From Butyrivibrio fibrisolvens (lineage in GTDB: Bacteria > Bacillota > Clostridia > Lachnospirales > Lachnospiraceae), in the NCBI RefSeq assembly GCF_023206215.1, contig NZ_CP065800.1, positions 3,038,001-3,102,000 of the forward strand: a stretch of DNA of 64,000 nucleotides, written 5' to 3'. The translations under genes were made by a program, and so were the position numbers. Position 1 is the first letter of the stretch. Each line of letters starts with the position of its first letter. Below, one piece after another: positions 1 to 64,000 of this stretch. The notes under the pieces were generated by a model. That model saw only the letters and a program-made list of their open reading frames with translations. It ran no database searches and was not told the DNA's origin.

Positions 1-2194
1 AGGACTTATAACCCAGGATCTTGGAGAAATCGCGGCTTGAAAGCCACATAAATGCAGGATTACGCGGAACTTCCTGTAACTTCTCATCCATATCCCGGAG
101 CATCCTTACACGGCTAAAGTCAATATCACTTATACATATCATGAACATTGGCTTTTTTTTGATTTCTATGAAGATAACGTCAAATTTCTGCCATCTGTAA
201 TAACCGTCTTTATTCTTGATCCTGAAGTATTCTGTTATGTATTCTTTATTGGTATTAGATATCTTGCCTATTATCTCTTCTTTGGAAAAAAAGTTAACGA
301 ACCTGTCTCTGTCAAGTTCATGTACGCTTTCATTTATAAACTGCTGACTATACTCATCACTTGACATGATATGATCAGCGATTGTATATTCAGAACTATT
401 AATATATATGTTCTCCACAGTCAGCTTCTCAGGATCCAGAACATCAATCTTGTTGTACTGAGTATAGATGAACTTAAGAAGAGCCTGCTGCTTCTCAGAT
501 CTTGCAGCCTGCTTATATACAGACATATTAAGGCTCGTTATAAGATAAGCAGATCTGTTTCTGTAAGTTGTGATATGCCTTGCCTGAAAAGTACAATTCT
601 GTCCGTTTAGTATATAGTCACAGGATTCCTGCTTGCCCGAGTTCTTACACCTTATAACAGCATTAACAAATATAGATGGGAGTTTCCTCTTGCCCTGGTT
701 TAGGAACTCCTCGGCTTCATCAAGACTGCTTAGATTCAACTCTTCCAGATGTTTAAGATAAGCAGGATTGCAGCTAAGGTAGATGAGTCTGTCTCTTCTC
801 ATCTCCATAATAGCCATGGGAAGACCCTCTTCATCAACATTGCCGCCGCTTAGATCAAGCGGATTTGCTGAGAACAGGTTAACCTTACCAATTCTGGTGT
901 AATATTTCCTCATACCCTCAGATTCTCTCTTAAGCTGAGAATTAAAGGTAACTTCTATCTTTTCAGGACGCGAATACAAAAATCCCTGAATATTCTCACA
1001 ACCTATTTTCCTAAGATAATCAGCAGCCTTCTGGGTCTCAACGCCTTCGGCAACTGTTTGTATCCCGAGATTTTTGGCCATGTTGATCATAGACTGAAGG
1101 ATGACTCTGGTCTCGTGGTTTTCTTCAAAACCGCGCATGAAGATCATATCAAGCTTGATACAGTCAAACTTGTAATCTTTGAGCATATTAAGAGATGAAT
1201 AACCGCTTCCAAAATCGTCAAGCCATACCTGATAGCCCAGTTTTCTGAATCTTTCAATACAGTCTCCGACTTTGCCGGGCTCTGTGGCAAAGATAGATTC
1301 CGTAACTTCCATATGGAACAGATCGCTGGATATTCCGTATTTCTTGATAGTATCATCAACTTCCGTTACGATGTCACCGCCAAGAAAGTCCTGCTGGGAC
1401 AGGTTGATAGACACAGGAACAACTACTGCGCCCAAGTCCAGCTTCTCTTTTATATCAATACATACAGATTCAAAGATGAACAGGTCAAGTTTTCTGATCA
1501 TCTGGTATTTTTCAAGTATAGGAACAAAATCTCCGGGAGATATCTTGCCTATCTCAGGATCATCCCATCTTGCAAGAGCTTCATAACCGCTCACTTCACC
1601 GGTCATAACACGAATCACAGCCTGATAGTAAGGAGTAATATGCCTTTGCTTTATAGCATTATCCAGTTTATCTATTATGAAACGCTCTCTTTGATACCTC
1701 TCATCTATAGCAGAATCATAATAGCCGAACATTGAGTCATACTTTTTCCTAATGCTGTCACAGGCAACCTTGGCCTTATTAAGACAAGAATGGGCATCGA
1801 AGTCCTTATCTGTAGGAAAATAGATACCTGCTCTCATCTGTAGATGGGTATCCATCCTGAAGGGAAGCATCTCATCACATACACCAACGATTTTGAATTC
1901 AAGATCAGCCTTGTCTGTCAGAACCCCAAAATGGTCAGACGCAATACGCCCGCACAGCTCCTGTGGAAAGAAAGCCTCAATAGTTCTTGCAACAGTAACA
2001 AGACAGTCATTGCCGGCTGCAAGTCCATATGCTTCATTATATGATCTGAAATTTTCCAGATTAAAATAGACGAACGCAATATCCTTACGTTCGGTAGGAT
2101 CATTGAGAACATGCTGAGCCATAGCGATAAAAGTGGCAAAATTAGGTAGTCCTGTCAGCTCATCTATTGTATTTCGCGGCTCGAGTTCACTCAC
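1..2194 (-). CDS. EAL c-di-GMP phosphodiesterase with degenerate GGDEF domain (3' end beyond window)
   Basis: The frame is open from 2194 to the left edge, so the C-terminus is missing. It starts at a GTG preceded by GGAAAGGAAG; no ATG fits. The N-terminal GGDEF-like domain begins DELTGLPNFATF, but the expected GGDEF motif reads SDHFG, so cyclase activity is unlikely. The EAL domain follows, with YEALARWDD, the INLSQQDF stretch, DDFGSGYSSLNML and a downstream AEGVE motif, so the metal-binding and catalytic signature of a c-di-GMP phosphodiesterase looks intact. After EAL there are about 300 residues resembling PAS-type sensing domains (inference). Family knowledge says such proteins hydrolyse c-di-GMP to pGpG. 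The next gene upstream makes c-di-GMP, so the pair may set a local c-di-GMP level. Confidence 0.88.
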   Translation of the reverse strand, partial: MSELEPRNTIDELTGLPNFATFIAMAQHVLNDPTERKDIAFVYFNLENFRSYNEAYGLAAGNDCLVTVARTIEAFFPQELCGRIASDHFGVLTDKADLEFKIVGVCDEMLPFRMDTHLQMRAGIYFPTDKDFDAHSCLNKAKVACDSIRKKYDSMFGYYDSAIDERYQRERFIIDKLDNAIKQRHITPYYQAVIRVMTGEVSGYEALARWDDPEIGKISPGDFVPILEKYQMIRKLDLFIFESVCIDIKEKLDLGAVVVPVSINLSQQDFLGGDIVTEVDDTIKKYGISSDLFHMEVTESIFATEPGKVGDCIERFRKLGYQVWLDDFGSGYSSLNMLKDYKFDCIKLDMIFMRGFEENHETRVILQSMINMAKNLGIQTVAEGVETQKAADYLRKIGCENIQGFLYSRPEKIEVTFNSQLKRESEGMRKYYTRIGKVNLFSANPLDLSGGNVDEEGLPMAIMEMRRDRLIYLSCNPAYLKHLEELNLSSLDEAEEFLNQGKRKLPSIFVNAVIRCKNSGKQESCDYILNGQNCTFQARHITTYRNRSAYLITSLNMSVYKQAARSEKQQALLKFIYTQYNKIDVLDPEKLTVENIYINSSEYTIADHIMSSDEYSQQFINESVHELDRDRFVNFFSKEEIIGKISNTNKEYITEYFRIKNKDGYYRWQKFDVIFIEIKKKPMFMICISDIDFSRVRMLRDMDEKLQEVPRNPAFMWLSSRDFSKILGYKS

Positions 2195-2432
2195 AGACTT
2201 ATTCTTCCTTTCCAAGTGTATTACTACAGATGATAAAAAGGTTTCCAAATAAGTATATCGGCATAAATAGATTATTTTTTAGAAATATACATACCAATAT
2301 TATACCATAAATGACCCCCTGGATAAGGAGATAAGGGATCATCTGACTAGTGTACTGACTCATTCATATTTAATCAAATTACTTGTCTATGAATTTATCT
2401 ACTGCGTCATAAAATCTTGACAATGATTAGAT

Positions 2433-4058
2433 TCACTTCCGCGCGGCTTTCCTCATACGCTTATTCTCATACATGAGGTTGTCGGCCCTTTTCATGACAT
2501 CTATAGTTGTCTTATCCCTTGTTTTATCATATACTGCAAATCCCTTGGATATCCATACCTGCTCCCAAGGCTTATCAGCCTTTTCATTGATCGTTTTGAC
2601 TTTATCATCAAACTGCTCTAGCAATACCTGCATATTACTAAGGTCTTCTTTTTGCAGGATAACATTAAATTCATCTCCGCCCATTCTAAATACAGGGCTA
2701 TGTTTAAACACATCACTTATAGCAAAACAGGCTGTCTTTAAGAATATATCTCCCTTGTCATGTCCGTATCTGTCGTTTATAAGCTTAAGATTGTCGCAGT
2801 CAAATGTTCCTATAGCAAATTCTACGCTGTCAGGATCTATATCAATCTCTTTTTGGATCTGCTCAAGGGTATTGGTCAATGCCCCTTTATTCTTGACATG
2901 GGTAAGTGAATCCACAAACACCTGTGAACTTAGATCGCTAATATGCTCTTTGACATTATCAGATAGATTCTGGAAAGCTCTTGTAAGTCTTCCAAGTTCA
3001 TCATCTTTATCATAAGTCAAAGTAAAGTCATATTCTCCCTTCTCAACCTTCTCAGCCGCTTTAGTAAGCTGTTCTAAGGGGCTTGTAAGCCTTTTGGTAT
3101 ATATCATCATAAAAATACTGGCAAGAATCAGAACTTCGACAGAGCATATAGCGATATTAAGAACAAGCCTCTTAGATGTTGCCTGAGTCTGAGCTATCGG
3201 AATCGATACATTAAACCGCATCCCGTTACTTAGAGGGAGCCAGACAGCTTTTTTGTCTACCCCTTCATATGAATACCGAACTACATTGTCATCATCAATA
3301 GCAGTATTGTACGGTATCTCAAATGCAGTTCCGGCTTCAAGCTTTGTCACATCTATGAAGGGATGATAAAAAAGATATCCGTTTTCATCACTAAGGAATG
3401 CATAACCTTTATTTGGAAGTCTTATAACATCAACTTCCTGCGCCATAGTAGAATAGTCAACCTCTATACCAACAACCCCGATAAACCTGTCTTTATAGTA
3501 AACAGGCGCATCATAGGATATAACATATGCATCAAGATTCTCAGTGATATAAGGAGGTAACCAGATGGCTTTACCTTCATGTTTGGGAACTGTGAACCAG
3601 ACAAGTTTGGAAGTATCCTCAACATCGTAAAGGGTGATATCAGTAACTTCATGTTCCTTGAATCCTTCTCCCTCAACATTCACATACCAAAATCCCTTGA
3701 CATCAGTAGAAACTGATGGATCTATACGATAATAATAGGTCAGAACGCCCTTGGTCTTTGATGCCATCATGTCAAAATAATCGCAGACAATCTCCATATG
3801 AGCCTCAAGGTCATCCTTGCCCAGGCCTTCAAGATGATTCTCAGCGTAATCAGTGACCTTGATCACAGTATCCTCAACACTGTCAAAATAATAATCAAGA
3901 CTTCGAACTCCCGCTTCGCACATGTTCATAAGAATCTCTTCGGATTCGCGGCTCTCGGTCCTCTGAATATAGACCGCACTAAGAAAAGTGACGAGCATAA
4001 GCGCCCCACAGACAATCAAAAGCATGGTTACCGTGATCCTTGTTCTTAATGAACGCAT
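2433..4058 (-). CDS. Membrane diguanylate cyclase with extracellular Cache sensor
   Basis: 541 residues. An N-terminal membrane helix (about 8-30) is followed by a double-Cache type extracellular domain (about 35-280), a second helix (about 290-312), a HAMP linker and a C-terminal GGDEF domain. The active site MGGDEF is intact at about residues 459-464 and the domain begins DSLTHVKNKGA. It should make c-di-GMP from two GTP in response to a small extracellular ligand; the ligand cannot be told from sequence. The start ATG has GAGAGAG upstream. It lies 238 bp upstream of the EAL gene in the same direction, which suggests opposing enzymes of one signalling module. No signs of truncation. Confidence 0.92.
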   Translation of the reverse strand: MRSLRTRITVTMLLIVCGALMLVTFLSAVYIQRTESRESEEILMNMCEAGVRSLDYYFDSVEDTVIKVTDYAENHLEGLGKDDLEAHMEIVCDYFDMMASKTKGVLTYYYRIDPSVSTDVKGFWYVNVEGEGFKEHEVTDITLYDVEDTSKLVWFTVPKHEGKAIWLPPYITENLDAYVISYDAPVYYKDRFIGVVGIEVDYSTMAQEVDVIRLPNKGYAFLSDENGYLFYHPFIDVTKLEAGTAFEIPYNTAIDDDNVVRYSYEGVDKKAVWLPLSNGMRFNVSIPIAQTQATSKRLVLNIAICSVEVLILASIFMMIYTKRLTSPLEQLTKAAEKVEKGEYDFTLTYDKDDELGRLTRAFQNLSDNVKEHISDLSSQVFVDSLTHVKNKGALTNTLEQIQKEIDIDPDSVEFAIGTFDCDNLKLINDRYGHDKGDIFLKTACFAISDVFKHSPVFRMGGDEFNVILQKEDLSNMQVLLEQFDDKVKTINEKADKPWEQVWISKGFAVYDKTRDKTTIDVMKRADNLMYENKRMRKAARK

Positions 4059-4200
4059 AGAACTCTCTCTTTTAGTATGCAGGCATGTTCATATTTGATC
4101 AAACATGAATGAACCAGTAAATTAGTCCAAAAACTCATTTCCTTTTCTTATATCGGGTAAAACAGCTCATATACTGAGATAATATTAGGATCTATTTGCG

Positions 4201-4243
4201 AAAAAATAGGCTGCGCAATAATCATTTAATGCGACAGCCTATT
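4201..4243 (-). terminator. Intrinsic terminator after xpt
   Basis: Read on the minus strand, a 9-bp stem AATAGGCTG/CAGCCTATT with additional inner GCG pairing is followed by a run of T. It lies 27 bp after the xpt stop and would end the nucleoside importer-tetR-xpt transcript. Confidence 0.85.
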
Positions 4244-4269
4244 TAAAATCAATTATATTTGATCATCGA

Positions 4270-4851
4270 TCAATCCTGTTTTCTGAAAGTAAGTCCCTTA
4301 TCTTCATCCATGGCATCCACGATAGCAAGTGATGTTACATCATATCCCTCACCGCGAAGTCTCTTACCACCATCCTGGAAGCCCTTCTCTATTGCGATGC
4401 CGATACCCTCAACCTTGGCTCCAGCCTGATTGCAGATATCAATAAGACCATTCATGGCTTTACCTACAGCAAGGAAGTCATCCACCAGAAGGACCTTATC
4501 ATTAGATGAAAGAAATTTCTTGGCAAGAGTTACATTGTAATCCTTGTCATAAGTAAAAGAATGAACTACTGATGTATAAAGATCTCCATCAAGATTTCTA
4601 CTCTTGGCTTTCTTGGCAAAAACAACAGGAACACCGAAGTATCTTGCTGTCATACAGGCGATAGCAATACCTGACGCCTCAACTGTAAGGACTTTATTGA
4701 TCCCCTTGTCCTTATATTTGTCATAAAATGCCTGTCCGATCTTATCAAGAAGATCTACGTCCAGCTGATGATTCAAAAAGCTGTCTACTTTTAAAATGTT
4801 TCCTGCCCTAACCTGTCCGTCTCTGGCAATACGTTCTTCCAGAAAATTCAT
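4270..4851 (-). CDS. xpt: Xanthine phosphoribosyltransferase
   Basis: 193 residues, matching the usual length of Firmicutes Xpt (about 190-195). The opening [14 protein letters not shown] and the PRPP-binding loop [11 protein letters not shown] (about 120-130) are characteristic. It converts xanthine plus PRPP to XMP in the cytoplasm, salvaging purine bases. It is the last gene of a run with a BMP-type nucleoside ABC importer and a TetR regulator, so uptake and salvage are likely co-expressed. In Bacillus xpt is controlled by a guanine riboswitch; the 86-bp gap upstream here shows none of the purine-riboswitch core sequences, so control probably comes from the TetR protein and the distal promoter. 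Confidence 0.95.
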
Positions 4852-4907
4852 GTCTGTTCTCCTTGCTGGGTATATCTTTTATAGTTTTGGTATACCGATA
4901 TTATTAT

Positions 4908-4930
4908 TATCTCAAACTTCTTGAGTTATT
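4908..4930 (-). other. Short stop-proximal hairpin, GAAGTTTGAG type
   Basis: Just after the tetR stop the minus strand carries CTCAAGAAGTTTGAG, a 5-bp stem, followed by ATAATAATAA. The flanks (ATAACT before, GAAGTTTGAG after) match hairpins near 26913, 30342 and 35930. It is the smallest member of that set. Function unknown; it may stabilise or process the tetR-xpt messenger. Confidence 0.5.
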
Positions 4931-4937
4931 ATTTTTC

Positions 4938-5531
4938 TTATTTCATATACGGCTTAACCGTATTTAAAATAAGCTGTCTGCTCAAGGCAAAATACTCTGT
5001 CATGTCAATTTTATTCTCATCTATGAGATACTGAATCGTAAATCCCTCAAGCATTGATACATACTGAGCCGGAAGGATCTCTTTGAGATTATCCGGAAGA
5101 TCCGGTACGTATTTTACAAGAACATCTCTGATCTCCTGTCTCCACAGGTCATACGACTGTGAAAAACGTGTTCTGGTATCCTCATCAGTTCTGCTCTGTA
5201 CCCAGAAATCCATCTCTGCATGGTTGTATTCAGGGAAGTTCTTGAGAAGATTCTCTTCATTTTTAGAAAAAACTTCAAGAGCTGATTCAAGTGTATCCTC
5301 AGTATTATCACGTAGCTCCTCTCGAAGCTTTGGAAAAATATCCAGGATTCTCTTTTGCATGGCAACAAGGATCTCTTCCTTGGTTTTGTAATAGTATAAA
5401 ACATTGGACTGGAGCATATCAGCTTCTTTGGCAATAAGACTGATCCTGGTTCCGCTTATTGTATGAGATTCGATTACGCGAAGTGTTGCGTCCAGTATTT
5501 TCTCTTCATTGTTCTTTTCGATATTCTTCAT
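4938..5531 (-). CDS. TetR-family transcriptional regulator
   Basis: 197 residues. The N-terminal helix-turn-helix region (about 10-56) has the TetR pattern: ILDATLRVIE, then SGTRISLIAKEADM and SNVLYYYKTKEEIL. The C-terminal ligand domain (about 60-195) is typical in size but gives no ligand. The start has GAGGAGA upstream. It begins 10 bp after the second permease gene and precedes xpt, so it is probably co-transcribed with the nucleoside importer and likely autoregulates it. Candidate operators are the TTGAAC-N4-GTTCAA palindromes at 10747 and 10801 (inference). The ligand could be a purine or nucleoside; this is not shown by sequence. Confidence 0.9.
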   Translation of the reverse strand: MKNIEKNNEEKILDATLRVIESHTISGTRISLIAKEADMLQSNVLYYYKTKEEILVAMQKRILDIFPKLREELRDNTEDTLESALEVFSKNEENLLKNFPEYNHAEMDFWVQSRTDEDTRTRFSQSYDLWRQEIRDVLVKYVPDLPDNLKEILPAQYVSMLEGFTIQYLIDENKIDMTEYFALSRQLILNTVKPYMK

Positions 5532-5540
5532 TTAGTCTCC

Positions 5541-6524
5541 TCATCTGTCTTCGCGGAAGTATGACCTTCCAAGTGCTGACGGTGGTTGATTCTCAGGCTT
5601 ATTACGCTTACTTGTGATGACCAGTACTACGATTGTTACAACATATGGAAGCATCTTAACAAGCTCTGATGTAGCTCTTGTAAGACCCGGAATGTATATA
5701 TAAAGAACATAAAGCGCTCCAAATACAAGCGATCCCCAGATAGCATTGTTGGGATTCCATAAAGCCAGGATAACAAGGGCTATAGCAAGCCATCCTCTGT
5801 CACCAAATCCGTTATTGGACCATGTTCCGTGGAGATATTCCATTACGAAATAGAGTCCTCCAAGTCCTGCGATCATAGCGCCTATAACTGTAGAATAATA
5901 CTTATTTTTCTTAACATCGATTCCTGCTGCATCTGCAACTGCAGGATTCTCACCTACTGCTATTAGGTTAAGGCCTTTTCTTGTTTTAGTTAAAAACCAG
6001 GTAATAATAACGGCTATAACAATAGAAAGATATGTAAGGAAGCCATATGAAAACAATAATTTGCCTACAACAGGTATATTCTGAAGTGCCTTAGGAAGAA
6101 ATGCGCCAAAGCCTTCTGCTGTGTGAGCTACGGATATCTGTCCTACACCACCTGCGAGTTTTGAAAGTGATCCTCCAAAGAAATTACCAAATCCTACGCC
6201 AAAAGTGGTAAGTGCAAGGCCTACAACATTCTGATTAGAACGTAGTGATACAGTAAGTACACTGTACAAAAGACCGCCAAGTCCGCTTGCAATAAGACTG
6301 CAAAGTATAGCTATAAGAACTCCTACCACTTTAGAAGGATCATCCGTATTATTTTCATAAAGAAAGGCTCCCATAAGGCCTGAAATACCGCCCATGTACA
6401 TTATACCCGGGATTCCAAGATTCAGGTTACCTGATTTTTCTGTAATGATCTCACCAGTTGCGCCGAACAAAAGAGGTACAGCCTGCCCTATTGCCGCAAC
6501 CAAAAATGTAAGAAGAAGTGTCAT
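5541..6524 (-). CDS. Nucleoside ABC transporter permease (YufQ/NupQ-like)
   Basis: 327 residues, hydrophobic, about eight to ten predicted membrane helices, of the BPD_transp_2 (LivH/RbsC-like) permease superfamily. The segment ATGEIITEKSGNLNLGIPG near the N-terminus is typical of the second permease of BMP-type nucleoside importers (YufQ/NupQ in Bacillus and lactococci). It forms a heterodimeric channel with the neighbouring permease, with which it overlaps by 4 bp, implying translational coupling. With the ATPase and BMP lipoprotein upstream it makes a complete importer. Substrate (purine nucleosides) is inferred from the family and from the linked xpt gene. Confidence 0.9.
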   Translation of the reverse strand: MTLLLTFLVAAIGQAVPLLFGATGEIITEKSGNLNLGIPGIMYMGGISGLMGAFLYENNTDDPSKVVGVLIAILCSLIASGLGGLLYSVLTVSLRSNQNVVGLALTTFGVGFGNFFGGSLSKLAGGVGQISVAHTAEGFGAFLPKALQNIPVVGKLLFSYGFLTYLSIVIAVIITWFLTKTRKGLNLIAVGENPAVADAAGIDVKKNKYYSTVIGAMIAGLGGLYFVMEYLHGTWSNNGFGDRGWLAIALVILALWNPNNAIWGSLVFGALYVLYIYIPGLTRATSELVKMLPYVVTIVVLVITSKRNKPENQPPSALGRSYFREDR

Positions 6525-7630
6525 GCTGCATCCTCCTTTTTCTTCTCAACTCGTACCCTATATTTGATGAAAAATTCACATCCAATAAGGAAGAATATGA
6601 TGATACCTGTGATGATGTCAGATGCATTCTCGTTAAGTCCGTACTGAGAAGCTATCTGAATAGCACCCTGCTGCATGAATACAAGAAATGCTGATACAAG
6701 GAGCATTCCAAGAGGATTAAGATTAGCCATCCAGGCTACTATGATTGCTGTAAAACCTCTTCCACCTGCTGTAGAGGTAGATATCGTATGGCTTGCGCCG
6801 CTTACGATGACTGCGCCTGCAAGGCCGCAGATTCCGGAAGAAATAAGCATAGTACGGATCACTACCTTCTTAACATTGATACCGGCATAGTTAGCTGTAT
6901 TGTGGCTTTCACCTACAACTGCGATCTCATAACCGTGCTTGGTATATTTCATGTATATAGCCATCATAATAGTTACAACTAATACTATGATTATATTAAG
7001 AGTATAGTCTGAGTTTAGTATCTTAGGAAACCAACCGCCTTTATTGGCAGAATTGATGATACCCACAGAGTTAGATCCTGACGGATTCTCCCAGAATACT
7101 ATCAAAAAGGTTATTATCTGCATTGCGACATAATTGAGCATCAGTGTAAACAAAGATTCATTGGTATTAAAATGTGCCTTGAAAAATGCAGGTAAAAATC
7201 CCCATATGATACCTGCGCATGCTGATGCTATAAGTATAAGGATTATAAGAAGCACACTAGGAAGGCTTCCCTGATATATCATAAGTGCTGCTGTAGCAGC
7301 TCCTCCCATAAGGATCTGGCCTTCTGCTCCAAGATTCCAGAATCTCATTTTAAATGCAGGCATAAGTCCCACACCTATAAGCAGTAGTACTACAGTCTCT
7401 CTGACTGTCACCCAGATACGGCGCCTTGAACCTACTGCTCCGTCTATGATACCCGAATATACGTTAAGCGGATTCTGACCTGTTATTCCTACGATTACGA
7501 TCGCACATACGACAAGAGCTATAAGAACAGCGGTAAGTCTGATCCCCCATGCCTTCCAGACAGATATGGTATCACGCTTTGAAAGATGAACTGACATACG
7601 TGATGATGTTTTTGTACTTATCTTACTCAT
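6521..7630 (-). CDS. Nucleoside ABC transporter permease (YufP/NupP-like)
   Basis: 369 residues. A cytoplasmic N-terminus of about 25 residues precedes multiple membrane helices. The phrases LNVYSGIIDGAVGSRRR and MRFWNLGAEGQILMGGAA are signatures of the first permease of BMP-type importers (YufP/NupP). It overlaps both the upstream ATPase gene (1 bp) and the downstream permease gene (4 bp), a tightly coupled operon. It would form the transmembrane pathway with the 5541-6524 product. No truncation seen. Confidence 0.91.
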   Translation of the reverse strand: MSKISTKTSSRMSVHLSKRDTISVWKAWGIRLTAVLIALVVCAIVIVGITGQNPLNVYSGIIDGAVGSRRRIWVTVRETVVLLLIGVGLMPAFKMRFWNLGAEGQILMGGAATAALMIYQGSLPSVLLIILILIASACAGIIWGFLPAFFKAHFNTNESLFTLMLNYVAMQIITFLIVFWENPSGSNSVGIINSANKGGWFPKILNSDYTLNIIIVLVVTIMMAIYMKYTKHGYEIAVVGESHNTANYAGINVKKVVIRTMLISSGICGLAGAVIVSGASHTISTSTAGGRGFTAIIVAWMANLNPLGMLLVSAFLVFMQQGAIQIASQYGLNENASDIITGIIIFFLIGCEFFIKYRVRVEKKKEDAA

Positions 7631-9162
7631 TAAACTCCTGCCTTTCTGGCACCTGTCATGTACATACCGATTTCTTCTTTGGTTGTAAGCTTGGCATTAA
7701 CTATGCAGCTAATCCTGCCTTCACACAGTACCAGTATTCTGTCGCACAACTGCAGTAGTACATCAAGATCTTCTCCGACGCACATAACTGCAACACCTTT
7801 TTCTTTCTGCTCATTAAGAAGGTTATAGATTGTGTATGAAGATGTAATATCAAGACCTCTTACAGGATATGCAACCATAAGAACATCAGGATTAAGTGCG
7901 ATCTCACGTCCTACCAATATCTTCTGTACATTACCACCTGAAAGTCTTCTGACAGGTGTATCAATATCGGGAGTTGCAACTTCGAGCTTATCTACAATCC
8001 TTTTCGCAAGCTTCTGAGGTGTCTTTCTGTCGGTAAAAAATCTGCTCTTACCTGATCTGTAACTTCTGATCATCATATTGTCAGTAAGGTCCATAGAGCC
8101 TACAAGACCCATTCCAAGTCTGTCTTCAGGTACGAAAGAAAGGCTTATCTTAAGATTCTGGATCTCCCTGACAGTTTTTTCAGAAAGTTTCTCAACATTT
8201 GCTCCGTTTGGAGGATAATAAAGGATCTCTCCGCTGTCTATTTTCTGTATGCCGGCTATTGCTTCAAGAAGCTCTTTTTGTCCATTGCCGGATATACCAG
8301 CAATGCCGAGTATCTCTCCGCTTTTTGCAACAAATGAGATATCCTTGAGTATAGAAAGGCCTTCACTGTTTCTAACTGTTACGCCTCTCATCTCGATACG
8401 TTTCTCGGGCTTTTGAGGATCACTTCTTTGGATATTGAGTTCTACCTTTTCTCCTACCATAAGCTCAGTCAGAGAAGCAGCTGTAGCATCCTTGGTCTCA
8501 ACTACGCCCTCGCACTTACCCTTTCGAAGGACAGCTACACGGTCTGATATCTCAAGAACCTCATTAAGTTTATGAGTGATTATTATGATAGACTTACCAA
8601 GAAGCTTCATCTTCTTAAGAACTGTAAAAAGACGCTGCGTCTCCTGAGGTGTCAGAACTGCAGTCGGCTCATCGAAGATAAGGATATCAGCTCCGCGGTA
8701 CAGAACTTTAACGATCTCTACGATCTGTTTCTGGGAAACAGACATGTTGTAGATCTTCTCTGCAGGAGTAAGGTCAAAACCATACTTACTCACAAGAGCA
8801 TCTATCTCCTGATTAACCTTCTTCATATCAAGCTTCATAGCGCCATCAAGCCCTAGAATTATATTCTGGGCTGCTGTCAGTATATCTATAAGCTTGAAAT
8901 GCTGGTGGATCATACCAATTCCAAGATCAAAGGCATCTTTGGGGCAGTTGATGGATACCTCTTTACCATTTATGAGTATCTGACCCTCGTCCGGATAATA
9001 GATTCCGGAGAGCATATTCATAAGGGTTGTCTTACCGCTTCCATTTTCGCCAAGAATAGAGAGAATCTCGCCCTTTTTAAGGGCGAGATCTACCTGATTA
9101 TTGGCAACTACACTACCAAAGCGCTTTGTAACACCTTTAAGTTCTATCGCGTAATTTTCCAT
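7630..9162 (-). CDS. Nucleoside ABC transporter ATP-binding protein, two nucleotide-binding domains (YufO/NupO-like)
   Basis: 510 residues with two fused ABC domains. The first has Walker A GENGSGKTT (about 37-45), signature MSVSQKQ (a variant of LSGGQ) and Walker B ILIFDEPTA. The second has a variant P-loop GISGNGQKE, signature RLSGGNVQK and a Walker B replaced by VLMVAYPVRGLD, lacking the catalytic DE. This asymmetry, one active and one degenerate site, is the norm in the family (MglA/RbsA-like). It powers the two permeases. The start has AGGA at a good distance; the stop overlaps the next gene. Confidence 0.93.
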   Translation of the reverse strand: MENYAIELKGVTKRFGSVVANNQVDLALKKGEILSILGENGSGKTTLMNMLSGIYYPDEGQILINGKEVSINCPKDAFDLGIGMIHQHFKLIDILTAAQNIILGLDGAMKLDMKKVNQEIDALVSKYGFDLTPAEKIYNMSVSQKQIVEIVKVLYRGADILIFDEPTAVLTPQETQRLFTVLKKMKLLGKSIIIITHKLNEVLEISDRVAVLRKGKCEGVVETKDATAASLTELMVGEKVELNIQRSDPQKPEKRIEMRGVTVRNSEGLSILKDISFVAKSGEILGIAGISGNGQKELLEAIAGIQKIDSGEILYYPPNGANVEKLSEKTVREIQNLKISLSFVPEDRLGMGLVGSMDLTDNMMIRSYRSGKSRFFTDRKTPQKLAKRIVDKLEVATPDIDTPVRRLSGGNVQKILVGREIALNPDVLMVAYPVRGLDITSSYTIYNLLNEQKEKGVAVMCVGEDLDVLLQLCDRILVLCEGRISCIVNAKLTTKEEIGMYMTGARKAGV

Positions 9163-9250
9163 AATAATCCTACTTTTTAACTTTAATTAGTTCGCATTCA
9201 TTTGCATTAAGTGCTCTTGTCTGCACTTACAATCTCTATTTTGTATCACT

Positions 9251-9290
9251 ATGCATTAGTTTGCATTAGTTTGCATTATTTTGCATTAGA
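9251..9290. repeat. 10-bp tandem repeat across the BMP gene stop codon
   Basis: Four contiguous 10-bp units of the type TTGCATTAGT run from the last codons of the BMP gene through its stop into the spacer. Two diverged copies (TTCGCATTCA, TTTGCATTAA) lie at 9191-9210. The last residues of the protein and the stop codon are therefore part of the array. No function is evident. Confidence 0.85.
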
Positions 9291-10544
9291 AGTGATGCCG
9301 TCGATGATGATATCAAATGCAGGTGCAGATGCAAGCTCTGATTCGTGGAAATATCCGTCTTTTACATAATCAGCATACTTGGCATAATCTCCGCCTTCTG
9401 CGATAGCATCTTCAAGTGACTTACCGCCAACTGTGAACTTGCTGGTATCGAATACGTGAAGAGTTCCGTCTGCAAGAGCCTTCTCAACTTCTGCAACCTT
9501 ATCAGCTGTTCCCTCTGCTACTGCTGTATCATTTAAAGCTGTGATAGCAACAGCGCCGTCGTTGTAACCTGCTGTCCAGTCTGTAGGCATTGCCTCTCCG
9601 TTAAGAACAGCCTGTACTGCATATGTGTAGTAAACACCCCAGTTGTTAGTAGCTGATGTAAGAGCGCATGTAGGAGCAACTGTTGTCATATCTACGTTAT
9701 AACCTACACAAGGAACGCCTGCAGATTCACATGCTGTAGGAGCACCTGTTGTATCAGCATGCTGGCTCATAAGTACGCATCCATCAGCGATAAGTGATGT
9801 AGCAACTTCACCTTCTGCTGTCATATCAGCCCAGCTGTTAGTATACTGAACTTCCATAGTAGCTGAAGGGCATACAGATGTAACACCAAGATAGAAAGAT
9901 GTGAAACCAGAAACAACTTCTGCATAAGGATAAGCGCCTACATAACCAACCTTGGCAGCATCTTCTGTGATCTTGCCGTCAGCGATCATCTCATTGAGCT
10001 TAAGTCCTGCAACAACACCTGAAACATATCTTGCTTCGTAGATGTTGTCAAAATAGTTGTGGAAGTTAGAAAGACCTGAAGAAGCAGCCTGATAACCTGT
10101 TGCATGGCAGAACTGAATCTCAGGATATTCTGCAGCAACCTGCATAAGATAAGACTCGTGACCGAAGCTTGTTGCAAAGATAATATTACATCCCTGATCT
10201 ACCATGTCTTCAGCAGCATCTGTACAGGACTCATCTTCAGGAACAAGTGTCTTCTCGATGATCTGATCATCAGAGATACCAAGAGCAGCCTGCATCTGAT
10301 CGATACCTTCCATGTGAGCTGCTGTATATCCTTCGTTCTCATCACCGATGTAGATAACACCGATCTTGATGTCAGAAGCAGAGAGTGCCTCGCCGCCTTC
10401 AGCTTCTGCAGTGTTTTCTGCAGTGTTTTCTGCAGTATTGTCAGCACCCTTGTCTGTGCCGGCGCCATCTGATGATCCGCATCCTGCAAGCATAGATACA
10501 CATGTAGCTGCTGCAAGAACAGTGCTTAAAAGTTTCTTCTTCAT
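9276..10544 (-). CDS. BMP-family nucleoside-binding lipoprotein
   Basis: 422 residues. A lipoprotein signal peptide ends in LAGC at about residues 19-22, so it should be anchored outside the membrane. An acidic, threonine-rich linker (about 25-52) leads to the BMP/Med domain (PF02608), seen from IKIGVIYIGDENEGYTAAH and IIFATSFGHESYLMQVAAEYPEIQFCHATGY. Family members bind purine nucleosides and deliver them to YufOPQ-type transporters, which follow directly. The ribosome site AAAGGGAG precedes the ATG. The C-terminus is ITSNAK, and its last codons belong to a 10-bp tandem array. Confidence 0.94.
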   Translation of the reverse strand: MKKKLLSTVLAAATCVSMLAGCGSSDGAGTDKGADNTAENTAENTAEAEGGEALSASDIKIGVIYIGDENEGYTAAHMEGIDQMQAALGISDDQIIEKTLVPEDESCTDAAEDMVDQGCNIIFATSFGHESYLMQVAAEYPEIQFCHATGYQAASSGLSNFHNYFDNIYEARYVSGVVAGLKLNEMIADGKITEDAAKVGYVGAYPYAEVVSGFTSFYLGVTSVCPSATMEVQYTNSWADMTAEGEVATSLIADGCVLMSQHADTTGAPTACESAGVPCVGYNVDMTTVAPTCALTSATNNWGVYYTYAVQAVLNGEAMPTDWTAGYNDGAVAITALNDTAVAEGTADKVAEVEKALADGTLHVFDTSKFTVGGKSLEDAIAEGGDYAKYADYVKDGYFHESELASAPAFDIIIDGITSNAK

Positions 10545-10578
10545 AATGATCTCCCTTTCCTGGCCCTCTTAAAGCCGT

Positions 10579-10603
10579 GAGTTTAAAATATTATCTTAAA
10601 CTC
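10579..10603 (-). promoter_or_regulatory. Leader hairpin next to the BMP gene start
   Basis: The leader contains an 8-bp perfect inverted repeat GAGTTTAA/TTAAACTC with a 9-nt loop, ending about 34 bp before the start codon. It could be an RNA stem or a second protein site. It has no T-run, so it is not an ordinary terminator. Confidence 0.4.
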
Positions 10604-10652
10604 CGTTTGATTATATTTCGATGAAATCAAAATCCCCTTAAAAAACATATTA

Positions 10653-10678
10653 ATCGAGAAGGACATCACCTACTCGAT
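10653..10678 (-). promoter_or_regulatory. Leader stem-loop in the BMP operon 5' UTR
   Basis: A stem ATCGAG-T-AGG pairs with CCT-T-CTCGAT around the loop TGATGT. Six bases later comes a run of six T on the minus strand. It lies between the promoter and the start codon and could act as a weak attenuator. It does not match the purine riboswitch core. Confidence 0.4.
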
Positions 10679-10710
10679 CAAAAAATTAAGAGGTATTTAT
10701 TACGTTATCA

Positions 10711-10739
10711 AATATAAGTTCTCCGGCTACTAATGTCAA
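10711..10739 (-). promoter_or_regulatory. Promoter of the nucleoside importer operon
   Basis: On the minus strand a perfect -35 TTGACA (10734-10739) and a -10 TATATT (10711-10716) are separated by 17 bp. A start about 150 nt before the BMP ATG would give a leader containing two stem-loops. Confidence 0.75.
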
Positions 10740-10746
10740 TGGATTT

Positions 10747-10762
10747 TTGAACGACTGTTCAA
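10747..10762. promoter_or_regulatory. Putative TetR operator 1
   Basis: Perfect palindrome TTGAAC-GACT-GTTCAA, extendable by one pair on each side, ending 7 bp upstream of the -35 box of the importer promoter. Its size and symmetry fit a TetR-family dimer. A similar site is at 10801. Assignment to the operon-encoded TetR is inference. Confidence 0.5.
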
Positions 10763-10800
10763 ACAAATTTCAAAGACAAAAAGATGTATTTTTATTAATT

Positions 10801-10816
10801 TTGAACAGAAGGTCAA
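10801..10816. promoter_or_regulatory. Putative TetR operator 2
   Basis: TTGAAC-AGAA-GGTCAA, the same 6-4-6 arrangement as the site 54 bp away with one mismatch between arms. It partly overlaps the T-run of the hemZ terminator, so it may be weaker or accidental. Confidence 0.35.
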
Positions 10817-10858
10817 AAAAATCCCCCACATCAAGATCGAGGTGACCGGATGTAGGGG
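10814..10858 (-). terminator. Intrinsic terminator after hemZ
   Basis: Minus-strand stem CCCCTACATC/GATGTGGGGG (one wobble-type mismatch) is followed by a run of seven T. It closes the apt-rel-MBL-hemZ series. Confidence 0.88.
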
Positions 10859-10884
10859 ACTATTCTATTTTTTTAGGATCATTT

Positions 10885-12366
10885 TTATGAAAAGAAATCT
10901 CTCATTACAGAAGGATCGCTACTTGTATTCTCCATATACAGCTTTACATCCTTGGGATTACCTTTTCGTTCTATCCTGCTACCCTCGAAGATACGCTTGG
11001 ATACTGAACCTGAGCCTAGTGCAAGGATGCTCTGTGTCTCTTCCATGGTGATTATGTTATACAGGCACATCTTGTCCCCGCGCCCATATCCTGTATTTTC
11101 AAAATTGCCGCTTATATTCTTCTGCCTGTAGAGATAATACGGGCCAAGTCCCATACTTCTGGCACCGTCTTCTGCCACTTTCATCATGGCGGATGTGGTA
11201 TCCATACCTGCAAGGCCGTGATCTGCTACGTAGTCATAGAGTCTTGATGCTCTCTTAATGGCAAGCGAATGAACTGTAAGTTCATCAGGACGAAGCTTAG
11301 CTATCTCATCCATTGTGTACTGAACATCACTAAGCTCTTCTCCCGGAAGTCCAAGGATTATATCCATATTGATGTGATCAAATCCCGCTTCTCTGGCCAT
11401 ATAGAAAGAGTCTATGGTCTGCTGTACGCTGTGGTGACGGCCTATAAGTTCAAGCGTTCTGTCTCTCATGGTCTGAGGGTTAACAGATATCCTTGTAACT
11501 CCGCCCTTTTTCATTACTTTAAGCTTATCCATAGTAATAGAGTCAGGACGGCCTGATTCTATGGTGAATTCTCTTGAATAAGAGGTATCATAAGAGTCCT
11601 TGATCCAGCCTATAAGCTTTTCAAGCTGATAAGGTTCAAGTGTAGTAGGAGTTCCCCCGCCTATATATATGCTGTCAAGTCGCTTATCTTTAAACAAAGG
11701 AGCAGTCTCATCTATCTCTTTCTTGATGCAGTCAAGATAGTCATCAACTTTCCCCTTCCAAAGGCCTATAGGCGATGACATGAAGGAACAGTAAGCACAT
11801 CTTGTCGGGCAAAAAGGTATATTCACATAAAGGCTGTATCCTTTGCCATCCGTTGTGCCTTCAAGAAGCCTGTTCTCTCTGTGCGCTATCTCGATGCTAA
11901 GATCAGTCTTTTCATCAGAGCAGATATAGGTCTTCTTCATATAATCGCGGATCTGTATGTCGCTGTCACCACCAAGGAGCCTGTGCATAGCAATCTTAAC
12001 AGGTCTTATACCTGTAAGAGTCCCCCATGGAAGATCTTTCCCGGTCTCTTCATTAAGCGCTGTATACAAAAGGCGCTTTAAGACATTCTTTGGAGAATCC
12101 GTCATATCTGCGCTGCAGGCTTCCGATTCTCTTATACATTCCATGGAAAAAGACTTAGCTGCTCTTCCATCCCAGATAAAATCAGCATCGATATGTCCTT
12201 CATCCCAGGACAGAGTCATATCTATAGTAAGTATGATATTGGCATCTTCGGGGATCTGCCTACTTCCCTTTACAAAAACAAGGACATCCTCCTCCGGATA
12301 GAAACTTTTGACCAGAGAATGGATGTCATAAAAGTATTTCTCTTTATCTGTATATACTATAATCAT
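10885..12366 (-). CDS. hemZ: HemZ-like radical SAM coproporphyrinogen dehydrogenase
   Basis: 493 residues from the chosen ATG, which has AAGGTGAG just upstream; a GTG three codons earlier is also possible. The radical SAM cluster CPTRCAYC (cysteines at about 186, 190, 193) sits in NIPFCPTRCAYCSF, and GGGTPT follows. The extended N-terminal region of about 180 residues and the GTLTGIRPVK motif separate HemZ from HemN/HemW. The family is annotated as oxygen-independent coproporphyrinogen III oxidase; the exact role of HemZ in clostridia is uncertain because most lack full haem synthesis. It starts 5 bp after the MBL gene stop, in the conserved Firmicutes order apt-rel-MBL-hemZ. hisS, often next, is absent here. 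Confidence 0.88.
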   Translation of the reverse strand: MIIVYTDKEKYFYDIHSLVKSFYPEEDVLVFVKGSRQIPEDANIILTIDMTLSWDEGHIDADFIWDGRAAKSFSMECIRESEACSADMTDSPKNVLKRLLYTALNEETGKDLPWGTLTGIRPVKIAMHRLLGGDSDIQIRDYMKKTYICSDEKTDLSIEIAHRENRLLEGTTDGKGYSLYVNIPFCPTRCAYCSFMSSPIGLWKGKVDDYLDCIKKEIDETAPLFKDKRLDSIYIGGGTPTTLEPYQLEKLIGWIKDSYDTSYSREFTIESGRPDSITMDKLKVMKKGGVTRISVNPQTMRDRTLELIGRHHSVQQTIDSFYMAREAGFDHINMDIILGLPGEELSDVQYTMDEIAKLRPDELTVHSLAIKRASRLYDYVADHGLAGMDTTSAMMKVAEDGARSMGLGPYYLYRQKNISGNFENTGYGRGDKMCLYNIITMEETQSILALGSGSVSKRIFEGSRIERKGNPKDVKLYMENTSSDPSVMRDFFS

Positions 12367-12371
12367 AGAAC

Positions 12372-13034
12372 TCACCTTAAAAACGGATTGTAGAGCTTCT
12401 CATCTCCAATTGTAGTAGCACCGCCGTGCCCCGGATATACAATAGTATCATCAGGAAGATCAAAAAGCTTCTCGTGTACAGATCTAACCAGAGCCTGAGA
12501 ACTTCCTCCGGGGAAATCCGTACGTCCAACAGATCCTTCAAATAGAGTATCTCCGCTTATAAGGATCTTATCATCATCAAAACTGTAGCAGCAGGAACCA
12601 ACTGTATGTCCCGGTGTTCCAAGGAGCCTGCATTTAAGACCGGCAGCTTCGATTATCTCTTCATCTCTTAAAAATCTGTCAGGTTTAATCGTTATACTTT
12701 TTCCAATAAAATCATACGAAAGGTTTACTTCGGGATCTTCGCATACCGATGACTCTTTTTCCCAGCACCATATAGGAGCTCCTGAGAGCCTTTTAAGATC
12801 TGCAGCTCCGGCCATATGATCGAAGTGGCCGTGAGTTAGGAGTATGAGCTCAACCTTAAAATTCTTCTCTGTAAGCTTTTCATACAGATACTCTCCGGCG
12901 TCCGCAGGATCGAAGAAGATGCAGGGTATTGGCTCATTACTAGCACTTCTATCTTCTGTATCTTTAAAAACAAAATAACAATTGGTCTGTACGGGGCCAA
13001 GTGTTACCTGGCCAACTTTAATATTACTGTCCAT
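12372..13034 (-). CDS. MBL-fold metallohydrolase (YqgX / glyoxalase II-like)
   Basis: 220 residues from the ATG at 13034. The zinc motif THGHFDHMAG, a later GTPGHTVGS, SGDTLFEGSVGRTD and YPGHG form the full metallo-beta-lactamase set of YqgX-type thioesterases. Homologues begin close to the VGQVTLGPVQTNCYF segment, supporting this start. An ATG 39 bp upstream also fits the frame but lies within a hairpin and has no ribosome site. Neither start has a strong Shine-Dalgarno sequence. The substrate is not known for this branch; glyoxalase II-like hydrolysis is inferred. Neighbours are rel upstream and hemZ downstream. Confidence 0.85.
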   Translation of the reverse strand: MDSNIKVGQVTLGPVQTNCYFVFKDTEDRSASNEPIPCIFFDPADAGEYLYEKLTEKNFKVELILLTHGHFDHMAGAADLKRLSGAPIWCWEKESSVCEDPEVNLSYDFIGKSITIKPDRFLRDEEIIEAAGLKCRLLGTPGHTVGSCCYSFDDDKILISGDTLFEGSVGRTDFPGGSSQALVRSVHEKLFDLPDDTIVYPGHGGATTIGDEKLYNPFLR

Positions 13035-13065
13035 TAGAATGCTGATCCAATCTTTGGTATGATGC

Positions 13066-13102
13066 ACAGCCATGCCGACATTATATAAATAATGCCGGCA
13101 TG
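13066..13102 (-). other. Hairpin overlapping an alternative MBL gene start
   Basis: Minus strand GCATGCCGGCATTAT pairs with ATAATGTCGGCATGG around a short A/T loop, with two mismatches. It covers the upstream ATG of the MBL frame, which argues that translation begins downstream. No T-run follows. Confidence 0.45.
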
Positions 13103-13163
13103 CTGATATTAATTCTTAAACTATTAAAATGCTTGTCAATAGGTACTGATGCCGATATAACAG

Positions 13164-13275
13164 CCTGTTCTTATCAGTCTATTATAATCAGCCTGTTATT
13201 ATAAGACTATTCTTATAAAACTATTCTTATCAGACCATTCTTATCAGACTATTTTTATCAGACTATTCTTATCAG
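13164..13275. repeat. 14-bp minisatellite, eight units, at the rel stop codon
   Basis: Eight head-to-tail 14-bp units, consensus ACTATTCTTATCAG on the plus strand, cover 112 bp. The array begins 11 bp after the rel stop codon, and the bases joining it resemble a decayed ninth unit. On the coding strand each full unit carries TGATAA. Individual units differ by one to four bases, so the array is not very recent. It separates rel from the MBL gene. Confidence 0.9.
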
Positions 13276-13285
13276 AATGTTTGTA

Positions 13286-15571
13286 TCAGCCTGTACTTCT
13301 CTCAATATCGATGACGCTATCGATCTGTCTTAGCTTATCTGTAACTGTTACAAGCTCTTCACGGCTTGAAACCTGGAATGAAACATCCATGGTAGCAAGG
13401 CCCTGCTTACTGGTTCTTGTATTAAGAGACAGGATGCTGATGTTGTTCTCAGTAAGAATTCTTGAAACATCTGCAAGAAGGCCTCGTCTGTCGTTAGCAA
13501 AGATCTTGATGTCAGCAGTATATTTCTCAGAGCCAATAATACCATCGCTCTCCCAGCGGGCTTCTATGAGCCTGCTCTTATCTTCCATAGTCATCTCTGC
13601 AACATTGACGCAGTCACGTCTATGAATAGATACGCCTCTGCCTCTTGTTACAAAGCCAACGATATCATCTCCCGGAACAGGATTACAACATCTTGAAAAT
13701 CTTACTGCAACGTCATGAACGCCTTTAACGATAATGGCATTACCACTTCCGTTGATCCTTGCAGGTGAGTTTGAAACATTAGCTGCTGCAAGAACTTCTT
13801 CATCAGTAAGATCCTTCTTGTGATCTCTCTCATAGAGCTCACAGAGCTTGTTGACAATACCGCCTTCTTTTAAGGCTCCAAGACCTACTGCACAAAGTAC
13901 AGCATCCCAGTCGTGGAAACCATACTTGCGGATGATGATATTGATATACTCAGTTTTGGTTATATCAGAGATCTCAATACCCTTGCTCTTACAATAGTCA
14001 GCGATAAGCTCTTTACCGTGGTTAACATTCTCTTCTTTTTGCTGAGACCTGAACCACTGGTTGATCTTGTTCTTGGTAGATGTGGACTTGGCAATTGCAA
14101 GCCAGTCACGTGATGGTCCCTTGGAATTCTGAGAAGTAAGGATCTCAATACGATCACCATTTTGGATCACATAATCAATAGGAACCAGCTTACCATTAAC
14201 CTTGGCACCGATCATCTTGTTACCAACAGCTGAATGAATGCTGTATGCAAAGTCGATTGGGGTAGATCCGTTCTGAAGATTCTTGACATCACCCTGAGGA
14301 GTGAAGCAATATACATCTTCTGAAAAAAGATTCAGATCGCTCTTTAAAAGGTTCATGAACTCTCTGTTGTCGCTCATGTCCCTCTGCCACTCAAGAATCT
14401 GGCGAAGCCATACCAGCTTCTCCTCTTCCTGAGTTTCAATCTTCTTGCCATCAGATGCTTCTTTATATTTCCAGTGAGCAGCAATACCGTATTCTGCTGC
14501 TCTGTGCATATCAAAAGTTCTGATCTGTATCTCGAATGGCGCACCGTTAGGTCCTATCAGTGTCGTATGAAGAGACTGATACATATTGACCTTGGGCATA
14601 GCTATATAGTCCTTGAACCTTCCGGGGATAGGCTTGTACATCTCATGGATTATACCAAGAGCTGCATAGCAGTCCTTGACTGATTCAACGATTATCCTGA
14701 CAGCGAACAGATCATAGATCTGATCAAGAGTCTTGCCCTGATTGTGCATCTTCTTGTAAATACTGAAGAAATGCTTAACTCTTCCGTTGACTTCACCCTT
14801 GATGCCGGCTTCTTTTATAGCAGCTTCAACATCTTTGGCAATCTTCTCAACGTAGGCTTCACGCTCTTCCTTTTTCTCAGATACCTTTTCCTTAAGATCC
14901 TTATAGATATCAGGTTTGAGGTACTTAAGAGACAGATCGTCAAGCTCTACCTTGATCTTACTGATACCAAGACGCCCTGCTATAGGAGAATAGATGTCCA
15001 GCGTCTCCTGAGCTATCCTGTGCTGCTTCTCAGGCGGCATATGAGCAAGTGTTCTCATATTGTGGAGTCTGTCGGCAAGCTTTATAAGGATGACACGGAT
15101 ATCCTTGGCCATAGCCAGGAACATCTTCCTGAGGTTCTCCGCCTGCATTTCAAGCTGCTCTGCAGTCTTGTCCTTATAGTCGGCAGGAAGCTGCAGACTC
15201 TGCAACTTGGTAACACCATCTACAAGAAGTGCTACATCAGATCCAAACTGCTCATCTATCTCGTCTTTGGTGAGAATAGTGTCTTCTACGACATCATGCA
15301 AAAGCCCTGCTGCAATAGTCTCCTTATCCAGCTCCAGATCTGCAAGGATAATGGACACACACAAAGGGTGAATAATATACGGCTCTCCGGATTTGCGAAG
15401 CTGATCTTTGTGAGCTTCGCGCGCTATATTATAAGCCTTCTCGATCATGGTGATATCATCAGATGGATGATACTTCTGTACCCTGGCGATCAGACCTTCA
15501 TAAAGCCTTTCCGGTGGCTGAAACTCTTCAATTGATTCAATTTTACCGTCATCAAATCTTTGTTCTAACAT
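13286..15571 (-). CDS. rel: Bifunctional (p)ppGpp synthetase/hydrolase Rel
   Basis: 761 residues, typical for long RelA/SpoT homologues. In order: HD hydrolase domain (HD at about 92-93 in LLHDVVED), synthetase domain (GRVKHFFSIYKKM at about 263-275 and GRFKDYIAMPKVNMYQSLHTT at about 317-337), TGS domain (from about 400), a zinc-finger/CC region with RCCNPVPGDDI, and a C-terminal ACT domain. The RFKD form of the RXKD loop is that of bifunctional Rel rather than RelA. It makes and degrades (p)ppGpp during starvation. Ribosome site AGAGGGAAA. Transcribed after apt, as in many Firmicutes. Confidence 0.96.
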   Translation of the reverse strand: MLEQRFDDGKIESIEEFQPPERLYEGLIARVQKYHPSDDITMIEKAYNIAREAHKDQLRKSGEPYIIHPLCVSIILADLELDKETIAAGLLHDVVEDTILTKDEIDEQFGSDVALLVDGVTKLQSLQLPADYKDKTAEQLEMQAENLRKMFLAMAKDIRVILIKLADRLHNMRTLAHMPPEKQHRIAQETLDIYSPIAGRLGISKIKVELDDLSLKYLKPDIYKDLKEKVSEKKEEREAYVEKIAKDVEAAIKEAGIKGEVNGRVKHFFSIYKKMHNQGKTLDQIYDLFAVRIIVESVKDCYAALGIIHEMYKPIPGRFKDYIAMPKVNMYQSLHTTLIGPNGAPFEIQIRTFDMHRAAEYGIAAHWKYKEASDGKKIETQEEEKLVWLRQILEWQRDMSDNREFMNLLKSDLNLFSEDVYCFTPQGDVKNLQNGSTPIDFAYSIHSAVGNKMIGAKVNGKLVPIDYVIQNGDRIEILTSQNSKGPSRDWLAIAKSTSTKNKINQWFRSQQKEENVNHGKELIADYCKSKGIEISDITKTEYINIIIRKYGFHDWDAVLCAVGLGALKEGGIVNKLCELYERDHKKDLTDEEVLAAANVSNSPARINGSGNAIIVKGVHDVAVRFSRCCNPVPGDDIVGFVTRGRGVSIHRRDCVNVAEMTMEDKSRLIEARWESDGIIGSEKYTADIKIFANDRRGLLADVSRILTENNISILSLNTRTSKQGLATMDVSFQVSSREELVTVTDKLRQIDSVIDIERSTG

Positions 15572-15642
15572 TTTCCCTCTTGCGCCAATCTTTTAGTTTT
15601 ATAGAAAATGCATATACTTAGATCAATATCTATGAAAATGAT

Positions 15643-15698
15643 ATTAATCTCTCGAAGTTAATCACAAAATATAAATGATTAATCTCTCGGAGTTAATC
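15643..15698. repeat. Two 21-bp repeats between apt and rel
   Basis: ATTAATCTCTCGAAGTTAATC and ATTAATCTCTCGGAGTTAATC occur with a 35-bp period, and a fragment ATGATTAATC follows. Each unit has inverted ends (GATTAA/TTAATC), so each can fold. The array begins about 20 bp after the apt stop codon. Function unknown. Confidence 0.75.
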
Positions 15699-15716
15699 TT
15701 ATGATTAATCTTCCAA

Positions 15717-16241
15717 TTACTTGCCCTCGTATACGACAGCAGAATCAAGTCTGTAACCGGCGATCTTCTGTCTTCCGTTAAGTCCTGCAAGCTCCATCAT
15801 TACAAGGACACCTGCAACTTCTCCGCCGAGAGACTCAACAAGCTTGATCATAGCTTCTGTTGTTCCGCCTGTAGCGATAAGGTCATCTACGATGAGAACC
15901 TTCTGACCAGGCTTAACAGAATCCTTGTGCATCTCAAGAGTAGCCTTGCCATACTCAAGATCATAATCAATAGATACTGTCTCTGCAGGAAGCTTACCCT
16001 TCTTACGGATAAGTACAAATGGTTTGTGGAGATTATATGCAATAGGTGTTCCAAAAATGAATCCTCTAGACTCTGCTCCTACTACTACATCAAAATCAAG
16101 ATCCTTAACAAGGTCCTGCATTGTATCAATAGCAAGCTTGAGTCCATCCGGATCCTGCATTACTGTAGTGATATCCCTGAACATAATTCCTTCTTCAGGG
16201 AAGTTAGGTATTGTACGTACATAGTCTTTTAATTCTTTCAT
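15717..16241 (-). CDS. apt: Adenine phosphoribosyltransferase
   Basis: 174 residues, standard length. Family features are the N-terminal IPNFPEEGIMFRDIT, the VVGAESRGFIFG loop (about 53-64) and the PRPP loop VLIVDDLIATGGTT (about 115-128). It converts adenine and PRPP to AMP in the cytoplasm. Ribosome site GAGGAAT lies right before the ATG. It stands upstream of rel in the conserved order; recJ, a frequent upstream neighbour, is missing. Together with xpt it gives the cell salvage of adenine and xanthine. Confidence 0.97.
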   Translation of the reverse strand: MKELKDYVRTIPNFPEEGIMFRDITTVMQDPDGLKLAIDTMQDLVKDLDFDVVVGAESRGFIFGTPIAYNLHKPFVLIRKKGKLPAETVSIDYDLEYGKATLEMHKDSVKPGQKVLIVDDLIATGGTTEAMIKLVESLGGEVAGVLVMMELAGLNGRQKIAGYRLDSAVVYEGK

Positions 16242-16489
16242 TATTCCTCTTTTCCATAATCAATGAATGATTATTATAAAATGATGATAGTTTATAAAGG
16301 TGAAGGATCAAATCCTTATAATATACCTTTTAGTTAACATCATTATTTAACATATTATAGATTGTGCAATAACGTCATAATGCGCTTTCAAGAACGTGTA
16401 ATTTTCAAAATCCTTGACTTATAATGCACTTCTAATGATCACCAGTCTAAATGTTATCGCTTTTAAATAATTATTATAACATTTTACTG

Positions 16490-16522
16490 ATTATACTAGA
16501 CATATATTGGTAATTTTACCAA
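16490..16522 (-). promoter_or_regulatory. Possible apt promoter with palindromic operator
   Basis: The 487-bp gap between apt and groL has no gene. On the minus strand it shows a TATAAT (16490-16495) and, around the expected -35 position, the palindrome TTGGTAA-N2-TTACCAA (16507-16522). A repressor covering the -35 region would be a simple reading. The rest of the gap, up to the groL terminator, is A/T rich and shows nothing I can name. Confidence 0.35.
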
Positions 16523-16594
16523 GAAAACGCTTGTAAAGCAAGATACTACGCATTTTTATTATGATCACCTCATCAAAACTGCATAATATAGGGC

Positions 16595-16639
16595 AAAAAA
16601 TGCACCACGATCATATCGTATTGATATAGTCGTGGTGCA
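16595..16639 (-). terminator. Intrinsic terminator after groL
   Basis: Perfect 10-bp stem TGCACCACGA/TCGTGGTGCA with additional ATATC/GATAT pairing in the loop; the minus strand continues into six T. Confidence 0.93.
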
Positions 16640-16728
16640 AAATATATCTTAACTTATATGAAGTCTCCTGCCATTTCTATGAATGTTCAAGGTCTTCTTA
16701 AAAACTAAGAGCTTCCGCCATCAGTTAA

Positions 16729-18396
<1,668 letters not shown>

Positions 18397-18482
18397 TCAT
18401 ATAAAGACTGTTTATCATCTGTATTCCAGATCTTCTTTTTATCCGAAAACAAATAGACAAAATCTTCTTTGCAATTTTTGAT

Positions 18483-18767
18483 TTAGTCAACTGTTGCAAG
18501 AATGTCGTTCTGCTTTACAATGATGAATGTCTCTTCATCAAGCTTAACTTCTGTTCCTGCATATTTAGAATAAATGACCTTCTGTCCGACTTTAACTTCC
18601 ATCTTGACTTCTTTGCCATCAACAACTCCGCCAGGTCCAACAGCTATAACTTCAGCCTGCTGAGGTTTCTCTTTTTCCTTTCCAGGAAGAACGATTCCTG
18701 ATGCTGTTGTCTCCTCTGCTTCAAGCTGCTTTAATACAACTCTGTCTCCAAGTGGTGTTAATTTCAT
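18483..18767 (-). CDS. groS: Co-chaperonin GroES (10 kDa)
   Basis: 94 residues, the usual length. It starts MKLTPLGDRVVLKQ, has a mobile loop around ETTASGIVLPG (about 19-29) and ends with the YAGTEVKLDEETFIIVKQNDILA segment. It caps the GroEL chamber. The ribosome site AGGAGG precedes the ATG. It is the first gene of the groESL operon, about 100 bp downstream of a perfect CIRCE operator. Confidence 0.99.
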   Translation of the reverse strand: MKLTPLGDRVVLKQLEAEETTASGIVLPGKEKEKPQQAEVIAVGPGGVVDGKEVKMEVKVGQKVIYSKYAGTEVKLDEETFIIVKQNDILATVD

Positions 18768-18870
18768 GATAAAGCCTCCTTTATATAGATATATAATTTG
18801 CTTTTTTAAAGATTAACAATCATATCTGTGCTTGTTAACTTTAGACTAAAACTTAAGTCTTATAGAATTG

Positions 18871-18897
18871 TTAGCACTCAAACTCCCTGAGTGCTAA
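18871..18897 (-). promoter_or_regulatory. CIRCE operator (HrcA binding site)
   Basis: Perfect TTAGCACTC-N9-GAGTGCTAA, the standard CIRCE element. It begins about 11 bp downstream of the -10 box, so bound HrcA would block the transcription start. hrcA itself is not in the window. Confidence 0.98.
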
Positions 18898-18908
18898 CCA
18901 CAAAATAT

Positions 18909-18937
18909 ATAATAATGTTGCGGCTTTTATGTTGCAA
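18909..18937 (-). promoter_or_regulatory. groESL promoter
   Basis: Minus-strand TTGCAA (18932-18937) and TATTAT (18909-18914) with a 17-bp spacer, placed just upstream of CIRCE. A vegetative sigma-A type promoter. Confidence 0.75.
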
Positions 18938-19028
18938 ATTGATTTACAGGTGGATATTGTAGTCTTTTCTCGTAATATCTCTTATATTCTCTCGTTTTCT
19001 CTCATTTGCTTCTTGACCTTTTGTCATC

Positions 19029-19089
19029 AAAAAAGGACACCCCTTCAAACGCGCTTCCAGAGCGGCTTTGAAGATTGTGTCCTTCTTTT
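19029..19089. terminator. Bidirectional terminator-like hairpin
   Basis: AAGGACAC/GTGTCCTT outer stem with inner TTCAAA/TTTGAA pairing; T-runs follow in both directions. It lies between the metallophosphoesterase gene and the groESL promoter and would insulate the two. Confidence 0.8.
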
Positions 19090-19175
19090 ATAATCCTTTG
19101 TTTATTCTTTTTTTATTTTTGACAGGCCTTGTTATTACAAAGCTTCGAGCTCTTTATTATCTGATTTACTTGCAG

Positions 19176-19235
19176 ACTTCCCACTTACCAGACAGACTCC
19201 TACCCTTGAATCTGCGTCTGGCTTTTGTGGGAAGT
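19176..19235 (-). terminator. Stop-proximal hairpin, ACTTCC/GGAAGT type
   Basis: ACTTCCCAC pairs with GTGGGAAGT, and CCAGAC pairs with GTCTGG inside. It lies 8 bp after the metallophosphoesterase stop. On the minus strand the 3' flank GGGAAGTCTG resembles hairpins at 26913, 30342, 35930 and 55904. It lacks a good T-run. Confidence 0.6.
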
Positions 19236-19243
19236 TTAAAAAT

Positions 19244-20128
19244 CTACCTATGAGGTATATCTTTTCCATGCATATCTATATAGTTCTCTTTAAGGGCGAG
19301 AGCCCAGTACCTCTCAGGGATATCCGGCCAACGGGCTTCTCCTCTTTCCTGCTCGCACAGCTGAGTTGCTCTCATAAGGATTGTCTGATTAAGATCCACA
19401 CCTGTTCTTATAGTATGCATTGTAACTGCTGCCCAGGCAGGCGCCATCTCCATAAGGCCTGATGACATAAACTCAGACAGAATCTCTTTTCTGTCATAAT
19501 CAAGCTGAAAGTATTCTTCTTCCCATCTGTCTCCTTCATCATGAATTATGGCAAACTGTGTCTTGCCGCCATAGTTCCAGGGAATGCCTATAGAGCCCGG
19601 ATTGACAGCTTTCTTGTCTCTATAGGTGTAAGTCTCCTGCTCATGATGATGACCATGCAGGATAAAATCAGACCTTAGCTGAGCCACAATACGCCTTGTA
19701 GTACGGCTCTTACCCATCATGAATTCCCTTGAAGAATTGGGCGATCCGTGGCATAGCTCAAAAGAAGGCATACCCTTCTGCTTCCACATCGAATATATAG
19801 GAAGTGAGTCAAAAAAGTTAAAGTCCCTGTCTGTCATATTATTATAAGTATACAAAAGCGTACCGCTGGCAGAACCCTTCTTCCATCCTGACTCGCCCTT
19901 TTTCCTATAATCAAGAAGATACTCTTCGCGGTTACCTCTCACAATCCAGACGTTAAAAAACTTCTGCATCATGTATATCATTTCCATAGTTTTCTGAGGA
20001 TTGGGACAGTCCGTTACATAATCTCCCAGAAGTACGAAATTGGTAATTCCCTTCTCACAGGCCTTGTCAAAACAAGCCTGAAAGGCGCTGTGATTGGCAT
20101 GTATATCGCTAAAAACCGCAATGTCCAT
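19244..20128 (-). CDS. Calcineurin-like metallophosphoesterase
   Basis: 294 residues. The metal-binding motifs of the superfamily are all visible: FSDIHANHSA (about 6-15), LLGDYVTDCPNP, VRGNREEY, a CHGSP segment and HGHHHEQ, followed by NPGSIG. The arrangement resembles YfcE/Icc-like and diadenosine-tetraphosphatase-like phosphoesterases, though the region after about residue 210 is extra and not assigned. Substrate unknown. It is alone between the small membrane protein upstream and the groESL region. A hairpin follows the stop. Confidence 0.85.
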   Translation of the reverse strand: MDIAVFSDIHANHSAFQACFDKACEKGITNFVLLGDYVTDCPNPQKTMEMIYMMQKFFNVWIVRGNREEYLLDYRKKGESGWKKGSASGTLLYTYNNMTDRDFNFFDSLPIYSMWKQKGMPSFELCHGSPNSSREFMMGKSRTTRRIVAQLRSDFILHGHHHEQETYTYRDKKAVNPGSIGIPWNYGGKTQFAIIHDEGDRWEEEYFQLDYDRKEILSEFMSSGLMEMAPAWAAVTMHTIRTGVDLNQTILMRATQLCEQERGEARWPDIPERYWALALKENYIDMHGKDIPHR

Positions 20129-20236
20129 CTATGTCCCCCACCATGTTCCTGCAAGTACCGGTCCATTTATATAAGAAAAATAATCAGTCTATGAAAAAAC
20201 ATATATCGTCATAAAGTCTCGACAAATCCGGTATAT

Positions 20237-20764
20237 TCACGCTTTCTTATCAATCAGATATCCGATTACTGTCCCTATTATTATTCCAGAAAAAGTTCCA
20301 ACCCAGAGATTAGATATAGTGATTCCAATGATCAAACCTGCAACAAGACCTAATATCATGTAAAGGCCTGTCCAGGATGTCTTCTGTTTTGTGATCGAAT
20401 AAAAGTCACGTCCATCCCTGTTCTTGCGCCTTACATAACCAGCCTTTTCAAGGCTATGTACAAGATCATCATCCTCATGCCTGCAAGACGTTCTGACTAC
20501 CTTAAGTTCCTGGAATTTAAACACAAAACTTGCTATAGCAGAGTATATTTCAGCACCAAGAGAGGGCTTTTGGTATGCAGGTTCAATATCCAGTAAAAGC
20601 GTTACTTCCCCATCAATTCCGGCCTCTTCAAAATGAAATCTCCCTACCTTCTTATCAGCATCATCTCTAAGGGTAACTGACCATTCTTCTTCCCAGAGTT
20701 TATCAACACTCTGAGGCTGTATCAAAAAATGCCTCGTAACAAGCGGCAATAACTTATCTCCCAT
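20237..20764 (-). CDS. Small membrane protein with GNAT-like N-terminal domain, function unknown
   Basis: 175 residues from the ATG preceded by GGAGG; a TTG seven codons earlier is less likely. The N-terminal ~125 residues look like a degenerate N-acetyltransferase fold: LLLDIEPAYQKPSLGAEIY resembles the acetyl-CoA-binding stretch and LVHSLEKAGYVRR the usual C-terminal helix and strand. The last 45 residues contain two hydrophobic helices separated by a short turn. No family name can be given. It could be a membrane-tethered acetyltransferase or a sensor built on that fold. Confidence 0.65.
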   Translation of the reverse strand: MGDKLLPLVTRHFLIQPQSVDKLWEEEWSVTLRDDADKKVGRFHFEEAGIDGEVTLLLDIEPAYQKPSLGAEIYSAIASFVFKFQELKVVRTSCRHEDDDLVHSLEKAGYVRRKNRDGRDFYSITKQKTSWTGLYMILGLVAGLIIGITISNLWVGTFSGIIIGTVIGYLIDKKA

Positions 20765-20967
20765 AAATACCTCCAAGTAATACAATTAGTATGCATAATA
20801 TCTCGCACTATCATTATATCATTATGATTAATTTACTTCATCCGGAAATAATTCTTAGATAAGTTAATTTCTATATACTGCTTGCCCTTGTAAAAGCTTT
20901 GAGGATGTTGGTCCGTCCAAGTGGGAAGTTTTAGTAATTATATATTTTTAGTCTGATCAGTATCGCC

Positions 20968-20996
20968 TTTACAAAGCTTTTATTCAGTGTTATCAT
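20968..20996 (+). promoter_or_regulatory. queT promoter
   Basis: TTTACA (20968-20973) and TATCAT (20991-20996) with a 17-bp spacer. Transcription would start just before the riboswitch at 21010, giving a leader of about 70 nt. Confidence 0.65.
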
Positions 20997-21009
20997 ACCT
21001 GTTGCTATA

Positions 21010-21065
21010 CGAGTGTTAAATCCTTCCCACTCGCAAAATCGGCACATAGCCGTACACTAAAGGAG
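21010..21065 (+). promoter_or_regulatory. preQ1-II-type riboswitch
   Basis: The leader folds as the preQ1-II class. P2 is CGAGTG/CACTCG (21010-21015 with 21028-21033), closing a 12-nt loop TTAAATCCTTCC. P4 is CGGC/GCCG (21040-21043 with 21049-21052). P3 forms between TCCTT in the loop (21021-21025) and AAGGA of the ribosome site (21060-21064), an H-type pseudoknot that hides the Shine-Dalgarno sequence. The layout mirrors the Streptococcus preQ1-II RNA, which also precedes queT-like genes. Ligand binding would switch off translation of queT. Confidence 0.72.
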
Positions 21066-21072
21066 AAAGAAA

Positions 21073-21582
21073 ATGAAGAAATCAAAAACTCTGTACATCG
21101 TACAGGCAGGCGCCATCGGCGCTTTGTATGTAGTATTAACAATGTTCGCGCAGGGATTCGACCTTGCAAGCGGAGCAATCCAGTGTAGATTCTCAGAAGC
21201 TCTGACAATCCTCCCATTTTTCACACCGGCTGCTATTCCCGGAGTTACAATAGGATGTCTTTTGTCTAATATCCTGATGCAAAGTGCACTTCCGGATGTA
21301 ATATTTGGAACCTTAGCAACACTTATTGGATGTATTGGAACATATGCTCTTAGAAAACACAGGATTCTTTGCTCACTTCCGCCTGTAATAAGCAATGCGC
21401 TTATCATTCCGTTCGTACTAAAATATGCTTATGGCATGACAGACCTGATTCCTTTTATGATGCTTACAGTAGGAGCCGGCGAAGTTATTACCTGTGTGAT
21501 ATTCGGTGAGATACTTCTCAATGCTCTCTTCCCTGTAAGAGGAATATTATTTGCTGACGATCATACTGCTAAAAAGATCTGA
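21073..21582 (+). CDS. queT: QueT-family queuosine precursor transporter
   Basis: 169 residues with about five to six membrane helices. The opening QAGAIGALYVVLTMF and the segment SGAIQCRFSEALTILPFFTPAAIPGVTIGC are hallmarks of the QueT family (COG4708), the S-component of an ECF transporter for preQ0/preQ1 or another queuosine precursor. The ATG follows AAAGGAGAAAG. A preQ1-II-like riboswitch lies directly upstream, which supports the substrate assignment. The shared ECF energy module is not in the window. Confidence 0.93.
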   Translation: MKKSKTLYIVQAGAIGALYVVLTMFAQGFDLASGAIQCRFSEALTILPFFTPAAIPGVTIGCLLSNILMQSALPDVIFGTLATLIGCIGTYALRKHRILCSLPPVISNALIIPFVLKYAYGMTDLIPFMMLTVGAGEVITCVIFGEILLNALFPVRGILFADDHTAKKI

Positions 21583-21650
21583 TAAGCACGATCAAAAGCT
21601 GAAGAAGAAAATCAAGAAGAACTGAAGTACATAATAAGAAGGATAAATAT

Positions 21651-21697
21651 AAAGAACTGTGAAAAATGAGATGATCACTTTTTCACAGTTCTTTTTT
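21651..21697 (+). terminator. Intrinsic terminator after queT
   Basis: Sixteen-bp stem AAAGAACTGTGAAAAA/TTTTTCACAGTTCTTT followed by T. The same bases contain the stop codon of a minus-strand gene remnant, so the hairpin could also serve that side. Confidence 0.88.
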
Positions 21698-21874
21698 ATT
21701 CATTACATTATAGGCTTTACTTATTAATTCCACGTTTCTCGGGAAGCTTCGTTCTCTATCCCACAGTTTCTTATATTTCTTGGTTATCTCCGGGAGGTAT
21801 TTGACCTTGGAAACAATCCTATCGACATCATTAAAGCCTTGATTGGGAAGAACAATACTTATTCCTGTATTCCA
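21683..21874 (-). pseudogene. C-terminal remnant of an unidentified protein
   Basis: After the Rpn nuclease stop, another minus-strand frame is open for 63 codons up to a TGA at 21683, without a usable start. It reads like real protein, with phrases such as LPNQGFNDVDRIV, YLPEITKKYKKLWDRE and SFPRNVELI. The preceding in-frame TAA shows it is not read through from the Rpn gene frame. I read it as the tail of a deleted gene joined to the Rpn locus; the family is not recognised. Confidence 0.4.
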
Positions 21875-22680
21875 TTATCTGCTAATAGTTTTTTTAATCT
21901 ATTGATTTCTTCAGCTTGAGTAGCAATTGTCTCGGCCTGAGCTTCGAGCTTTTCAGCCACTAGCTTTTCATGTATTATGGCATCTTCTCTTATACGACAA
22001 CGCTCTCTGATCTCAAAGTCAGAATTAGAGAGATAAATTGATTCTGCAGTAGAATTCATAGATGGATTATCTTTAGTTATCATCTTTATTTCCTCCCAGG
22101 TAGTTGCTTTGAAGAGTTTTGCCCACGTATCGATACCACTGGTTCTGTCTTCATCAGTTGCCAGTTCTGTATGATTTAAGTCTACCACATATAAATTAAA
22201 CTTGTCAGTATAGAGATATTTATCTTTTGAGTTCCTCATCTGATATTTTCCAAAGAATTCAGGATGATCTTCAAATAGAGTAAAATCCAGAAAGCCCACA
22301 TGATATACAGGCTTAACAGTTATATAATCTTTGCCTTTGGACACATTATCAAAACGTCTGCATAGGTATGAAAGGGAACGTTCCGGCCAGTTCTTATAGT
22401 TTACAATCTGCATCTCAAGATTGATATAGCTGTCGTTGTTAAGAGAAACATGAATGTCTAACTGGTATTCTTTACTGGTAACATCTGCTCCCATGTCAAT
22501 TGCATTTTCTATCCTGACACTAAGAACGCTTTCTCTCTGGAGTTTAAGGATAGAGCAGATCAGACCAATAAGTGTCTCTTCATCCCTTTGTAATACCATT
22601 CGGAACATGTAATCGTTGGTCATGTTGTATTCAAGCTTTCCAGTAGCTTGAAGATAGCTGTATTCAGTTGTTTCTTGCAT
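21859..22680 (-). CDS. Rpn-family recombination-promoting nuclease / PD-(D/E)XK transposase-like protein
   Basis: 273 residues from the ATG with AAGGAG upstream. The conserved core (about 20-210) shows MTNDYMFRMVL, a QLDIHV strand and INLEMQIVNY, matching the PD-(D/E)XK nuclease pattern (PDDEXK_2) of Rpn proteins, and RSLSYLCRRFD. The C-terminal 40 residues form a charged coiled coil (AQAETIATQAEEINRLKKLLAD). E. coli RpnA relatives are Ca/Mg-dependent endonucleases that raise recA-independent recombination. Nearby at 22973 lies a broken relative and at 21683 a remnant, so this is a locus with past rearrangement. Confidence 0.85.
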   Translation of the reverse strand: MQETTEYSYLQATGKLEYNMTNDYMFRMVLQRDEETLIGLICSILKLQRESVLSVRIENAIDMGADVTSKEYQLDIHVSLNNDSYINLEMQIVNYKNWPERSLSYLCRRFDNVSKGKDYITVKPVYHVGFLDFTLFEDHPEFFGKYQMRNSKDKYLYTDKFNLYVVDLNHTELATDEDRTSGIDTWAKLFKATTWEEIKMITKDNPSMNSTAESIYLSNSDFEIRERCRIREDAIIHEKLVAEKLEAQAETIATQAEEINRLKKLLADNGIQE

Positions 22681-22972
22681 TAATAGTCTCCTTCTTGTTT
22701 GCTTTTTTCCTTTGAGCAATAAAAGAAAGAGCATCTACAACATCTAATACTGCTCAAAATAAAAATTGGAATTCAAGGCGATTTGCCAGGAATCAATCTG
22801 TTTTGGATTGCGATTTATGATGTACCGCTGAAAACCAAACAAGAAATATGCTATCATGGAAAATGGATGAGCGCAAGTTAATTTATTTGAAATACGGGAA
22901 AAGTTCAGTCATACATTTTATAAATCAGTTGATATTTTCCTATGCAAACTTCATAATTAAGGAATAAAAACA

Positions 22973-23377
22973 AAATTAGATGCATGGCTTACCTTCCTGG
23001 GATGCGATGAGCCAGAGTATATTATGGAGCTTATCAGTAAATATCCGGAGTTTGAACCCATGTATTCCCACCTGTACGATATGTGCAGGAATATCGAAGG
23101 AGTGATGAATATGTTCTCTAAAGAACTGCAGATCATGGATCACAATACAGCTACATATATGATTGATGAACTTCAGGAAGAACTCGATACTACTAAAGAA
23201 CTGCTTGATACTACTAAAGAACAGCTTGATACCACTAAGGAACAGCTGGATACTACTAAAGAACAGCTTGATATCGCTAATTCGATGAATCTTAAGAAAG
23301 ATGATACTATTTCTTCTCAGGCAGAAGAAATCATAAGGTTAAAGCAGCTTTTAGCTGATAAAGGCGTAGAAGCATAA
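22973..23377 (+). pseudogene. 3' fragment of a second Rpn/PD-(D/E)XK nuclease gene
   Basis: The frame opens after a TAA at 22958 and reads LDAWLTFLGCDEPEYIMELI, the usual segment just after the nuclease core in this family, then continues to a normal C-terminus. All N-terminal catalytic sequence is missing, so the gene is truncated. An internal ATG at 23024 could start a 117-residue coiled-coil peptide, but no ribosome site is clear. The C-terminal part contains four TTKELLD/TTKEQLD heptads encoded by 21-bp tandem repeats. The end (SSQAEEIIRLKQLLADKG) resembles the intact gene at 21859, so the two are diverged paralogues in opposite orientation. Confidence 0.75.
23186..23269 (+). repeat. 21-bp coding tandem repeat, four units
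   Basis: Four in-frame copies of a 21-bp unit encode heptads DTTKELL/DTTKEQL. Such repeats lengthen the coiled coil and can change by slippage in units of seven residues. Confidence 0.9.
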
Positions 23378-23385
23378 AAATAATC

Positions 23386-23431
23386 AAGTCCTACCTAGCA
23401 GCTATCTCTTTTGCTAAGTAGGACTTTTTTT
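23386..23431 (+). terminator. Intrinsic terminator
   Basis: Fifteen-bp stem AAGTCCTACCTAGCA/TGCTAAGTAGGACTT (one mismatch) followed by seven T, directly after the truncated nuclease gene. It also lies near the 3' end of the convergent rhomboid gene. Confidence 0.92.
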
Positions 23432-23479
23432 ATGGCTATGAATTTAGCATTAATTGGAACGTGATATTAAAAAGATGTT

Positions 23480-24043
23480 TTATTTTCTATTGAGTTTGAA
23501 TCCGACAACTGCGCCGATGATACCGCCTATAACATGTGACATATTCGAGATATCATCCGTAAGGACTACGCCCTCGTACACCTGCTGCCCCAAGAATACC
23601 ACCGCTACCAGTATGAATGTAAGCGGTATCTCACCATTTCTAAAGCTGGTAAAAGATGTAAGAAGTATAAATGCAAATACTACGCCGCTTGCGCCGCACA
23701 AAGCAACATTTGGGAACAGGAAATAGTTCACAACTCCCGTTACAAAGGCTGTTATAAGGATGACCTGCATTATCCTTTTCGAACCATACTTTTCTTCAAG
23801 CATTGGTCCAAGCAGCAGGATAAAAGAAGCATTGCCTATATAATGATCCCATCCGCTGTGACCAAGTACATGAGTAAAGAATCTTATGTAAGTTAGAGGA
23901 TTGGTAAGCGATGAGTGATAAGTCATAAACAAAACCTCGTTGCTTACACCTAGCGTTGCAAAGCCAAGCAGCAATACTGCAAGACTTATAAAGATAAAAC
24001 CAAGAACTACAGGTGAATTAAATGTGATCTTAAACTTTTTCAT
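23480..24043 (-). CDS. Rhomboid-family intramembrane serine protease
   Basis: 187 residues from the ATG preceded at 10 nt by GGGGGA. About six membrane helices. The catalytic set is visible: the HxxxN motif HYIGN (67-71) for the oxyanion, the nucleophile in CGASG (Ser119) and the general-base histidine in NMSHVIGG (His170). Rhomboids cut membrane proteins within or near the bilayer. This is a compact, six-helix form without extra soluble domains. No partner is suggested by the neighbours; it faces the small membrane protein gene at 24136 divergently. Confidence 0.88.
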   Translation of the reverse strand: MKKFKITFNSPVVLGFIFISLAVLLLGFATLGVSNEVLFMTYHSSLTNPLTYIRFFTHVLGHSGWDHYIGNASFILLLGPMLEEKYGSKRIMQVILITAFVTGVVNYFLFPNVALCGASGVVFAFILLTSFTSFRNGEIPLTFILVAVVFLGQQVYEGVVLTDDISNMSHVIGGIIGAVVGFKLNRK

Positions 24044-24135
24044 TGAAGCTAAATCCCCCATTCCTGTGATACAATTATTTTAGAAGCTATTATCAGAATG
24101 CAGAAAGTAATCAGTAAATGTCTAAGGTAATCAGT

Positions 24136-24501
24136 ATGGAAAAACGTCTAAAAGAGTATCTATCCTATATGGCAGATTTCATCACCACTGACCACAGCGG
24201 CGAAGAATACCTAAGAGCATACAAAGATCTCATGACTCAGATAGCCTTCTTCCAGCACGAAAGGCTCATCCATCTTATTGTCACGGTCACATTTGCAATC
24301 CTTACTCTCATGGGAGTAATTGCATATGTAATGACATCCATGATCCTATTACTCGCCCTGACATTCCTATTTATTATACTCCTCATTCCATACATCAGGC
24401 ACTACTATATTTTAGAAAACGGAGTCCAAAAGCTCTACACTTACTACGATTCAATCAAAGTGTATATTCCGACTTCTAATTCTCATTATCCTTTTACTTG
24501 A
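24136..24501 (+). CDS. Small two-helix membrane protein, unknown
   Basis: 121 residues from an ATG with AAGG eight bases upstream; an ATG six codons earlier is possible. The first 45 residues are charged and helical, followed by two long hydrophobic segments (about 45-65 and 67-88) and a short soluble tail. It belongs to no family I recognise. It is divergent from the rhomboid gene and its stop is only 2 bp from a 283-bp palindrome. Confidence 0.6.
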   Translation: MEKRLKEYLSYMADFITTDHSGEEYLRAYKDLMTQIAFFQHERLIHLIVTVTFAILTLMGVIAYVMTSMILLLALTFLFIILLIPYIRHYYILENGVQKLYTYYDSIKVYIPTSNSHYPFT

Positions 24502-24503
24502 AT

Positions 24504-24786
24504 TCCACACCTCTACGTAGCAGCATTCTCAGAATCTTTGCAATGGCGGACTGTATATGAATCATTGCCACGCTTTTTAATTGTTTTATAAAATTCATGA
24601 GTATGATAGATTGAGTTTTTATTCTGCCCGGGGTTCACATGTCTGAGCGCAGCGAGTTTGAACCCCAGAATAAAAGACTCAAGATATCATGCCATGAATT
24701 TATAAAACAATTAACAGCATGGCAATGATTCATATACAGTCCGCCATTGCAAAGATTTTGAGAATGCCAATAAGCAGAGGTGTGGA
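24504..24786. repeat. Giant palindromic element, copy 1
   Basis: Arms of about 133 nt (24504-24636) and 127 nt (24660-24786) are almost fully complementary, enclosing a 23-nt loop ACATGTCTGAGCGCAGCGAG plus three T. Near the tip, GGGGTTC pairs with GAACCCC and a CCC bulge sits on the left arm. Further out, GGCGGACTGTATATGAATCA is repeated exactly on the other strand. It fills the gap between the convergent genes at 24136 and 24800. A homologous element is at 35930. No protein is encoded. RNA from either side would form one long hairpin. Confidence 0.95.
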
Positions 24787-24799
24787 TGCACTTCTTATA

Positions 24800-26737
24800 T
24801 CACTTCTCCTTGATAAGGCCGTTCTTGTATGCTTCCATTAGTTCCTTGAGATCATCTATCTGCTTCTTAAGTTCTCGTCCGACATCAGTATCCCTTACCA
24901 TAACTCTCTTCTCAAACTCCTCAGTGCTTACTATCTTGGGCGTATATTCCTGCCCGGGTGTGAAGCTCCTGTGAACAGCAAGGGCAAGGTGATGAGAGTT
25001 GCAGATAAGTGTATACCCTGCTATTCCTGTCTTTTCATGATATGCCTTGGACAATCCTCCATCTATGACATAGAGCTTTCCATCAGCTTTGACAGGGCTC
25101 TCTCCATTCTTAACTTCAACAGGAACATGTCCGTTGATTATATGAGATCCTGCGCAGCCCAGACCAAACTCACTCAATATCTTTTCAACATATTCTTTAT
25201 TATCAGTATATGAATAATATGCATTAAAAGTCTCTTTACAAGCTGCCTTATCATCGACAAAATAGTGCTCGAATGTTGTTATCTTGTCTTTGCCAAAAAG
25301 AGGCGAATTCTTGCCGCACCACAGATACCACATAAGGTCTACTGCTTTTCTTTTCCTGACAGGATCTGTAACCTCATCCAGAAAATATGCGTCAATGCAC
25401 ATCTGGTTCAGATAATCCATAAGGCTTCTGCCGGAGAATGATCCGTCTGCATTACTGATCTCAACAAACGATCCGTCATTATTCATAGGAATGCAGCCGT
25501 GGTAAAGGAGGTTATTGTTGCATATCTTGTACATAGCTCCGTGGGAGTATATAAATCGTATATGCTTATGCAGAAGCGGCGAATGAATAAAGCTCATCTT
25601 AAGGGTATGGATGAGTTCACCCTCTTCAATCGTCAGATTATAAGGGTGGAGCGGATCAACTGTAGGGAAGTTCCAGTCCTTAAGCTTATAAGTTGCGCCA
25701 TCTATTGTAACTGTATGCTTGTCATAGTCGATGTTATTAAGAAGGAGCCTGTCTTCCATCTCGTATTCCGGATGCTGCATTATAAGCTGTCCTTCAAGCT
25801 TGAACTGTATGATAGAGATAGCCTTACACATCTTGGCAGCAAGCTCGGGCTCTACAGAGTCGTACTTGTTCTCATCAAGCTGATGTATCTTGAAATTATC
25901 ACATGGATCATCCGCATATGTGCTTGCAGCAAACATAGAAAGAGGACGAAGGTTGATACCATAACCATCCTCAAGTACGTCAAAAGAGTTATAGCTGGTC
26001 GCAATCCTAAGTACATTGGCTATGCAGGCTGTATTGCCGCAGGCAGCGCCCATCCAGCTAACGTCATGATTGCCCCACTGGATATCAACGTCGTGGAAAT
26101 TCATAAGCTCGTTCATGATAACATCAGCATGAGGTCCTCTGTCGAATATATCACCGATTATATGAAGTGAATCTATAGTCAGGTTCTGAATAAGACCGCA
26201 CAGGGCTGTGATGAACTCATCTCCTGCATCCACGTCTATGATACCGTTTATGATCTCCTGATAATACTGCTTCTTGTCAACATCCTTGGCATCATTGTGC
26301 AAAAGTTCATCTATAGCATAGGCATAATCCTCAGGCATCTTCTTACGAACCTTGGACCTTGTATACTTTCTACCAACACATTTTACTATCTGAACGAGCC
26401 TAAATATGGTAATCTTCTGCCACTCAGCATTATCTACGCCCGTCTGTCTGGCATTTGAAATAATTCTATCAGGATAATATATAAGGTTAGCTAGATAAAG
26501 CTGCTCCTGACTAGATAACATATCTCCAAAGGTCTCTGTGATCTTGGCCCGTATGATACCTGATGAGCTCCTAAGAAGGTGCACGAAGCTCCTATCCTCT
26601 CCATGAAGATCTGAGAAAAAATATTCTGTTCCCTTTGGAAGTGCACAGATCGCACGAAGATTGATGATTTCTGCACCAGCCTTTCTTGAATTTGGATATT
26701 TCTGGCTTAAAAGCTTAAGATAGTCAAGATCTCGCAT
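24800..26737 (-). CDS. fbp: Fructose-1,6-bisphosphatase, class III
   Basis: 645 residues, the size of Firmicutes class III enzymes, unlike the ~330-residue class I. Metallophosphatase-type motifs are visible: FFSDLHGEDRSF (about 41-52), IIGDIFDRGPHAD, QWGNHDVSWMGAA and IINGHVPVEVKNGESP. It hydrolyses fructose-1,6-bisphosphate in gluconeogenesis. The stop is 13 bp from the giant palindrome, which probably ends transcription. It has its own A/T-rich upstream region. Confidence 0.97.
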   Translation of the reverse strand: MRDLDYLKLLSQKYPNSRKAGAEIINLRAICALPKGTEYFFSDLHGEDRSFVHLLRSSSGIIRAKITETFGDMLSSQEQLYLANLIYYPDRIISNARQTGVDNAEWQKITIFRLVQIVKCVGRKYTRSKVRKKMPEDYAYAIDELLHNDAKDVDKKQYYQEIINGIIDVDAGDEFITALCGLIQNLTIDSLHIIGDIFDRGPHADVIMNELMNFHDVDIQWGNHDVSWMGAACGNTACIANVLRIATSYNSFDVLEDGYGINLRPLSMFAASTYADDPCDNFKIHQLDENKYDSVEPELAAKMCKAISIIQFKLEGQLIMQHPEYEMEDRLLLNNIDYDKHTVTIDGATYKLKDWNFPTVDPLHPYNLTIEEGELIHTLKMSFIHSPLLHKHIRFIYSHGAMYKICNNNLLYHGCIPMNNDGSFVEISNADGSFSGRSLMDYLNQMCIDAYFLDEVTDPVRKRKAVDLMWYLWCGKNSPLFGKDKITTFEHYFVDDKAACKETFNAYYSYTDNKEYVEKILSEFGLGCAGSHIINGHVPVEVKNGESPVKADGKLYVIDGGLSKAYHEKTGIAGYTLICNSHHLALAVHRSFTPGQEYTPKIVSTEEFEKRVMVRDTDVGRELKKQIDDLKELMEAYKNGLIKEK

Positions 26738-26827
26738 AAAAATGTCTCCCCATATAAATGTAAGTGTTTACATAACAATAATACAACTTCTTTAAGTTTA
26801 CACGCAAGCACACTTTTACCTGCACAT

Positions 26828-26868
26828 AAAAAGCAGTAGACACGGTACACCCCCTATCTACTGCTTTT
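26828..26868 (-). terminator. Intrinsic terminator after the symporter gene
   Basis: Stem AAAAGCAGTAGA/TCTACTGCTTTT, with T following on the minus strand (and some T on the plus strand). Confidence 0.88.
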
Positions 26869-26912
26869 GTGGTTTTATAATTTCAGTTTATTTCTAAAAA
26901 TATTATCTACTC

Positions 26913-26933
26913 AAACTTCCCGCTTGGAAGTTT
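26913..26933 (-). other. Stop-proximal hairpin, AAACTTCC/GGAAGTTT type
   Basis: Eight-bp perfect stem with a 5-nt loop, 14 bp after the symporter stop and upstream of the true terminator. Minus-strand flanks ATAACTG before and GAAGTTTGAGTA after match the hairpin at 30342. Confidence 0.6.
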
Positions 26934-26947
26934 CAGTTATTTTTTTT

Positions 26948-28240
26948 TCAGCTCGCTTTTTCGCTCGCTTTGCTCTTAGACACTTTTTTATTGATCCAAT
27001 CCTTACCATCAGTAAATCTTGCAACGATGAAGCTAACTACATAATCCCCTGCTGCATTGACCATAGTTGCAGGAGGATCGATGAGATTGCCAAGCGCAAG
27101 AGCTATAGGATATGCAATTGCCATCTGATCAGGGAAGAACATGGTTACAAGGACAAGTTCTCCTACTCCGCCGCCTCCCGGGATTCCTGACATAGCTACT
27201 GATGAGAACACAGCTATTATGATAGCAAGGACAGCTCTGCCACCGGTAAAGTCCATACCGAATATTCCAAAGAGGAAAGCAACCTTGAGGATTGCAGACA
27301 TTGATGAGCCATCCATATGCATTGTAGCGCCCATAGGAAGGACTATATCCGTTACATCCTTAGGCACACCGGATTCCTGCGCAACTTCCATATTGGTAGG
27401 GATGGTTGCAACAGATGAGCATGTTCCAAATGCTGTAACTGCAGGTCTGAACAGGTGCGAGAACATAACTGATATACCCTTTTTGCCGCCGCCAAACCAT
27501 GCATACAGAGGGAATGAAACAAACATGTATACGAAACAAAATACATAATAAGTAATAAGCGCTCTTGAATAGTCACCGATAAGGTCAGGTCCGTATGTAG
27601 CTACAAGACTTGCAAAGAATCCAAAGAATCCGATAGGTGCATAGTAAGTGATAAGCTTAACGATGCGCATGATAACTTCAGTCATGTTAGAGAAGAACTT
27701 GCCTACAATAGACTGTGATCCGCCGCATCCCTGAATTCCAAAGCCCGTAAATACAGATGCTACGATAAGAGGCAGCATCGCTCTTCTTGAAAAAAGAGCT
27801 GTGAAGTCTTCAACTGTAAAGAAGTTAATGATCATCTGCGGAATCGAAATAGTATCACCAATCTCGCCTTCAGTAAGATCATATGTATGTGTAACAGGCG
27901 GGATCACCATCATGACTATATAAAATAAAACTGCAGCAATAAGACCTGTTACAAAGAATGTCGCAATAGTGGTTCCAAGTATCTTGCCTGCCCTTTTGGG
28001 ACTTTGCATATTACCAATGGCACTTGATATTGAGAAAAATACCATAGGCACAACTACGCAGAACATAAGGTTTATAAACAGCTTACCTAGTGGTTCAAGA
28101 ACAGTGGCACCGCTTGATATAGTGCTGCCATCCTCCCCTGTTACAACAGGCCATATCCATCCGACAATGCAGCCTGCAACGATAGCTATCAGCATAGCCA
28201 TAATGAAACCATAACTTTTTAGAAAATTCTTCCTACCCAT
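26948..28240 (-). CDS. Dicarboxylate/amino acid:cation symporter (DAACS family)
   Basis: 430 residues. Helices throughout, with the family motifs: SGATVLEPLGKLFINLMFCVVVPMVF in the N-terminal half, FGTCSSVATIPTN for the serine-rich reentrant loop, MGATMHMDGSSM and PGGGGVGELVLV near the C-terminus. Such GltP/DctA-like carriers take up glutamate, aspartate or C4-dicarboxylates with sodium or protons. The exact substrate cannot be read from the sequence. The gene stands alone with its own terminator. Confidence 0.93.
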   Translation of the reverse strand: MGRKNFLKSYGFIMAMLIAIVAGCIVGWIWPVVTGEDGSTISSGATVLEPLGKLFINLMFCVVVPMVFFSISSAIGNMQSPKRAGKILGTTIATFFVTGLIAAVLFYIVMMVIPPVTHTYDLTEGEIGDTISIPQMIINFFTVEDFTALFSRRAMLPLIVASVFTGFGIQGCGGSQSIVGKFFSNMTEVIMRIVKLITYYAPIGFFGFFASLVATYGPDLIGDYSRALITYYVFCFVYMFVSFPLYAWFGGGKKGISVMFSHLFRPAVTAFGTCSSVATIPTNMEVAQESGVPKDVTDIVLPMGATMHMDGSSMSAILKVAFLFGIFGMDFTGGRAVLAIIIAVFSSVAMSGIPGGGGVGELVLVTMFFPDQMAIAYPIALALGNLIDPPATMVNAAGDYVVSFIVARFTDGKDWINKKVSKSKASEKAS

Positions 28241-28282
28241 AGTCCTCCTTCCGGCTCCAACGAGCCAAGGTCCAACGATTCT

Positions 28283-28334
28283 AAAAAATAAAAAGGCAGC
28301 GCCTTGAGAGTCTATAAGCTCTTCATCGCGCTGC
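28283..28334 (-). terminator. Intrinsic terminator
   Basis: Minus-strand stem GCAGCGC/GCGCTGC with inner AGAG/CTCT pairing, followed by T-rich sequence. It lies about 180 bp downstream of the DUF5722 gene; the stretch between shows nothing recognisable. Confidence 0.82.
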
Positions 28335-28516
28335 TCTTTAATATTATCTCATTGCTATATATGCGTAGTCAATTACAATACGTATACATTCGCACGTTTT
28401 ACCATCTAAATGCAAACTGTACCTCTGTTCGTTCCATCCCCTTACAGATCAAGAGATTTTATATCCTGGTCCATGCTGCATCATCTAACTTATTATCTTC
28501 TATGGTTAAGTCCCTT

Positions 28517-30112
28517 TTACCTTGAATACGCACTCATGTCATTAGCCCACTTATCTGCTCCTATTATGGACTGGGCAAAAGCTACTGCATTATCAGAACC
28601 GCCAGTGTTCATATCCCTGAAGTAGGCATATGCAACTTTTTGATTGCCGCTTGAATCGAGGATTCCGAAGTACAGGTTCTGCGCTATCTCTTCGCCGCTT
28701 TCTTCAAGATTTTTGATAAATATACCTTTTATATACTGGTTCCGGATAACTCTGTTGTAGGCATATATGATTCCCGCAGCCTGCGAGTTCTGATCACCGT
28801 ATACCGCTGAGCTATAGCCACATTCTGTCAGATATACAGGTCTTACCTGACCTTTATTATTAAGATAAGCTGACTGACACAGATAATCCGTGAGAACTTC
28901 TATATTCTCCATTGTAAGCATATCTGTGCCTGCATCATGACTTATAAGTGACCCATAATATGGCGTCATCGGAGTCCAGAATGGTGTCCAGTACAAGGGA
29001 GTATTGTACGGATGCTGTGCAAGTCCCCAGTTAATGTTACCTTCTGACTTAATATAAGCATTGACATTGTCAAGAACATCTCTTCCATCGTAGAAAGTCG
29101 GATCAGAAGTTCTGTTTCTGTCCCACATCTGGTCGATACACATGCAGACATTGGCGTTTTTGTTCTCACTCATGATAGCGTTGTAGCAGATCCTAAGACT
29201 ATCAGCATATATTCTTGAGTAGGTTGCAACATCAGTATATGGCAGATAGTTCCATGACAGATACGCATTAACTTCATTGCCTATAACCCAGTTATCGATC
29301 TGGCCATGTCCAGTACTTCCGTTATAGCGGTTACTGATATAAGACATCAGAGCTTCAAGCTTCTCAAGACCTCTTTGATCAGCAGTATTGAGCATATAAT
29401 AAGGACAGGATCCGCCGCCATCCCTTGCCGTAGGATAGACAAACTCCGCATCCTTATAGCCATTTAGAACCACCATCGTTACTGCAAGGCCTTGATTGTT
29501 ATACTTTTTCATCAGCTCGTCATAGCCTGAGAAGTTACCTGTGATAGACCAGGTCTTGCCATTATAATTCCAGTTGCCGCTGGAAGATTCGCTTATGCTG
29601 AACTGGTGGATATTAAAGTTATAGGCAGTCTGACCTGCATTAAGACCTCCAAGGTTATTGCCCCAGATTCCCTTTTTGTTGGATTCGTTTTTCCTTGAAG
29701 ACGTATTGGTTGCCAGAGCTTCCGGGTTAGTTATGTAATGGAAGTTACTAACTATTGTGTAGCTGCCACTATTTAAGGTAGCAACTGCAAACTTGTCATA
29801 CAGATGAGAACTTGCAGTTCCCTTATTCAGGGCAAAAGAAAATGTCGCACTAGTACCTGCAGCTGCACTTGCAACAGGAGTTCCCGACGGCGAAGCTTCG
29901 TACATCTTAAGCGCAAACAAATGGTACAATCCGTCATCGCTTGAAAGTACAGATGACGCAGACGCCTTGACTATTACATTACTTCCTTCAATCTGAGCCG
30001 AAGTAATACTTACAGTTCCAGCAGCTCTTGCAGGAAGCTTAGACGGAGCCAGAAATACAAACAAGGCAACAAGTGCCAGAAATATAGCAGAAATCTTTTT
30101 CTTTTGATTCAT
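28517..30112 (-). CDS. Secreted DUF5722 protein, probable TIM-barrel glycosidase
   Basis: 531 residues. A signal peptide (about 1-31, with ARA at the likely cleavage site) is followed by an N-terminal beta domain (about 32-125) and a long domain that fits DUF5722 (PF18989). That domain resembles clan GH-A barrels: NWVIGNEVNAY ends strand 4 with Glu280 as possible acid/base, and RPVYLTECGYSS holds Glu430 as possible nucleophile. No substrate has been assigned to the family to my knowledge, so glycosidase activity is inference. Ribosome site GAGG. It is one of several extracellular carbohydrate-related proteins in the window but is outside the xylan cluster. Confidence 0.8.
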   Translation of the reverse strand: MNQKKKISAIFLALVALFVFLAPSKLPARAAGTVSITSAQIEGSNVIVKASASSVLSSDDGLYHLFALKMYEASPSGTPVASAAAGTSATFSFALNKGTASSHLYDKFAVATLNSGSYTIVSNFHYITNPEALATNTSSRKNESNKKGIWGNNLGGLNAGQTAYNFNIHQFSISESSSGNWNYNGKTWSITGNFSGYDELMKKYNNQGLAVTMVVLNGYKDAEFVYPTARDGGGSCPYYMLNTADQRGLEKLEALMSYISNRYNGSTGHGQIDNWVIGNEVNAYLSWNYLPYTDVATYSRIYADSLRICYNAIMSENKNANVCMCIDQMWDRNRTSDPTFYDGRDVLDNVNAYIKSEGNINWGLAQHPYNTPLYWTPFWTPMTPYYGSLISHDAGTDMLTMENIEVLTDYLCQSAYLNNKGQVRPVYLTECGYSSAVYGDQNSQAAGIIYAYNRVIRNQYIKGIFIKNLEESGEEIAQNLYFGILDSSGNQKVAYAYFRDMNTGGSDNAVAFAQSIIGADKWANDMSAYSR

Positions 30113-30341
30113 AGATAACCTCTCTTTATACCTGAAAACTCCATATAAAGTCTTAGTACCAAACTAAAGCAATGGCTTTAATACCACCTCTTTAAATTGA
30201 TATTGTAAACAAACATTCAGATATATGTATATCGGAGGATCGCACTAATTCCTGAATATTTCTTCTGGCTTTCTTTTGCCAGCTACTCTTTCCTCTCGAG
30301 TATTCACTGGCAGTTATCAGCAAATACATTTATATTGCTCA

Positions 30342-30391
30342 AACTTCGCATCTGCCAAACATACGCCACCCTCTGAGGCAGATGCGAAGTT
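30342..30391 (-). terminator. Stop-proximal hairpin, AACTTC/GAAGTT type
   Basis: Perfect 15-bp stem AACTTCGCATCTGCC/GGCAGATGCGAAGTT, 14 bp after the EamA gene stop. The minus-strand 3' flank is GAAGTTTGAGCAATATAA rather than a T-run. It probably ends or protects the transcript. Confidence 0.7.
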
Positions 30392-30405
30392 CCAGTTATA
30401 TTATT

Positions 30406-31428
30406 CTATTTACTTTTCTTATTGATGATATATATTCCAAGACTTACAAGCACAAGCGCTATAAGAGTATAGATACTAAGTGCCTCCGCGCCTTCATGAA
30501 GGAATATCGCAGATAATATAACTCCCATCACAGGATTGACGAAACCCAGTACTGTAACAGTACTAACAGGATTATATTTAAGGAGTACTCCCCATAATGT
30601 ATATGCACCAGCAGATATGAATGCCATATAGACAAGAAGCGGTATACTTCCTGCAGACACGATGGTTAGATTCCCGCCCATAAGCTTTCCGACTATGCTC
30701 ATGACGATCCCACCTATGAAGAACTGATAGCCTGACAATATCACAGGATTCTCTTTTTGGGAAAAGAGCTTAATAAAACATCCCGCAACAGCACTTGCAA
30801 ATGCTGCAATAAGCATCGCTCCCTCGCCCTGAATAGAGAACCCTCCTTCAAGGAAGGATGCGCTACCACCTGTAACGCAGAGAAATACTCCGGCAAAACC
30901 TATAAGCATACCTGCAGCCTTACGGACAGAGAGCTTTTCAAATCTAAAAGCATATACAGCAAGAAGTATACTAAAAAAGCTGCCTGCTGCATTAATGATG
31001 GACCCTCTAACACCTGATGTAAAAGCAAGTGCCATATAGAAGAAAATGTACTGAAGTATAGTCTGGAAGCAGGCAAGTACCAGGATGTATCCAATAGATG
31101 ATCTCTTTGGGATCAGTACCTTTTTCTGAAGAATGCTTCCAAAGATGATGACCATAATACCTGCGATTATGAATCTGGTTCCTGCAAAAAGGATCCTTGA
31201 TGGTGTATCACCTGCTGCTATAGCGAATAGTTCATATCCTATCTTGATAGCAGGCGAAGCGCTTCCCCATAAAGTGCAGCAAAAGATTGCTGTAAGGATC
31301 ACGATAGGAAGCTTTGTCCATATAGGCTTCTTGTATGAATATGAATCTGCATTTGGATTTTTACTTGTTTCTGAGACATTTACAGTAGATGAAGTTGATT
31401 TTATAGAAGTGTCATTGCCGGATTTCAT
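30406..31428 (-). CDS. EamA/DMT-family transporter
   Basis: 340 residues from the ATG preceded by AGAGGA; an earlier ATG (18 codons) lacks a ribosome site. A polar N-terminus of about 45 residues is followed by ten predicted helices arranged as two EamA repeats (PF00892). WGSASPAIKIGYELFA opens the first and the second ends with MGVILSAIFLHEGAEALS, typical of drug/metabolite exporters. Substrate unknown. Monocistronic, with a possible extended -10 TGCTATAAT at about 31470. Confidence 0.88.
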   Translation of the reverse strand: MKSGNDTSIKSTSSTVNVSETSKNPNADSYSYKKPIWTKLPIVILTAIFCCTLWGSASPAIKIGYELFAIAAGDTPSRILFAGTRFIIAGIMVIIFGSILQKKVLIPKRSSIGYILVLACFQTILQYIFFYMALAFTSGVRGSIINAAGSFFSILLAVYAFRFEKLSVRKAAGMLIGFAGVFLCVTGGSASFLEGGFSIQGEGAMLIAAFASAVAGCFIKLFSQKENPVILSGYQFFIGGIVMSIVGKLMGGNLTIVSAGSIPLLVYMAFISAGAYTLWGVLLKYNPVSTVTVLGFVNPVMGVILSAIFLHEGAEALSIYTLIALVLVSLGIYIINKKSK

Positions 31429-31478
31429 TGTTGTCCTCTTATTTTTATTTATTATAGTCATATTCCATGAATTATAGC

Positions 31479-31529
31479 ACAAAAATCTTTCACCTAAACC
31501 TGGTTTTGGTTAAGATGAAAGATTTTTGT
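31479..31529 (-). terminator. Strong hairpin between the flavodoxin and EamA genes
   Basis: Perfect 14-bp stem ACAAAAATCTTTCA/TGAAAGATTTTTGT; T-runs lie inside the stem and just beyond. It likely ends the flavodoxin transcript and sits over the EamA promoter region. Confidence 0.75.
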
Positions 31530-31589
31530 TTTATAGATCAAAAATGTATGAAACGAGTTAAAAGTCTCGCCTTGGTGTTATTTTATCGG

Positions 31590-31643
31590 ATGCATTTCCA
31601 AGTCATATTACAGGATGTAATTCAGACTTTTCCGGAAATGCAT
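31590..31643. repeat. Branched inverted repeat after the flavodoxin gene
   Basis: ATGCATTTCC/GGAAATGCAT encloses AAGTC/GACTT and ATTACA/TGTAAT. The 20-bp GGATGCATTTCCAAGTCATA at 31588 recurs with one change at 31644, where it overlaps the flavodoxin stop codon, so the 3' end of the gene has been duplicated. Confidence 0.7.
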
Positions 31644-31658
31644 GGATGTATTTCCAAG

Positions 31659-32051
31659 TCATAGAACCCTCTTCGCAAACTCTTCTGCAGCTGCGATATT
31701 AGAATCAACAGCCTTACTCTTAAGGTAGAAGGTTTCAGATACTACCTCAATGCCCTTTTCCTTGAGCCCTTTTGCAATAAGATCAAGTGCATGCTTGGAA
31801 AGCCATGAAGTAGAGAATACAACTGCTCTTCCAATTTTAGATGCATCGATACCTGCAATGTATTCTTTTAATACATTGTCAATTCCATACGCATATAAAG
31901 CGCCGCCTATAAATAATGTATCAACTCTTTCAGTGATCTTAGCACCTTCCTGATCAACAGATATAGCATCAACTCCTGCAACTCTAGCAAAAGCCTCAGC
32001 CACTTTCTTTGTATTTCCTGATTTTGATAAATATCGAACTGCTACTGACAT
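31659..32051 (-). CDS. Flavodoxin-like protein
   Basis: 130 residues from the ATG with GGAGG seven bases upstream. The FMN phosphate loop SKSGNTKKVAEAFA is at about 9-22 (YLSKSGNTKK), GGALYAYG is the second flavin-binding segment and VVFSTSW lies in the third. Length and motifs suit a short flavodoxin that carries electrons or acts as a small FMN-dependent reductase; partner unknown. It has its own transcript end at 31479. Confidence 0.83.
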   Translation of the reverse strand: MSVAVRYLSKSGNTKKVAEAFARVAGVDAISVDQEGAKITERVDTLFIGGALYAYGIDNVLKEYIAGIDASKIGRAVVFSTSWLSKHALDLIAKGLKEKGIEVVSETFYLKSKAVDSNIAAAEEFAKRVL

Positions 32052-32155
32052 AATAAACCTCCAATCGAAATATTTGATTGTGTACAATTTATTATGACGT
32101 CACTTTACATTTTTATCAAGTATACAACAATAAAAAATCTATAAATAATCAATTA

Positions 32156-32788
32156 TCATCCAAGCAGATCTTCTCTTACAAAATTGGTCCATGCATGCTG
32201 CTCTTTCTTGGGAAGTCCAAACTTCTCTTTGCCAAGGGCTATACTCTTCATAAGAAAAGACATATTTCTTGCAAGAGCTCTCATGTCAAAAAGGCCCTCT
32301 GCATCGCCTCTTGCTTCGCCGTCAGCGCCGCCGTGGACACTGTTCCAGTAATAGCTTGAAGCTACCGGCATACCTGATATAGTAAAGTACTTATTGATCT
32401 CATCAAAAGTTGCTGACAATCCGCCTCTTCTAGCCACAACTACGCTGGCACCGACTTTCATGGTCCAGTCAAAATGTGAGCTATAGAAAAGTCTGTCCAG
32501 AAATGCTATAAGCGTAGCATTGGCTGAGGCATAGTATACAGGTGATGCAAATACAACACCGTCAGCCTCTTCAAACAGGTGCACGGATTCATTGACAATA
32601 TCATCAAATGTGCATCTTCCAAGTTCAGCGCATCTGCCACATGCGATACATCCTCTTATATCCTTCATACCGATATTAAGAATCTGAGTTTCTATCCCCT
32701 CATTTTCAAATTCTTTTACCATCTCATTTAGAGCAACAGCCACATTGCCCTTAACATGCGGTGAGCCGTTAACAAGTACCACTTTCAT
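32156..32788 (-). CDS. NADPH-dependent FMN reductase / iron-sulfur flavoprotein-like
   Basis: 210 residues. The FMN loop GSPHVKGNVAVAL (about 8-20) and FASPVYYASANA match the NADPH-dependent FMN reductase family. A cysteine set, CIACGRCAELGRC (about 47-59), resembles the compact [4Fe-4S] motif of archaeal and clostridial iron-sulfur flavoproteins. It probably moves electrons to oxygen species, quinones or other acceptors. It lies 15 bp after an ABM-domain gene, so the two are co-transcribed; the pair may handle quinone-like or oxidative compounds (inference). Confidence 0.82.
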   Translation of the reverse strand: MKVVLVNGSPHVKGNVAVALNEMVKEFENEGIETQILNIGMKDIRGCIACGRCAELGRCTFDDIVNESVHLFEEADGVVFASPVYYASANATLIAFLDRLFYSSHFDWTMKVGASVVVARRGGLSATFDEINKYFTISGMPVASSYYWNSVHGGADGEARGDAEGLFDMRALARNMSFLMKSIALGKEKFGLPKKEQHAWTNFVREDLLG

Positions 32789-32803
32789 AGTCTGCCTAGC
32801 CTC

Positions 32804-33133
32804 CTACTTTCTTATAAATGCTGCATCCTTATCAGGCATGTTATCATCCGATACATACCTCTCAACTGTCATATGAAGATCATATTTATCACGAAGTTCT
32901 GCAATAGTCTTCATCATAGGCGATGCATGGTGAGCATCAATAGCTGCCTGATTCTCCCAGCTGTCTATGAGAAGGATAGTCTCAGGATTGTCCATAGAGA
33001 TATAGTATTCATATCTTAGATTTCCTTCTTCGGCTCTGATAGCAGCAACTGTCCCGCTTCCTATCATTTCTTCTGCAAATTTGGCTGCAGATTCATTCTT
33101 GCCTGTATATCTAAGGTTAACAGTAATACTCAT
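32804..33133 (-). CDS. ABM-domain monooxygenase-like protein
   Basis: 109 residues of the antibiotic biosynthesis monooxygenase fold (PF03992): EEGNLRYEYYISMDNPETILLIDSWENQAAIDAHHASP is the conserved mid-part. YgiN-like members act as quinol monooxygenases or metabolite scavengers without cofactor. Ribosome site AGGAGG. It is first of a two-gene operon with the flavoprotein at 32156 and is preceded by a good promoter. Confidence 0.82.
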   Translation of the reverse strand: MSITVNLRYTGKNESAAKFAEEMIGSGTVAAIRAEEGNLRYEYYISMDNPETILLIDSWENQAAIDAHHASPMMKTIAELRDKYDLHMTVERYVSDDNMPDKDAAFIRK

Positions 33134-33174
33134 GAAAGCACCTCCTTTTGCAAAAAATCGTACAGATTAACTAT

Positions 33175-33203
33175 AACATATATTTAATCCCTAAAAATGT
33201 CAA
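33175..33203 (-). promoter_or_regulatory. Promoter of the ABM-flavoprotein operon
   Basis: Minus-strand TTGACA (33198-33203) and TATGTT (33175-33180) with a 17-bp spacer, about 35 bp before the start codon. Confidence 0.7.
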
Positions 33204-33237
33204 AAAGATTACGCAATCATGAACTTGTTTACATATG

Positions 33238-33264
33238 CATTCTTGAACATAAAATTCAAGAATG
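33238..33264. promoter_or_regulatory. Palindrome upstream of the ABM operon promoter
   Basis: CATTCTTGAA-N7-TTCAAGAATG, a perfect 10-bp inverted repeat 35 bp upstream of the -35 box. It has no T-run and may be a regulator site; it could also be the end of the kinase transcript. Confidence 0.4.
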
Positions 33265-33351
33265 TACCAAATAGGTCAATTTCAAGGTAAAGATATTATC
33301 TCACGAAATCCGTAGCCGGTATTGACTTGATAAGATTCTTTCAAGACAACA

Positions 33352-34098
33352 TTATAAATTGCCGACACACTTATAACTGCCATCTTCAAGGACTTTAAGC
33401 ATAACATCTGCATCTGATGATCTGTCCAGAACTGTTCTTACATTGTACATATCGCTATAGTCAACGAAGTGCTCTGCTTCACTTCTTCCCTTGCCACTCA
33501 TAATCTTCCTGTCTATAAGGCGTGCATGGAGCATATCTGTATCAGCTGTAACACTGATAGTCATGTCTGCATAATCCTTGAGCCTGTTCCAGCCTTCATC
33601 TTTAAGCAGTAGATAATTACCTTCAAGTATTACAATATTACTATCTACAATAGTGGCATCTTCCTGCGGATTGTGAGTCATCCTGTTATAATCAGGCCAC
33701 GAGCATCTATCTCCATCTGCTACATGCTTTACTTTATCAAGAAGCATATCAAGATCGAAGGTCTCCGGTGCACCCTTTACATCTATCATAGGAATCTTAT
33801 GTCCATCCCTTATGATAGAATGCGTCTTAAGATAATCCTGATACCTATGAAAACCGTCCATACCTATTACCGTCACCGGAGTAAGACCGTCTGTGTTTTC
33901 TGATAGATATTTTAGAAAAGACAAAAGAGTGCTCTTCCCACATCCAGGAGGAGCCGCAAGCATCACAAGTACTCTTTTTCCTTTTTGGTCATGCAGATCT
34001 TTCATTTTCTGCAGCAAAGGAATAAAGATATTGTCTATATTATCTTCAGAATACGTTGCCTTAACTTCAATTCCATTTATATCAAAAGTAATATTCAA
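33352..34098 (-). CDS. Nucleoside/nucleotide kinase family P-loop protein
   Basis: 248 residues. Walker A AAPPGCGKST (about 48-57), a Walker B-like VTVIGMDGFH with FHRYQDYLKTH after it, and DSNIVILEGNYLLL are the pattern of the phosphoribulokinase/uridine kinase/pantothenate kinase group. The particular branch often sits with fructose or other sugar transporters, but not here. It presumably phosphorylates a sugar, nucleoside or vitamin; the substrate is not evident. The gene is alone, with tandem repeats upstream. Confidence 0.83.
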   Translation of the reverse strand: MNITFDINGIEVKATYSEDNIDNIFIPLLQKMKDLHDQKGKRVLVMLAAPPGCGKSTLLSFLKYLSENTDGLTPVTVIGMDGFHRYQDYLKTHSIIRDGHKIPMIDVKGAPETFDLDMLLDKVKHVADGDRCSWPDYNRMTHNPQEDATIVDSNIVILEGNYLLLKDEGWNRLKDYADMTISVTADTDMLHARLIDRKIMSGKGRSEAEHFVDYSDMYNVRTVLDRSSDADVMLKVLEDGSYKCVGNL

Positions 34099-34141
34099 GT
34101 CTCACCCTCCGAAATACTCTTTATGAACTATCGCATTCATA

Positions 34142-34220
34142 ATTATCTTTACAAGTTTATAAGTGTACCTGCCACATATAATTCTCTTTGCAAGTATATA
34201 AATGTATCTGCCATATTATA
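34142..34220. repeat. Tandem 39-40-bp duplication upstream of the kinase gene
   Basis: Two adjacent copies with about 80% identity, sharing ATCTTTACAAGT/CTCTTTGCAAGT and GTACCTGCCA/GTATCTGCCA. They end about 45 bp before the kinase start, in the promoter region. Confidence 0.75.
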
Positions 34221-34268
34221 TGCCATCATGTGACTTATGATAAACTCTTCGCCACAAATTATAACATC

Positions 34269-34307
34269 AAAAAAGTCCAAGCAGGGAATGCCCACCCGGA
34301 CTTTTTT
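34269..34307. terminator. Bidirectional terminator after the GH5 gene
   Basis: AAAAAAGTCC/GGACTTTTTT stem with further GGGNGGG-type pairing; suitable for the minus-strand GH5 transcript. Confidence 0.88.
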
Positions 34308-34315
34308 ACACTGAC

Positions 34316-34359
34316 ATATATCAAGCGTCCAACTTGTATTTGATATATAAGTGGAACGC
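34316..34359 (-). other. Mutually exclusive hairpins in the GH5 3' UTR
   Basis: Segments ATATATCAA (34316), GCGTCCAACTT (34325), TTGATATAT (34340) and AAGTGGAACGC (34349) abut. The first pairs with the third (9 bp, perfect) and the second with the fourth (two mismatches). The linkers are too short for both to form, so the RNA can hold one or the other. Confidence 0.5.
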
Positions 34360-34396
34360 CTGATTATAAAACGATATTCGAAGCACCAAATCAACT

Positions 34397-34485
34397 TTAT
34401 TCGCAGTAACTAACCACTTTATTCGTAGTACTTAAACAACATTATTCACAATACTTAAACAACGTTATTCGCAGTACTTAAGCAT
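34397..34485. repeat. 22-23-bp tandem repeat across the GH5 stop codon
   Basis: Four units starting with TTATTC at 34397, 34419, 34442 and 34465. The last unit encodes the C-terminal LKYCE and the stop codon, and the others are copies of it beyond the stop. Confidence 0.88.
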
Positions 34486-35844
34486 TGCTTCCATAACCTC
34501 GGGATATGCAAGTGTACCGTCGTCACGGTTTATGAAACCAAAAAGTTCTCCGTTACCTGCAAATGCACCATTGTCCCAGATTGTAACAGTAAGGCCGCAA
34601 GATCTTGCCTTAGCTGTATAATATGCTGCCCAGTCAACTCTGTCCTGAAGATTACCATTCTTATCAACTGCTCCGCACTCTCCGATAAGAACAGGGATAC
34701 CCTGACTTATATACTTTGAGTATATTTTATCCATAAAATAGTCAATATCTTTTCTGCTATCGTATGAGCTTGCATCAAAATTATCAATACCGGGGCTTTC
34801 AAGAGCAAAGCTATATGGTGTATATGCATGGATAGATAAGATTATCTTATTATCCGCACTGTCAGTAGGAATCACAAATCCATCATTAAGAACTCCGTCA
34901 GGACTTGCGCAGTATCCGGGGCACATAAGATAGCGGTTTTCGTTATTACTGCCGGATGCTCTTACAACATCTACAAACTTCTGATTAAGTTCATTGATTA
35001 TGGCAATAGCCTCTTTACAGTCTTCGTTATTTGGATCGATCCACCATTCATTAGTGTGACCTACAAGTCTGGGCTCATTAAGAGCTTCAAATACAAGCTT
35101 ATCATCATAATCCTTGAATCTGTCAGCAACCTGTGTCCAGATAGACTCTACATACTTAAGAGACTGCTCTTTATGATCCTCGTCAGGATAGAAGCCATTT
35201 GCTTCAAGGTGATTATCATGATGTATATTGATAATAACATACATATCTTCTTCTATTGCATAGTCTACAACTTCCTGAACGCGGTCAAGCCATGCCTCAT
35301 TGATCTGAAGATTTTCATCAACATGATTGTGCCAGCTTATAGGAATCCTTACAGTATTAAAACCATTATCATGTATAGCTTTTATATAATCTTTAGTAAC
35401 TTTGTCATTGCCCCAGGCTGTCTCTATAGTAAGGTCATCTTTGACACCATTGTCAACAAAAGCATCAAAAGTATTTCCAATATTGTATCCAAGCTTCATA
35501 TTCTGAACGAACTTAAGACCATCATTATCAGGAATATCTTTTTGAGCTATATCTAATTCCGGAATTTCAATCTCAGTAGCCATCTCTTGGGCCTCCTTAT
35601 CTGAATCTAAAGTACTTGCATCTGCATTAGTATCACCTGTCAAGCTCTCGCTAGTATCGTCAGTACTGCCGGTATTATTATCAGCACTATCGCCAGTTTC
35701 TGATGCATCTGCACTTGCACTGTCATTAGTAACTGCTCCACTAGCAGCTTTATCATCCACTGATCCATTACCATTATCATTCCCTGATACGCCGCACCCA
35801 ACAAGTAATAGTGCCAGCAATACGCTAACTACCTTCTTTTTCAT
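34465..35844 (-). CDS. Secreted GH5 endoglucanase-type lipoprotein
   Basis: 459 residues. The signal peptide ends in the lipobox LLVGC (Cys17), so the enzyme is membrane-anchored outside. A low-complexity Ser/Thr/Asp/Gly linker of about 75 residues follows. The catalytic domain starts at about 110 with MKLGYNIGNTFDA, contains ETAWGN and RIPISWHNH, and has the acid/base Glu257 in FEALNEP and the nucleophile Glu389 in VLIGECG. This layout fits GH5 subfamily 4 (endo-beta-1,4-glucanase, xyloglucanase or related); the exact substrate is uncertain. It has its own promoter region beyond the giant palindrome and its own terminator. Confidence 0.93.
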   Translation of the reverse strand: MKKKVVSVLLALLLVGCGVSGNDNGNGSVDDKAASGAVTNDSASADASETGDSADNNTGSTDDTSESLTGDTNADASTLDSDKEAQEMATEIEIPELDIAQKDIPDNDGLKFVQNMKLGYNIGNTFDAFVDNGVKDDLTIETAWGNDKVTKDYIKAIHDNGFNTVRIPISWHNHVDENLQINEAWLDRVQEVVDYAIEEDMYVIINIHHDNHLEANGFYPDEDHKEQSLKYVESIWTQVADRFKDYDDKLVFEALNEPRLVGHTNEWWIDPNNEDCKEAIAIINELNQKFVDVVRASGSNNENRYLMCPGYCASPDGVLNDGFVIPTDSADNKIILSIHAYTPYSFALESPGIDNFDASSYDSRKDIDYFMDKIYSKYISQGIPVLIGECGAVDKNGNLQDRVDWAAYYTAKARSCGLTVTIWDNGAFAGNGELFGFINRDDGTLAYPEVMEAMLKYCE

Positions 35845-35929
35845 ATAATCTCCTTGAGCAATATACTATCTATATCATTTTACTTATAAATCTATATTAC
35901 TAATATATCTATCTGCATTATTTATACTC

Positions 35930-36219
35930 AAACTTCCAACTTGGGCGGCGCCGTGTCTGAGAAGGTTTTGCATGGGCAGACAGAATATGAATCTTTGCTA
36001 CGTTTTTTAATTGTTTTATAAAATTCATGAGCATGATAGATGAATTTTTTATTCTGCCCGGGGTCCACATGTTTGAGCGAAGCGAGTTTGGACCCCAGAA
36101 TAAAAGAATTCATCTATCATGCCATGAATTATAAAACAATTAACAACGTGGCAAAGATTCATATTCTGTCTGCCCATGCAAGATCTTCTCAGACACAGCG
36201 CCGCCCAAGTTGGAAGTTT
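35930..36219. repeat. Giant palindromic element, copy 2
   Basis: Arms 35930-36066 and 36090-36219 are nearly complementary over about 130 nt and enclose a 23-nt loop that differs from copy 1 by two bases. The inner ~160 bp matches copy 1 at 24566-24724 closely. The outer arms are homologous but diverged, with paired changes: tip GGGGTCC/GGACCCC here against GGGGTTC/GAACCCC there, and TGAATT/AATTCA against TTGAGT/ACTCAA. The outermost bases are AAACTTCCAACTTGG/CCAAGTTGGAAGTTT, the stop-proximal hairpin signature. It fills the gap between the binding-protein terminator and the GH5 gene. Confidence 0.95.
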
Positions 36220-36256
36220 AGACATAAAACCTATAAAATACATCATATCCATTTTC

Positions 36257-36289
36257 TAAAAAGAGGCGATGCATCATGCACCGCCTCTT
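36257..36289 (-). terminator. Intrinsic terminator after the solute-binding protein gene
   Basis: Minus-strand AAGAGGCG/CGCCTCTT with TGCAT/ATGCA inside, followed by T. It closes the long GH43-GH115-ABC operon, so GH5 is transcribed separately. Confidence 0.92.
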
Positions 36290-36372
36290 AAGTTTTATGC
36301 TCTTATACTATTTTTAATAGAAGTTTATTATTAGTATAAAAGCGCTCTCTACTTTGAATCAATGATCCAAAA

Positions 36373-37854
36373 TTATTTGTTAGCTTCGTCGATATAAGCC
36401 TTCCATGTATCAGCAATTGCTTCTGTAAGAGCTGCAACGTCTGCGTTAGGTCCGATGCTCCATACAAGCTCCTCACCAAGCTTAAGGTTAGGAATCATGT
36501 CGTGGTAAGCAACTGTACCGTGCTCAGGCTCAGACATCATTGTGATTGTCTCTGTTACTGCTCTTTCATCGAATACACCCTGACGAGCTGTTGAAAGGAA
36601 TCCGTTGTAATCTTCGTATCCTTCAGGAGCTTCTGTGTAGAGGTTGTAAGCGAATGCGATCTTCCAAGCTCTGTCTGCATCATAGCATCCAGGAATAGCT
36701 GCTGGGTTGTTGCTCCATACGTTTACATAAGTGTCCATCTTAGGTCCCTTAGGGAACATTACGAAACCAACTTCATCTTCCATATCAGCAAGGAATGCAC
36801 CAGGTCCGCCAGCATACTCATCTTCTACCATGAATGCAGCGTGTCCCTGAACGAACTCTTCCTTGTAGTAATCCCATTCAGCACCTTCTGGATCGTGGTT
36901 GTCGAACTTGTTATACATATCTACGCACCACTCAAGAGCTTCCTGAGTCTCAGGAGCTTCAAGGTTGTATACATACTTACCGTCAGCATCCTTAGCTACA
37001 TAAGATCCGCCGTTAGAGAATACAGCTTCAGTTGTCATAACACCTTCGTTAAGTGTAAGACCATATACATCATTGACACCATCGTTATCTGTATCTCTCT
37101 GACACTTAGCCATAAGCTCTTCGAACTTATCCCATGTCCATGTGCCATCTGCCTGCATATCATAGATGCTTTCAGGATCGATACCTGCTTCTGTAAGAAG
37201 TCTCTTGTTGAAGTAAACACCTGTACGAGGCTCAGCGATACCAGCTGACATAGCATAGATGGAATCGCCCTTAGAATACTGCTCGTGGATAAGGTTTGAT
37301 GTGAACTTATCCTGTGTGAAGTCAAGGCAGTCAAGAGTTGCAAGGTCATACATAAGACCATTGTTCATAGCTGAAACGATAGCTGCATCACCTCTTAAGA
37401 TGAATACATAGTTATTATCGTCGCCGCCTGTTGTAACATAGTCTACGAAATCCTGAGGTGTTGTTCCCCAATCGGAAATAGCAACCTGCTTAATCTTGAA
37501 GTTGTATGTCTCCTGGATCCACTCACGATACTCGTCAAGAGATTCCTCATAGTCGTTTGAAGGCTCAGCCGGCTCTTCAGGAGACCACCAGTCACGAACT
37601 ATGATTTCCATTCCGCCAAGATCGATAGGATTACCATTCTCATCTGTGATAATCTTTGGACCCTCTTCCTCAGCTTCTGTAGCTTCATTTGATGCCTGAT
37701 CTGTTGTGCCTTCATTAGCTGTTGAATCAGTAGCTGAATCTCCCTGATTTCCAGCATTACCTGCATCACCTGAACCGCCACAAGCAACAAGACCTGCTGA
37801 CATAGCTGTGATTGTTGCTACAGCAATTGCTTTGTTTGCTAACTGCTTTTTCAT
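36373..37854 (-). CDS. Carbohydrate ABC transporter substrate-binding lipoprotein
   Basis: 493 residues. Lipoprotein signal ending in LVAC (Cys at about 25) and an acidic linker, then a family-1-type sugar-binding protein: EEFVQGHAAFMVEDEYAGGPGAF and the WTWDKFEELMAKCQRD stretch typical of oligosaccharide binders. It would hand xylo-oligosaccharides or related sugars to the two permeases encoded just upstream (38146-40051). A separate -10-like TATACT and a TTATCGATAA palindrome lie before the start, and two hairpin repeats separate it from the permease gene, so its level may exceed that of the permeases. Ribosome site GAAGGAGG. Confidence 0.92.
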   Translation of the reverse strand: MKKQLANKAIAVATITAMSAGLVACGGSGDAGNAGNQGDSATDSTANEGTTDQASNEATEAEEEGPKIITDENGNPIDLGGMEIIVRDWWSPEEPAEPSNDYEESLDEYREWIQETYNFKIKQVAISDWGTTPQDFVDYVTTGGDDNNYVFILRGDAAIVSAMNNGLMYDLATLDCLDFTQDKFTSNLIHEQYSKGDSIYAMSAGIAEPRTGVYFNKRLLTEAGIDPESIYDMQADGTWTWDKFEELMAKCQRDTDNDGVNDVYGLTLNEGVMTTEAVFSNGGSYVAKDADGKYVYNLEAPETQEALEWCVDMYNKFDNHDPEGAEWDYYKEEFVQGHAAFMVEDEYAGGPGAFLADMEDEVGFVMFPKGPKMDTYVNVWSNNPAAIPGCYDADRAWKIAFAYNLYTEAPEGYEDYNGFLSTARQGVFDERAVTETITMMSEPEHGTVAYHDMIPNLKLGEELVWSIGPNADVAALTEAIADTWKAYIDEANK

Positions 37855-38037
37855 ATTTTTCCTCCTTCATAAGAAAAAATTGTTTTATCGATAACCACTG
37901 ATAGTGGAAATCTTCCTTCTCAAAATTTGATCCCCTATAAAGTATACCTAAACTAGTAATTAAATACCATAAGTAAACTTTAAATTATATCATTATTTTG
38001 GTTTCCTGTGGAGCCTGAACACCAGACCCCACAAGGT

Positions 38038-38144
38038 GGACTGTTTACAGTTCAGGAGTTAAAATTGCCAAAGGCAATTCTAACATCCCACGGATTGTTT
38101 ACAATCCAGGAATTAAAATTGCCAAAGGCAATTTTAATCTCCCA
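38038..38144. repeat. Two tandem 53-bp hairpin units
   Basis: Units 38038-38091 and 38092-38144 each contain the short inverted repeat TGTTTACA and the stem AAATTGCC-AAA-GGCAATT. The second unit ends 1 bp from the permease stop codon. They lie between permease and binding-protein genes, where RNA stems often set unequal expression. Confidence 0.88.
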
Positions 38145-38145
38145 A

Positions 38146-39147
38146 TTACATCTTAATACCTGTAGCACTTATACTCTCTACGAATGCTCTCTGTGCGAAG
38201 AGATAGATAACAATAAGTGGCAGAATGATCATAAGTGTACCTGTTGATAAGATACAGTTGGAATAAGCAACTGAGATAGTTGTCTTGATTCCAGATATTC
38301 TCTGAATATATGCACCAAGTGAATCAACGATTCTTGCAAGTGATGTACTTACAAGAGGTGTTGTTCCAAGGAACATCTTGGAGTAGAATCCATCAGTCCA
38401 CTGCCATACAAATGCGAACAGGAAGCAGGATGAAAGGATTGGCTTACTCTGTGGAAGCATGATCCTTGCAAATGTCCTTAGCATGCCGCATCCGTCAACA
38501 TATGCAGCCTCTTCCATATCACCGGGGATGTTTCTGAAGAACTGTCTTATCATATAGATATAAAGACCATTCTTAAGTCCCATCGCTGTAGCACTCATAA
38601 GATAATATGGAAGCTTGGAACCTCTAAGGTTTATAGTCTCACCTGTTATGAGTTTAATGATTCCAAAAATATCAAAGAATCTGAAGTGCAGATACAGTGA
38701 ACTTACGATTGTCTGCGGAGGGATGAGGATTACAAGGATTACACAAGCAAACCACATATTCTTAAGCGGGAACTTGAATCTTGCAAAACCATATCCAACA
38801 AGTGTACATACAGTAATCTGTAAAAGAGCTATCGTAAATGATATAACGATTGAATTTACAAGAGCCTTAGGATAAGACATTACATCTGATGCCATCTTGT
38901 AATTGGCTGTTGTAAAGTGCTCCGGGATATTAGTAACAATCGGGTTATACAGATCCTGCTCTGTCATGAAGCTGACAGAGATCTTATTCAGAATAGGCTG
39001 AAGTATAAGGAAGCACATTCCGAACAAAAGGATGAATCTGCAGATACTTACAGCTATCTCTATGATCTTCTTTCTAAGGAGATATCCGCCTGAACGCCTG
39101 TTTCTCTCCCAGAATCCGAGCTTTTCGATATTCTTTGCTTTAGTCAT
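38146..39147 (-). CDS. Carbohydrate ABC transporter permease (MalG type)
   Basis: 333 residues with six predicted helices. The coupling loop EEAAYVDGCGMLRTFARIMLP is the EAA motif of CUT1 permeases. The ribosome site AGGAGG is clear and the gene overlaps the partner permease gene by 8 bp. It forms a channel with the 39140-40051 product and serves the binding protein at 36373. The ATPase is not in the window; many Firmicutes CUT1 systems share one MsmX-like ATPase encoded elsewhere. Confidence 0.92.
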   Translation of the reverse strand: MTKAKNIEKLGFWERNRRSGGYLLRKKIIEIAVSICRFILLFGMCFLILQPILNKISVSFMTEQDLYNPIVTNIPEHFTTANYKMASDVMSYPKALVNSIVISFTIALLQITVCTLVGYGFARFKFPLKNMWFACVILVILIPPQTIVSSLYLHFRFFDIFGIIKLITGETINLRGSKLPYYLMSATAMGLKNGLYIYMIRQFFRNIPGDMEEAAYVDGCGMLRTFARIMLPQSKPILSSCFLFAFVWQWTDGFYSKMFLGTTPLVSTSLARIVDSLGAYIQRISGIKTTISVAYSNCILSTGTLMIILPLIVIYLFAQRAFVESISATGIKM

Positions 39148-40051
39148 AGTAGTAAACCTCCTTAGAGATCAGGAATGATGAGATTCCTATAAATGCCAGG
39201 ACAACTATGAAGTATACCCAGGACATCGCTGAAGCTCTGCCGTACTGCATCTGATCGATCATTACAGCCTGAATCTTCTTAATAACCTCGTTATCAGATC
39301 TCATGCAGAAGTCAACTACTGTATAAATCCAGTTAACAAGGAACATTGAGCTTATCATAGGGAATGTGATCTTCCAAAGACTTTCCCACTTAGTACATCC
39401 TTCGATATCAGCTGCTTCATACATACTGCTTGAGATTGTCTGAAGACCTGACAGGAAGATGATGATCTGAATACCTGATGCTATAGCAACATCATAGATA
39501 TTATCAATAACTTCGAAGACCTTCTCAAAAGCTCTTACACCAACTCCGGAAGTTCTTAAGATCTCTTCCAGAGCTGCTGTGATGCTAACACCGCTTGTTG
39601 TATCTTCGATCTGAGCTGCAAGTGTAGCCATAAGCTGGTTATTGGTTTCAAGTCCTAAGATAACACCGGATGAAAGGATAACCGGAAGGAAGAATATTGC
39701 ACGTACAAGTGCTCTTCCCTTGAACTTCTGATTAAGTATAAGTGCTACGAAGAATGAAAATACTATGATAGCCAGTGAGTAGACAACCATTCTTCCAAGC
39801 TCTTCTACAAGAAGTCTTGTATACTCAGGATCAACTCTGAATGCATATTTTAGGTTCTCGAGTTTGTTAAATGTAAGTGTGAAGTTACCGGATCCAAGAC
39901 TTACTTCAGAAAAGCTCATGTGCAGTGACTGTAAGAGTGGCTTAACCATAAAGGCAAGGAATCCAATAATAAATGGCGATATAAACAAATATCCGGCAAT
40001 GGCTTTTCTCTTTTGAAGACCCGCCAGTTTATTCTTTTGCTTCTTCATCAT
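39140..40051 (-). CDS. Carbohydrate ABC transporter permease (MalF type)
   Basis: 303 residues, about six helices. It begins with the KRKAIAGYLFISPFIIGFLAF stretch of CUT1 permeases and has a coupling loop YEAADIEGCTKWESLWKITFP. A loop of about 60 residues between helices (after LILNQKF) is longer than usual and probably extracellular. Partner of the gene at 38146. Ribosome site GGAAAGGA before a double ATG. Confidence 0.91.
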   Translation of the reverse strand: MMKKQKNKLAGLQKRKAIAGYLFISPFIIGFLAFMVKPLLQSLHMSFSEVSLGSGNFTLTFNKLENLKYAFRVDPEYTRLLVEELGRMVVYSLAIIVFSFFVALILNQKFKGRALVRAIFFLPVILSSGVILGLETNNQLMATLAAQIEDTTSGVSITAALEEILRTSGVGVRAFEKVFEVIDNIYDVAIASGIQIIIFLSGLQTISSSMYEAADIEGCTKWESLWKITFPMISSMFLVNWIYTVVDFCMRSDNEVIKKIQAVMIDQMQYGRASAMSWVYFIVVLAFIGISSFLISKEVYYYD

Positions 40052-40065
40052 TAAATCCTTTCCGC

Positions 40066-42660
40066 TTATGATCTCACTACCAGATAATCTCTGGCAGGAA
40101 TTGTCTGACCGTCTGCTGTTACATCTTCAAAATCATAGTTGACATATACCTTGGTTCCATCAGCATAAGTAGTTACAGAAAGTGTACCTGACAGGTTCTG
40201 ATGATCTACCATTTCCTGATTGAATACATGTCCAAGCTGTTCATTGTATCTTGTGTAGTACTCTACCATTCTGTCGCGCCATGCATCATAGTCTGATCCA
40301 TAGTACTCTGTGTAAAGTGTCTTCTGAAGTGCGAATGAAGATTCTTTCATAACTGTGAATGAAAGACCTGCACCATACTCTGCGCTATAGAGAAGCTGCT
40401 GTACATCATCTCCGCAGATGTTAAGAGGATAACCTGTGTAGTTTACATATCCGTGTATAGCCAGCTGATAGAAAGGAACACATTCATCAAGGATTGTGTA
40501 ATCATTTCCTCTAAGATCCATATTAGTAACCATGCTTGCATATGGAACTACATAGTCGTTACCCATATTGACCATAATGTTCTGGCCAGAATCATTAACT
40601 GCCTGGAATCTTGCAACCTGAGAATTAAGAACTGATTCTCTGGAGTGAGTATCCTTAACATAATAGTCAGCAGAAAGATCTTTACCGTCATCTTCGAATG
40701 ATACGCCTGCGCCGTAGCCAGCTGCTGCATTTACAAGATTGTCAGACATCTGTCCGGCAAGTGTTGAATGAAGAAGGTAGAATGTCTTAGCGCCTTCTCT
40801 CTGAGCATATGTTACAGCACTGTACTGATAGAGCTCTGCTCTTTCCTTGTTGATGAACTTAGCTGCATCTGTGTATGAGAAGAAACCATCGAAGATATTT
40901 GAGTTGTACTCATACTGTGTTACACCGTTAAGATACAGGTTAATGTTCTGCTGCTTAGCATAATCACTAAGAGCTGTAAGATCCTTCTTGCCGCCAAGAC
41001 CGCCTACAAGGTTAACATTCTCAAGGAGCTTCTGGCTTACACCACCATTGCACCAGCCTGACATCTTAACTGACATATTGTTAAAGCCGTTTGCATTAAG
41101 ATCTTCAAGTATGCCCTGTGCTTCTGCATATGTTGTAAGAGGAAGAGGCCTTGATACAGGAACACCGACAATCTGCTTAACCTTGTCAACTGCACCTACG
41201 ATCTCAACTTCTACAGGAGCTTCTGCATCAGTGTTAAGTGCCATGTAATCTCCATATTTATTCTGGAGATAAGAGCCATAACCCTTAGCCATATCTACAT
41301 AGCTGCCTGAATCTACGAATTTGTATCTCTGAGACAGATTCTCATCAGGAAGTTCTTCGAGATATTTGTAGATCTCGGAATTAGCGATATCTGCAACTTC
41401 ATACTGCTCTCTCTGACAGATGCTGTATACAGCATTTACATAGTTATAATTGTTGTTCTTGCCGGATATATCAGCCTGAACGGAAGCATATGACTTACCA
41501 TCTTCAAGCATACAGATGAATGAATCATCACCCTGAGATATTCCGTATACACCAAATGATGCTCTTGTGTTATGAACCAGGGCCTTACGTGAAAGGCACA
41601 TATCCCATCCATAAACGTTTGCATAATAACTGTTCTGTGAAGTCTTACCATTATTGAAGTTGATGATAGCACCGCCGCCTTCAGGAACCATCATGAATCC
41701 CTGATCATCTTTGCCACCTGCTCCAAAATATGGAAGAACTGAAAGTGTGTAGATCGGATAATCTGATTTGTACTCAAGCTCTTTAAGAGGAACCTCTACA
41801 ACAAGCTCATCGCCTTCAAGTCTGTAGATAACATTTACATTGAAGATAGGTTTGTCATTGACTGTCTCTGAAAGATCGAGTTCTTTGTCAGCAAGATACT
41901 GTTCATATGTGTATCCGGCTTCTTCAAAATACTTCTGAATTGTCTTTTTAACATTATCCTTAGTACCGGGACGAAGAACATATATAACGTTTGTCTCTAA
42001 TATAGGATAGTTAGCAAGAAGTTCTTCTTTATTATCCTTTTTACCAAGATCATTAATATCATACTTTTTGTAATACTCGCCTATGATATTAAGACCTTCC
42101 TTGGTCATAGCTCCGGTCCACTTCTCATAATCCTCTGCTGTACATACCGGAGGAATTACGAATTCTTTCTGAACCTGTCCAAGTGAATATTTAACTTCAA
42201 TCTGGTCTTCACCGGGTATTACTTCATAGATCTTATTCTTTACAGAATAGTTGAATGAATCATATGTGGTTTCAAGACCTGCCTCTGTGTTAAAAGACAT
42301 AACAAGAGTTGACTGAAGTTTTGCCTTCTCCTCAGGAAGTGCGATGGGATCATCTTCACTTCCATCAGGGCATGATTTCCATACTTTACCGCTTGACTTT
42401 ACAAGCAGTTCGAACTGTGTGGTCTCAGGATCCATAGTAAGCTTTAATGAATCATTTTCGATAACCACAGGTCCTTCGATTTCCGTATACGCGTTTGGTT
42501 CGATAATCTCAGGTGGGACTTCCGCATTCTGATAAGTAACGACCGCAAATACAATTGCTCCGATTATAGCCAGGAATATCACAGGAGCAATCATACTCTT
42601 GAGAGTTTCTTTTATAGCGTTTCGTCTCTCTACCTGTCTTTCTGTCAATTCTTTTTTCAT
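40066..42660 (-). CDS. DUF5696 membrane-anchored extracellular protein
   Basis: 864 residues from the ATG with GGGAG upstream; an ATG four codons earlier overlaps the preceding stop. One N-terminal helix (about 15-40, IAPVIFLAIIGAIVFAVVTY) would leave the rest outside. The early part is beta-rich; the later half (from about 500, PLTTYAEAQGILEDLNANGFNNMSVKMSGW) reads like a TIM barrel, with FSFEDDGKDLSADYY-type acidic residues in strands. This matches the DUF5696 family, which is found next to sugar ABC permeases in Firmicutes and has no known activity. Its place between permeases, YIP1 and NHL proteins suggests a role in handling oligosaccharides at the membrane (inference). Confidence 0.85.
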   Translation of the reverse strand: MKKELTERQVERRNAIKETLKSMIAPVIFLAIIGAIVFAVVTYQNAEVPPEIIEPNAYTEIEGPVVIENDSLKLTMDPETTQFELLVKSSGKVWKSCPDGSEDDPIALPEEKAKLQSTLVMSFNTEAGLETTYDSFNYSVKNKIYEVIPGEDQIEVKYSLGQVQKEFVIPPVCTAEDYEKWTGAMTKEGLNIIGEYYKKYDINDLGKKDNKEELLANYPILETNVIYVLRPGTKDNVKKTIQKYFEEAGYTYEQYLADKELDLSETVNDKPIFNVNVIYRLEGDELVVEVPLKELEYKSDYPIYTLSVLPYFGAGGKDDQGFMMVPEGGGAIINFNNGKTSQNSYYANVYGWDMCLSRKALVHNTRASFGVYGISQGDDSFICMLEDGKSYASVQADISGKNNNYNYVNAVYSICQREQYEVADIANSEIYKYLEELPDENLSQRYKFVDSGSYVDMAKGYGSYLQNKYGDYMALNTDAEAPVEVEIVGAVDKVKQIVGVPVSRPLPLTTYAEAQGILEDLNANGFNNMSVKMSGWCNGGVSQKLLENVNLVGGLGGKKDLTALSDYAKQQNINLYLNGVTQYEYNSNIFDGFFSYTDAAKFINKERAELYQYSAVTYAQREGAKTFYLLHSTLAGQMSDNLVNAAAGYGAGVSFEDDGKDLSADYYVKDTHSRESVLNSQVARFQAVNDSGQNIMVNMGNDYVVPYASMVTNMDLRGNDYTILDECVPFYQLAIHGYVNYTGYPLNICGDDVQQLLYSAEYGAGLSFTVMKESSFALQKTLYTEYYGSDYDAWRDRMVEYYTRYNEQLGHVFNQEMVDHQNLSGTLSVTTYADGTKVYVNYDFEDVTADGQTIPARDYLVVRS

Positions 42661-42671
42661 ATAAGCTCCCA

Positions 42672-43328
42672 TTACAACCTAAATAGAAATTCTCTACCTA
42701 AAGAGATAAAGTAAGCGACACCCTGTGAGATCATACTGAAGAATATCATTAAGATAAAGATCATTACCAGCATCGCAAAAAGTGTAAATACTGTGAATAA
42801 AATGTTCTTACCAAATGAAAACTCATGTATCTGTCCCATGGCTGTTACTATCAGTATTCCTGCGTAGACAAGTGTGAGTCCGCTAAGTACTGTATAGAAC
42901 TCCTGCTCATCTACTGTTACATAATTACTGAAGATCATCAGAGGAAGCTGTACAAGCGGATAAGGAGTAAGGCCGTAACATGTTGCCATGTATACCTGGC
43001 CAAGTCTTCCTTTACCATCAAATAGTGTTGTAAGTCCCCAGTTACCAATAACCCACAATGCAAGTGGGAAAAGAATACTTGCAATGTATAAGAAAATATT
43101 TAAGTCTTCCCAGTAAACCGTTAAGAATATAAAGCTTGTGAAGCGAAGCTTCAAAACACGAATCAAAACTGTTGCAAATAGAATCGTGTTGGCTGCAGCC
43201 ATTGTTCCTCGTTTTTCATGAGTGAGATCCCAGAAACCATCAAGAGGATGTGACATGCAGTACAAGGCAAACTTTAACGAATCCAGGTATTTAGTCCTTT
43301 TATCCTTTTGTGTTAAAACTTGAAGCAT
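42672..43328 (-). CDS. YIP1-family membrane protein
   Basis: 218 residues with five predicted helices after a cytoplasmic N-terminus containing HPLDGFWDLTHEKRG. The fold fits PF04893 (YIP1). Bacterial members have no defined function, but they recur in clusters with DUF5696 and NHL/TPR proteins beside sugar permeases. The ATG has GGAGG and starts 1 bp past the NHL gene stop, and its own stop lies 11 bp before the DUF5696 start, so the three are coupled. Confidence 0.86.
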   Translation of the reverse strand: MLQVLTQKDKRTKYLDSLKFALYCMSHPLDGFWDLTHEKRGTMAAANTILFATVLIRVLKLRFTSFIFLTVYWEDLNIFLYIASILFPLALWVIGNWGLTTLFDGKGRLGQVYMATCYGLTPYPLVQLPLMIFSNYVTVDEQEFYTVLSGLTLVYAGILIVTAMGQIHEFSFGKNILFTVFTLFAMLVMIFILMIFFSMISQGVAYFISLGREFLFRL

Positions 43329-43329
43329 A

Positions 43330-44847
43330 TCATCCTCCGTTACGTTTCATATCATCAATTTCAGCCTTTTCTATTTCCCACTTGATCTTCTTGTATCTCT
43401 CAATGCCAAGCGGAATGAGGAATATAGCCAAGATAACAATAACTATTATTACGATATGATCTTCTACCCATTGTTTTCTGTACTGTTTATAAGCTTTGGA
43501 GTAGTTATCTGCGTCATACTTAAGTTCGAAATAATCCATCGCACCCTTGTAATCTTTCTGACGAAGAAGTGCTCTACCAATTCCTATATAAGCAAGATCA
43601 TAGTTGCCATCAAGTGCCATAACCTGGCGCCATGACTGCTCTGACTCTTCATAAAAGCCCTTATCGAACTGATCGATAGCTTCGTAGATCTGTTGACCGA
43701 ACTCAGTAGGTGTGAAAAGAGTGATAGCACAGTCAAGTTCATCAAGTACGAACAGATCGTAGTCCATATGATCGATAGCAGAAGGTCTTCTGAAGTAACC
43801 ATCCATGTTACCGTTACCACCAAATGCGATCACCATGTTGCCCTGATCATCATAAGCAAAGAGTCTGCCTCTGTTCTTATCAAGGCATACATAGATATCA
43901 TTATCAAAGCAGGTAACATCTGTAAAATAGGATGCGCCTTCATAACCACCGCCGTTACCCATGTAGAGGTCACCTATAACAGGCCATTCACCGTTTCTTA
44001 CAAGGATGTCATTACCCATAAGGTTAAGCTTTCTGATAACATCTACGCTTCCGCTCTTGATTTCTTCTGCTTCACCGGAACCTGTAACAGCATATATGAA
44101 TCCTTCATGATCCATATAGAGGTTATCATACTGAGTAGGTACGAAGTTCTGCATGAGAGCTCTCTGCTCCTGTGTTGCGAACTTCTTCCAGATATAATCT
44201 GTCCAGTTGTAGGTAACAGGTGTAGCTCCTACGAAACCGGCAAATGTTCCATCTGATTCATACTTGACAAGACCCTTGTTGATACCTGATGCTACACAGT
44301 AAACACGCTCTGCGGAGTCAACGGATACCTTTGTAGGCTGGAATACAAGTGCCGGATCAAGTGTTTTATCATTGGGCTTATTGAATTCCATTATGTAGTT
44401 AAGGTCTTTATCAAGCTTTAAGATTCTGGCATTACCGCTATCAGCGATAAAGAAATTGCCATCATCTGACACCTGAACATCTGTAGGTGCTGCAAAAGTG
44501 CTGTTGTCAGCGCCTTTAAACGAATCGATTATCCTCTCAACTTCAAGTGTCTGAGGTGTAGGTCTGTTAAGCTCTATGATCCTGTTATTACCTGTATCAC
44601 ATACATACAGCTTATTGCCTACTACTGTAAGTCCCTGTGGAGATTTGAGCTTTACATCAAGTCCAAGTTCTGATGATGTAAAAACCTTGCTACAGGTATA
44701 TGCATTAGGTGCATCCTGTACATCTCCCCAATAGTCATAAATATATGAGTAGCTTCTCTCGGCAGCTACTGCTGATAGCGGAGCAAGAACTGCTACCGCT
44801 ACCGCACATGCCCCGGCGAGGATTCTCTTAATTGTCGCTTTTTTCAT
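43330..44847 (-). CDS. NHL-repeat and TPR protein with C-terminal membrane anchor
   Basis: 505 residues. A signal peptide (about 1-29) is followed by NHL-type beta-propeller repeats (about 60-370; LKSPQGLTVVGNKLYVCDTGNNRI, FAAPTDVQVSDDGNFFIADSGNARI, FRRPSAIDHMDYDLFVLDELD), then TPR-like helices (about 395-450; YDLAYIGIGRALLRQKDYKGAM) and a single helix at about 463-482. The propeller would be outside and could bind glycan or protein. Expressed with the ABC permease genes on both sides. Ribosome site GGAGGGG. Known function: none. Confidence 0.87.
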   Translation of the reverse strand: MKKATIKRILAGACAVAVAVLAPLSAVAAERSYSYIYDYWGDVQDAPNAYTCSKVFTSSELGLDVKLKSPQGLTVVGNKLYVCDTGNNRIIELNRPTPQTLEVERIIDSFKGADNSTFAAPTDVQVSDDGNFFIADSGNARILKLDKDLNYIMEFNKPNDKTLDPALVFQPTKVSVDSAERVYCVASGINKGLVKYESDGTFAGFVGATPVTYNWTDYIWKKFATQEQRALMQNFVPTQYDNLYMDHEGFIYAVTGSGEAEEIKSGSVDVIRKLNLMGNDILVRNGEWPVIGDLYMGNGGGYEGASYFTDVTCFDNDIYVCLDKNRGRLFAYDDQGNMVIAFGGNGNMDGYFRRPSAIDHMDYDLFVLDELDCAITLFTPTEFGQQIYEAIDQFDKGFYEESEQSWRQVMALDGNYDLAYIGIGRALLRQKDYKGAMDYFELKYDADNYSKAYKQYRKQWVEDHIVIIVIVILAIFLIPLGIERYKKIKWEIEKAEIDDMKRNGG

Positions 44848-44856
44848 GTCCCCTCC

Positions 44857-45756
44857 TTAATCCTTCAAACCAGAACTAGCCATTGTTTCAAGAATCTGGC
44901 TTTCTGAAAGAACGAATATAATGATAGGTACAATCATTACAACAACGAGAACCGCTGCACCCTGACCTGTTCTTGCAATACCACCTGCCTGAATCTGCTG
45001 AAGTGCATATACAAGTGTCTTACGCTCTTCTGAGTAGATATATGTAGATGCTCTGTTGTTCCAAAGCCCCTGCACTGAGAAGATGATAAGTGTCATCCAT
45101 GCAGGCTTAACATTAGGCATTACAATTGTCCAGAATACTCTCCACTCATTGGCACCGTCGATCTTGGCAGCTTCAATAAGTGATGTAGGAAGACCTTCCA
45201 TGAACTGCTTCATAAGGAAGAGTCCCATAGGTGATGCGAACGCAGGAATTATGATTGCCCAATATGTATCAATCCATCCAAGCTTGTTCAAGATCAGGTA
45301 GTTAGGAATCTGTGTAACATAACCTGTGAACATCATCGCAACTGTTATAATCTTGAAGAATGTCTGTCCACCCGGGAAATCATACTTAGCAAGTACGAAA
45401 GCTGCCATAGAAGCTATGATCAGATGTCCAAATGTACCTGCAAATGTGATCCATACAGTATTGAACAGATATCTTGAGAATGTAACCCAGCTCTTACCCA
45501 TTGTTACAAACAGATCCGAGAAGTTATCCAATGTCGGATTCTGAGGGAATATACGCGGCGGGAACTTAAAGAGTTCATCCAGAGGCTTTAAGGCACTGCT
45601 GACCGCATATATGATTGGGAAAGCCATTACTATTGCTATAAATAATAAAAACAGATATAAGAATATGTCGCCGATAATGGAACGGTTAGGCTTCCTTCTT
45701 TTCACTAAGGGCTTACGATATTCTTTTTCTTTTACGACTTTTTCCTTTTTCTTCAT
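44857..45756 (-). CDS. Carbohydrate ABC transporter permease (MalG type), second system
   Basis: 299 residues from the ATG that follows the upstream stop by 1 bp; a TTG four codons earlier is possible. A basic N-terminus precedes six helices. The coupling loop EAAKIDGANEWRVFWTIVMPNVKP is a clear EAA motif. It pairs with the 45758-46711 permease and the large binding protein at 46708, separate from the permease pair at 38146-40051. Confidence 0.92.
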   Translation of the reverse strand: MKKKEKVVKEKEYRKPLVKRRKPNRSIIGDIFLYLFLLFIAIVMAFPIIYAVSSALKPLDELFKFPPRIFPQNPTLDNFSDLFVTMGKSWVTFSRYLFNTVWITFAGTFGHLIIASMAAFVLAKYDFPGGQTFFKIITVAMMFTGYVTQIPNYLILNKLGWIDTYWAIIIPAFASPMGLFLMKQFMEGLPTSLIEAAKIDGANEWRVFWTIVMPNVKPAWMTLIIFSVQGLWNNRASTYIYSEERKTLVYALQQIQAGGIARTGQGAAVLVVVMIVPIIIFVLSESQILETMASSGLKD

Positions 45757-45757
45757 T

Positions 45758-46711
45758 TTACGTACCAACTCTTCTCAACAGATTTTGAATTAACTTGTTA
45801 CAAAGGATCATCATAAGGAACAGAATTGTTGCTATTGCACACGCATAGCCCATTTCAAATCTCTGTGAACCATAGTCTATAAGGTGAGTAACGATTGTGC
45901 TGGCTGCATAGTCAGTACTTGGATTACCACAAAGGGCCATAGTTACATCAGCTACGCCGAATGCCTGAGTGATACTCATAACGGCACCGAACATAAGCAT
46001 TGGTTTCATGTTAGGAAGTGTGATGTACCACAGTTCCTGCCATCTGTTCTTAACGCCATCCATGTAACCTGCTTCAAACTGTGCCTTATCGACACCCTGA
46101 AGACCTGCTACGAAGGAAAGGAAGCCTGTTCCCAAACTCATCCACAGGATAACCAGCATACATATAGGAAGCATATACTGTGGATTTACGAACCAAAGAA
46201 TAGGTGAATCAATTATTCCAAGGTTAATAAGTGCTGCATTAACGTATCCATATGCATCTCCTCTGAAGAATACAGAGAAGATTACATAACAGTTACCTGC
46301 TATAGATGGTGCATAGAATACGATAACCGCAATGGATCTGACCCATCTTGGAAGCTCATTGATAAGCCATGCAAAAAGGAATGACATGATATATCCAAGA
46401 GGTCCTGTGATAACCGCTATCATAAGCGTATTCTTGACACTGGTAAGGAAGACATCATCCTCAAGTATCAATGAAACATAGTTCTGCAATCCCAAAAACC
46501 TCGGTGGCTGCAATATATTGTAGTAAGTAAAACTAAAATATATTGAAGCTACAACCGGGAAGACAAAAAACATTGCGAAAAGAATTGCATATGGTGCAAG
46601 GAATGCGTAGCACATCTTGGATACTTTGGCCTTTTTGACCATTATCTGGGCTTCACGCTTCCTCAGCTTAATATACTTACTGAAAAAATCTTTCATACCT
46701 TCTTCTCTCAT
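45758..46711 (-). CDS. Carbohydrate ABC transporter permease (MalF type), second system
   Basis: 317 residues. The ATG overlaps the stop of the large binding protein gene (ATGA), and a second ATG five codons later is possible. About six helices; FAWLINELPRW and the coupling loop FEAGYMDGVKNRWQELWYITLPNMKP mark it as a CUT1 permease. Translational coupling to the binding protein is likely. Confidence 0.91.
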   Translation of the reverse strand: MREEGMKDFFSKYIKLRKREAQIMVKKAKVSKMCYAFLAPYAILFAMFFVFPVVASIYFSFTYYNILQPPRFLGLQNYVSLILEDDVFLTSVKNTLMIAVITGPLGYIMSFLFAWLINELPRWVRSIAVIVFYAPSIAGNCYVIFSVFFRGDAYGYVNAALINLGIIDSPILWFVNPQYMLPICMLVILWMSLGTGFLSFVAGLQGVDKAQFEAGYMDGVKNRWQELWYITLPNMKPMLMFGAVMSITQAFGVADVTMALCGNPSTDYAASTIVTHLIDYGSQRFEMGYACAIATILFLMMILCNKLIQNLLRRVGT

Positions 46712-49659
46712 TCCCCATAAACCGGCAGACCAAATTCTTTTCTCTTCTTGGTTAACTCATCATCAATCTTGATGGAGTAGTCGATTATGGTTTCTCGTGA
46801 ATCTACCTTTTCGTTAAATACTTTACGTATTGCATTGGATAAATGTCTTCCTGTGTAATATCCACCAGGAACTTCTCTGATACCTACTGTCTGATCCCAC
46901 TGAGCATTGAGTACTTCGATATCATCTGAACTCCATGACAGATTGGAAAATGCTACTCTGTTAGCTGTTGCATATCTTGCAGATGCACCCAGAAGAGCTT
47001 CTATCTCACGACCGAATGTAACCTGAGTTTCAGGCTTAGCCCACCACTTCATGAATTCCCATGAGTTCTGGCGAAGCTGTTCATCTTCAGTCTTGATCAT
47101 CATAGTTGCCGCACCTGATATAAAGTCTGAGCGGTCAATATAAGTAGTACCATCTTCATTTGTACGAACAGTTCCAGGAATGAGTGTAAAGTCCCAAAGA
47201 CCTCTTATCTCAGGAGCTGAAACCATCAGAGTGTTGTAAGTTGAGTATGGTGCAATACCAATTGGCATCTCACCGGAACGGAACTGTGAAACAAAGTCAT
47301 AAACTGTAGGTATGCCATAATCATTGAAATACCTTACATAATCTTCAAAAGCTCTGATTCCAGCTTCTGTATCAACTGTTGTCTTATTACCGGCTTCGTT
47401 ATATACATCTCCTCCATACTGGAAAAGAAGTGAAAAGTACATAGACAGATCGGCTGATGCTGACATAATACTTGTTGAAGCCTGAGCAGATGAAGATGAA
47501 CCTGCTGCACTAGGTATACCAACTGAAAGGTTTTTACCCTGAATAGTAGGCATTTCTGCAATGAGCTCGTCCCATGTATCCGGAATTTTAAGACCAAGTT
47601 CTTCCATAACGTCTTTTCTATAGAACATTACGTTGAAGGTCTGTGTCTCAGGAACACCATAGATATGTCCGTCAAGACTTATCTGTTCATATGAGCTTTC
47701 AGAATAGTTAGCTAGAACTTCCTGATAATCAGGGAACTGAGTGATATCTTCTGCAGATCCACGAAGTGCATAGTTTACAGGCTGATCAGCACCTATTGAA
47801 AGAACTACATTAGGTCCTCTTCCTGCTATTACGGCACTTTGAAGTGCGCCTGCATCAACGATCTCTACATTAACTTTGATTCCTGTATTTGTAGTAAAGT
47901 CTTCATCGATCATGGACTTAAGGATTGTACCCTGATCTCTACCAGTAAGAACCCAAACCTTAACTACATCTTCGTCATCGCCATATACATCACCGACAGC
48001 GTTGTAATCAACAAGGAAAGAAGCTATGAATGACTTGATCTCATGTCCAATCTTGTCAAGAGCGCTTTCCGTATCCTTTTTGGGCGCAGTTCCTGCTGCT
48101 GTTACTTCGATATAGTCGATGTCCAGCTTGGTCATACTAAGATTAAGAGTTGATGTACCAAGAGCTGTAATATTATCTTTGAAAGTACCAAATTCTGTAG
48201 TTATCTTATTGGGCTGCTTGCAGAATCTTTCAAGCTGCTGTGCAAGAGTCTGAGCTGTTGCAATTGAGTCGCCCTTCTGACCTGAATAGTCAACCATGTC
48301 ATCAACTATCTTATAAAGTCTCTTGGACTCAAGGTCCATAGCTTCCATAACTTCAGGATATGTTGTCTCGATATGATAGTCTCTGTACTGGTCAGGTGAA
48401 GCTCCTGTATAAACGAGAATCTTACGATACATCTGATTCAGTCTGTATGTTGAATCTTCAATCTCTTCAAGGATAGTACCAAGCCCTCCAAGTGAAGCTT
48501 CAAGTCTGATCGTGTGTGTACCCTTTGTAAGATAGAAATTATAAGGATTACCATTCTCATCAGAGAGTGTTATAAGATCCCAGTTGTTTGCATAAGGGAA
48601 GGAGATCTCTTCTACTTCTTTGAATGGAATCTCTCCATCAATATAGAGCGTTCTATTAGAAACATTACCTCTTGAATAGTTCTGTCTTCCTTTTACAGTG
48701 AGGTTATAAAAACCATCCTCTTCAACTGTTACATCCCATTCAATCCACTGTCCGTTTGTGCTCCATGCTTCTCCACCAACATAGTTAAGAACTGTATGCA
48801 TAAGTGACATTGGCTGAGTGGATGGTGAAGATCTGTCATACTTAGCATAAAGTGATGACTCTGATCTTCTTGCTGATTCTTCGCCCTGAACAACCTGTGT
48901 ATAACCATCTTTCTGGTTGGCACTGTTATCAGAGTTAGCAGCAGTGTACTCTTCGTATGTTGCAAGTTCGAATACACTTGTGAACTTCAGGCTCTTGATT
49001 GCCATCGGCTCATTGACTGCTTCAAGTGTTACTTCGTTCTCGCCTTTGTTAAGGAAGAACTTGTATGGTTCTGAGATGTAACCAAGCTTATCTCTGAAAT
49101 AAGCATTCTGCCAGCAGTACTCTTCAGCCTGTCTTGGTCTTATTTCATTGCCCTGGTTATCAACTCTCTTCTCTCCACCATCAACCCATACTCTTGAAAA
49201 AGAAATATTGATGGCATCATCGAACGGAAGTTCTCCGTTGATGTATACTGCTCTTTCAGCAGCAACACCTCTTGACTCTGGGAGATAATACTCAAGGTAT
49301 AGATTATAAAAGCCTTCTTCCGGAGCATTAACTTTGAAGGTTACTTTTGAATCAAGTTCTGTATACAGAACATTGCTTTCGCCTTCATAGCTTGTCTCGA
49401 ACTTGACATCGCCTTCAGCATCATATGTGGAAAGATCAATATCAATGTCCTTGTCGGAATTCTTGGCTCCCTCATGTTCAAGAAGGTATCCGGTATAGCC
49501 GCCTGTACGTTCCATACCTTCAACTTCTTTGGTGAGGTCTACCCCTTCGTACTTGTCCCTAAAGTTTTCGACCCTTTTTGTCAGAAACAATGCAGCGATG
49601 CCTACTATTGCCAGAACCGCTACAGCCCCGATTGCCAGGCCTTTTTTCCAACTTTTCAT
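46708..49659 (-). CDS. Large membrane-anchored solute-binding protein with duplicated carbohydrate-binding-like modules
   Basis: 983 residues from the ATG after GGAG. One N-terminal helix (about 5-27) anchors it; there is no lipobox. Two homologous beta-rich modules follow, at about 70-240 and 290-440, sharing RAVYINGELPFDDAINISF and RTLYIDGEIPFKEVEEISF. They resemble CBM35-like or galactose-binding folds. After a helical linker comes a family-1 solute-binding domain (about 560-975) with PNVVLSIGADQPVNYALRG, DVMEELGLKIPDTWDEL and PIGIAPYSTYN. Such fusions are twice the usual size. It should bind longer or polymer-bound glycans and feed the second permease pair. Confidence 0.88.
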   Translation of the reverse strand: MKSWKKGLAIGAVAVLAIVGIAALFLTKRVENFRDKYEGVDLTKEVEGMERTGGYTGYLLEHEGAKNSDKDIDIDLSTYDAEGDVKFETSYEGESNVLYTELDSKVTFKVNAPEEGFYNLYLEYYLPESRGVAAERAVYINGELPFDDAINISFSRVWVDGGEKRVDNQGNEIRPRQAEEYCWQNAYFRDKLGYISEPYKFFLNKGENEVTLEAVNEPMAIKSLKFTSVFELATYEEYTAANSDNSANQKDGYTQVVQGEESARRSESSLYAKYDRSSPSTQPMSLMHTVLNYVGGEAWSTNGQWIEWDVTVEEDGFYNLTVKGRQNYSRGNVSNRTLYIDGEIPFKEVEEISFPYANNWDLITLSDENGNPYNFYLTKGTHTIRLEASLGGLGTILEEIEDSTYRLNQMYRKILVYTGASPDQYRDYHIETTYPEVMEAMDLESKRLYKIVDDMVDYSGQKGDSIATAQTLAQQLERFCKQPNKITTEFGTFKDNITALGTSTLNLSMTKLDIDYIEVTAAGTAPKKDTESALDKIGHEIKSFIASFLVDYNAVGDVYGDDEDVVKVWVLTGRDQGTILKSMIDEDFTTNTGIKVNVEIVDAGALQSAVIAGRGPNVVLSIGADQPVNYALRGSAEDITQFPDYQEVLANYSESSYEQISLDGHIYGVPETQTFNVMFYRKDVMEELGLKIPDTWDELIAEMPTIQGKNLSVGIPSAAGSSSSAQASTSIMSASADLSMYFSLLFQYGGDVYNEAGNKTTVDTEAGIRAFEDYVRYFNDYGIPTVYDFVSQFRSGEMPIGIAPYSTYNTLMVSAPEIRGLWDFTLIPGTVRTNEDGTTYIDRSDFISGAATMMIKTEDEQLRQNSWEFMKWWAKPETQVTFGREIEALLGASARYATANRVAFSNLSWSSDDIEVLNAQWDQTVGIREVPGGYYTGRHLSNAIRKVFNEKVDSRETIIDYSIKIDDELTKKRKEFGLPVYGE

Positions 49660-49801
49660 ATACCTATCTCCTGCATTAGATTTCATAATTTAATTATACG
49701 TTTCGCAAGTTTCGTAAACTTCCTATATATTGCGACTACTTGTTCACCAGTTGCTATTCTTTGCTATCATCCACAAATGTGCATAGTTTTAGGTGCTTTG
49801 T

Positions 49802-49820
49802 ATTGGTCATTTTGACCAAT
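49802..49820 (-). other. Short palindrome at the GH115 stop codon
   Basis: ATTGGTCA-TTT-TGACCAAT begins within the GH115 stop codon. It may be an RNA stem between the GH115 and binding-protein genes; no T-run follows, so transcription can continue. Confidence 0.5.
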
Positions 49821-52800
49821 CATTTTTCAATTATTGCTTTAGGACCAAGAAAACCTTTGTGCCATTTGCTCTTCACATTCTTAACAAGAATTCTCTGAAG
49901 AACTATACCTTCATCAATGAAATCTACATTCAGACTGCCTTTTCCGGCTTTGCAATTAAGAACAAGGCTTTCTTTGTGCTCTCCTGCAAATATATCTTTT
50001 GACCAAAGGTAGTTGGAATTATCACCTCCAACAAAATCCTTACCTATAAGATTAAGCTCATGTCTTTCGCCGTTCCAGGTAACTGCGATTCTCAGGCTAT
50101 TGTCCTTGGTGATAGGATTAGATGGAGCAATGATAAAGGTAAATTCATACTCGCCTTCTTCTATAGTATTTATAGAATAAGTAACATCTGTATTATCACC
50201 CTTTCTTCTTCCAAGTGCTTTGACACCGCTCCTGTACTTGCCTATAGGACTTATTACCTTAAGATCTCTATCCTTATCATCACTGATACTCTCATATTCA
50301 TCAGCTTCGATAACGAGTCCTACCGAGTCTCCGGTATTAGCAGGCTCTCTTACTTCTGCAAATGCTGTCGGATAATCAAAAGCATTGATAAATCTCACCC
50401 ATTCATCCGGAACAACTGGAACCATGTGCTCTTTGGAGATCTCCTCGCCATAGCATGCAGCAAGGACTACAAGTGTTACCTTCTTATTGCCGGAGCTTAC
50501 AAGAATGCTTCCGCTTATATAATAAGTATTGTTTCTCCTTACGATGTTAACCTTCTTGCCGTTTCTATCAAAAACTTCTTTATTAATAGTAGTTTTTTCG
50601 CTACTATCGGTATTCTTGTCATCAGCATCTATAATAGAAGAAACATCTCCGATCAGCTCAGCGATCTTGTCTCTATCTATTGTTACAGTGATCTCTTTCT
50701 CGCTTATGATCTCATCAATCTGTTCAAATGGAGGGATCTTGCCTTCTGTTTCGCTAAGACTGATCCAGTCATCACCTGATTCAATCTTATAATCAACATC
50801 TACGTTGCCGCCATTTTCGATAAGGAAAGTCTGGGAGCTTACTTCAGGTTTTATATATTCATATAAGAAGAGATTCTTTCTGGTCCAATCTCCGCCCATA
50901 GAATACTGACCTGTAAGAGGAACGGTAACTATCATCCTGTGTTTATCCGCAGGCCATATATATGATCTTACAGGATACATATTCTCTTCTTCATTCCAGA
51001 ATCTAAAGCCTGTATGCTGTGAGAGCATCATTCCATCCCACTTGCCGCTTTCGATAGAATGATATGTGCTGATGAGATTCTTCTCAATCCTATGGCACTT
51101 CTCAACTTCCTCTGCATAGAAGTTGGCTGTGACTCTTCCCTGAGCCGCGCATACTCTGTTCTTTTCTGCCGCAATCATCATCTCATAATGATTAGCTATT
51201 ACTCTTGCAGGGAAAACTACAAGTTCAAACAAAGCAGAGTCAATCTCTTTAAGCCTGTTACCTAAGATGAACATCTCAAGTTCGTCGCAGCTTCGTCTTA
51301 TATCCTTGGCTTTAGCATATATGCGATCAGCTTCACCATAGTTAAAGTTATGAAGTGTTCCCGGATACAGACTTTCAGGCTTTCTGATGCTGCTAAGATA
51401 TGTATATTCATCAAGAAGCTCTTTGAGTCTTCCAAGTTCTGAATCAGGAAGGAAGTTCTTAAACTGCTGATTTACAAAATAATCAAGGAATCTAAGATAT
51501 GGCTTCTCAGAATGGATGCTCCACTTCTCATAGTCATATGCAAGTTCGAAGAAATATGTAAGAGGGAATTCCTGAGGCTTAAGATCTCCAACATTAACGA
51601 TCCAGATATCTCTTACTCCCTTGTCATATGCTTCACTCATCTGCTCACATACTTTTGGTATATATGTGCTGTTAACCCATTCATAAGAAACCGGGTCTCC
51701 GTGATAATCAAAATGATAGTACATTCCGAATCCGCCGTTGTGTTCTTCGCCGTATTCAGGAAGTCTTCTCATATTGCCCTGATTGTCTTCACACAGCATA
51801 AGTGTTACGCCATCAAGACCATCCCAGCTTCTAAGCCCCTCTGTATTCTCATCTCCGAAGTAGTACTTCTCTACTTCCTTATATATAGCAAGCATCATAG
51901 GAACTTCCTGTGCTTTGTCACCATATACTTCTTGTATGAGATCTCTTTGAGTCAGTATAACTTCCTTAAGGTAGTCGATGTTCTCTTTAAGAGTTGCTTC
52001 TCTTCCAAGGACCTCACTATCTCTCTCACCTCTCATACCTACTGTGATGATATTTTCAAAAGGTGCATTTCTCTTAAGACCATCTCTCCAGTAGTTGGTA
52101 AGACCTTCTTTGTTCTTGTCAAAATTCCAGGCATTGCCATATTTGGAATCTTCACCTCTTACAAGGTCCCACTCTTCAGAATGTCTTGAGCAAGGCTCAT
52201 GGTGAGAGTTACTCATTACGATTCCGTATTCATCTGCAAGTTCTGCACTTGCAAGACCAGGGCCATCAAGTGAAAAGTTTGATGTCCACATTGCAGGCCA
52301 GAGATAGTTGCCCTTAAGACGGAGGATAAGCTCGAAGACATTGTCGTACATCTTAGCTGTAAATCCGCCGTAATGCTTCATGGTCCAGTTACCAAAAGAT
52401 GGCCACTCATCATTGATGAAAAGACCTCTATACTTAACAGAAGGCTGTCTTGAGATGAGTGTATCTTCATCTGTTATAGTAACTTCGTCCTTCTTAGCAG
52501 GTCTTACATCTGCAAAGTTGACCCAGGGTGACACCCCCAGAAGCTCAGACAGGTGGAACAGACCGTAAATAGCACCTCTTTTGTCACTTCCTACTATTAC
52601 AAGGATAGGCTCTTCAACACCGGGAATCGTCTTAAGAAGAAATGCATAAGCCTCTCTTCTTCCACGCAGAGTTTCAAGTTCGTCCCCTGTAAGAGGGGAG
52701 GTATTGCCGCCATCAAGTGTTGCAACATATATACCTTTTATATCTTTACTATCAGAATCAGTACATATATCTTCAAAGGACTCAACTAAAAGCTCCTCAG

Positions 52801-52924
52801 GAGTTATACCTAAAACCTTGTTGATATCCTCTGATACCTTGCCGATAACACGGCGTACGCCTTTACAAGTTCCTGCCTGATAATAAAAAACCAGTCTGTT
52901 TTCGTTCTTAATAATGTAATTCAT
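49820..52924 (-). CDS. GH115 xylan alpha-1,2-glucuronidase
   Basis: 1034 residues from the second ATG, which has GAGG; the first ATG is four codons earlier. Signature SVKYRGLFINDEWPSFGNWT and the following KGNYLWPAMWTSNFSLDGPG are typical for GH115, as are MLCEDNQGNMRRLP and WIVNVGDLKPQEFP. The C-terminal ~250 residues match the GH115 C-terminal domain. The family removes (4-O-methyl)glucuronic acid from xylan or its oligomers. There is no signal peptide, so it should act in the cytoplasm on imported oligosaccharides. Downstream genes encode a binding protein and permeases; upstream is a GH43. Confidence 0.95.
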   Translation of the reverse strand: MNYIIKNENRLVFYYQAGTCKGVRRVIGKVSEDINKVLGITPEELLVESFEDICTDSDSKDIKGIYVATLDGGNTSPLTGDELETLRGRREAYAFLLKTIPGVEEPILVIVGSDKRGAIYGLFHLSELLGVSPWVNFADVRPAKKDEVTITDEDTLISRQPSVKYRGLFINDEWPSFGNWTMKHYGGFTAKMYDNVFELILRLKGNYLWPAMWTSNFSLDGPGLASAELADEYGIVMSNSHHEPCSRHSEEWDLVRGEDSKYGNAWNFDKNKEGLTNYWRDGLKRNAPFENIITVGMRGERDSEVLGREATLKENIDYLKEVILTQRDLIQEVYGDKAQEVPMMLAIYKEVEKYYFGDENTEGLRSWDGLDGVTLMLCEDNQGNMRRLPEYGEEHNGGFGMYYHFDYHGDPVSYEWVNSTYIPKVCEQMSEAYDKGVRDIWIVNVGDLKPQEFPLTYFFELAYDYEKWSIHSEKPYLRFLDYFVNQQFKNFLPDSELGRLKELLDEYTYLSSIRKPESLYPGTLHNFNYGEADRIYAKAKDIRRSCDELEMFILGNRLKEIDSALFELVVFPARVIANHYEMMIAAEKNRVCAAQGRVTANFYAEEVEKCHRIEKNLISTYHSIESGKWDGMMLSQHTGFRFWNEEENMYPVRSYIWPADKHRMIVTVPLTGQYSMGGDWTRKNLFLYEYIKPEVSSQTFLIENGGNVDVDYKIESGDDWISLSETEGKIPPFEQIDEIISEKEITVTIDRDKIAELIGDVSSIIDADDKNTDSSEKTTINKEVFDRNGKKVNIVRRNNTYYISGSILVSSGNKKVTLVVLAACYGEEISKEHMVPVVPDEWVRFINAFDYPTAFAEVREPANTGDSVGLVIEADEYESISDDKDRDLKVISPIGKYRSGVKALGRRKGDNTDVTYSINTIEEGEYEFTFIIAPSNPITKDNSLRIAVTWNGERHELNLIGKDFVGGDNSNYLWSKDIFAGEHKESLVLNCKAGKGSLNVDFIDEGIVLQRILVKNVKSKWHKGFLGPKAIIEK

Positions 52925-53008
52925 TCTAAACCTCATTTATTGTATTAATCTCATACCAAAGGCATATTACAGATGGTCTGATAACAGATAAGATATGTGC
53001 CCCGTATA

Positions 53009-54541
53009 TCAGGCCTCATATCTAAAGTCTGTAAATACTGCGCTGTTTGTAAGATCGCTTCCTGTATTATCAGAAGCATATATTCCTACTGTACATCCTA
53101 CAAATCCGCCTGCTATCTCAGTTGAAAGGGCTCTTATGTCTACTTCATCAAACATAACTTCCTTATCGCCTTCAACTATTTCAGCCTGGCCCTTAAGTCC
53201 ATCGCCCTTTATTACAAATGTGACAGATCCGTCCTTAACTTCTGTCTGACCTATGATCTTGTCAGCGCCGTCTTGTCTAAGCAGAGCAGATGCCTTATTT
53301 TCGCTGACTTCTACTCTTAAAGAGAAGCCTTCATTCTGCATAAGCACAAGGCCTTTTGTAAGATTATCTGACTCTGTAGTGTTAACTGTTGCATATGCCT
53401 TAAAAGCATGATTCTGAACTCTTAAGCCAAGATATGAAGGATTGGACTCCTGTGTGATAGGAAGCTTTGAAGCCTTCATGACAAGACCTTCTTTAGAAAG
53501 AGTGTATCTTCCTTCCTGCTCGTTTCTTAATGTAACAAATTCAGGTCCTATCTTGTCCATGGAAGAGAATCTGTAGTCTCTGTTATTTTTGACATCATCA
53601 TCCCACTTAACTTCTTCAAGACCGGTATCTACTGTCTGTGTAAGCTTGGCTATTCCGGGATTTACAACCGGCCAGCCGTCTTCCCATGTCACCTTGGCAA
53701 GGAAGGTCTCTCTACCTATAGTTGTGTAGCCTTCAGTACGCCTTACACCCAGCATTACCATGAACCACTCTCCATCAGGAGTTTCTACAAGATCAGCATG
53801 ACCTACATACTGGATAGGATACTCTTTACCCATATCCCTGTGAGTGATAATGGGGTTATTCATATTATTTTCATAAGGTCCGAAAAGAGATTTACTTCTG
53901 CAGATTGCTTCGCAGTGGTTAGGTCCTGTGCCGCCTTCTGCGTGCATGATGTAGTAATAATCGTCCTTCTTGTAAAGGTGAGGTCCTTCAGGCCAGATGA
54001 TATTCTTCATAGAGCCGTTCCATACATCTACTTTGTCCCCGCAGAACTGGAAAGTCTCAGTATCCAGCTCACCGATATAGATGTGGTAATTGCCGCTGTA
54101 TCTCTCTCCTTCCGGATTGGGATGAGTTCCGATATAGTAGCACTTTCCGTCCTCATCAAAGAAGATACTCGGGTCTATTCCGTCAGCACCCTTGATGCAT
54201 ACAGGCTCAGACCAGGGGCCGTTTATATCATCTGCTGTTACGATGAAATTGCCTCCATGTGAGATATTGGTGCATACAACATAGAATCTTCCCTCATGAT
54301 ACCTTATGGTAGGAGCGAAAAGTCCCTGTGAAAGTCTGGTATTCTCAAGCGGAAGAGACTTATCATCACACAGCACATTACCGATCTGATGCCAATTGGC
54401 AAGATCTTTGCTGTGCATTATCGGAAGACCGGGAAAATACGCAAAAGATGAATTCAGAATGTAATAATCATCCCCCGCCCTGACAATAGATGGATCAGGA
54501 TAAAAGCCCGAAAGAATCGGGTTTGTAGCAACTGCTTTCAT
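53009..54541 (-). CDS. GH43 beta-xylosidase / alpha-L-arabinofuranosidase (subfamily 11-like)
   Basis: 510 residues without a signal peptide. The five-bladed propeller residues are all visible: Asp16 in GFYPDPS (base), Asp123 in DGIDPSIFFDE (pKa modulator) and Glu185 in WPEGPHLY (acid). A C-terminal beta-sandwich (about 330-510) has the GFVGCTVGIYA ending seen in GH43_11 xylosidases. It would release xylose or arabinose from xylo-oligosaccharides inside the cell. First gene of the long operon that includes GH115 and both transporters; the divergent AraC regulator starts 385 bp away. Ribosome site AGAGAGGAA. Confidence 0.93.
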   Translation of the reverse strand: MKAVATNPILSGFYPDPSIVRAGDDYYILNSSFAYFPGLPIMHSKDLANWHQIGNVLCDDKSLPLENTRLSQGLFAPTIRYHEGRFYVVCTNISHGGNFIVTADDINGPWSEPVCIKGADGIDPSIFFDEDGKCYYIGTHPNPEGERYSGNYHIYIGELDTETFQFCGDKVDVWNGSMKNIIWPEGPHLYKKDDYYYIMHAEGGTGPNHCEAICRSKSLFGPYENNMNNPIITHRDMGKEYPIQYVGHADLVETPDGEWFMVMLGVRRTEGYTTIGRETFLAKVTWEDGWPVVNPGIAKLTQTVDTGLEEVKWDDDVKNNRDYRFSSMDKIGPEFVTLRNEQEGRYTLSKEGLVMKASKLPITQESNPSYLGLRVQNHAFKAYATVNTTESDNLTKGLVLMQNEGFSLRVEVSENKASALLRQDGADKIIGQTEVKDGSVTFVIKGDGLKGQAEIVEGDKEVMFDEVDIRALSTEIAGGFVGCTVGIYASDNTGSDLTNSAVFTDFRYEA

Positions 54542-54624
54542 AATAATTCCTCTCTTTTCGAAATAAGCAAATCACCTTTTTGCCCAAAAATGTAATATAT
54601 AAAGGCTTATTTTTGTGCAGATGA

Positions 54625-54683
54625 TTTATCAATTATTGCTATTTTTAGCCAAAACAGCTATTTTTCTAGCTTTATCAATAATT
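54625..54683. promoter_or_regulatory. Repeated motifs in the GH43/AraC intergenic region
   Basis: TTTATCAATTATT (54625) and TTTATCAATAATT (54671) are direct repeats 46 bp apart, and a related TTTATTGATA lies in the opposite sense near 54770. Between them are GCTATTTTTAGC and GCTATTTTTCTAGC. Paired direct repeats in a divergent promoter are what an AraC-family activator uses. The remainder of the 385-bp gap is A/T rich with no further signal I can name. Confidence 0.45.
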
Positions 54684-54926
54684 ATAAATTCCATGATAAG
54701 TCTTAACTTGCCAGATATTGCGCTATCGTATTCAGAATTTGCTTACTTTAAAAAGCAATTATTTTATTGATATTTCGCGTCAAAAGTGTCATAGTTTTTC
54801 TTATAAAATACAATAATTTTTCCTGTATTTTTTTATTTTTTGCATGGTAATATTTTTGTGACCGATAAATCGCAAATTTTAAGCAGGCATTTTTTGCTAT
54901 TGTTTTAGGGTTAGAGGGGGATTTTA

Positions 54927-55856
54927 ATGGCTTTGGCAGCTCAAAAGTTAAATTCTGAAATTAACATAATCAATAAAGATTTTGCAGGCACCAGAAAACT
55001 TAAACAGAATCAGGAAATAGTTCAATATCTTAACGATTCGACACTCCGGATCTGGTACAATGACCAGGATGAGGATTACGAAACTCACTGGCACAATGCA
55101 ATTGAGATCATAATGCCCGTTGAAGAGTGGTATGAAGTTACTATCTCTGAAGAGAAATTCCATATAACTCCGGGAGAGATCCTTATCATCCCGTCCAGTT
55201 CTCTTCATTCATTGCATGCACCAAGCAAAGGAGCTCGTTTTATATTCCTTTTCGATCTTCACTTCCTTGAAAAGCTTAGCGGATTCACATCCATAAGCAC
55301 TATCCTTGGAAAGCCTATTGTGATCAAAAAAGAGACCTTCCTGCCTGTCTATGATGATATCTATGACCTTCTCATCCAGATGAGAACAGAATACTTCTCA
55401 GACAGTGATTTTGCAGATATCATGATATACTCTCATCTTCTGGAGCTCTTCTCCCTTATTGGAAGATACAGGATCTCCGAGATGAAGCTGTCCAATACCA
55501 GGATCTATAAGCAGAAAGAATACATCGATAAATTCAATGAAGTACTTGAATATATTGATGAGCATTATATGGAGAATCTGTGCCTTGAGTCAATTGCTTA
55601 TAAGGCAGGATTTAGTAAGTTCCACTTCTCAAGACTGTTCAAACAGTATACTAATTTTACTTTTAACGAATATCTTACTCACAGAAGGATCAAGGCAGCA
55701 TCTGATCTTCTGGCAATGCCTGATCTGTCTATCACGGAGGTATCTCTTGCTGTAGGATTTGCCAGCATCTCAACTTTTAACAGGATATTCAGGCAGGTCA
55801 ACAAGTGTACACCAAGTGAATACAGAAGAAAGCACAATCCGCTTCATAGATTATAA
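54927..55856 (+). CDS. AraC-family transcriptional regulator
   Basis: 309 residues. The N-terminal cupin-like domain (about 40-150; HWHNAIEIIMP, ITPGEILIIPSSSLHSL) would bind a sugar. The C-terminal part holds two helix-turn-helix motifs (about 205-305; LCLESIAYKAGFSKFHFSRLFKQY, SITEVSLAVGFASISTFNRIFRQ). Ribosome site GAGGGGG. It is divergent from the GH43-GH115-ABC operon and probably activates it in response to a xylan breakdown product (inference). Confidence 0.93.
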   Translation: MALAAQKLNSEINIINKDFAGTRKLKQNQEIVQYLNDSTLRIWYNDQDEDYETHWHNAIEIIMPVEEWYEVTISEEKFHITPGEILIIPSSSLHSLHAPSKGARFIFLFDLHFLEKLSGFTSISTILGKPIVIKKETFLPVYDDIYDLLIQMRTEYFSDSDFADIMIYSHLLELFSLIGRYRISEMKLSNTRIYKQKEYIDKFNEVLEYIDEHYMENLCLESIAYKAGFSKFHFSRLFKQYTNFTFNEYLTHRRIKAASDLLAMPDLSITEVSLAVGFASISTFNRIFRQVNKCTPSEYRRKHNPLHRL

Positions 55857-55858
55857 AA

Positions 55859-55896
55859 GAAAACGCCCACTCCGAAATGGAAGGGGCGCTTCTTAT
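55859..55896 (+). terminator. Terminator after the AraC gene
   Basis: CGCCC/GGGCG stem with flanking AAG/CTT pairs, then TTCTTATTT. Modest stem. Confidence 0.65.
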
Positions 55897-55903
55897 TTAC
55901 AGA

Positions 55904-55953
55904 CTTCCCACCTGTAAAAAACATCACTTTGAGTCTTTTTACAGGTGCAAGTT
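55904..55953 (-). terminator. Stop-proximal hairpin after the anchored binding protein gene
   Basis: CACCTGTAAAAA/TTTTTACAGGTG stem, 12 bp, beginning at the stop codon of the minus-strand gene; outer bases continue as AAGTTAC and GACTTCC-like ends. The minus-strand flank GGGAAGTCTG matches the 19176 hairpin. Confidence 0.75.
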
Positions 55954-57598
55954 ACTTAGATGAAACTCTTCTATCAAGCTCAGCCTGCATCTCATCCAGA
56001 AAATCCTGTGGATTGCAGCGTTCGTATGCTTTCATATATTTCTTCCACATAGCTTCAAAATCATCTGCCATTACCAACTGGGGAAGGTATTCGTGTTTGA
56101 CCTGGCCCATCAGGTTCCAGGCAAGGCCTCCGGGGGTTGCATTGGTCATGCTGTTGGAGTATGAATACATTGGATACCAGGGGCCTGGAGCTTCATTACT
56201 TCCAAGCATGTCCACATAGGTCTTAACTCCATAGGCATCGAAGCACTCTTTGATGCTATCGCTAAGCCCGTCATAATATTCTCCCGGCTGGTCTTCTGGA
56301 AGAAGTGAATTGATACCGTCGTCGCTTGTGCCTCTGTAACGGGGAAAATATGGATAGTAGCACATATGAGACATCTTATAGTTTGTATTTAAGAGTTTTT
56401 CCCTTTGCTCTGGAGTTCTGTAGAATACTCCATTGTCATCAACCTGATAATCTACTCCTTCCTGTCCCCAGAACCTTAAGTTATGTATATCTTCACTTAG
56501 AAGGTCATTAATAAATCCAAGAGCAGCATCAACGTCGCTGCAATCAACTGTAACAGCGATTCCTCCCGATACATTGAGCTGATCTCCTGAGCTATGCCAC
56601 TGATTATGTACGTCTTCAGAGATAGTAACCGGCACAGGTACATATTCACAGCCCTGCTCATCAAGACCAGCCTGCTTGATAGAATCAAGAGCAAAGCTTG
56701 CAAAGTCCCACCACTGATCTACCATTCCCAGAACTCTTCCTGTGGATAGCTTAGCTATATACTCTTCATATGTCTGAGTAAATGACTGAGGATCGACTAT
56801 ACCTTTATGAAACTCCTCATTGAGCTTCATAAAATATGCCTTGGCAGTAGGCGTAGTATTATAATCTATTACTTTCAAAGTCTCAGGATCTACAATAACA
56901 GATCCGTCATTTGGATATCCATCCAAAAACTGCGGTGCATTCTCAAGGCAGAAATATCTCCAGTCTTCGCACAGTATAGTATAAGGGATGATCTCTGATC
57001 CATCTTCCATAGTAGGATTGGCTTCATAGTAAGATTCTATCAGATCAAAATACTGATCCAGTGTTCTAACCTCGGGATATCCTGCCCACTTTAAAACCCT
57101 TGTCTGAATCCAGAATGCCTCATCATTGTGAGTACAGGAAGTATCTTTGCCCTTATAATTACTAAACTGTGGAATCCAGTATATATGTCCGTCGGATTGT
57201 CTTAATCTGTCCCATTCTTCATCAGAATAGTAAGCCTTGATATTGGGATACTTGTCTATATAATCATCAAGGGCTATAAGCGCTCCGGCTTCATAGAGCT
57301 GCTTAGAAGCATCTCCGCCATCTATAAAATCAGGATATTCTCCTGATGCTATGAGCATGGCAACAGCATCCTGAGCGGTCTGACCATGAAGCCAGGTTTC
57401 TGTGACCATAACGCCGGTCTTACTTGCTATGATATTTTTTATTTCATTGTCCTTATTCAGCTCTATTCCGGGAGCCGCATAAAAGGCTGTGAATTCTATG
57501 ATCTTTTTGTTATTCCCAAATAATAGCCTATTACCCAGGATCAATATAAAAACTGATACAGCCACAAGAACTACAGCTATTATCTTTTTTCTGTTCAT
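55952..57598 (-). CDS. Membrane-anchored extracellular solute-binding protein linked to YesM/YesN
   Basis: 548 residues from the ATG with GAGG; an earlier frame-start has no ribosome site. An N-terminal helix (about 5-24) without lipobox suggests an uncleaved anchor. The rest is a family-1 binding protein of the large LplA-like type: IIASKTGVMVTETW, DGHIYWIPQF and a late FDAYGVKTYVDMLGS. It lies 65 bp after the response regulator gene and has no permease gene beside it. It may supply one of the permease pairs upstream or serve as the ligand receptor for the histidine kinase (inference). Confidence 0.87.
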   Translation of the reverse strand: MNRKKIIAVVLVAVSVFILILGNRLLFGNNKKIIEFTAFYAAPGIELNKDNEIKNIIASKTGVMVTETWLHGQTAQDAVAMLIASGEYPDFIDGGDASKQLYEAGALIALDDYIDKYPNIKAYYSDEEWDRLRQSDGHIYWIPQFSNYKGKDTSCTHNDEAFWIQTRVLKWAGYPEVRTLDQYFDLIESYYEANPTMEDGSEIIPYTILCEDWRYFCLENAPQFLDGYPNDGSVIVDPETLKVIDYNTTPTAKAYFMKLNEEFHKGIVDPQSFTQTYEEYIAKLSTGRVLGMVDQWWDFASFALDSIKQAGLDEQGCEYVPVPVTISEDVHNQWHSSGDQLNVSGGIAVTVDCSDVDAALGFINDLLSEDIHNLRFWGQEGVDYQVDDNGVFYRTPEQREKLLNTNYKMSHMCYYPYFPRYRGTSDDGINSLLPEDQPGEYYDGLSDSIKECFDAYGVKTYVDMLGSNEAPGPWYPMYSYSNSMTNATPGGLAWNLMGQVKHEYLPQLVMADDFEAMWKKYMKAYERCNPQDFLDEMQAELDRRVSSK

Positions 57599-57663
57599 AT
57601 AAAACCTCGTATATATGGCATTAAGTGCCATTTTACTCTAATTGTCTTTACTACCATTTTACT

Positions 57664-59259
57664 TTAATTGTCTTTCTTCTCCTGTTTTCTGAACTTGGCA
57701 GGGGTACATCCCTTTACTGCGATGAACTTGTTGACAAAGTAGTCTACATCCCTGTAACCAACTGCAGCAGCTATCTCATAGATCTTCATATCTGTTGTAA
57801 GTAGAAGTGATATAGCCTTTTCAATCCTGTAATTATGCAGATAATCCCTAAAAGAGCAGCCGTATCTTTTATGAAAAAGCTGACCAAGATAAGCGCTGTT
57901 AACATAATATTTGTCACCAAGACCCTTCAACGTAAGATTGCTCATATAATTATCTCTTACTTCCCTTTCTATATCGGCAAGAGCGCCTGTGGAGACGTTC
58001 TTACGAAGCTGAGAGAGGTAATCGGCATATTCCAGAGCAAACTGTTTAAAATGCTCTTTACTGCCTCTTAAAACGCCTTTTTCAAAGGTCTTCTCACTGA
58101 TTATCCTGAGTATCTCTTCCTGGTTTATATCATCATCAAGCTTGGCTGCAAGATTGATAAGCTGGAAAACTATATAATTGATATTAATATCAATAAAGCT
58201 GCTGGCGCCTGACTCTCTTACATCTGTGTAGAGCTTTTCTACGGTTTCTAATATTCTGTCTTTGTCATAATCTTCGACAGCTCGGATGAAATCGTCAATA
58301 GAATCTTTTAAGATCAGTACTTTTTCATTACTGTTTTTTATATCATTATCATCGTAGTTGTATATGCTCTGCTTTTCTCTAAAGCCTTTTAAGAATCTAA
58401 GCCGGAGGGCTGTTCCGTAGGACTTTGTTGTATTCCTGAGCCCTTTGACGCTTTTACCAACAAAAAGATTTATATCAAAATTGGTATAGTCGCGTATATA
58501 ATCGTGAAGCTTAATAAAATAGTCCTCTTCACTACATCCCATATTTACAGAAAGGGATCTTGTATATATAAATCCCACATCATAAATGTTATCATGGCCT
58601 GATGGATCAAATACAGCATTAAATTCATTATCCGAAAGAAATGCCTTGGCAGCTTCGTATATCTTCCTTTGCATGGCGATCTTGTCAGATTCATCCCTGT
58701 CTTCGTCAGGAAGGAAGGCTTCTTCTGCCTGTATCTCTATATATCTTACGATATCATCATCACTTATCTTATTAAGAACTCTTCCCAGCATGACATCATC
58801 GAATTTGCCTCTTATAACGCCTATAAGATCACGCTCAAAATATGCATCTTCCATCTCCTTGGATATAGGAGCCTTGTCCTGAGTGTGATTTCTTTGCTTA
58901 ACTTCACCAAGGATTTCTAATAAAACCTCTTTATCAACAGGTTTTAATATATATCTCTTACAATCATACTTGATAGCAGTCTGGGCATAGGAGAAATCGG
59001 CAAAGCCGCTGCTGATAACAAAATCTGCATCGCTTACACCGCTTTTTCGTATCTCTTTCAACAGGTCAAGACCGGTCATAACCGGCATCTTGATATCTGC
59101 TATTATAAGATCAACCCTGTTATCCTTAAGATAGTCAAGAGCATCCTGACCGTTTGAGAATGTCGCAGCGATCTCGTAGCCCTCGCTATTCCAGTCTATA
59201 AGAGCTTTAAGTCCCTGTAATATATGTGGTTCATCATCTACTAACAGTACCCTGAGCAT
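57664..59259 (-). CDS. YesN-like response regulator with AraC-type output domain
   Basis: 531 residues. The receiver domain (1-120) has the acidic pair DDE (8-10), phosphorylation site Asp55 in LIIADIKMP and Lys in the KPVDKE segment. A long middle region (about 140-420) is unassigned and helical. The C-terminal AraC DNA-binding domain (about 425-530) contains LTLKGLGDKYYVNSAYLGQLFHKRYG and KIYEIAAAVGYRDVDYFVNKF. Partner of the kinase encoded 11 bp upstream. Such regulators activate carbohydrate transport and hydrolase genes. Confidence 0.93.
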   Translation of the reverse strand: MLRVLLVDDEPHILQGLKALIDWNSEGYEIAATFSNGQDALDYLKDNRVDLIIADIKMPVMTGLDLLKEIRKSGVSDADFVISSGFADFSYAQTAIKYDCKRYILKPVDKEVLLEILGEVKQRNHTQDKAPISKEMEDAYFERDLIGVIRGKFDDVMLGRVLNKISDDDIVRYIEIQAEEAFLPDEDRDESDKIAMQRKIYEAAKAFLSDNEFNAVFDPSGHDNIYDVGFIYTRSLSVNMGCSEEDYFIKLHDYIRDYTNFDINLFVGKSVKGLRNTTKSYGTALRLRFLKGFREKQSIYNYDDNDIKNSNEKVLILKDSIDDFIRAVEDYDKDRILETVEKLYTDVRESGASSFIDININYIVFQLINLAAKLDDDINQEEILRIISEKTFEKGVLRGSKEHFKQFALEYADYLSQLRKNVSTGALADIEREVRDNYMSNLTLKGLGDKYYVNSAYLGQLFHKRYGCSFRDYLHNYRIEKAISLLLTTDMKIYEIAAAVGYRDVDYFVNKFIAVKGCTPAKFRKQEKKDN

Positions 59260-59270
59260 TTTTACTATCC

Positions 59271-61076
59271 TTATCTTAATTTAGTATTCTTATCAGCAGG
59301 AATCTTAATAGTTATAAGAGTTCCTACCCCTTTTTCTGAAGATATGTCAAAATAAGTCCCCTCGCCCGCATACATTTTAAGTCGCAGGCATGCATTGATA
59401 ATTCCCACTCTGCCACTGGTTTTGAGCATATCTATACTTGCATTATTCATCTTATCTGAAAGAGACAAGACATCTTCATCATCCATTCCAATTCCGGTAT
59501 CTTCTATCTCTATATACATATTATCATCTTTGATATATGCTCTTACGAAGATCCAACCCTTTGACGCTTTGGGTTCTATAGCATGAATACAGGCATTTTC
59601 CACAAAAGTTACCATGGACAGCTTTGGAATATCGTATTCCAGGGCTTCGTCGTCTATATCAATAGAATACGAAAGCCTGTCGCCAAATCTATAGCTTTGA
59701 AGATCAAGATAAGCGGATACAAAGTTCATCTCATCTTTGATCTTGACCATATCACTTCCCCATTCGACATATTGTCTTTGGATTATGGCAAGATTCTCTA
59801 TCATCCTGGCAGTTTCCTGTTCCCTTTTGATGACACTGTGCATCCTGATACTCTCAAGAGCATTAAAGAGAAAATGAGGATTGATCTGGCTTTGAAGTGC
59901 TAAAAGCTCCGCTTTTTGCCTTGCCATGATGGATTTACTTTCTCTAAGTTTTTGTTTATAGACAGTATCTATAAGATAATTGATGCGCTCTGCCATAGTA
60001 TTATAGTTTCTGGCAAGAAGTGCTATCTCATCATCGCCTTCTGTATCAGTTGCAAGCTCTAAGTGTTCGTCATTATATCTCTTAACCGTACTACTTAGTC
60101 TTAGCAGCCTGTTCAGAAAAAGCGTCCTGAAGTAAGTCAGTCCAAAAAGCGGCATAATAAAACTTATAGCAACAAGAATAAGGACAATAGTAATATATTT
60201 ATTTACTGCCCTTTTAACATAGTTTTCTCTTTTTAATACATTAATATCGATATCGCAGCCATAGAGCTTAGCTTTTATAGAATAGTCAATACTCTTTTCA
60301 TCAGCTTTGATCCTGAAATCATCATAAGTTGTATCTGAGATATCATTAGAAAGAACTACACGGTCTTTCTGAGTAACTTCAAACAAAACGCCTTCGTTAA
60401 TACCTGAAAGCTCTGTAAGTTCCTTAGTAAGGTAATCGTAGCTAAGTTCAAATACGAGTATTTTTTCTTTAGAAGGCTCCGGATAATAATCCAAAGCCTG
60501 AATCAGATATATATGCTTGGAATTTTCTATATTTCTGGTCTCATCCTTGTAATAACCAAACCATAAGAGCTTGTTACTGCCACAGGCTTTAAAATCCTTA
60601 TACCATAGAGTATCCTTGATACTGTCTATAGTCTGAATTCCGCCACCACCGACAAGTGTAGAGTTGTCCGCATAAAAATTAAAACTACAATGCTCAAGGC
60701 TTGCAAGCTCCCATAAGGTCGAGGTCTTGCGCAGATTGCCATAAGCAATGTAGTAGTCATATTCCGAAGCATATTTTGTATTTAGAAAATCATATATTCC
60801 ACTATTGAGATATACCGATGTAGTCATCTCATCGATCATCCCAAAATCAGAACCAAGAGTAAACTCAATAGAAGAGGCAACGCCTTTATTTAAGGTCTGC
60901 CTCTCCGTTTTTTCTGCATTCCAAATAATACCTGCTATAATACCGTCTACAACAAATAAGGGTATTATAACGAATATCAAGTAGAATATTATTATTTTTT
61001 GTGTGATGCTCATTGAATAGAGCTTTTTTATAATACTGTTTTTATAAATATTATTTGTATTAATGCTATTTTTCAT
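59271..61076 (-). CDS. YesM-like sensor histidine kinase
   Basis: 601 residues. A first helix at about 27-50, an extracellular sensor of about 240 residues with Cache-like features, a second helix (about 292-315), HAMP, then the His_kinase domain (PF06580) with the phosphorylated histidine in SQINPHFLFNAL and an HATPase domain with ENACIHAIEPK and EDTGIGMDDED. It would sense a sugar outside and phosphorylate the response regulator at 57664. The start has only a weak ribosome site. Confidence 0.92.
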   Translation of the reverse strand: MKNSINTNNIYKNSIIKKLYSMSITQKIIIFYLIFVIIPLFVVDGIIAGIIWNAEKTERQTLNKGVASSIEFTLGSDFGMIDEMTTSVYLNSGIYDFLNTKYASEYDYYIAYGNLRKTSTLWELASLEHCSFNFYADNSTLVGGGGIQTIDSIKDTLWYKDFKACGSNKLLWFGYYKDETRNIENSKHIYLIQALDYYPEPSKEKILVFELSYDYLTKELTELSGINEGVLFEVTQKDRVVLSNDISDTTYDDFRIKADEKSIDYSIKAKLYGCDIDINVLKRENYVKRAVNKYITIVLILVAISFIMPLFGLTYFRTLFLNRLLRLSSTVKRYNDEHLELATDTEGDDEIALLARNYNTMAERINYLIDTVYKQKLRESKSIMARQKAELLALQSQINPHFLFNALESIRMHSVIKREQETARMIENLAIIQRQYVEWGSDMVKIKDEMNFVSAYLDLQSYRFGDRLSYSIDIDDEALEYDIPKLSMVTFVENACIHAIEPKASKGWIFVRAYIKDDNMYIEIEDTGIGMDDEDVLSLSDKMNNASIDMLKTSGRVGIINACLRLKMYAGEGTYFDISSEKGVGTLITIKIPADKNTKLR

Positions 61077-61104
61077 TTACAAAACCCGGGTGACAGTAAT
61101 CATC

Positions 61105-62661
61105 CTAAGCTTCGTATTCAAAGTCGTTGAAAATAGCTTTTCCACCGGGCTGCTTGGTAGCAAAATTAAATAGTCCGAATCTGCATCCGGTAAAATGATC
61201 AAGACCAAAATGAAGCTTATGATTAATTCCTGTATCAATCATTCCGTCGCCCGCATCATAATAAAAATATGCAGTATCCTTACCTCCGGTAAAGTCAGCA
61301 CAAATCTTGAGCGTAACGACGTCTGTATCTATTATACGCGAAAATACGACATTACCGGGCAGATAATCTATTCTTTTGTCAAATCTGTCAACTTCCTCTT
61401 TCTTCCTGACCATAACGACAAGTTCTTTCTGGAAGGACTGATTTCTGACACCCACAAGGCCATAGCATCCCTGCATAGCGCAGATTCCTGCTACATCTCC
61501 GTCTTTAAGACCGCTTACATCAACTGTAACCTGAGCGCAGCACTTTGGCATCATCATGCGCTGGGTGAGCATATTTTTGGCATGAACAAGGTTAGTTGCT
61601 ATCTTGGTATTCTTGATCTCAAGACCGCCTTCATGCTTGATCTTCCAGCCTGAATCACAGGGAAGGTGATTCCACTGCCACTGCTTTTTAAGATCAGGAT
61701 GAGATGTTTTGGTCACATCGTATTTAAAATCGTCCGAAGTGTATAGTTTATCATATTTATGATCTTTAGCCAAATTTTGAGTATCAAGAAACTTCTTTAT
61801 CTCTTTTTCAGAAGGAATCTTAAGATCATCACTTACATATGGGAAGCCGTCCTTGAAAGTAAGAGGAACTATTACAGGTACTCTTCCTACAGCTCCGCAG
61901 TCCTGGAACAAATATGCAACCCATTTTCCGTCAGGAGTATCAACGATTCCGCCCTGTGCTACGCCTCTTCCGGGATTGCCGATATCATCGATCACAAGGT
62001 CTCTTCTTTCGAATTCGCCGTTTAGATCGCTTGCTCTATATACGACCTGTGTTCTCATTCCGGCGCTCTTGGGCCAATGTATAAGGAAGATGTAATAATA
62101 GCCGTCAATCTTATAGATATGAGAGCCTTCGTATCTAAGATATACATCATCTGTATCCTTTATTATGATCTTGGAAAGGCCTCCTTCTTTGATAGCAGAA
62201 AGGTCAGGCTCAAGCTCTGTGATCCAGATATCTCCATTGCCATAAGTTACATATACCCTTCCGTCATCGTCAAAAAGAAGTGATAAGTCATGGAAGAAAC
62301 CGTCCATATAGTGTTTCTCCCACTTGCCGTTCTCAATATCATCTGTGGTAAAAAAGTAAGTCTTTTTGATATCAACAGATGAAAAAGCTATATAGTATAT
62401 TCCGTTATGGAATCTGAGGGTCGGAGCCCACATTCCATGTCCGTATATGCTTTCTTCTCTCTCGAGGTTCTCAGCAGAGCTATCCTCCAGTTTGTCAAAA
62501 ACATAATTAACTATCTCCCAGTTAACAAGATCATAAGATCTTAAAATAGCGCATCCCGGGAAAAAATACATAGTTGTGCTCACCATATAATAAGCATTAC
62601 CAACTCTTATAACATCCGGATCCGGATAATCAGTTTTCATAATAGGATTCAAACTCTGCAT
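61105..62661 (-). CDS. GH43 arabinofuranosidase/xylosidase (subfamily 12-like)
   Basis: 518 residues, no signal peptide. Asp14 in DYPDPD (base), Asp125 in FFHDLSLLFDD (pKa modulator) and Glu178 in RYEGSHIYK (acid) mark an active GH43. The C-terminal beta-sandwich (about 330-518) ends in GGKAIFNDFEYEA. The form SIYGHGMWAPTLRFHNGIYY is close to GH43_12 enzymes that release arabinose. It follows the GH10 gene by 35 bp and precedes the kinase gene by 28 bp, so hydrolases and sensor are co-transcribed. Ribosome site GAGGAA. Confidence 0.92.
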   Translation of the reverse strand: MQSLNPIMKTDYPDPDVIRVGNAYYMVSTTMYFFPGCAILRSYDLVNWEIVNYVFDKLEDSSAENLEREESIYGHGMWAPTLRFHNGIYYIAFSSVDIKKTYFFTTDDIENGKWEKHYMDGFFHDLSLLFDDDGRVYVTYGNGDIWITELEPDLSAIKEGGLSKIIIKDTDDVYLRYEGSHIYKIDGYYYIFLIHWPKSAGMRTQVVYRASDLNGEFERRDLVIDDIGNPGRGVAQGGIVDTPDGKWVAYLFQDCGAVGRVPVIVPLTFKDGFPYVSDDLKIPSEKEIKKFLDTQNLAKDHKYDKLYTSDDFKYDVTKTSHPDLKKQWQWNHLPCDSGWKIKHEGGLEIKNTKIATNLVHAKNMLTQRMMMPKCCAQVTVDVSGLKDGDVAGICAMQGCYGLVGVRNQSFQKELVVMVRKKEEVDRFDKRIDYLPGNVVFSRIIDTDVVTLKICADFTGGKDTAYFYYDAGDGMIDTGINHKLHFGLDHFTGCRFGLFNFATKQPGGKAIFNDFEYEA

Positions 62662-62696
62662 CGGTCTATTCCTCGTAATAATTTTCTATATTTTTC

Positions 62697-64000
62697 TCAA
62701 GATTCGTAATCTTCTATTATTGCATAGTAAGCATCTTTTTTCTTAAGATCCTTATCAAAAAGGAGCGGATCTTCACCGCTTCTCCAGGTATGTGCATCGT
62801 CGATGCCCCATACTGTGATGCTAGTTACGTTATAGCCTTGATTCTTAAGTTCAAGCATTCCTTCAAAATATGCCTTATACAAATCTGCCTGCTTCTGAAA
62901 TTCAGCATTAGTACTTGACTTAACGCCTATATCAAGCTCTGTTCCCTGAACTTCATATCCAGCATCAAGAAAGGACTTGGCTGTTTCAAGGAACTTATCA
63001 ATATCATCACTGGTTGAAAGATGTGACTGCATTCCGATTCCGTCTATCCAGCCATTTTCTTTGACTTCAGAGAGGTTCTCAAGGATAAGATCACCCTTCC
63101 ACATACATGAATAGTCATTGTAGAAAAGAGAATAATCATCAGATGTATATTTACTTGCATATTCAAATGCTCTTACGTAATAGTCAGGCCCCACAACCTC
63201 ATACCAGAGATTGTTCTTCTGTCTGATTCCGTTCTCATCTCCGTCGCCTACGTCAAAGGCTTCGTTAACAACATCTACTGCATAGATAAGACCAGGATGC
63301 TCTTTGTCAAAATATGTAAGAACTGACTTTATATAGCTCTCCATTCGCCTTAGCATAGTCTCTCTGTCAACAAGATCGCCGTCATCTGTGTAATCTTCTG
63401 TAAAGAACCATCTTGGAGTCTGATTGTGCCATACAAGAGTATGAAGTCTCATCTGGATGCCGTTTTCTTCGCAGTAATTGATACTAGGCTGACAGTTATC
63501 AAAATGAACAGCCGGTTCATAATATGAATCCGGAAGACCACTTGCAGATGCTTCTTTGTCAAGAAGCGACTCAGGCTTCATCTCATTTTCACAAGTGATA
63601 CTGTTGAAGTTATCCTTAACTGCAGTATCAAAATCAGTCATACTATTAAATACATTATTAGGAAGAGCAACGCCTAGCTTAAATGAATCTTTGTACACAT
63701 CAAGCATTGTAGTTCCGGCAAGTTCAGAAGCAGCTGCCTTAGCACTTCTATCCTGAGTAAGGTTCATCTCTTCATCAGAATAAGCTATTGCAAGGATTGT
63801 GAACTTCTTGTCTTCACTTCCCTCTGCCATTTTGATCTCAAGCTTGTGAGAGGAAACTTTAGAATCATCAAATGCAATCTCTACATTATTATTGTTCCAG
63901 CCATCAGCTCTATTAGCATCGATAGTAAGCATCAGCTCGCCATCTACATATACTTCTGCTTCTCCATATTCTGAGTTATTAGCTGCTTTGTAGTCAAGAA
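62697..64000 (-). CDS. GH10 endo-beta-1,4-xylanase (5' end beyond window)
   Basis: The frame is open to the right edge, so the start, and any signal peptide, is outside the window; an internal ATG at 63932 is not the true start. The visible N-terminal part (about 60 residues; EAEVYVDGELMLTID then SSHKLEIKM) resembles a beta-sandwich such as the N-terminal domain of CE2 esterases. The GH10 domain begins at about DSFKLGVALPNNVF and has NSITCENEMKPES, the acid/base glutamate in VVNEAFDVG and the nucleophile in QGTELDIGVK. It cuts the xylan backbone. Probably secreted, feeding oligomers to the transporters. Confidence 0.94.
   Translation of the reverse strand, partial: LDYKAANNSEYGEAEVYVDGELMLTIDANRADGWNNNNVEIAFDDSKVSSHKLEIKMAEGSEDKKFTILAIAYSDEEMNLTQDRSAKAAASELAGTTMLDVYKDSFKLGVALPNNVFNSMTDFDTAVKDNFNSITCENEMKPESLLDKEASASGLPDSYYEPAVHFDNCQPSINYCEENGIQMRLHTLVWHNQTPRWFFTEDYTDDGDLVDRETMLRRMESYIKSVLTYFDKEHPGLIYAVDVVNEAFDVGDGDENGIRQKNNLWYEVVGPDYYVRAFEYASKYTSDDYSLFYNDYSCMWKGDLILENLSEVKENGWIDGIGMQSHLSTSDDIDKFLETAKSFLDAGYEVQGTELDIGVKSSTNAEFQKQADLYKAYFEGMLELKNQGYNVTSITVWGIDDAHTWRSGEDPLLFDKDLKKKDAYYAIIEDYES

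Follow-up and report, generated by a model that had tools for sequence, protein, structure and literature searches.

Long palindromic MITE-like elements of Butyrivibrio: arms probably copied onto each other in place and a probably selected fold near the tip

Several families of bacterial MITEs have been reviewed, including Correia/NEMIS, ERIC, RUP, RPE and YPAL, as named in the sections of the review used here (PMC2229807). Inverted repeats are also known as sites of a particular kind of mutation. Template switching homogenises inverted-repeat arms and inverts spacers, which are its two described outcomes in the part of the study cited here (PMC8604942), and the footprint of compensatory change together with loop inversion is said, in the passages we draw on, to support the template-switch model most strongly (PMC8794818); quasipalindrome mutation in Escherichia coli is a related template-switch case, to go by the portion cited (PMC7202029). 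Long palindromes are also targets of cleavage, and the E. coli SbcCD enzyme is described in the cited sections as cutting the hairpin of a 246-bp interrupted palindrome in every replication cycle (PMC3315005). Paired change on the two sides of a stem is the standard evidence for a selected RNA fold.

We analysed a stretch of 64,000 nucleotides from Butyrivibrio fibrisolvens (the window), whose own genome of 4.45 Mb consists of two contigs (C1 and C2) and is denoted G000; G061 and G102 denote two genomes of the same genus. The initial annotation of the window had described a giant palindrome with arms that diverged from those of another copy while changing in pairs. This description holds: positions 35930-36219 form a near-perfect palindrome of 290 bp (copy 2) with arms of approximately 130-150 bp around a conserved tip, in which we counted 126 Watson-Crick, 3 GU, 1 AC and 2 other pairs. 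Its minimum free energy, calculated with RNA parameters, is -211.6 kcal/mol against a shuffle mean of -68.8 (z -32.5), and that of copy 1, with the same kind of parameters, is -175 (z -20.4); in both cases none of 100 shuffled sequences was as good. Inverted-repeat detection placed the arms at 35921-36016/36133-36228 in copy 2 and at 24504-24586/24704-24786 in copy 1. The exact ends of copy 2 in Table 1 are inferred from comparison with the rest of the family.

Table 1. Positions of the palindromic element and of other pieces of its family within the window.
Feature	Positions	Strand	Remarks
Copy 2, whole element	35927..36221	+	Termini of family type CTCAAACTTC ... GAAGTTTAG; "+" is the strand with the tip reading GTTTGAGCGAAGCGAGTTT
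Copy 2, left arm	35930..36066	+	Base-pair count over 35930-36219
Copy 2, right arm	36090..36219	+	Base-pair count over 35930-36219
Conserved tip GTTTGAGCGAAGCGAGTTT, GCGNAGC at centre	36071..36089	+	Motif search of own genome
GATAGATG, left half of tandem G.A site	36035..36042	+	Fully paired in copy 2
CATCTATC, right half of tandem G.A site	36111..36118	+	Reverse complement of left half in copy 2
Copy 1 of element	24504..24786	+ (same tip strand)	Tip at 24641-24659
Internally deleted family mini-palindrome	30338..30395	.	Flanks TTATATTG/TTATATTA; read by eye
Solo right arm end of family	20850..20933	+	
Very short end-to-end family remnant	26909..26937	.	
Short family remnant, both ends present	19170..19216	.	

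When copies 1 and 2 are compared over 123 aligned pairs, 93 pairs are identical, 15 differ on both sides and remain Watson-Crick, one differs on both sides and ends as GU, and 14 differ on one side. The examples of paired change given in the initial annotation are accurate: the tip stem is GGGGTTC/GAACCCC in copy 1 and GGGGTCC/GGACCCC in copy 2, TTGAGT/ACTCAA corresponds to TGAATT/AATTCA, and the tip has the same orientation in the two copies. The outer arms have indeed drifted a great deal yet remain complementary, and by eye they can still be aligned across the whole family; a reading of them as unrelated between subfamilies was rejected on the strength of the alignment. Copy 2 lies between two minus-strand ORFs, one that ends at 36373 and has a terminator-like hairpin after it, the other with its start at 35844. 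We looked for a recognisable target duplication at its ends (35927-36221) and found none. The corresponding gap holds no element in G102 (L206) and a hairpin of a different subfamily in G061 (L205), and the intergenic DNA of this locus is too diverged in the two genomes for an exact definition of the empty site.

The window contains other repeats as well. A relative of the small repeat TTACAGGATGTAA... stands alone at 31604-31666, and this small repeat is nested at a similar right-arm position in several copies of the palindrome elsewhere (G000:C1:376504, L038; 2919188, L082; G061_1550996, L155). Two units of 53 bp, spaced by 54 bp and 87% alike, each with a short hairpin, are found at 38038-38144, and a tandem repeat with a period of 14 (eight overlapping 42-nt copies) at 13162-13301.

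The initial annotation implied two copies; the own genome in fact contains about 90 long copies of approximately 290 bp and many shortened ones. A search for the tip motif CACATGTYTGAGCGNAGCGAGTTTG with up to three mismatches returned 86 matches, against 46 for the reversed-pattern control, a high value that we take to be an effect of the near mirror symmetry of the motif. The stretches around the motif hits hold 92 tip matches, which reduce to 88 distinct long copies after removal of two chance matches (C1:993339 and 3153197), one duplicate (4112481 is the same as 7668, by overlap of contig ends) and a half copy (C2:232065); long copies with an altered tip (for example near 2501089 and 1577385, and at C1:505279) and C1:3223611 lie outside the 88. 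Eleven copies, termed subfamily A, are nearly identical and stand at unrelated places. With a shorter tip motif and at most one mismatch, five of the 79 genomes of the genus gave matches: 93 in G000 (one of them counted twice at the contig-end overlap), 83 in G061, 11 in G102, two in G034 and one in G023; the remaining 74 gave none. In G061 and G102 the fetched copies have stems of the family type, and those of G034 are unrelated; by tip and stem together the family is present in two of the 78 other congeneric genomes, G061 and G102, and for two of the three carrier species the genome contains about 90 sites.

The element carries no gene and has the ends CTNAAACTTC...GAAGTTTNAG. The end motif, with up to two mismatches, occurs 155 times in the own genome and the reversed control not at all; many of the additional ends belong to mini-palindromes of about 25-180 bp that arose by internal deletion, or stand as solo ends. 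Both ends are recognisable in 43 of 148 long copies. The search for target duplications that had been proposed with the initial annotation succeeded at the level of the family: exact direct repeats of at least 7 bp flank 20 of these 43 copies, compared with a mean of 0.74 and a maximum of 3 in 300 sets of shuffled flanks, and 11 of the 20 repeats sit three bases beyond both AAACTTC and GAAGTTT. The copies are almost always intergenic: a large ORF overlap occurs in a single one of 149 contexts. Short, repeated, devoid of a transposase gene, bounded by terminal inverted repeats and associated with target-site duplications, the family is a mobile, gene-free, MITE-like element. A search of phage sequences for the element gave no match, a search of plasmid sequences gave one record, from B. 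fibrisolvens, and a DNA search of 60 relatives, a set that excludes G061 and G102, gave only short fragments, in three of them.

The copies also show some further arrangements. All ten close pairs (less than 1.1 kb) among the 88 scored copies have their tips pointing outward, minus then plus; they lie on G000:C1 near 1106778 (L052), 1965446 (L063), 2207133 (L066), 2242770 (L068), 2262553 (L069), 2420472 (L073), 2456433 (L074), 2860930 (L080), 2899288 (L081) and 3151534 (L086), and two of the ten appear to hold an ORF between the copies. The tip TYTGAGCGNAGCGAGTT is also found on long hairpins with unrelated stems in Luteimonas marina (L144/L259, two copies), in G034 (L258/L261, two copies) and in an IMG/VR contig (L237/L260). 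A variant tip, in which CCCCGCG replaces the usual bases before AAGCGAG, recurs in copies from G061, G102 and G000 (L224, L226, L230, L231 and L130, the last being G000:C1:505279).

In order to identify an enzyme that could mobilise the element, we examined 20 PF01609 transposase matches in G000 and G061, none of which lies between matching element ends; the near matches L251 and L253, two records of a single locus, correspond to a mini-hairpin and to a duplicated part of that mini-hairpin. An autonomous partner was also sought among the end matches listed for the own genome (the first 100 of the 155), and those that were fetched proved to be hairpins, deletion derivatives and solo ends. A transposase of 574 aa at C1:2907-3767 (L251 1178-3128), which we take to be IS1634-like, stands within direct repeats of about 200 bp that hold the mini-hairpin piece, one of which has lost part of the mini-hairpin end; there are no matching ends around this transposase, and we read it as a later insertion and rejected it as the partner. 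Both genomes encode an SbcD homologue with a score above the cut-off of its family.

We examined paired change across the family in a set of 148 copies (88 from the own genome, 50 from G061 and 10 from G102), of which four with nested inserts or a missing arm were removed, leaving 144. G061 has about 83 tips, and 15 of its copies beyond these 50 enter only the ortholog, inversion and G.A-site comparisons. The consensus stem was scored over 90 pairs, with the outermost arm ends lying outside them, and comprises 11,872 Watson-Crick, 559 GU, 140 AC and 351 other cells; alignment columns 31-39, in the outer arms, contain many mismatched cells and may be partly misaligned. Events were counted on a FastTree tree with parsimony ancestors, from Watson-Crick parents only, which gave 582 two-sided changes from one Watson-Crick pair to another, 54 two-sided changes ending in a non-Watson-Crick state and 480 one-sided changes; for a tree of recombining elements parsimony is approximate and events are not fully independent, and the p values given below are guides. 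At least one two-sided change was found in 80 of the 90 pairs. In the null model, each substitution was moved, on its own branch, to a random column carrying the same base (200 replicates), and the total fell to about 38; shifting the partner by 1-8 columns gave 5-36. Because the alignment used for scoring also served to predict the structure, the comparison is biased in its favour, though by less than the margin observed. The excess is present at every branch length: 11 two-sided changes against 0.57 below 0.01 (maximum 3 in 200 replicates, with 36 one-sided changes on the same branches), 45 against 1.57 at 0.01-0.02, 194 against 10.5 at 0.02-0.08 and 332 against 25.8 above 0.08. Covariation is far above this tree-preserving null, a result obtained from aligned genomic copies in place of the R-scape analysis that had been suggested. 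Neighbouring two-sided changes number 11 against a null mean of 5.0 and a maximum of 12, too weak a clustering to be claimed as a sign of long patches.

The initial annotation left two explanations for such paired change, a selected fold or correction of one arm against the other, and both are supported, in different parts of the element. The combination that we consider likely is as follows. The family is a non-autonomous, gene-free palindromic element of about 290 bp whose copies were inserted with a direct repeat of about 8-9 bp, as the flanking repeats show statistically, and after insertion the arms would keep being copied onto each other in place. The copying would most simply be DNA polymerase template switching at a hairpin or cruciform during replication, with recombination between the arms as a close alternative for the reaction. 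A single such step would make paired changes, transversions included, and the outer arms would thereby drift in sequence without losing their complementarity. In addition, the 40 pairs that lie no more than about 55 nt from the tip would be selected as a folded single strand of one polarity, either RNA or single-stranded DNA, with folding probably needed for propagation.

Evidence for copying in place comes from related species rather than strains. Ten sites with both flanks in two genomes (seven plus three, one being the window locus) were identified, and two sites with one flank were left out of the counts. At three of the ten (C1_549782, C1_3433472 and window copy 2) the elements are too different to be paired, one has an inverted core, one (G061_1901046/G102_2321115) was viewed and not counted, and five were scored pair by pair. 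G061_1581034/G102_1951041 shows two two-sided and six one-sided changes, G061_1871078/G102_1991064 two and one, and G061_1801027/G102_1941080 none and seven. Over the 344 scored pairs of these three comparisons, 14 one-sided changes lead one to expect about 0.05 chance compensations, and four were seen, three of them transversions; two-sided changes at a fixed locus are thus found in two of the comparisons and are absent from 1801027/1941080. A one-step origin of each is what we infer. At C1_584916/G061_1461057 there are six two-sided and 17 one-sided changes, as well as three two-sided changes involving other states, and this is weaker evidence because the outer arms are not each other's nearest relatives. 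C1_560013/G061_1481012, with 11 two-sided changes, six one-sided and one two-sided to a mismatch, was set aside because its core has been swapped.

The comparison of C1_1124516 with G061_1891010 revealed an inversion in place. The unique flanks and outer arms are colinear and keep their side-specific differences, and the core of more than 100 bp is reversed between them: it matches at 110 of 115 positions in tip orientation versus 87 of 108 aligned in flank orientation. On the right side, arm plus flank match at 94 of 95 positions when colinear versus 55 of 60 to the other arm; the left side has 83 of 90 versus 75 of 84. Core 20-mers from -70 to +38 have 17-20 matches inverted and 10-17 direct, and outer-flank 20-mers have 16-20 direct and 10-14 inverted. 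This is an inversion of the spacer between unchanged arms, seen at one of the ten sites with two flanks. A further argument for arm correction comes from a single case read by eye: the left end of the mini-palindrome at 30338-30395 reads CGCATCTGCC where the family has CGCACTTGCC, with two adjacent bases changed, and this altered end matches the deletion-junction sequence of its own right end. Taken together, the observations support the conclusion that arms are templated on each other in place, and the cross-species comparison supports the arm correction that the initial annotation had named as one of its two explanations.

Arm conversion and core inversion would also be the products of reciprocal recombination between the arms, or of cleavage of a cruciform or hairpin followed by repair. 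The machinery for cleavage may be present, given SbcD in both genomes, and processing of the palindromes is evident from the many mini-palindromes with internal deletions. Single isolated pair changes nevertheless fit short template switches more simply, and with nothing decisive against it we regard this variant of the copying step as possible, if on the unlikely side.

Paired differences could alternatively be imported, if cores or arms were replaced from other copies by ectopic gene conversion. At C1_560013/G061_1481012 the two elements share the site and the outer arms (distance 0.038) and differ in their cores (0.211), each core being closer to other copies; since site and outer arms are shared and the core is not, cores seem to move between copies as well. 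The outer arms of 584916/1461057 likewise look replaced, and import from other copies is possible at both sites. Across the family, comparison of the three nearest copies by core with the three nearest by outer arms gave at least one copy in common in only 81 of 144 cases and none in the other 63. However, inversion of a core between its own arms is beyond conversion between copies alone, which also does not simply explain isolated two-sided changes with the sequence between them untouched (1871078/1991064, 1581034/1951041 and subfamily A). The 11 copies of subfamily A contain nine two-sided Watson-Crick cells and 35 one-sided cells (seven and 30 without the terminal column), and the seven copies of subfamily A2 contain 14 two-sided Watson-Crick cells, along with 30 one-sided changes to GU, AC or a mismatch and five to Watson-Crick. 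As the general source of the paired change, ectopic conversion is improbable.

The possibility that selection alone is at work, with each copy or a set of master copies being a functional structured RNA in which a second mutation compensates the first, must be weighed against the same data. The massive covariation, the intergenic position of nearly all copies and the features near the tip described below all agree with it. It does not account well for the two-sided changes on the shortest branches, nor for the two-sided transversions at fixed orthologous sites. Transversions make up 275 of the 582 two-sided changes (47%), compared with 185 of 480 one-sided changes (39%); two-sided events are therefore not enriched for steps through GU, which would give the opposite. 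Together with the inverted core, these short-branch events, transversions and fixed-site changes are the reasons why we favour arm correction over selection alone, which we judge quite improbable. No clear orientation preference relative to genes was found among 149 contexts (39 sense/sense, 51 antisense/antisense, 33 convergent, 23 divergent and three with one side unknown), which also speaks against it, and a terminator or leader role was rejected for this reason.

One-sided changes separate the parts of the element. A change to GU keeps a wobble on the tip strand, and a change to AC allows a wobble only on the other strand, a distinction to which correction should be blind, so that an asymmetry near the tip points to selection. 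For the 40 inner pairs the GU:AC ratio is 106:11; the 31 middle pairs have 47:21 and the 19 outer pairs 62:48. Among the inner pairs GU exceeds AC in 24 columns and falls below it in one, and the ratio is still 71:11 without the three tip columns. The outer arms have no significant bias (p 0.21), a further point against selection alone, and the contrast between inner and outer pairs is strong (p 3e-9). A count made copy by copy in the 88 copies, without a joint alignment, gave 119:19 up to 75 nt from the tip and 129:94 beyond. Of the features expected of a structured RNA, covariation above the null is thus accompanied by one-strand wobble near the tip and not in the outer arms.

Additional conserved features lie in the same region. 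Of 162 placed copies, 83 retain a tandem G.A mismatch as exactly GATAGATG/CAGATATC, which counts against unchecked correction because correction would erase the mismatch; the site is fully paired in 14 copies, window copy 2 among them, in forms copied from either side, and one-step intermediates exist among the copies. The GCGNAGC at the centre of the tip is presumably an unusually stable DNA mini-hairpin. The wobble asymmetry, together with the conservation of both the mismatches and the tip, makes it probable that the 40 pairs closest to the tip are selected as a folded single strand, in agreement with the earlier suggestion of a selected fold. Across the whole window Rfam gave no match at the gathering score; with E up to 10 there were seven matches, the best three being microRNA-type long hairpins far below the cut-offs that look like artefacts of long hairpins.

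That the arms are two independent insertions forming an inverted pair of short elements is extremely improbable, as nothing was found in its support, the family has one tip and one pair of ends, and the target repeats lie outside the whole palindrome in the 20 copies noted above; neither this outcome nor a lack of covariation over many copies, the two findings that would have spoken against the original proposal, was seen. Several facts do weigh against the combined explanation of a mobile palindrome with in-place arm copying and a selected tip fold: one of the four ortholog pairs used (1801027/1941080) has no two-sided change, there is no autonomous partner among the PF01609 matches, the core inversion is a single case, and 54 two-sided events end in non-Watson-Crick states.

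A more speculative extension, which we consider rather unlikely, is movement of the element in the form of a folded single strand, either RNA or single-stranded DNA, that has a fixed polarity and is recognised at the tip and the G.A site; the outer arms would then need no selection, being rebuilt by arm-to-arm copying. If so, the shape of this mobile hairpin would be passed on through templating and not through its sequence, and the tip on unrelated stems in other bacteria would be a portable recognition site of a wider class.

A mutational process is the best explanation for much of the paired change, namely that in outer arms with no clear strand polarity, and covariation tests applied to repeated palindromes can therefore indicate a structure where no selection acts. 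With its many sites per genome, several of them orthologous, the family constitutes a natural assay in which the copying of arms, the inversion and exchange of cores and the deletion of palindromes are recorded on an evolutionary time scale. A further question is how dozens of 290-bp palindromes persist in a cell that encodes an SbcD homologue. Among the open-licence papers listed for Butyrivibrio palindromic repeats and miniature inverted elements we found none on this family. Arm homogenisation is itself a known mechanism; new, as far as we have searched, is its operation in a mobile element that is present in many copies and has arms of 140 bp and an inverted core of more than 100 bp.

As far as the cited sections of the review describe them, bacterial MITEs resemble the Butyrivibrio element in being small, gene-free, mostly intergenic and repeated, with terminal inverted repeats, target duplications and a long stem-loop when folded (PMC2229807). 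The reviewed MITEs are about 100-200 bp long and have a terminal TA, whereas this element is about 290 bp long, ends in CTNAAACTTC, is nearly all inverted repeat and has a target repeat of about 8-9 bp; unlike them, as characterised there, it has no partner transposase that we could find (PF01609) and its arms change together in place (PMC2229807). With Rfam structured RNAs it shares covariation, a wobble bias near the tip, a conserved loop and tandem G.A pairs, and it differs from them in lacking a match at the gathering score, in being mobile and in showing outer-arm covariation without strand polarity. Engineered long palindromes of E. coli are of comparable size (246 bp) and form hairpins, according to the part of that study cited; here, in contrast, dozens of natural copies coexist with an encoded SbcD homologue (PMC3315005). 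There is also a likeness to template-switch mutation at inverted repeats, with which the element shares arm homogenisation, one-step compensatory changes and spacer inversion, as those processes are presented in the cited portions (PMC8794818, PMC8604942). The published cases, in the same portions, have arms of 7-16 bp (the yeast study) or are rRNA hairpins with inverted loops of about 4-8 nt (PMC8794818, PMC8604942), compared with arms of about 140 bp, an inverted core of more than 100 bp and about 90 recording copies per genome in Butyrivibrio.
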